6,223 bases of DNA from an uncultured delta proteobacterium (GTDB lineage: Bacteria; RBG-13-61-14; DRUE01), in assembly GCA_903930515.1 (NCBI GenBank), contig CAIYYW010000362.1, positions 1 through 6,223 of the forward strand, written 5' to 3'. This document shows, piece by piece, positions 1-6,223 of this stretch. A model generated the notes under the pieces. The model was given only the letters and a program-made list of their open reading frames with translations. It was not told the origin of the DNA and made no database searches. Each line of letters begins with the position of its first letter. Positions within the stretch are counted from its first letter, which is position 1. The translations under genes were made by a program, and so were the position numbers.

Positions 1-544
1 CCTGCTTGATGAACTCGTTCAGGTCCAGAAGGTTCGCGCTCAAGGGCGCCTGTCGCCGGTTGAAATTTCCTCCCCAGACTTCCTTGCCGGTCTGCGGGTC
101 AAAGATATGGAGATGGAACCCGATTTCCGCGGGACTGCTCGCCGCAAGCCCATTCCCCTTCCGCTCGCTCCAGCAGTAAATCACCGGGAAGATCAGGAAA
201 TCCCCCTTCATCGCTTTAGCCAGCGGGAGCCAGGCCTCAACAGTTTTTCGTTCCTGAATCTTTTCCAAAGGTAGCCGCGCCTTGAGCATGGCAAAGCCGT
301 CCTCGGCCAAAACCGCGGCCAGGCGCGAATCAAATTCGTCCCCCGCGGTTTCCTTAAGCTCGCAATTGAACACCGGCCTGAGACAGATCGGGCAAACCCC
401 GCTCCGGGAAACCAAGGGGTCGGCGGAAACGAATTTATAATTCAGGACCGGCGCCTGTTTCAAGGCCGGTTCCGGCTTGGGACAACTGAAAAAGATCAGC
501 CCGGCAACAAGGGCGCCCAGCCCGGGCAGTAATTTATTTTTCAT
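1..544 (-). CDS. putative outer-membrane or periplasmic lipoprotein, 3' end outside the window
   Basis: I read 181 codons from an ATG at 544 with no stop before the left edge, so the C-terminus is missing. Residues 1-21 (MKNKLLPGLG, then a hydrophobic run ending in LIFFSC) look like a lipoprotein signal peptide with Cys21 as the lipidated residue. Phe at -3 is not a textbook lipobox, so lipidation is probable rather than certain. After a Pro-rich stretch there is a cysteine cluster at Cys51-Cys54-Cys61 (CPIC, then FNC), which could bind metal or form a disulfide. Residues 113-160 (GDFLIFPVIYCW, IGFHLHIFDPQTGKEVWGG) resemble small lipoproteins of unknown function that report a quantity 'in the form of' a beta-strand-rich fold; I recognise the style but no named family. 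Its ATG overlaps the hisH stop as ATGA, implying translational coupling and membership of the minus-strand operon. No function is assigned. Confidence 0.72.
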   Translation of the reverse strand, partial: MKNKLLPGLGALVAGLIFFSCPKPEPALKQAPVLNYKFVSADPLVSRSGVCPICLRPVFNCELKETAGDEFDSRLAAVLAEDGFAMLKARLPLEKIQERKTVEAWLPLAKAMKGDFLIFPVIYCWSERKGNGLAASSPAEIGFHLHIFDPQTGKEVWGGNFNRRQAPLSANLLDLNEFIKQ

Positions 545-1185
545 CTCCCGGCCACCATCCTTCCGAAATTTTTGAGCAGGGCCAACCCGTTGGCCTGGCT
601 TTTTTCCGGGTGGAACTGGCTGGCGAAGAGGTTTCCGGACGCGATCCCGGAGGCGAAGGCGGTTCCGTAATCGGTCTCGGTCGCGACCAGGTTTTTATCC
701 AGCGGCTCCACAAAATATGAATGCACGAAATAAAAGCTGGCCCCGGAAGGGATGCCTTGCAGGACCGGATGGTCCTTTAAGATCTTGACCTGGTTCCAGC
801 CCATATGCGGCACTTTGAGAAAAGCGCCCGGACCGGTTTGCGGGTCGGGCAGGTTCTCGGGGAATTTTTTCACCCGGCCCTTAAAAATTCCCAGGCCTTT
901 GCTCGGGCCGAACTCCTCGCTCTCTTCAAACAAAATCTGGTACCCGAGGCAGATGCCCAGGAAGGGACGGTCGGCCTTGATCCACTCGGTTATCGGCTCA
1001 ATCAGCCCGAGGCCATTAAGGTTCTTGACGCAGTCCGCGAACGCGCCCACCCCGGGCAGGACCATCCCCTCGGCCTTCTCAATCTCGGCCCGGGAGCTGG
1101 ACACTTGTGCCGGGAAGCCGAGCTTGTGAAAGGCCTTTTCCACCGAGCGCAGGTTTCCCATTCCGTAATCAATAATTACAATCAT
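541..1185 (-). CDS. hisH: imidazole glycerol phosphate synthase, glutaminase subunit HisH
   Basis: HisH hydrolyses glutamine and channels ammonia to HisF, which forms imidazole glycerol phosphate and AICAR in histidine biosynthesis in the cytoplasm. The 214-residue protein is a class I glutamine amidotransferase of normal length. It has the family N-terminus (MIVIIDYGMGNLRSV), the oxyanion-strand motif PGVGAF at 44-49, the nucleophile Cys79 in GICLGYQ, PHMGWN at 126-131, and the His192/Glu194 pair in QFHPEKS. I start at 1185 because the family begins at this Met. An in-frame ATG at 1206 would add seven atypical residues and sits directly against the AGGAGG with no spacing; the chosen start has a modest GGTGAG four bases upstream. 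The gene lies 86 bases after the endonuclease stop and overlaps the lipoprotein by four bases. The HisF partner is not in the window and would be expected further left or elsewhere. Confidence 0.97.
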   Translation of the reverse strand: MIVIIDYGMGNLRSVEKAFHKLGFPAQVSSSRAEIEKAEGMVLPGVGAFADCVKNLNGLGLIEPITEWIKADRPFLGICLGYQILFEESEEFGPSKGLGIFKGRVKKFPENLPDPQTGPGAFLKVPHMGWNQVKILKDHPVLQGIPSGASFYFVHSYFVEPLDKNLVATETDYGTAFASGIASGNLFASQFHPEKSQANGLALLKNFGRMVAGR

Positions 1186-1260
1186 ATTCTCACCGCAAAG
1201 GCGCATCCTCCTCCGCCAAGGCTACGGAGGACAGGGAGGACACAGCGAAAAAATGGATTG
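1186..1260. repeat. intergenic repeat-like segment with inverted repeat
   Basis: The short gap between the endonuclease and hisH contains a perfect 6-base inverted repeat, CCTCCG at 1210-1215 and CGGAGG at 1225-1230, separated by nine bases. Around it lie repeated 'ggagga' units (1225-1232, 1235-1240) and a 'caccgcaaaggcgc' run at 1191-1204. Phrases of this type (accgcaaaggcgc, cggaggacacag) resemble dispersed intergenic repeats that I recall from many environmental bacterial genomes; that is recollection, and only one copy is visible here. On the minus strand the CGGAGGAGG end lies about 20 bases before hisH, so the hairpin could influence hisH translation. Confidence 0.45.
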
Positions 1261-1271
1261 CTGAATTTTGC

Positions 1272-2123
1272 TTATTCATTTTTGATCTTTTTTAGTTCCT
1301 CTATGGAATATATCGGTTCTCTGGAGTGAATCGCGTAATGACAATTAGGGCATACAGGTATGAGGTCTTTGATTGCGTCAATTTGATAACTCTCACCAAT
1401 CTTGGAAATAGGGACCAAGTGATGAACAATAATATAATCTTTGAAATCCTTTCCATAAAATTCTCGGAAAGAAAAGCCGCAAACTTTGCAATTGGTTCCA
1501 TAGTATTCAATACAGGCCTGGCGAGCCTGAGGATTTCGCTCATAAGCGTTCACGCTGATTCTATGCTTTGCCCCCTCTGGGAATACCCCTGAATCATCTA
1601 ATTCTTCTGGAATAAATTTGGCAGAGCCTTTAGTCCGTTTACTCCATTCTGCTTCCAAATCTTTTGCCACAGGTTCTTGAATTTTTATTCCGCTTACACG
1701 GGTGCTCCAGGAAAATTTCTCAGACATTTTTTTGAGGAAGTCTATAGAAATGATCGGCTCTTTGGATAAAACATCAAATTTTATGTCCACATACAGAGAC
1801 CTTCCATATAATTTAAACAAATGTTCGTCCTCGTATGACTCCCTCTCTACAATGCCGGAGGCGACAATGCCTTTCGGTTCCTCGCCAAGTTTAATTAAAA
1901 AGATTCTATCGCCCTTTGATATGCTGCGGTTCTTGCCACAAGTCCAGCGATGCCGAGAAAATCCTTTTTCATTCACTTCTTGAATATGTTTATCAATATT
2001 ATCATCAATGTCATTCCAAGACCATCGCTTTGGATTCCAGGCTAACAGATATGTCTTCCTTTTTGCGCTTCTTGGCTGAAGAATTAGCCTTTTCCTAAAG
2101 ATACTCCTTTCGCGCTTAGACAT
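1272..2123 (-). CDS. EVE-domain HNH endonuclease, probable modification-dependent restriction enzyme
   Basis: The 283-residue protein has two recognisable parts. Residues about 24-155 look like an EVE/PUA-like fold: TYLLAWNPKRWSW at 24-36 with Trp29, Trp34 and Trp36, then GDRIFLIKLG at 71-80 and GIVASGIV at 85-92. EVE domains are known readers of modified bases. Residues about 190-270 form a zinc-supported HNH nuclease: Cys212-Cys215, the catalytic pair His234-His235 in VHHLVPIS, LIPVCPNCH with Cys258 and Cys261, and His266. This reader-plus-nuclease architecture fits type IV, McrA-like restriction of DNA carrying modified cytosine; the exact modification is not predictable here. The ATG at 2123 has AGGA eight bases upstream and overlaps the nucleotidyltransferase gene by eight bases. 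A 60-base sample (1741-1800) is 33% G+C against 52-67% in neighbouring genes, supporting horizontal acquisition into the operon. All key HNH residues are intact. Domain assignment is firm for HNH and good for EVE; the defence role is inferred. Confidence 0.88.
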   Translation of the reverse strand: MSKRERSIFRKRLILQPRSAKRKTYLLAWNPKRWSWNDIDDNIDKHIQEVNEKGFSRHRWTCGKNRSISKGDRIFLIKLGEEPKGIVASGIVERESYEDEHLFKLYGRSLYVDIKFDVLSKEPIISIDFLKKMSEKFSWSTRVSGIKIQEPVAKDLEAEWSKRTKGSAKFIPEELDDSGVFPEGAKHRISVNAYERNPQARQACIEYYGTNCKVCGFSFREFYGKDFKDYIIVHHLVPISKIGESYQIDAIKDLIPVCPNCHYAIHSREPIYSIEELKKIKNE

Positions 2124-2406
2124 AGACCAGATCCTGCATAATATATTTCCTGCGGTTGGGCTTGATGGCGTCGGGGGTGATCAAGTCAACCTTGACCCCC
2201 AGAAGCTCTTCCAGGTAATCAGCGAAATGGATGAAGAGAAATCCCACCGGCTCCTTGAATTCCACCAGCAGATCCAAATCGCTTTCCTCGGTCTGCTCCC
2301 CCCGGGCATAAGACCCGAAAATGGCAAGGTCTTTCACCTTGTATTTCTCCTCCAGAATCTTGCGGTTTTTTCCAATCGTTTCCTTGATGTCCTTAAGCTC
2401 TTTCAT
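2116..2406 (-). CDS. MNT-type minimal nucleotidyltransferase
   Basis: This 96-residue protein is a stand-alone DNA polymerase beta-like nucleotidyltransferase. The signature GSYARG at 31-36, followed by SDLDLLVEF at 42-50, gives the GSx(A)RG loop and the two metal-binding aspartates Asp43 and Asp45; a third acidic residue is likely Asp74 in VDLIT. Family members transfer nucleotides, and the MntA group AMPylates a HEPN toxin, HepT. I place the start at 2406 because family proteins begin here and TGAGGA lies four bases upstream; the frame is open further upstream but there overlaps hisB in a different frame. The gene follows hisB by 31 bases. Its final codons overlap the start of the EVE-HNH gene by eight bases, so the two are probably translated together. 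No HEPN partner is adjacent, which is unusual for the family. Composition (57% G+C over 2281-2340) is closer to the host than to the endonuclease. The family is clear; the substrate is unknown. Confidence 0.9.
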   Translation of the reverse strand: MKELKDIKETIGKNRKILEEKYKVKDLAIFGSYARGEQTEESDLDLLVEFKEPVGFLFIHFADYLEELLGVKVDLITPDAIKPNRRKYIMQDLVYV

Positions 2407-2437
2407 CTTTTCCTCAAACTTAGCCTTTCCTCTTCGC

Positions 2438-3031
2438 TCAGAGCTTCCCCTTGGAGCTGGGCACACTTGGCTCGCGCGGGTTGATCGCGACGGCCTGGGC
2501 CATTGCCTTGCCCAAGGCCTTGAAGATGGCCTCCAGGGAGTGGTGATAGTCCGTGCCGTATTCCAGCCGGATATGGAGGGAGATCCCGGCGTTATTGGCA
2601 AAGGCCCGGAAGAATTCCTGGACCAGGTTGACATCAAATTCCCATTGCTTTTCCTTGGGAATCTCCACCTGATAAATTAGACAGGGCCTTCCGGAAAGGT
2701 CCACCACCACCCGGGCCAGGGCCTCGTCCATCGGCACCAGGGACAGGCCGAACCGGTTGATGCCCTTCCGCACATCCATCGCCCGGTTGAAGGCCTGTCC
2801 GAGGGTTATCCCCAGGTCTTCCACCAGGTGATGCTCCCCCACTTCCACATCCCCGGCCGCGTTCAACTCCAAGTCAAACAGGCCGTGTCTCGCGAAGCTC
2901 TCCAGCAAATGATTAAAAAATCCCAGCGGGGTTTTGATCTTGCTCCGGCCCTCTCCGTCCAGGTTGAGCTTGAGCAGAATCTCGGTCTCCTTGGTCTTGC
3001 GCTTGATCTCGGCTTTCCTTGATTTTTTCAT
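2438..3031 (-). CDS. hisB: imidazoleglycerol-phosphate dehydratase HisB
   Basis: HisB removes water from imidazole glycerol phosphate to give imidazole acetol phosphate, the step immediately after the HisH/HisF reaction. The 197-residue protein is the monofunctional form, with no phosphatase domain. Visible family blocks are RKTKETEI at 11-18, GFFNHLLESFARHGLFDLEL at 37-56, the metal-binding EHHLVED at 66-72 (His67, His68, Glu71), MDEALARVVVDLSGRP at 101-116 and YHHSLEAIFKAL at 162-173 (His163, His164, Glu167), ending in PSSKGKL. The first motif has Glu where Asp is usual before HH, a conservative change. The ATG at 3031 has GAGGTG seven bases upstream. The gene lies 68 bases after amrB and 31 before the nucleotidyltransferase. 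It is separated from hisH by two non-histidine genes. Confidence 0.97.
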   Translation of the reverse strand: MKKSRKAEIKRKTKETEILLKLNLDGEGRSKIKTPLGFFNHLLESFARHGLFDLELNAAGDVEVGEHHLVEDLGITLGQAFNRAMDVRKGINRFGLSLVPMDEALARVVVDLSGRPCLIYQVEIPKEKQWEFDVNLVQEFFRAFANNAGISLHIRLEYGTDYHHSLEAIFKALGKAMAQAVAINPREPSVPSSKGKL

Positions 3032-3063
3032 CCCGGTTCACCTCACCTTATCATTATCATTCC

Positions 3064-3088
3064 CAGGGCGAGGCCAGCCCCGCCCCTG
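3064..3088. other. GC-rich stem-loop between amrB and hisB
   Basis: GGGCG at 3066-3070 pairs with CGCCC at 3081-3085; after one A-C mismatch, GG at 3072-3073 pairs with CC at 3078-3079, closing a four-base loop. CAG at 3064-3066 and CTG at 3086-3088 can extend the stem if one base bulges. On the minus strand this begins about 12 bases after the amrB stop. No T-run follows in either direction, so it is not a standard intrinsic terminator. It could stabilise or partly punctuate the operon mRNA; that role is inference. Confidence 0.45.
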
Positions 3089-3099
3089 CAAAATTCAAC

Positions 3100-3906
3100 T
3101 CACTTAATTATTACTGCGGCGTATGACACCACTTCCCGGTCGTCCCCGGTGACTTCTCCGGAATTGCGGTAATCCGCCAGCTCCGCGCTCTCCGCTCCCA
3201 ACTCCCTGGCCGCCACCAGCATCACCGTTGCCGGGATGAACCCGCACATTGAAATATTATTCCTCACCACCGCGGCGTAAAGGCCCTCGGGGTTCAGTTG
3301 CAACGCCTGGTCCAGGGCCATCCGGTCCTGGCGCTTGGCCTTCTCCGCGGGAAGGTAGTGGCTCATATCCGAACTGGCCACCATCAGGGCCGGCTGGTCC
3401 CATTCCTTCACCGCCCTTGAGATCGCCTTTCCCAACTCCTCGCATTGCGCATAGCTCATCCGCAACAGGCAGAGCGCGGTGAGCCGGAAATCCTTGCGGA
3501 AATATTGCAGGAACGGGATTTGCACTTCCAGAGAATGCTCGGATTGATGCGCGCCCTCGTCCAGTTCCACCAGGCTGGTCTCGGCCCCGATCATTTCGCC
3601 CAGTTCGGCGTTCACTTCCACTTCCCCCAGGGGCGTGCTCCAACTCCCCTCCGGCCAGAGCGCGATGTCCGCTCCGATCCCGCGATGGTTTGGCCCGAGC
3701 ACGATCACATCCTTTGGAATCTCCACCCGGCTGAACACGATCGCGGCGCCTTTCCCGGAATAAATATACCCGGCATGCGGAGAGATCACCCCCAAGGCCT
3801 TCTCCCGTTTCCTTCCCGGCTCCGCGAATTCCCCGATCATTTCCCGGAGCTCGGCCTTGTCCGCGGGATAAAAAGAGCCCGCAACCGCCGGCCTTCTGAC
3901 GCTCAT
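3100..3906 (-). CDS. amrB: AmmeMemoRadiSam system protein B (MEMO1 family)
   Basis: The 268-residue protein is a full-length member of the Memo family, structurally related to LigB-type non-haem iron dioxygenases. Family landmarks run throughout: VRRPAVAGSFYPAD at 3-16, SPHAGYIYSG at 42-51, GPNHRG at 71-76, EHSLEVQIPFL at 123-133, SSDMSHY at 178-184, MCGFIP at 220-225 and the C-terminal VVSYAAVIIK. By analogy with human MEMO1, His44, His74 and Cys221 are the likely metal ligands, and all are present. In many bacteria this protein is encoded with an AMMECR1-domain protein and a radical SAM protein; neither is adjacent here. The biochemical activity in bacteria is not settled to my knowledge. 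The ATG directly follows the PilZ stop (TAAATG), with AGGAGG lying inside the end of the PilZ gene, so translation is probably coupled. The symbol follows common annotation usage. Confidence 0.95.
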   Translation of the reverse strand: MSVRRPAVAGSFYPADKAELREMIGEFAEPGRKREKALGVISPHAGYIYSGKGAAIVFSRVEIPKDVIVLGPNHRGIGADIALWPEGSWSTPLGEVEVNAELGEMIGAETSLVELDEGAHQSEHSLEVQIPFLQYFRKDFRLTALCLLRMSYAQCEELGKAISRAVKEWDQPALMVASSDMSHYLPAEKAKRQDRMALDQALQLNPEGLYAAVVRNNISMCGFIPATVMLVAARELGAESAELADYRNSGEVTGDDREVVSYAAVIIK

Positions 3907-4287
3907 TTACCCCTCCTGGGATCCCAACGGATTCCCCGTTGGCTTGCCATCCTCCAGAAACTCCCGGACAAACTGTTCAATGCAGCCGCGATCCTTCTCG
4001 GTGATCTCCAAAAAGCGGATGCCCATTCCCGGGAAAAAGGGAGGCCGCTCCTCGTGCTCCCGGCACCAGGTCACTTCGCCGGTCACGCGGATTTTGTCTT
4101 TTACCCCGGGGATCTGGAACTGGAGCTTGAGCCGGGTGTTTTCCGGAAGCGGGTCGGTGGTGACCAGGAACATACCGCTGACGCTGATGTTGTGGGTGAC
4201 ATAAAAAGGAGGTCTTTTTAAACCCGGACCTCCTGGTTCCACCTCCAGCCGCACCAATGCCCTCAAATCCCGGCGCCGATCAGCCAT
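3907..4287 (-). CDS. PilZ domain protein, probable cyclic-di-GMP receptor
   Basis: The 126-residue protein is essentially a single PilZ domain. PilZ proteins bind cyclic di-GMP and relay it to motility, polysaccharide export or other surface functions. The N-terminal arginine motif is present (RRRDLRALVR at 4-13, with RxxxR spacing at Arg5/Arg9 and Arg9/Arg13). So is the second ligand motif NISVSG at 33-38, matching (D/N)xSxxG. GMGIRFLEIT at about 87-96 is the usual late strand. Both nucleotide motifs are intact, so ligand binding is likely. The C-terminal tail (GKPTGNPLGSQEG) is probably disordered. GAGAGGG stands seven bases before the ATG. It lies 23 bases after the tiny ribosomal-type gene and abuts amrB with no gap. 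Its output partner is not evident from the neighbourhood. Confidence 0.92.
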   Translation of the reverse strand: MADRRRDLRALVRLEVEPGGPGLKRPPFYVTHNISVSGMFLVTTDPLPENTRLKLQFQIPGVKDKIRVTGEVTWCREHEERPPFFPGMGIRFLEITEKDRGCIEQFVREFLEDGKPTGNPLGSQEG

Positions 4288-4310
4288 TGGAAAGCCCTCT
4301 CTTTCCCGGC

Positions 4311-4400
4311 TTATTTGGGTTTATGCCGATTAGCCTTGCGTTGCTTGCGGTATTTGTGCTTGTTGATCTTCTTCTTCCGCCATTTGATCACGCTTCCCAT
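4311..4400 (-). CDS. 29-residue AURKAIP1/COX24-domain (mS38/bS22-like) ribosomal peptide
   Basis: A 30-codon frame opens at an ATG at 4400 and ends in TAA at 4313-4311. The peptide starts MGSVIKWRKKKINKHKYRKQ and continues with RKANRHKPK. More than half of it is Lys, Arg or His. The MGSVIK start followed by R-K-K-x-x-x-K-H-K-Y-R-K matches the pattern of bacterial AURKAIP1/COX24-domain peptides, related to mitochondrial small-subunit protein mS38 and to bS22 of mycobacteria. In those systems the peptide binds rRNA of the 30S subunit near the decoding side. GGGAG sits seven bases before the ATG, and a promoter with a TATACT -10 lies about 46 bases upstream. It is the first gene of the minus-strand operon. 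Genes this short are easily missed; the family match is from memory of the motif, but start, Shine-Dalgarno and promoter agree. Confidence 0.88.
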   Translation of the reverse strand: MGSVIKWRKKKINKHKYRKQRKANRHKPK

Positions 4401-4446
4401 TTAAACGCTCCCTTGCTTTAAGTATTAAATCGGAAATTCCTTTTTG

Positions 4447-4475
4447 AGTATACGGACATCTGCTTTAAAAAGCAA
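4447..4475 (-). promoter_or_regulatory. sigma70-type promoter of the minus-strand operon
   Basis: Reading the minus strand, TTGCTT (4475-4470) is followed by a 17-base spacer and TATACT (4452-4447), a five-of-six match to the -10 consensus. The -35 is weak (three of six). Transcription would begin near 4440, leaving a leader of about 40 bases before the ribosomal-type peptide. A perfect 6-base inverted repeat, TGCTTT-AA-AAAGCA at 4461-4474, overlaps the -35 and could be an operator. Confidence 0.6.
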
Positions 4476-4476
4476 G

Positions 4477-4494
4477 CGCCGGCCGGGACCGGCG
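4477..4494. repeat. GC-rich inverted repeat upstream of the operon promoter
   Basis: CGCCGG at 4477-4482 is the reverse complement of CCGGCG at 4489-4494, with a six-base loop. It lies just upstream of the minus-strand -35 in a GC-rich patch that continues to about 4516. No T-run follows on either strand. Its role is unknown. Confidence 0.4.
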
Positions 4495-4556
4495 GCGATT
4501 GGGGTCCGGGCCGGGGAACCAAAACCAGCCGGGTTGTTTCCAAAGAATAATTAGGG

Positions 4557-4588
4557 ATTAAACCCGGGGCAGGAAATTAAACCGGGCA
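4557..4588. repeat. imperfect tandem motif ATTAAACC(C)GGG(G)CA
   Basis: ATTAAACCCGGGGCA at 4557-4571 is followed by ATTAAACCGGGCA at 4576-4588, the second copy lacking one C and one G. The copies start 19 bases apart, close to two helical turns, and end five bases before the plus-strand -35. This is the position and spacing expected of an activator or repressor site, but no regulator is identified. Confidence 0.4.
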
Positions 4589-4592
4589 TCCC

Positions 4593-4621
4593 TTGACAAG
4601 GACGGTTTTTTTGCTCAGAAT
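4593..4621 (+). promoter_or_regulatory. sigma70-type promoter for the tandem DsbA-like gene
   Basis: A perfect -35 TTGACA (4593-4598) is followed by a 17-base spacer and CAGAAT (4616-4621), a four-of-six match to TATAAT. Transcription would begin near 4628, about 30 bases before the ATG, with the Shine-Dalgarno AAGGAGG at 4644-4650. Confidence 0.6.
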
Positions 4622-4659
4622 TAGCCATATCTATCCAAAGAATAAGGAGGAATCCGGGT

Positions 4660-6096
4660 ATGAAGGGAAAAGTTGGAACGATAATTATCGTGGTGATCGC
4701 GTTACTGGGCGGGATTTTGGTCGGCCAGAGGATCGGCAAGCGCGGGACGGTTTTGAAATCCGGGAAGACCCTGGAGGTCAAGCTGACGGAGATCAGCCAG
4801 GAATTGGCGGAGTTGGAAGGGATGGCGAAGCCGGGGAGCAAGGGAGCGCTCCAGGAAGGCAAGCTATATAGCTTTAATTTGGACAAGGTTCCGGTGCTGG
4901 GCGAGGCCAAGGCCAAGGTTAAGATCGTGCTCTGGAGCGATTTCCAATGCCCGTTCTGCGAGCGGATGGAAAAGATGTTGGAGGAGATAGTCCGGGCGAA
5001 TCCGGATAAATACGCGCTGTATTTCAAGAACAAGGTAGTTCACGACACCGCGGCCCTAGAGCATGAGGCGGGCATTTCCGCGACCGCTCAGGGCAAATTC
5101 TGGGAACTGAACAACCTGTTCTTCCAGAACCGGGCGCAGATGCTCCAGGTGGCCGGGGAAGGGCCGGACAAGCTTCAGGCGAAGATTATGGAGTTTGCGG
5201 CGCAGGTCGGGATGGATGTGGACAAGTTGAAGGCGGACCTGGACAGCCATAAGAACCAGGCGCAGTTAAAGGCGGAAGACATTGAAGCCGGGGCGAACCA
5301 GATTATGAGCACCCCCTCGGTTTTTATTAACGGATATTTCTACGGGTATGACCCGGCGGTGCTCAAGACCAAGATTATTGAAGCCTCGGAAAAACCGGCC
5401 GTGGCTCAGGGGGAAGCGAAGCCCAAGACCGTGGGGATTGAGGCGACCCTGACGGAAATTGAAACGAAGATCCAGAATTTGAAAGACAATTTGAAGAGGC
5501 CGCGGGGAGGCGGCGGCGGCGGAGCAGGCGGCGAGGGTCCCAAGGGGCCGGAGCAGGGGAAGGAATACCCCTTTGATCTGGGGAGCGCGCCGGTATTGGG
5601 TCCCAAGGACGCCAAGGTCAAGGTGGTGATTTTCAGCGACTTCCAATGTCCGTATTGCGAGAAGATGGCCGGCTTGATGGAAGAGGTTCAGGGAAATTCT
5701 CCCAACCAGGTCGCGATTTATTTTAAAAATTTCGTAGTCCACGAGAAGGCTATTGTAGAGCACGATGCCGCAATGGCCGCGAATGCCCAGGGCAAGTTCT
5801 GGGAATACCATAACCTGGTATTCAAGAACCGGATGGAACTGACCAAGCTGGGCGGAGAGGGCGACACCCAATTGCGGCAAAAGCTGATTGACCTGGCGAA
5901 AGAGGCCAAGTTGAATGTCAACCAGTTCACCAAAGACTTGGACAGCCATGCCTACCAAAGCGTGATCAAGGATAATATCGCGGAGGGCAGGAAAGCGGGC
6001 GTGAGCGGCACTCCCAGCGTTTTTATCAACGGTTATTTTTACGGTTACAACCCGGCGGATATTAAGGCCAAGATTGAGGAGGAGAGCAAGAAGTGA
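4660..6096 (+). CDS. membrane-anchored protein with two DsbA-like thioredoxin domains
   Basis: The 478-residue protein begins with a short basic N-terminus and one hydrophobic segment (about 6-22), with no clear cleavage site, so it is probably anchored with its bulk outside the cytoplasm. A short charged helix (about 38-54) precedes domain 1 (about 68-240), which has SDFQCPFC with Cys97/Cys100 and the cis-proline loop STPSVFINGYF (Pro219). A linker (about 245-300), including a helix resembling the first (260-276) and a glycine run at 283-288, leads to domain 2 (about 301-472) with CPYC at 330-333 and GTPSVFINGYF (Pro452). The domains align without gaps at a 233-residue offset, and I count about 83 identities in 173 positions, a clear internal duplication. 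Both active sites are intact, so thiol oxidation or disulfide isomerisation is likely (DsbA/Thioredoxin_4 type). AAGGAGG lies nine bases before the ATG. The stop overlaps the next gene by four bases. Substrates and the redox partner are unknown. Confidence 0.93.
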   Translation: MKGKVGTIIIVVIALLGGILVGQRIGKRGTVLKSGKTLEVKLTEISQELAELEGMAKPGSKGALQEGKLYSFNLDKVPVLGEAKAKVKIVLWSDFQCPFCERMEKMLEEIVRANPDKYALYFKNKVVHDTAALEHEAGISATAQGKFWELNNLFFQNRAQMLQVAGEGPDKLQAKIMEFAAQVGMDVDKLKADLDSHKNQAQLKAEDIEAGANQIMSTPSVFINGYFYGYDPAVLKTKIIEASEKPAVAQGEAKPKTVGIEATLTEIETKIQNLKDNLKRPRGGGGGGAGGEGPKGPEQGKEYPFDLGSAPVLGPKDAKVKVVIFSDFQCPYCEKMAGLMEEVQGNSPNQVAIYFKNFVVHEKAIVEHDAAMAANAQGKFWEYHNLVFKNRMELTKLGGEGDTQLRQKLIDLAKEAKLNVNQFTKDLDSHAYQSVIKDNIAEGRKAGVSGTPSVFINGYFYGYNPADIKAKIEEESKK

Positions 6097-6223
6097 GCCG
6101 GGCGCGGATTTTTCTCGCCGCGGCCGGAATTTTTTGGGCGCTGTCCGGGTTCCGGGCTTGGGCTCAAGAGGCTGAAACGGCTCCGGCCCAAAAGGCTGAA
6201 ACGGCTCCGGCCCAAGAGGCTGA
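6093..6223 (+). CDS. secreted protein with Ala/Glu/Pro repeat, 3' end outside the window
   Basis: A GTG at 6093 overlaps the preceding TGA as GTGA and has GGAGGAG about nine bases upstream. The 43 complete codons encode a good signal peptide: basic MSRAR, the hydrophobic core IFLAAAGIFWALSGF, and a cleavage site AWA|Q after residue 24. The mature start is a repeat of the octapeptide A-Q-(E/K)-A-E-T-A-P. The coupled arrangement suggests an exported protein made with, and perhaps a client of, the disulfide oxidoreductase. No cysteine is visible in the part present. The mature domain lies outside the window, so no function is assigned. This could be a low-complexity spacer ahead of a folded domain. 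Confidence 0.75.
   Translation, partial: MSRARIFLAAAGIFWALSGFRAWAQEAETAPAQKAETAPAQEA
6162..6223 (+). repeat. 24-base in-frame tandem repeat
   Basis: Two full 24-base units (6162-6185 and 6186-6209) and the first 14 bases of a third (6210-6223) differ by single bases (GCT/GCC and GAG/AAG). Each unit encodes eight residues, A-Q-(E/K)-A-E-T-A-P, just after the predicted signal peptidase site. The array continues past the edge, so its copy number is unknown. Confidence 0.9.

Follow-up and report, generated by a model that had tools for sequence, protein, structure and literature searches.

The window analysed here, 6223 bases in full, is an entire contig (C362) of a 3.65-Mb source assembly that is 93% complete. 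On its minus strand, pilZ, memo, hisB, mntA, an EVE-HNH gene, hisH and a lipoprotein-like open reading frame (ORF) follow one another (Table 1). The EVE-HNH gene had been predicted to be embedded between hisB and hisH. It does lie within the his operon, but it does not directly follow hisB, because mntA, a gene overlooked in the original prediction, intervenes. The mntA gene starts 31 bp past hisB, behind a GAGG stretch resembling a ribosome site, and shares 8 nt with the nuclease ORF; alignment with relatives placed the start of hisH at the ATG at 1185 rather than at 1206. Consistent with what had been claimed, no integrase was found in the window, and a simple consensus scan of positions 1100-3200 detected no sigma-70-like promoter or terminator-like site on the minus strand. 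Likewise, neither an Rfam family nor a methyltransferase gene was found in the window, and the nuclease gene is bordered by neither a clean target-site duplication nor an inverted repeat. From this gene arrangement, the nuclease is probably transcribed with the his operon and translated by coupling to mntA, and the proposed co-expression with housekeeping genes is probable.

Table 1. Features of the locus, with positions in the window
Feature	Position	Strand	Evidence or remark
EVE-HNH type IV-like restriction endonuclease gene, 283 aa	1272..2123	-	ORF, Pfam, alignment, fold match
EVE domain (putative modified-base reader), ~aa 25-165, motif W29-N30-P31	1629..2051	-	Pfam, alignment, fold match
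HNH nuclease domain, ~aa 195-283, Pfam core aa 212-268	1275..1541	-	Pfam, EcoKMcrA match, alignment
Additional basic N-terminus, 24 aa; possible hepT remnant in first ~11 aa	2052..2123	-	Weak statistics
mntA-like minimal nucleotidyltransferase gene (type VII antitoxin family), 96 aa	2116..2406	-	GS-X10-DXD intact, hepT partner absent
Overlap of mntA stop and nuclease start, ATGTCTAA	2116..2123	-	Geometry as in mntA/hepT pairs
hisB, operon gene upstream	2438..3031	-	ORF, Pfam
hisH, downstream gene, intact	541..1185	-	Start set at 1185
Dispersed intergenic repeat copy, core CACCGCAAAGGCGC, between nuclease gene and hisH	1191..1250	+	

Two further observations were made on the surrounding genes. 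On the strand opposite to the his genes, positions 4660-6096 (+) encode a 478-aa protein with two tandem DsbA-like thioredoxin domains. In a genome of the same order (G002, L004:2205-3470), the memo gene upstream of hisB carries a long internal duplication (421 aa vs ~268 aa), which is either real or an assembly artefact.

The EVE-HNH ORF opens with an ATG. Pfam analysis showed that its product contains an N-terminal EVE domain of the PUA superfamily (PF01878, aa 25-139, 25.5 bits at a Pfam cut-off of 23) and a C-terminal HNH domain (PF01844, 30.6 bits at a cut-off of 21.4). The HNH catalytic motif is intact, and C211, C214, H233, H234, C257, C260, H261 and H265 are conserved in the alignment. 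PADLOC returned a type IV match for the protein. The far lower G+C content reported for the gene was confirmed, as it amounts to 39.6% (GC3 39.1%) compared to 57-58% in its neighbours (hisB, 57.7%, GC3 78.3%; hisH, 57.4%, GC3 74.9%), which places the gene in an AT-rich island; mntA is near native composition (GC3 68%). No other match to the EVE-HNH sequence was found in the source genome. This genome also gave no match to the cytosine methyltransferase family PF00145, of which each of the two nearest relatives has one, all three genomes being incomplete; its absence fits a putative 5mC-dependent nuclease.

An AlphaFold2 model of the protein, built from a 27-row alignment, reached a mean pLDDT of 84.6 and a pTM of 0.56, and owing to this pTM the relative arrangement of its EVE and HNH domains is uncertain. 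Foldseek ranked VcaM4I (PDB 6yex) first among full-length PDB matches (E 2.9e-6, 290 alignment columns), a whole-protein similarity to be read with the unreliable domain arrangement of the model in mind, and EVE structures came next. In a second structural comparison, Z scores of 12.4, 11.3 and 10.5 were obtained for 2ar1, 2eve and THYN1 with 5mC DNA, respectively, and 10.5 for VcaM4I over 210 residues. EVE structures also lead the matches of the EVE domain, 2ar1, 2eve and THYN1 being matched by profile as well as by fold, so that the EVE fold anticipated in the original prediction was recovered. VcaM4I, which was not reached from the EVE-HNH protein by sequence search, flips 5mC or 5hmC into its EVE pocket and cleaves by its HNH domain (PMC7897488). 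The motif W29-N30-P31 ends strand 1, as does W22-S23-P24 of VcaM4I, a correspondence in motif position and not a residue-level alignment with 6yex. With the VcaM4I base pocket (P24, W82 and Y130) as reference, pocket residues could not be mapped singly at an identity of only 12-13%, and thus the modified base could be another. EVE-HNH fusions have already been described as putative type IV enzymes (PMC7641849). Judged from sequence and model, the protein is, as had been proposed, a putative EVE-HNH type IV (modification-dependent) restriction endonuclease of this already known type; what is unusual is the nested position of its gene.

Full-length EVE-HNH relatives were found in Anaerolineales (Chloroflexota; 48%), a deltaproteobacterial MAG (38.6%), a Verrucomicrobia MAG (32%) and two phage contigs (38% and 31%). 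They were retrieved by alignment-based searches; single-sequence searches of bacterial genome contigs and viral contigs returned no EVE-HNH relative, and a search of viral contigs with the EVE-domain alignment gave no match. Plasmid and phage matches mostly comprise the HNH half alone, joined to other N-terminal parts. The closest EVE domains are those of other EVE-HNH and of EVE-McrB proteins (30-33% identity), and the exact branch of the window's domain is not resolved in the EVE tree. Both phage-contig genes are AT-rich compared to their phage (44% in 57.5%; 30% in 37.5%). The bacterial full-length relatives (L178, L179, L184) are lone genes amid housekeeping genes, indicating that a lone setting is usual for this small family; that the context of the window gene is uncommon, as stated in the original prediction, is therefore not supported for this family. 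No MNT gene was present in the 3-5 kb flanks of the full-length relatives, which rules out a conserved mntA/EVE-HNH pair. At what is apparently one Anaerolineales locus, located before an epimerase gene, one sequence (L179:4998-6443) encodes the full EVE-HNH protein plus a further C-terminal domain and two others (L180:4998-5456 and L177:3060-3515) only the EVE part, which suggests that the nuclease half may have been lost or gained there.

As advised with the original prediction, the hisB-hisH spacing was compared among relatives. In a sister species of the same genus (G001), the two genes are split between contigs, with hisB at the end of C375 and hisH at the end of C482; these contig ends overlap by 66 bp, giving a gene-free spacer of 223 bp. 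This spacer is bounded by two copies, in opposite orientation, of a repeat at which the assembly breaks. In the order relative G002, the gap is ~55 bp, and hisH adjoins hisB in many more distant genomes, too. The repeat core CACCGCAAAGGCGC (14 bases) has 13 exact copies in the source genome, compared to none for the reversed control; the repeat family is intergenic in this genome and in the sister species, and the same family occurs in the gap between the nuclease gene and hisH and in the sister spacer. The finding that the sister species has only a gene-free spacer of 223 bp indicates that the insertion is recent. Together with the foreign composition of the gene, its absence at the site in the sister species and the order relative rules out that it is native there.

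The product of mntA carries the GS-X10-DXD motif (GSYARGEQTEESDLD) described for MntA (PMC7641770), as expected of the antitoxin. It matched PF01909 with 72.2 bits and NCBIfam MntA with 44.9 bits, the latter under its cut-off of 60. No gene for a HEPN toxin (HepT, RX4HXY) was found in the window, where HepT queries gave only chance-level matches; no adjacent toxin being present, the locus is an incomplete MntA-HepT pair. For a toxin-antitoxin pair, it is expected that the toxin is lost and the antitoxin kept. Among the 28 nearest mntA relatives in other genomes, hepT, the next and overlapping gene, was judged by eye from translations to be intact in ~21, degenerate in ~5 and unrecognisable in 2. 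The nuclease ORF of the window begins at the hepT start position, with an identical 8-nt overlap. Its product has ~21-24 additional N-terminal residues that are seen in no relative, and the window has AGG where L179 has ATG. The first 11 residues, MSKRERSIFRK, resemble the HepT starts MSKRDSNLFIS and MKRDASLYRKD, with p values, uncorrected for multiple tests, of ~0.016 for residues 4-11 and 0.06 for residues 4-13 (ungapped profile against shuffles). This N-terminus may be a hepT remnant, a reading with which another competes, as the 5' DNA of the nuclease gene is also like the leader before mntA: an imperfect direct repeat (17/23 nt) flanks mntA at 2089-2111, after the mntA stop, and at 2407-2429, after the hisB stop, and was reached in 1 of 2000 shuffles. 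No 3' part of hepT remains at the locus, and no allele with an intact mntA-hepT pair at the hisB-hisH site was found.

A second intact mntA (GC3 72%) is present in the source genome on contig C5 (L219:1110-3913). Behind it, a stop ends a clear 42-residue HepT N-terminus, and an AT-rich gene (GC3 38%) comes next, encoding 790 aa with weak similarity, below the Pfam cut-off, to Mrr-type (Mrr_cat) nucleases; the 3' part of hepT is absent after this gene. In the sister species, on contig C190 (L067:461-772 and the stretch below 461), a hepT behind an intact mntA is broken by an insert of <200 bp, beyond which the HepT reading frame continues. In addition, HNH nuclease genes adjoin MazEF-like pairs in two other genomes (L056:3734-5218, contig C588 of the sister species; L057:3-1393, G005), suggesting that clusters of nucleases of this kind with toxin-antitoxin genes occur repeatedly.

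The most likely explanation, in which we have reasonable confidence, is that a mobile type IV restriction gene was recently acquired and took the place of hepT in an mntA-hepT module within the his operon. The module itself would have entered the hisB-hisH gap before the nuclease gene, which would have arrived recently by horizontal transfer, into the hepT position. The foreign composition of the gene, its relatives on phage contigs and the gene-free site of the sister species count for recent horizontal acquisition; the occupation of the hepT slot with the same overlap and the hepT remnant on contig C5 count for replacement. Loss of the toxin gene would be tolerated because the antitoxin stays intact. 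By analogy with VcaM4I, incoming phage or plasmid DNA is the predicted substrate: the EVE domain would flip out a modified base in it, with 5mC or 5hmC the likeliest candidates, and cleavage close to this base would fall to the HNH domain, which probably works as a dimer.

Alternatively, the nuclease gene may lie beside mntA by chance, in a gap tolerant of accessory genes, with hepT lost earlier or never there. Decay of hepT in the absence of nucleases is common among the mntA relatives (L232, L233, L236, L247), the N-terminus resembles HepT only weakly, and the HNH genes beside mazEF pairs in related genomes show that accessory genes cluster. However, chance does not readily account for a nuclease ORF that opens precisely where hepT would start and has the same overlap, nor for the nuclease-like gene directly on a hepT remnant on contig C5, and we consider this alternative unlikely. 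The two overlapping genes could also be a functional two-gene unit, in which the MntA adenylyltransferase modifies or restrains the nuclease as its target in place of HepT. In line with this, the GS-X10-DXD motif is intact, the second intact mntA of the genome also precedes an AT-rich nuclease-like gene, and restraint could be useful because VcaM4I truncations can be toxic (PMC7897488). Nevertheless, such a unit is improbable, since the flanks of the full-length relatives lack MNT genes, VcaM4I works without such a partner, and the near-native GC3 of mntA compared to the foreign GC3 of the nuclease gene (68% vs 39%) argues against joint arrival.

Still more doubtful is an extended scenario in which AT-rich defence nucleases repeatedly find a safe landing site in hepT genes that directly follow an intact mntA, and in which the orphan MntA has been adopted to restrain the nuclease, forming an antitoxin-restrained type IV unit expressed from the his operon. 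Finally, the protein might serve the host in RNA or DNA modification and not in defence, given that EVE, YTH and ASCH domains are structurally close, several of them bind RNA, and the gene lies within a housekeeping operon. The patchy distribution, foreign composition and phage-contig relatives of the gene, its absence at the site in the sister species and the homology of its HNH domain to restriction enzymes make this highly improbable.

Replacement of hepT by a restriction gene, our preferred reading, would be a tangible example of nesting: a nuclease gene lies where the toxin of a toxin-antitoxin module belongs, and the module in turn lies in a biosynthetic operon. The same genome holds another example that is clearer. 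Cells are harmed when they lose an antitoxin but not when they lose a toxin, and incoming genes should therefore land preferentially in toxin genes, an idea that can be tested. A limited literature search found no report of EVE-HNH with MntA or of hepT as a landing site. The protein also extends the EVE-HNH group to a divergent sequence, whose reader is of a kind found in EVE-McrB systems, too.

Compared with known restriction systems, the window protein shares with VcaM4I an N-terminal EVE domain, a helical linker and a C-terminal HNH domain. Different from VcaM4I, it has the Cys4/His set of an EcoKMcrA-like HNH domain and an extra N-terminus of 24 aa. The HNH domain of EcoKMcrA (PDB 6ghc) is homologous to its C-terminal HNH domain (E 1.1e-6), whereas the N-terminal reader of EcoKMcrA (NEco) is unrelated to its EVE domain. 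EVE-McrB proteins belong to McrBC-type type IV systems and have an EVE reader near that of the window; there, however, the EVE domain is fused to an AAA GTPase-type motor with McrC, while in the window it is fused to HNH and a motor gene is absent. Similar to the MntA-HepT type VII module (PMC7641770), the locus has an mntA with an intact catalytic motif and the same gene-overlap geometry, but hepT is absent and the nuclease gene occupies its position. A precedent exists in Thermus thermophilus HB8, where an MNT-HEPN module is inserted in the lysine operon (PMC2701414). As in the window, a mobile MNT gene thus lies within an amino-acid biosynthesis operon and is missing from a close relative; different from the pair reported as complete in strain HB8, the toxin is absent from the window and a restriction gene comes next.

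Follow-up and report, generated by a model that had tools for sequence, protein, structure and literature searches.

A membrane-anchored DsbA-like protein with two catalytic domains, probably duplicated within one genus and a candidate thiol-disulfide foldase

The window, by which we mean the whole stretch of 6,223 nucleotides analyzed here, carries a gene for a 478-residue protein in which two DsbA-like domains follow a predicted membrane anchor (Table 1). We conclude with high confidence that the ancestor of the genus, after its split from the other sampled family, underwent a tandem duplication covering the entire periplasmic part of a single-domain anchored protein, namely its stalk helix, linker and DsbA domain. 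The function of the product is a more tentative matter; at slightly less than even odds, we favor a two-headed foldase for thiol-disulfide exchange, structurally of the BdbD/ScsC type, which would be anchored in the inner membrane and face the periplasm. Duplication and foldase function taken together form the best overall explanation, to which we would assign a probability of about 0.5. The enzyme type is a known one, of which this protein is a clean variant specific to its lineage, and the architecture is not unique.

Profile matches, CxxC motifs and putative cis-prolines all point to membership of the DsbA-like thioredoxin family. The whole protein matches Thioredoxin_4 (7e-40) and DSBA (2e-27) in Pfam, its PF13462 (Thioredoxin_4) score of 137.3 bits lies above the curated cut-off, and in the genome profile scan each half separately exceeds the cut-off of 23.2. 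The initial annotation had credited both domains with a CxxC motif and a cis-proline, and these are indeed present, as CPFC with T218-P219 and as CPYC with T451-P452, the cis position being assigned by alignment. The two CPxC pairs (C97/C100 and C330/C333) account for all cysteines of the protein. The predicted anchor lacks a cysteine and with it a lipobox; the catalytic domains would face the periplasm. Two more specialized families do not accommodate the protein: the PDO model TIGR02187, whose cut-off is 185 bits across two fused Trx folds, matched 44 residues at 24.2 bits, and NF041057 (Rcas_1661 family thioredoxin-like (seleno)lipoprotein) gave 106.2 bits against an equivalog cut-off of 190, with the lipobox cysteine absent.

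Table 1. Features of the two-domain gene and its downstream neighbor, in window coordinates. G001, genome of the same genus; G002, genome of another family of the same order.
Feature	Position	Strand	Basis
Two-domain membrane-anchored DsbA-like gene	4660..6096	+	478 aa ORF; Pfam; full-length congener orthologue
Predicted membrane anchor, residues 4-23	4669..4728	+	Hydrophobic stretch; modelled helix 4-23; equivalents in G001 and G002
Stalk helix 1, residues 38-56, heptad pattern	4771..4827	+	Modelled helix
DsbA-like domain 1, residues 72-245	4873..5394	+	PF13462 at 4891-5346, 64 bits; pLDDT mostly >90
Active-site CPFC, C97-C100	4948..4959	+	Sequence; same motif in G001 domain 1
Thr218-Pro219, cis-Pro position	5311..5316	+	Alignment
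Stalk helix 2, residues 260-279, duplicated helix, perfect heptad pattern	5437..5496	+	Modelled helix
Glycine-rich flexible linker, residues 283-294	5506..5541	+	pLDDT <50; shorter in G001
DsbA-like domain 2, residues 305-478	5572..6093	+	PF13462 at 5590-6075, 79 bits; pLDDT >90; BdbD Z 23.1
Active-site CPYC, C330-C333	5647..5658	+	Sequence; also in G001 domain 2 and the single-domain G002 protein
Thr451-Pro452, cis-Pro position	6010..6015	+	Alignment
Downstream gene, 5' end, exported, probably barrel-like	6093..6223	+	Same neighbor in G001 and G002; weak PF13557/PF13505

The internal repeat is sharply defined. Self-comparison yields 93 identities at an offset of 233 against at most 27 at every other offset from 215 to 244, and the gapped local score between the halves is 493, against 34 +/- 5 (maximum 53) in 200 shuffles. 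The original description of two complete DsbA-like domains, related without gaps at an offset of 233 with about 48% identity, is borne out, residues 66-245 and 299-478 being identical at 87 of 180 ungapped positions (48.3%). The further claim that the duplicated unit takes in the preceding helix is likewise supported: the helix before each domain is truly repeated (38-54 and 260-276), at an offset of 222 and not 233. Hydrophobic residues mark the heptad positions of both helices (L38/L42/I45/L49/L52 in helix 1; I260/L264/I267/I271/L274/L278 in helix 2), with a heptad contrast that shuffling matched 69 times in 2000 for helix 1 and 0 times in 2000 for helix 2. The orthologue in the congener keeps both stalk helices as heptad repeats, matched by 5 and 1 of 2000 shuffles, respectively. 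Together with the order of anchor, helix, linker and domain in a single-domain relative, described below, the repeated helix indicates that the duplication took in the entire periplasmic region and left out the anchor.

The phylum was sampled through three genomes, namely that of the window (G000), one from the same genus (G001) and one from another family of the same order (G002). The G001 orthologue has 472 residues and two domains, is 60% identical to the present protein, and carries CPFC followed by CPYC. An assembly artefact can be rejected because the congener encodes the same protein; moreover, the divergence of the active sites remarked upon at the outset proves to be old and stable, the identical pair recurring in G001. 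The G002 protein (L004 1492-2253) shares with the present one the anchor, a similar stalk helix, an EGxxYxFDL linker and a CPYC DsbA domain, in the same order, as well as the downstream gene. It differs in possessing one domain and in lacking two indels found in both halves of the duplicated form, a 10-residue insertion and a 2-residue deletion.

In a tree of 74 domains, both halves and their G001 counterparts form one clade (100/99), within which the domain 1 pair of G000 and G001 is supported at 100/100 and the domain 2 pair weakly, at 88/29; the single G002 domain is sister to all four halves (96/82). AU tests on clades picked after the tree was built disfavor trees in which G002 joins only domain 2 (p 0.032) or only domain 1 (p 0.0095). 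The four halves also share derived characters. The segment holding the 10-residue insertion is 20 residues long in all of them, against 10 in G002 and in 185 of 244 domains, and a length of exactly 20 is found in no other domain among the 244. The 2-residue deletion, giving a length of 21, is seen in 6 of the 244 and not in G002, and the motif NGYFYGY occurs in 4 of the 244, which are the four halves, and is absent from G002. Internal duplication, as first suggested, is thus upheld by domain phylogeny, the halves forming one clade with shared indels and not falling into distant ones. Tree, AU tests, indels and motif together place the duplication most likely after the split of the families and before that of the congeners. 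In view of the tree and of the indels common to the halves, we reject both a fusion of unrelated or distant DsbA genes and the import of a myxobacterial tandem gene. The stem leading to domain 1 (0.48) is longer than that leading to domain 2 (0.047), indicating that domain 1 has changed more. The single-domain form of G002 and the duplicated form of G000 and G001, lying in the same gene context, constitute a clean before/after pair, and the effect of a second covalent active site, be it a change from oxidase to isomerase or in substrate range, is consequently directly testable.

An AlphaFold2 model built from 53 aligned sequences reached a mean pLDDT of 87.7 and a pTM of 0.55; in this prediction the domains are well modelled, and their relative placement is undefined. 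The nearest solved fold is BdbD of Bacillus subtilis (PDB 3eu3), aligned over 174 residues with a Z of 23.1 and about 24% identity; BdbD has one catalytic domain and no duplication. It is followed by a Silicibacter thioredoxin-like protein, alpha-DsbA2, CcScsC, PmScsC, StScsC and BcfH (Z 20-21.7); the alignments of the structure search were single-domain only and matched no known two-domain arrangement. ScsC (Caulobacter 7rgv, Proteus 5idr/4xvw), BcfH and alpha-DsbA2 resemble the present protein in the DsbA fold, in Thr-cis-Pro and in a helical stalk before the domain, but they unite their sites by trimerising separate chains, whereas here duplication would bring the sites together. The ScsC-type trimerisation helix is longer than the present stalk helices, and the stalks are likened by their position before the domain, not by homology. 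PmScsC and CcScsC are trimeric isomerases whose N-terminal helices hold the trimer together (PMC5524982, PMC8900818), and PmScsC deprived of its N-terminal region loses isomerase activity and becomes a dithiol oxidase (PMC5524982). As the same work points out, a pair of catalytic domains with the thioredoxin fold is a feature of both DsbC and PDI (PMC5524982). PDI and PDO have two catalytic thioredoxin-fold sites per polypeptide, although they belong to other thioredoxin subfamilies and arrangements.

In the foldase that we favor, each catalytic domain would stand on its own heptad-repeat stalk, such that the two CPxC sites are kept near each other, and the paired sites would act on one substrate, folding or shuffling its disulfides in the manner of DsbC, ScsC and PDI. 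New disulfides would be supplied by a separate VKOR-DsbA fusion, and reductant possibly by CcdA-like proteins. We infer the redox activity of the sites, their proximity, the foldase or isomerase direction and the identity of the partners. The proposal draws on the retention of both sites and of Thr-cis-Pro in G000 and G001, on a fold closest to BdbD and then to the group of ScsC, alpha-DsbA2 and BcfH, and on the heptad stalk helices; a role on multi-disulfide partners, as the initial annotation imagined, is plausible. The foldase proposal has to contend with the facts that among solved structures an oxidase, BdbD, gives the best match, ahead of any isomerase, and that the related species G002 manages without a second domain. 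With respect to partners, all three genomes have a single VKOR match that shares its contig, and the length of its open frame, with a DsbA match, and in G000 the VKOR-DsbA fusion was confirmed by Pfam. DsbB had no match in G000, G001 or G002. As for a membrane reductant of the ScsB/DsbD type, the partner expected of an ScsC-type isomerase, the DsbD_TM matches fell in open frames of 243-312 aa, a length that recalls CcdA.

The same evidence can be read in favor of a two-site disulfide oxidase, with both domains of DsbA/BdbD type and re-oxidized by VKOR, in which duplication would raise the local dose or the substrate range. We regard this as possible and nearly as likely as the foldase. The closeness of the fold to BdbD, the presence of VKOR in every one of the three genomes and of DsbB in none, and the oxidase activity of the helix-less monomeric form of ScsC (PMC5524982) all accord with an oxidase, but the G000 VKOR has its own DsbA domain and so may need no separate partner, and the threonine before cis-Pro and the stalk helices recall ScsC-type isomerases. 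Far less probable is a relay, raised in the initial annotation, in which disulfides or electrons pass from one domain to the other, domain 1 being specialized. The conserved CPFC/CPYC difference and the longer stem of domain 1 could be taken as signs of such specialization, yet both dipeptides are ordinary among single-domain relatives, unequal rates require no relay, and the predicted structure has no confident interdomain contact.

Gene context offers one further reading, in which the protein is the partner of the adjoining envelope protein and the pair works as a unit, for example by setting the redox state of a barrel-like protein or its cargo. In G000 and G001 the downstream gene begins at a GTG that overlaps the stop of the dsbA-like gene by 4 nt, and in G002 its start is found 8 nt further downstream. 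The pair is kept in both families; it was not seen outside the phylum among the genomes examined, which weakens this reading. So does the neighbor itself. The mature part of its product has zero cysteines, whereby it is ruled out as a disulfide substrate, and its AlphaFold model, built from three sequences, has a pLDDT of 29 and no usable fold. Because of that low value, the barrel assignment rests on weak outer-membrane barrel matches in Pfam (PF13557, E 3e-4, just below the cut-off; PF13505, E 0.004). We consider the partnership unlikely, if less so than the relay. The window ends within an Ala-Pro-Ala-Gln repeat of the downstream gene, and the gene carries on in contig G000:C42, the overlap of the two contigs being 52 nt, exact and itself repeat sequence. 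The contig break thus falls inside an Ala-Pro-Ala-Gln-(Glu/Lys) repeat (window 6160-6223 and G000:C42; L033, L036), of which the G001 and G002 homologues have no long version.

Open reading frames with 2, 3, 4, 6 and 8 DsbA domains are present among the named genomes and sampled relatives, mostly in Myxococcota, with some in Chloroflexota and one in a micrarchaeal MAG, a set biased by its selection for similarity to the two-domain query. A wider survey covered 145 genomes; PF13462 was found in 59 of them, and seven of these (G000, G001, G016, G030, G083, G094 and G129) have at least two copies per open frame, making tandem DsbA a minority but recurrent architecture. The early impression that two domains per chain are unusual is therefore only partly sustained: the architecture is indeed that of a minority, but Myxococcota frequently carry chains of 2-8 domains, and such chains turn up in other groups as well. 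The Myxococcota chains (for example L005, L043-L048 and L062) are similar in carrying several Thioredoxin_4 domains with CPxC per chain, but usually have 3-4 and up to 8 domains where the present protein has two. Their domains lie elsewhere in the tree, and in the present tree the G000/G001 protein is accordingly of separate origin from the other tandem chains.

Individual chains vary considerably. L048 2635-7737 (+) holds 8 DsbA domains in a 1701-aa frame, and near-identical adjacent domains there suggest recent expansion. L128 (G129:C128 49302-53261, -) has 7 PF13462 copies in 1426 aa, L062 has 6 tandem domains, and several others (the L043-L047 group) have 4. Proteins of about 450 aa with two Thioredoxin_4 matches each also occur in the unrelated lineages G016 and G083 (L125 3015-4394, +; L126 2634-3959, +), the second match being more degenerate than the first. 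No description of tandem DsbA proteins, including the Myxococcota chains of up to 8 domains, was found in the open-access literature searched, and these long chains may be of more interest than the window's own protein. A broader but doubtful generalization is that tandem chains (2-8 domains) are prokaryotic PDI analogues that several phyla evolved independently, a covalent replacement for DsbC and ScsC dimers and trimers; the present protein, which has one stalk helix for each domain and a single-domain relative in the same gene context, would be the simplest datable case.

Several other loci deserve mention. In the window's genome, L123 802-2469 (-) on G000:C345 encodes a lipoprotein-like protein of 555 aa that combines GILT and DsbA-type segments (CPYG, CPFG) with a tail rich in Gly and Cys. 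Nearby lie genes for an SBF-type transporter, an ArsP-type permease, a CcdA-like protein and a small thioredoxin-like protein, and the group may be a metalloid-handling cluster. Within the window itself, hisH and hisB are separated (1275-2637, -) by genes for an EVE + HNH protein and an MNT-type nucleotidyltransferase, which resemble a small inserted cassette of the defence or toxin-antitoxin type. Upstream of the two-domain gene, a very basic ORF of 29 codons (4311-4400, -; MGSVIKWRKKKINKHKYRKQRKANRHKPK) has a product that we take to resemble the small ribosomal proteins of the AURKAIP1/COX24 type.
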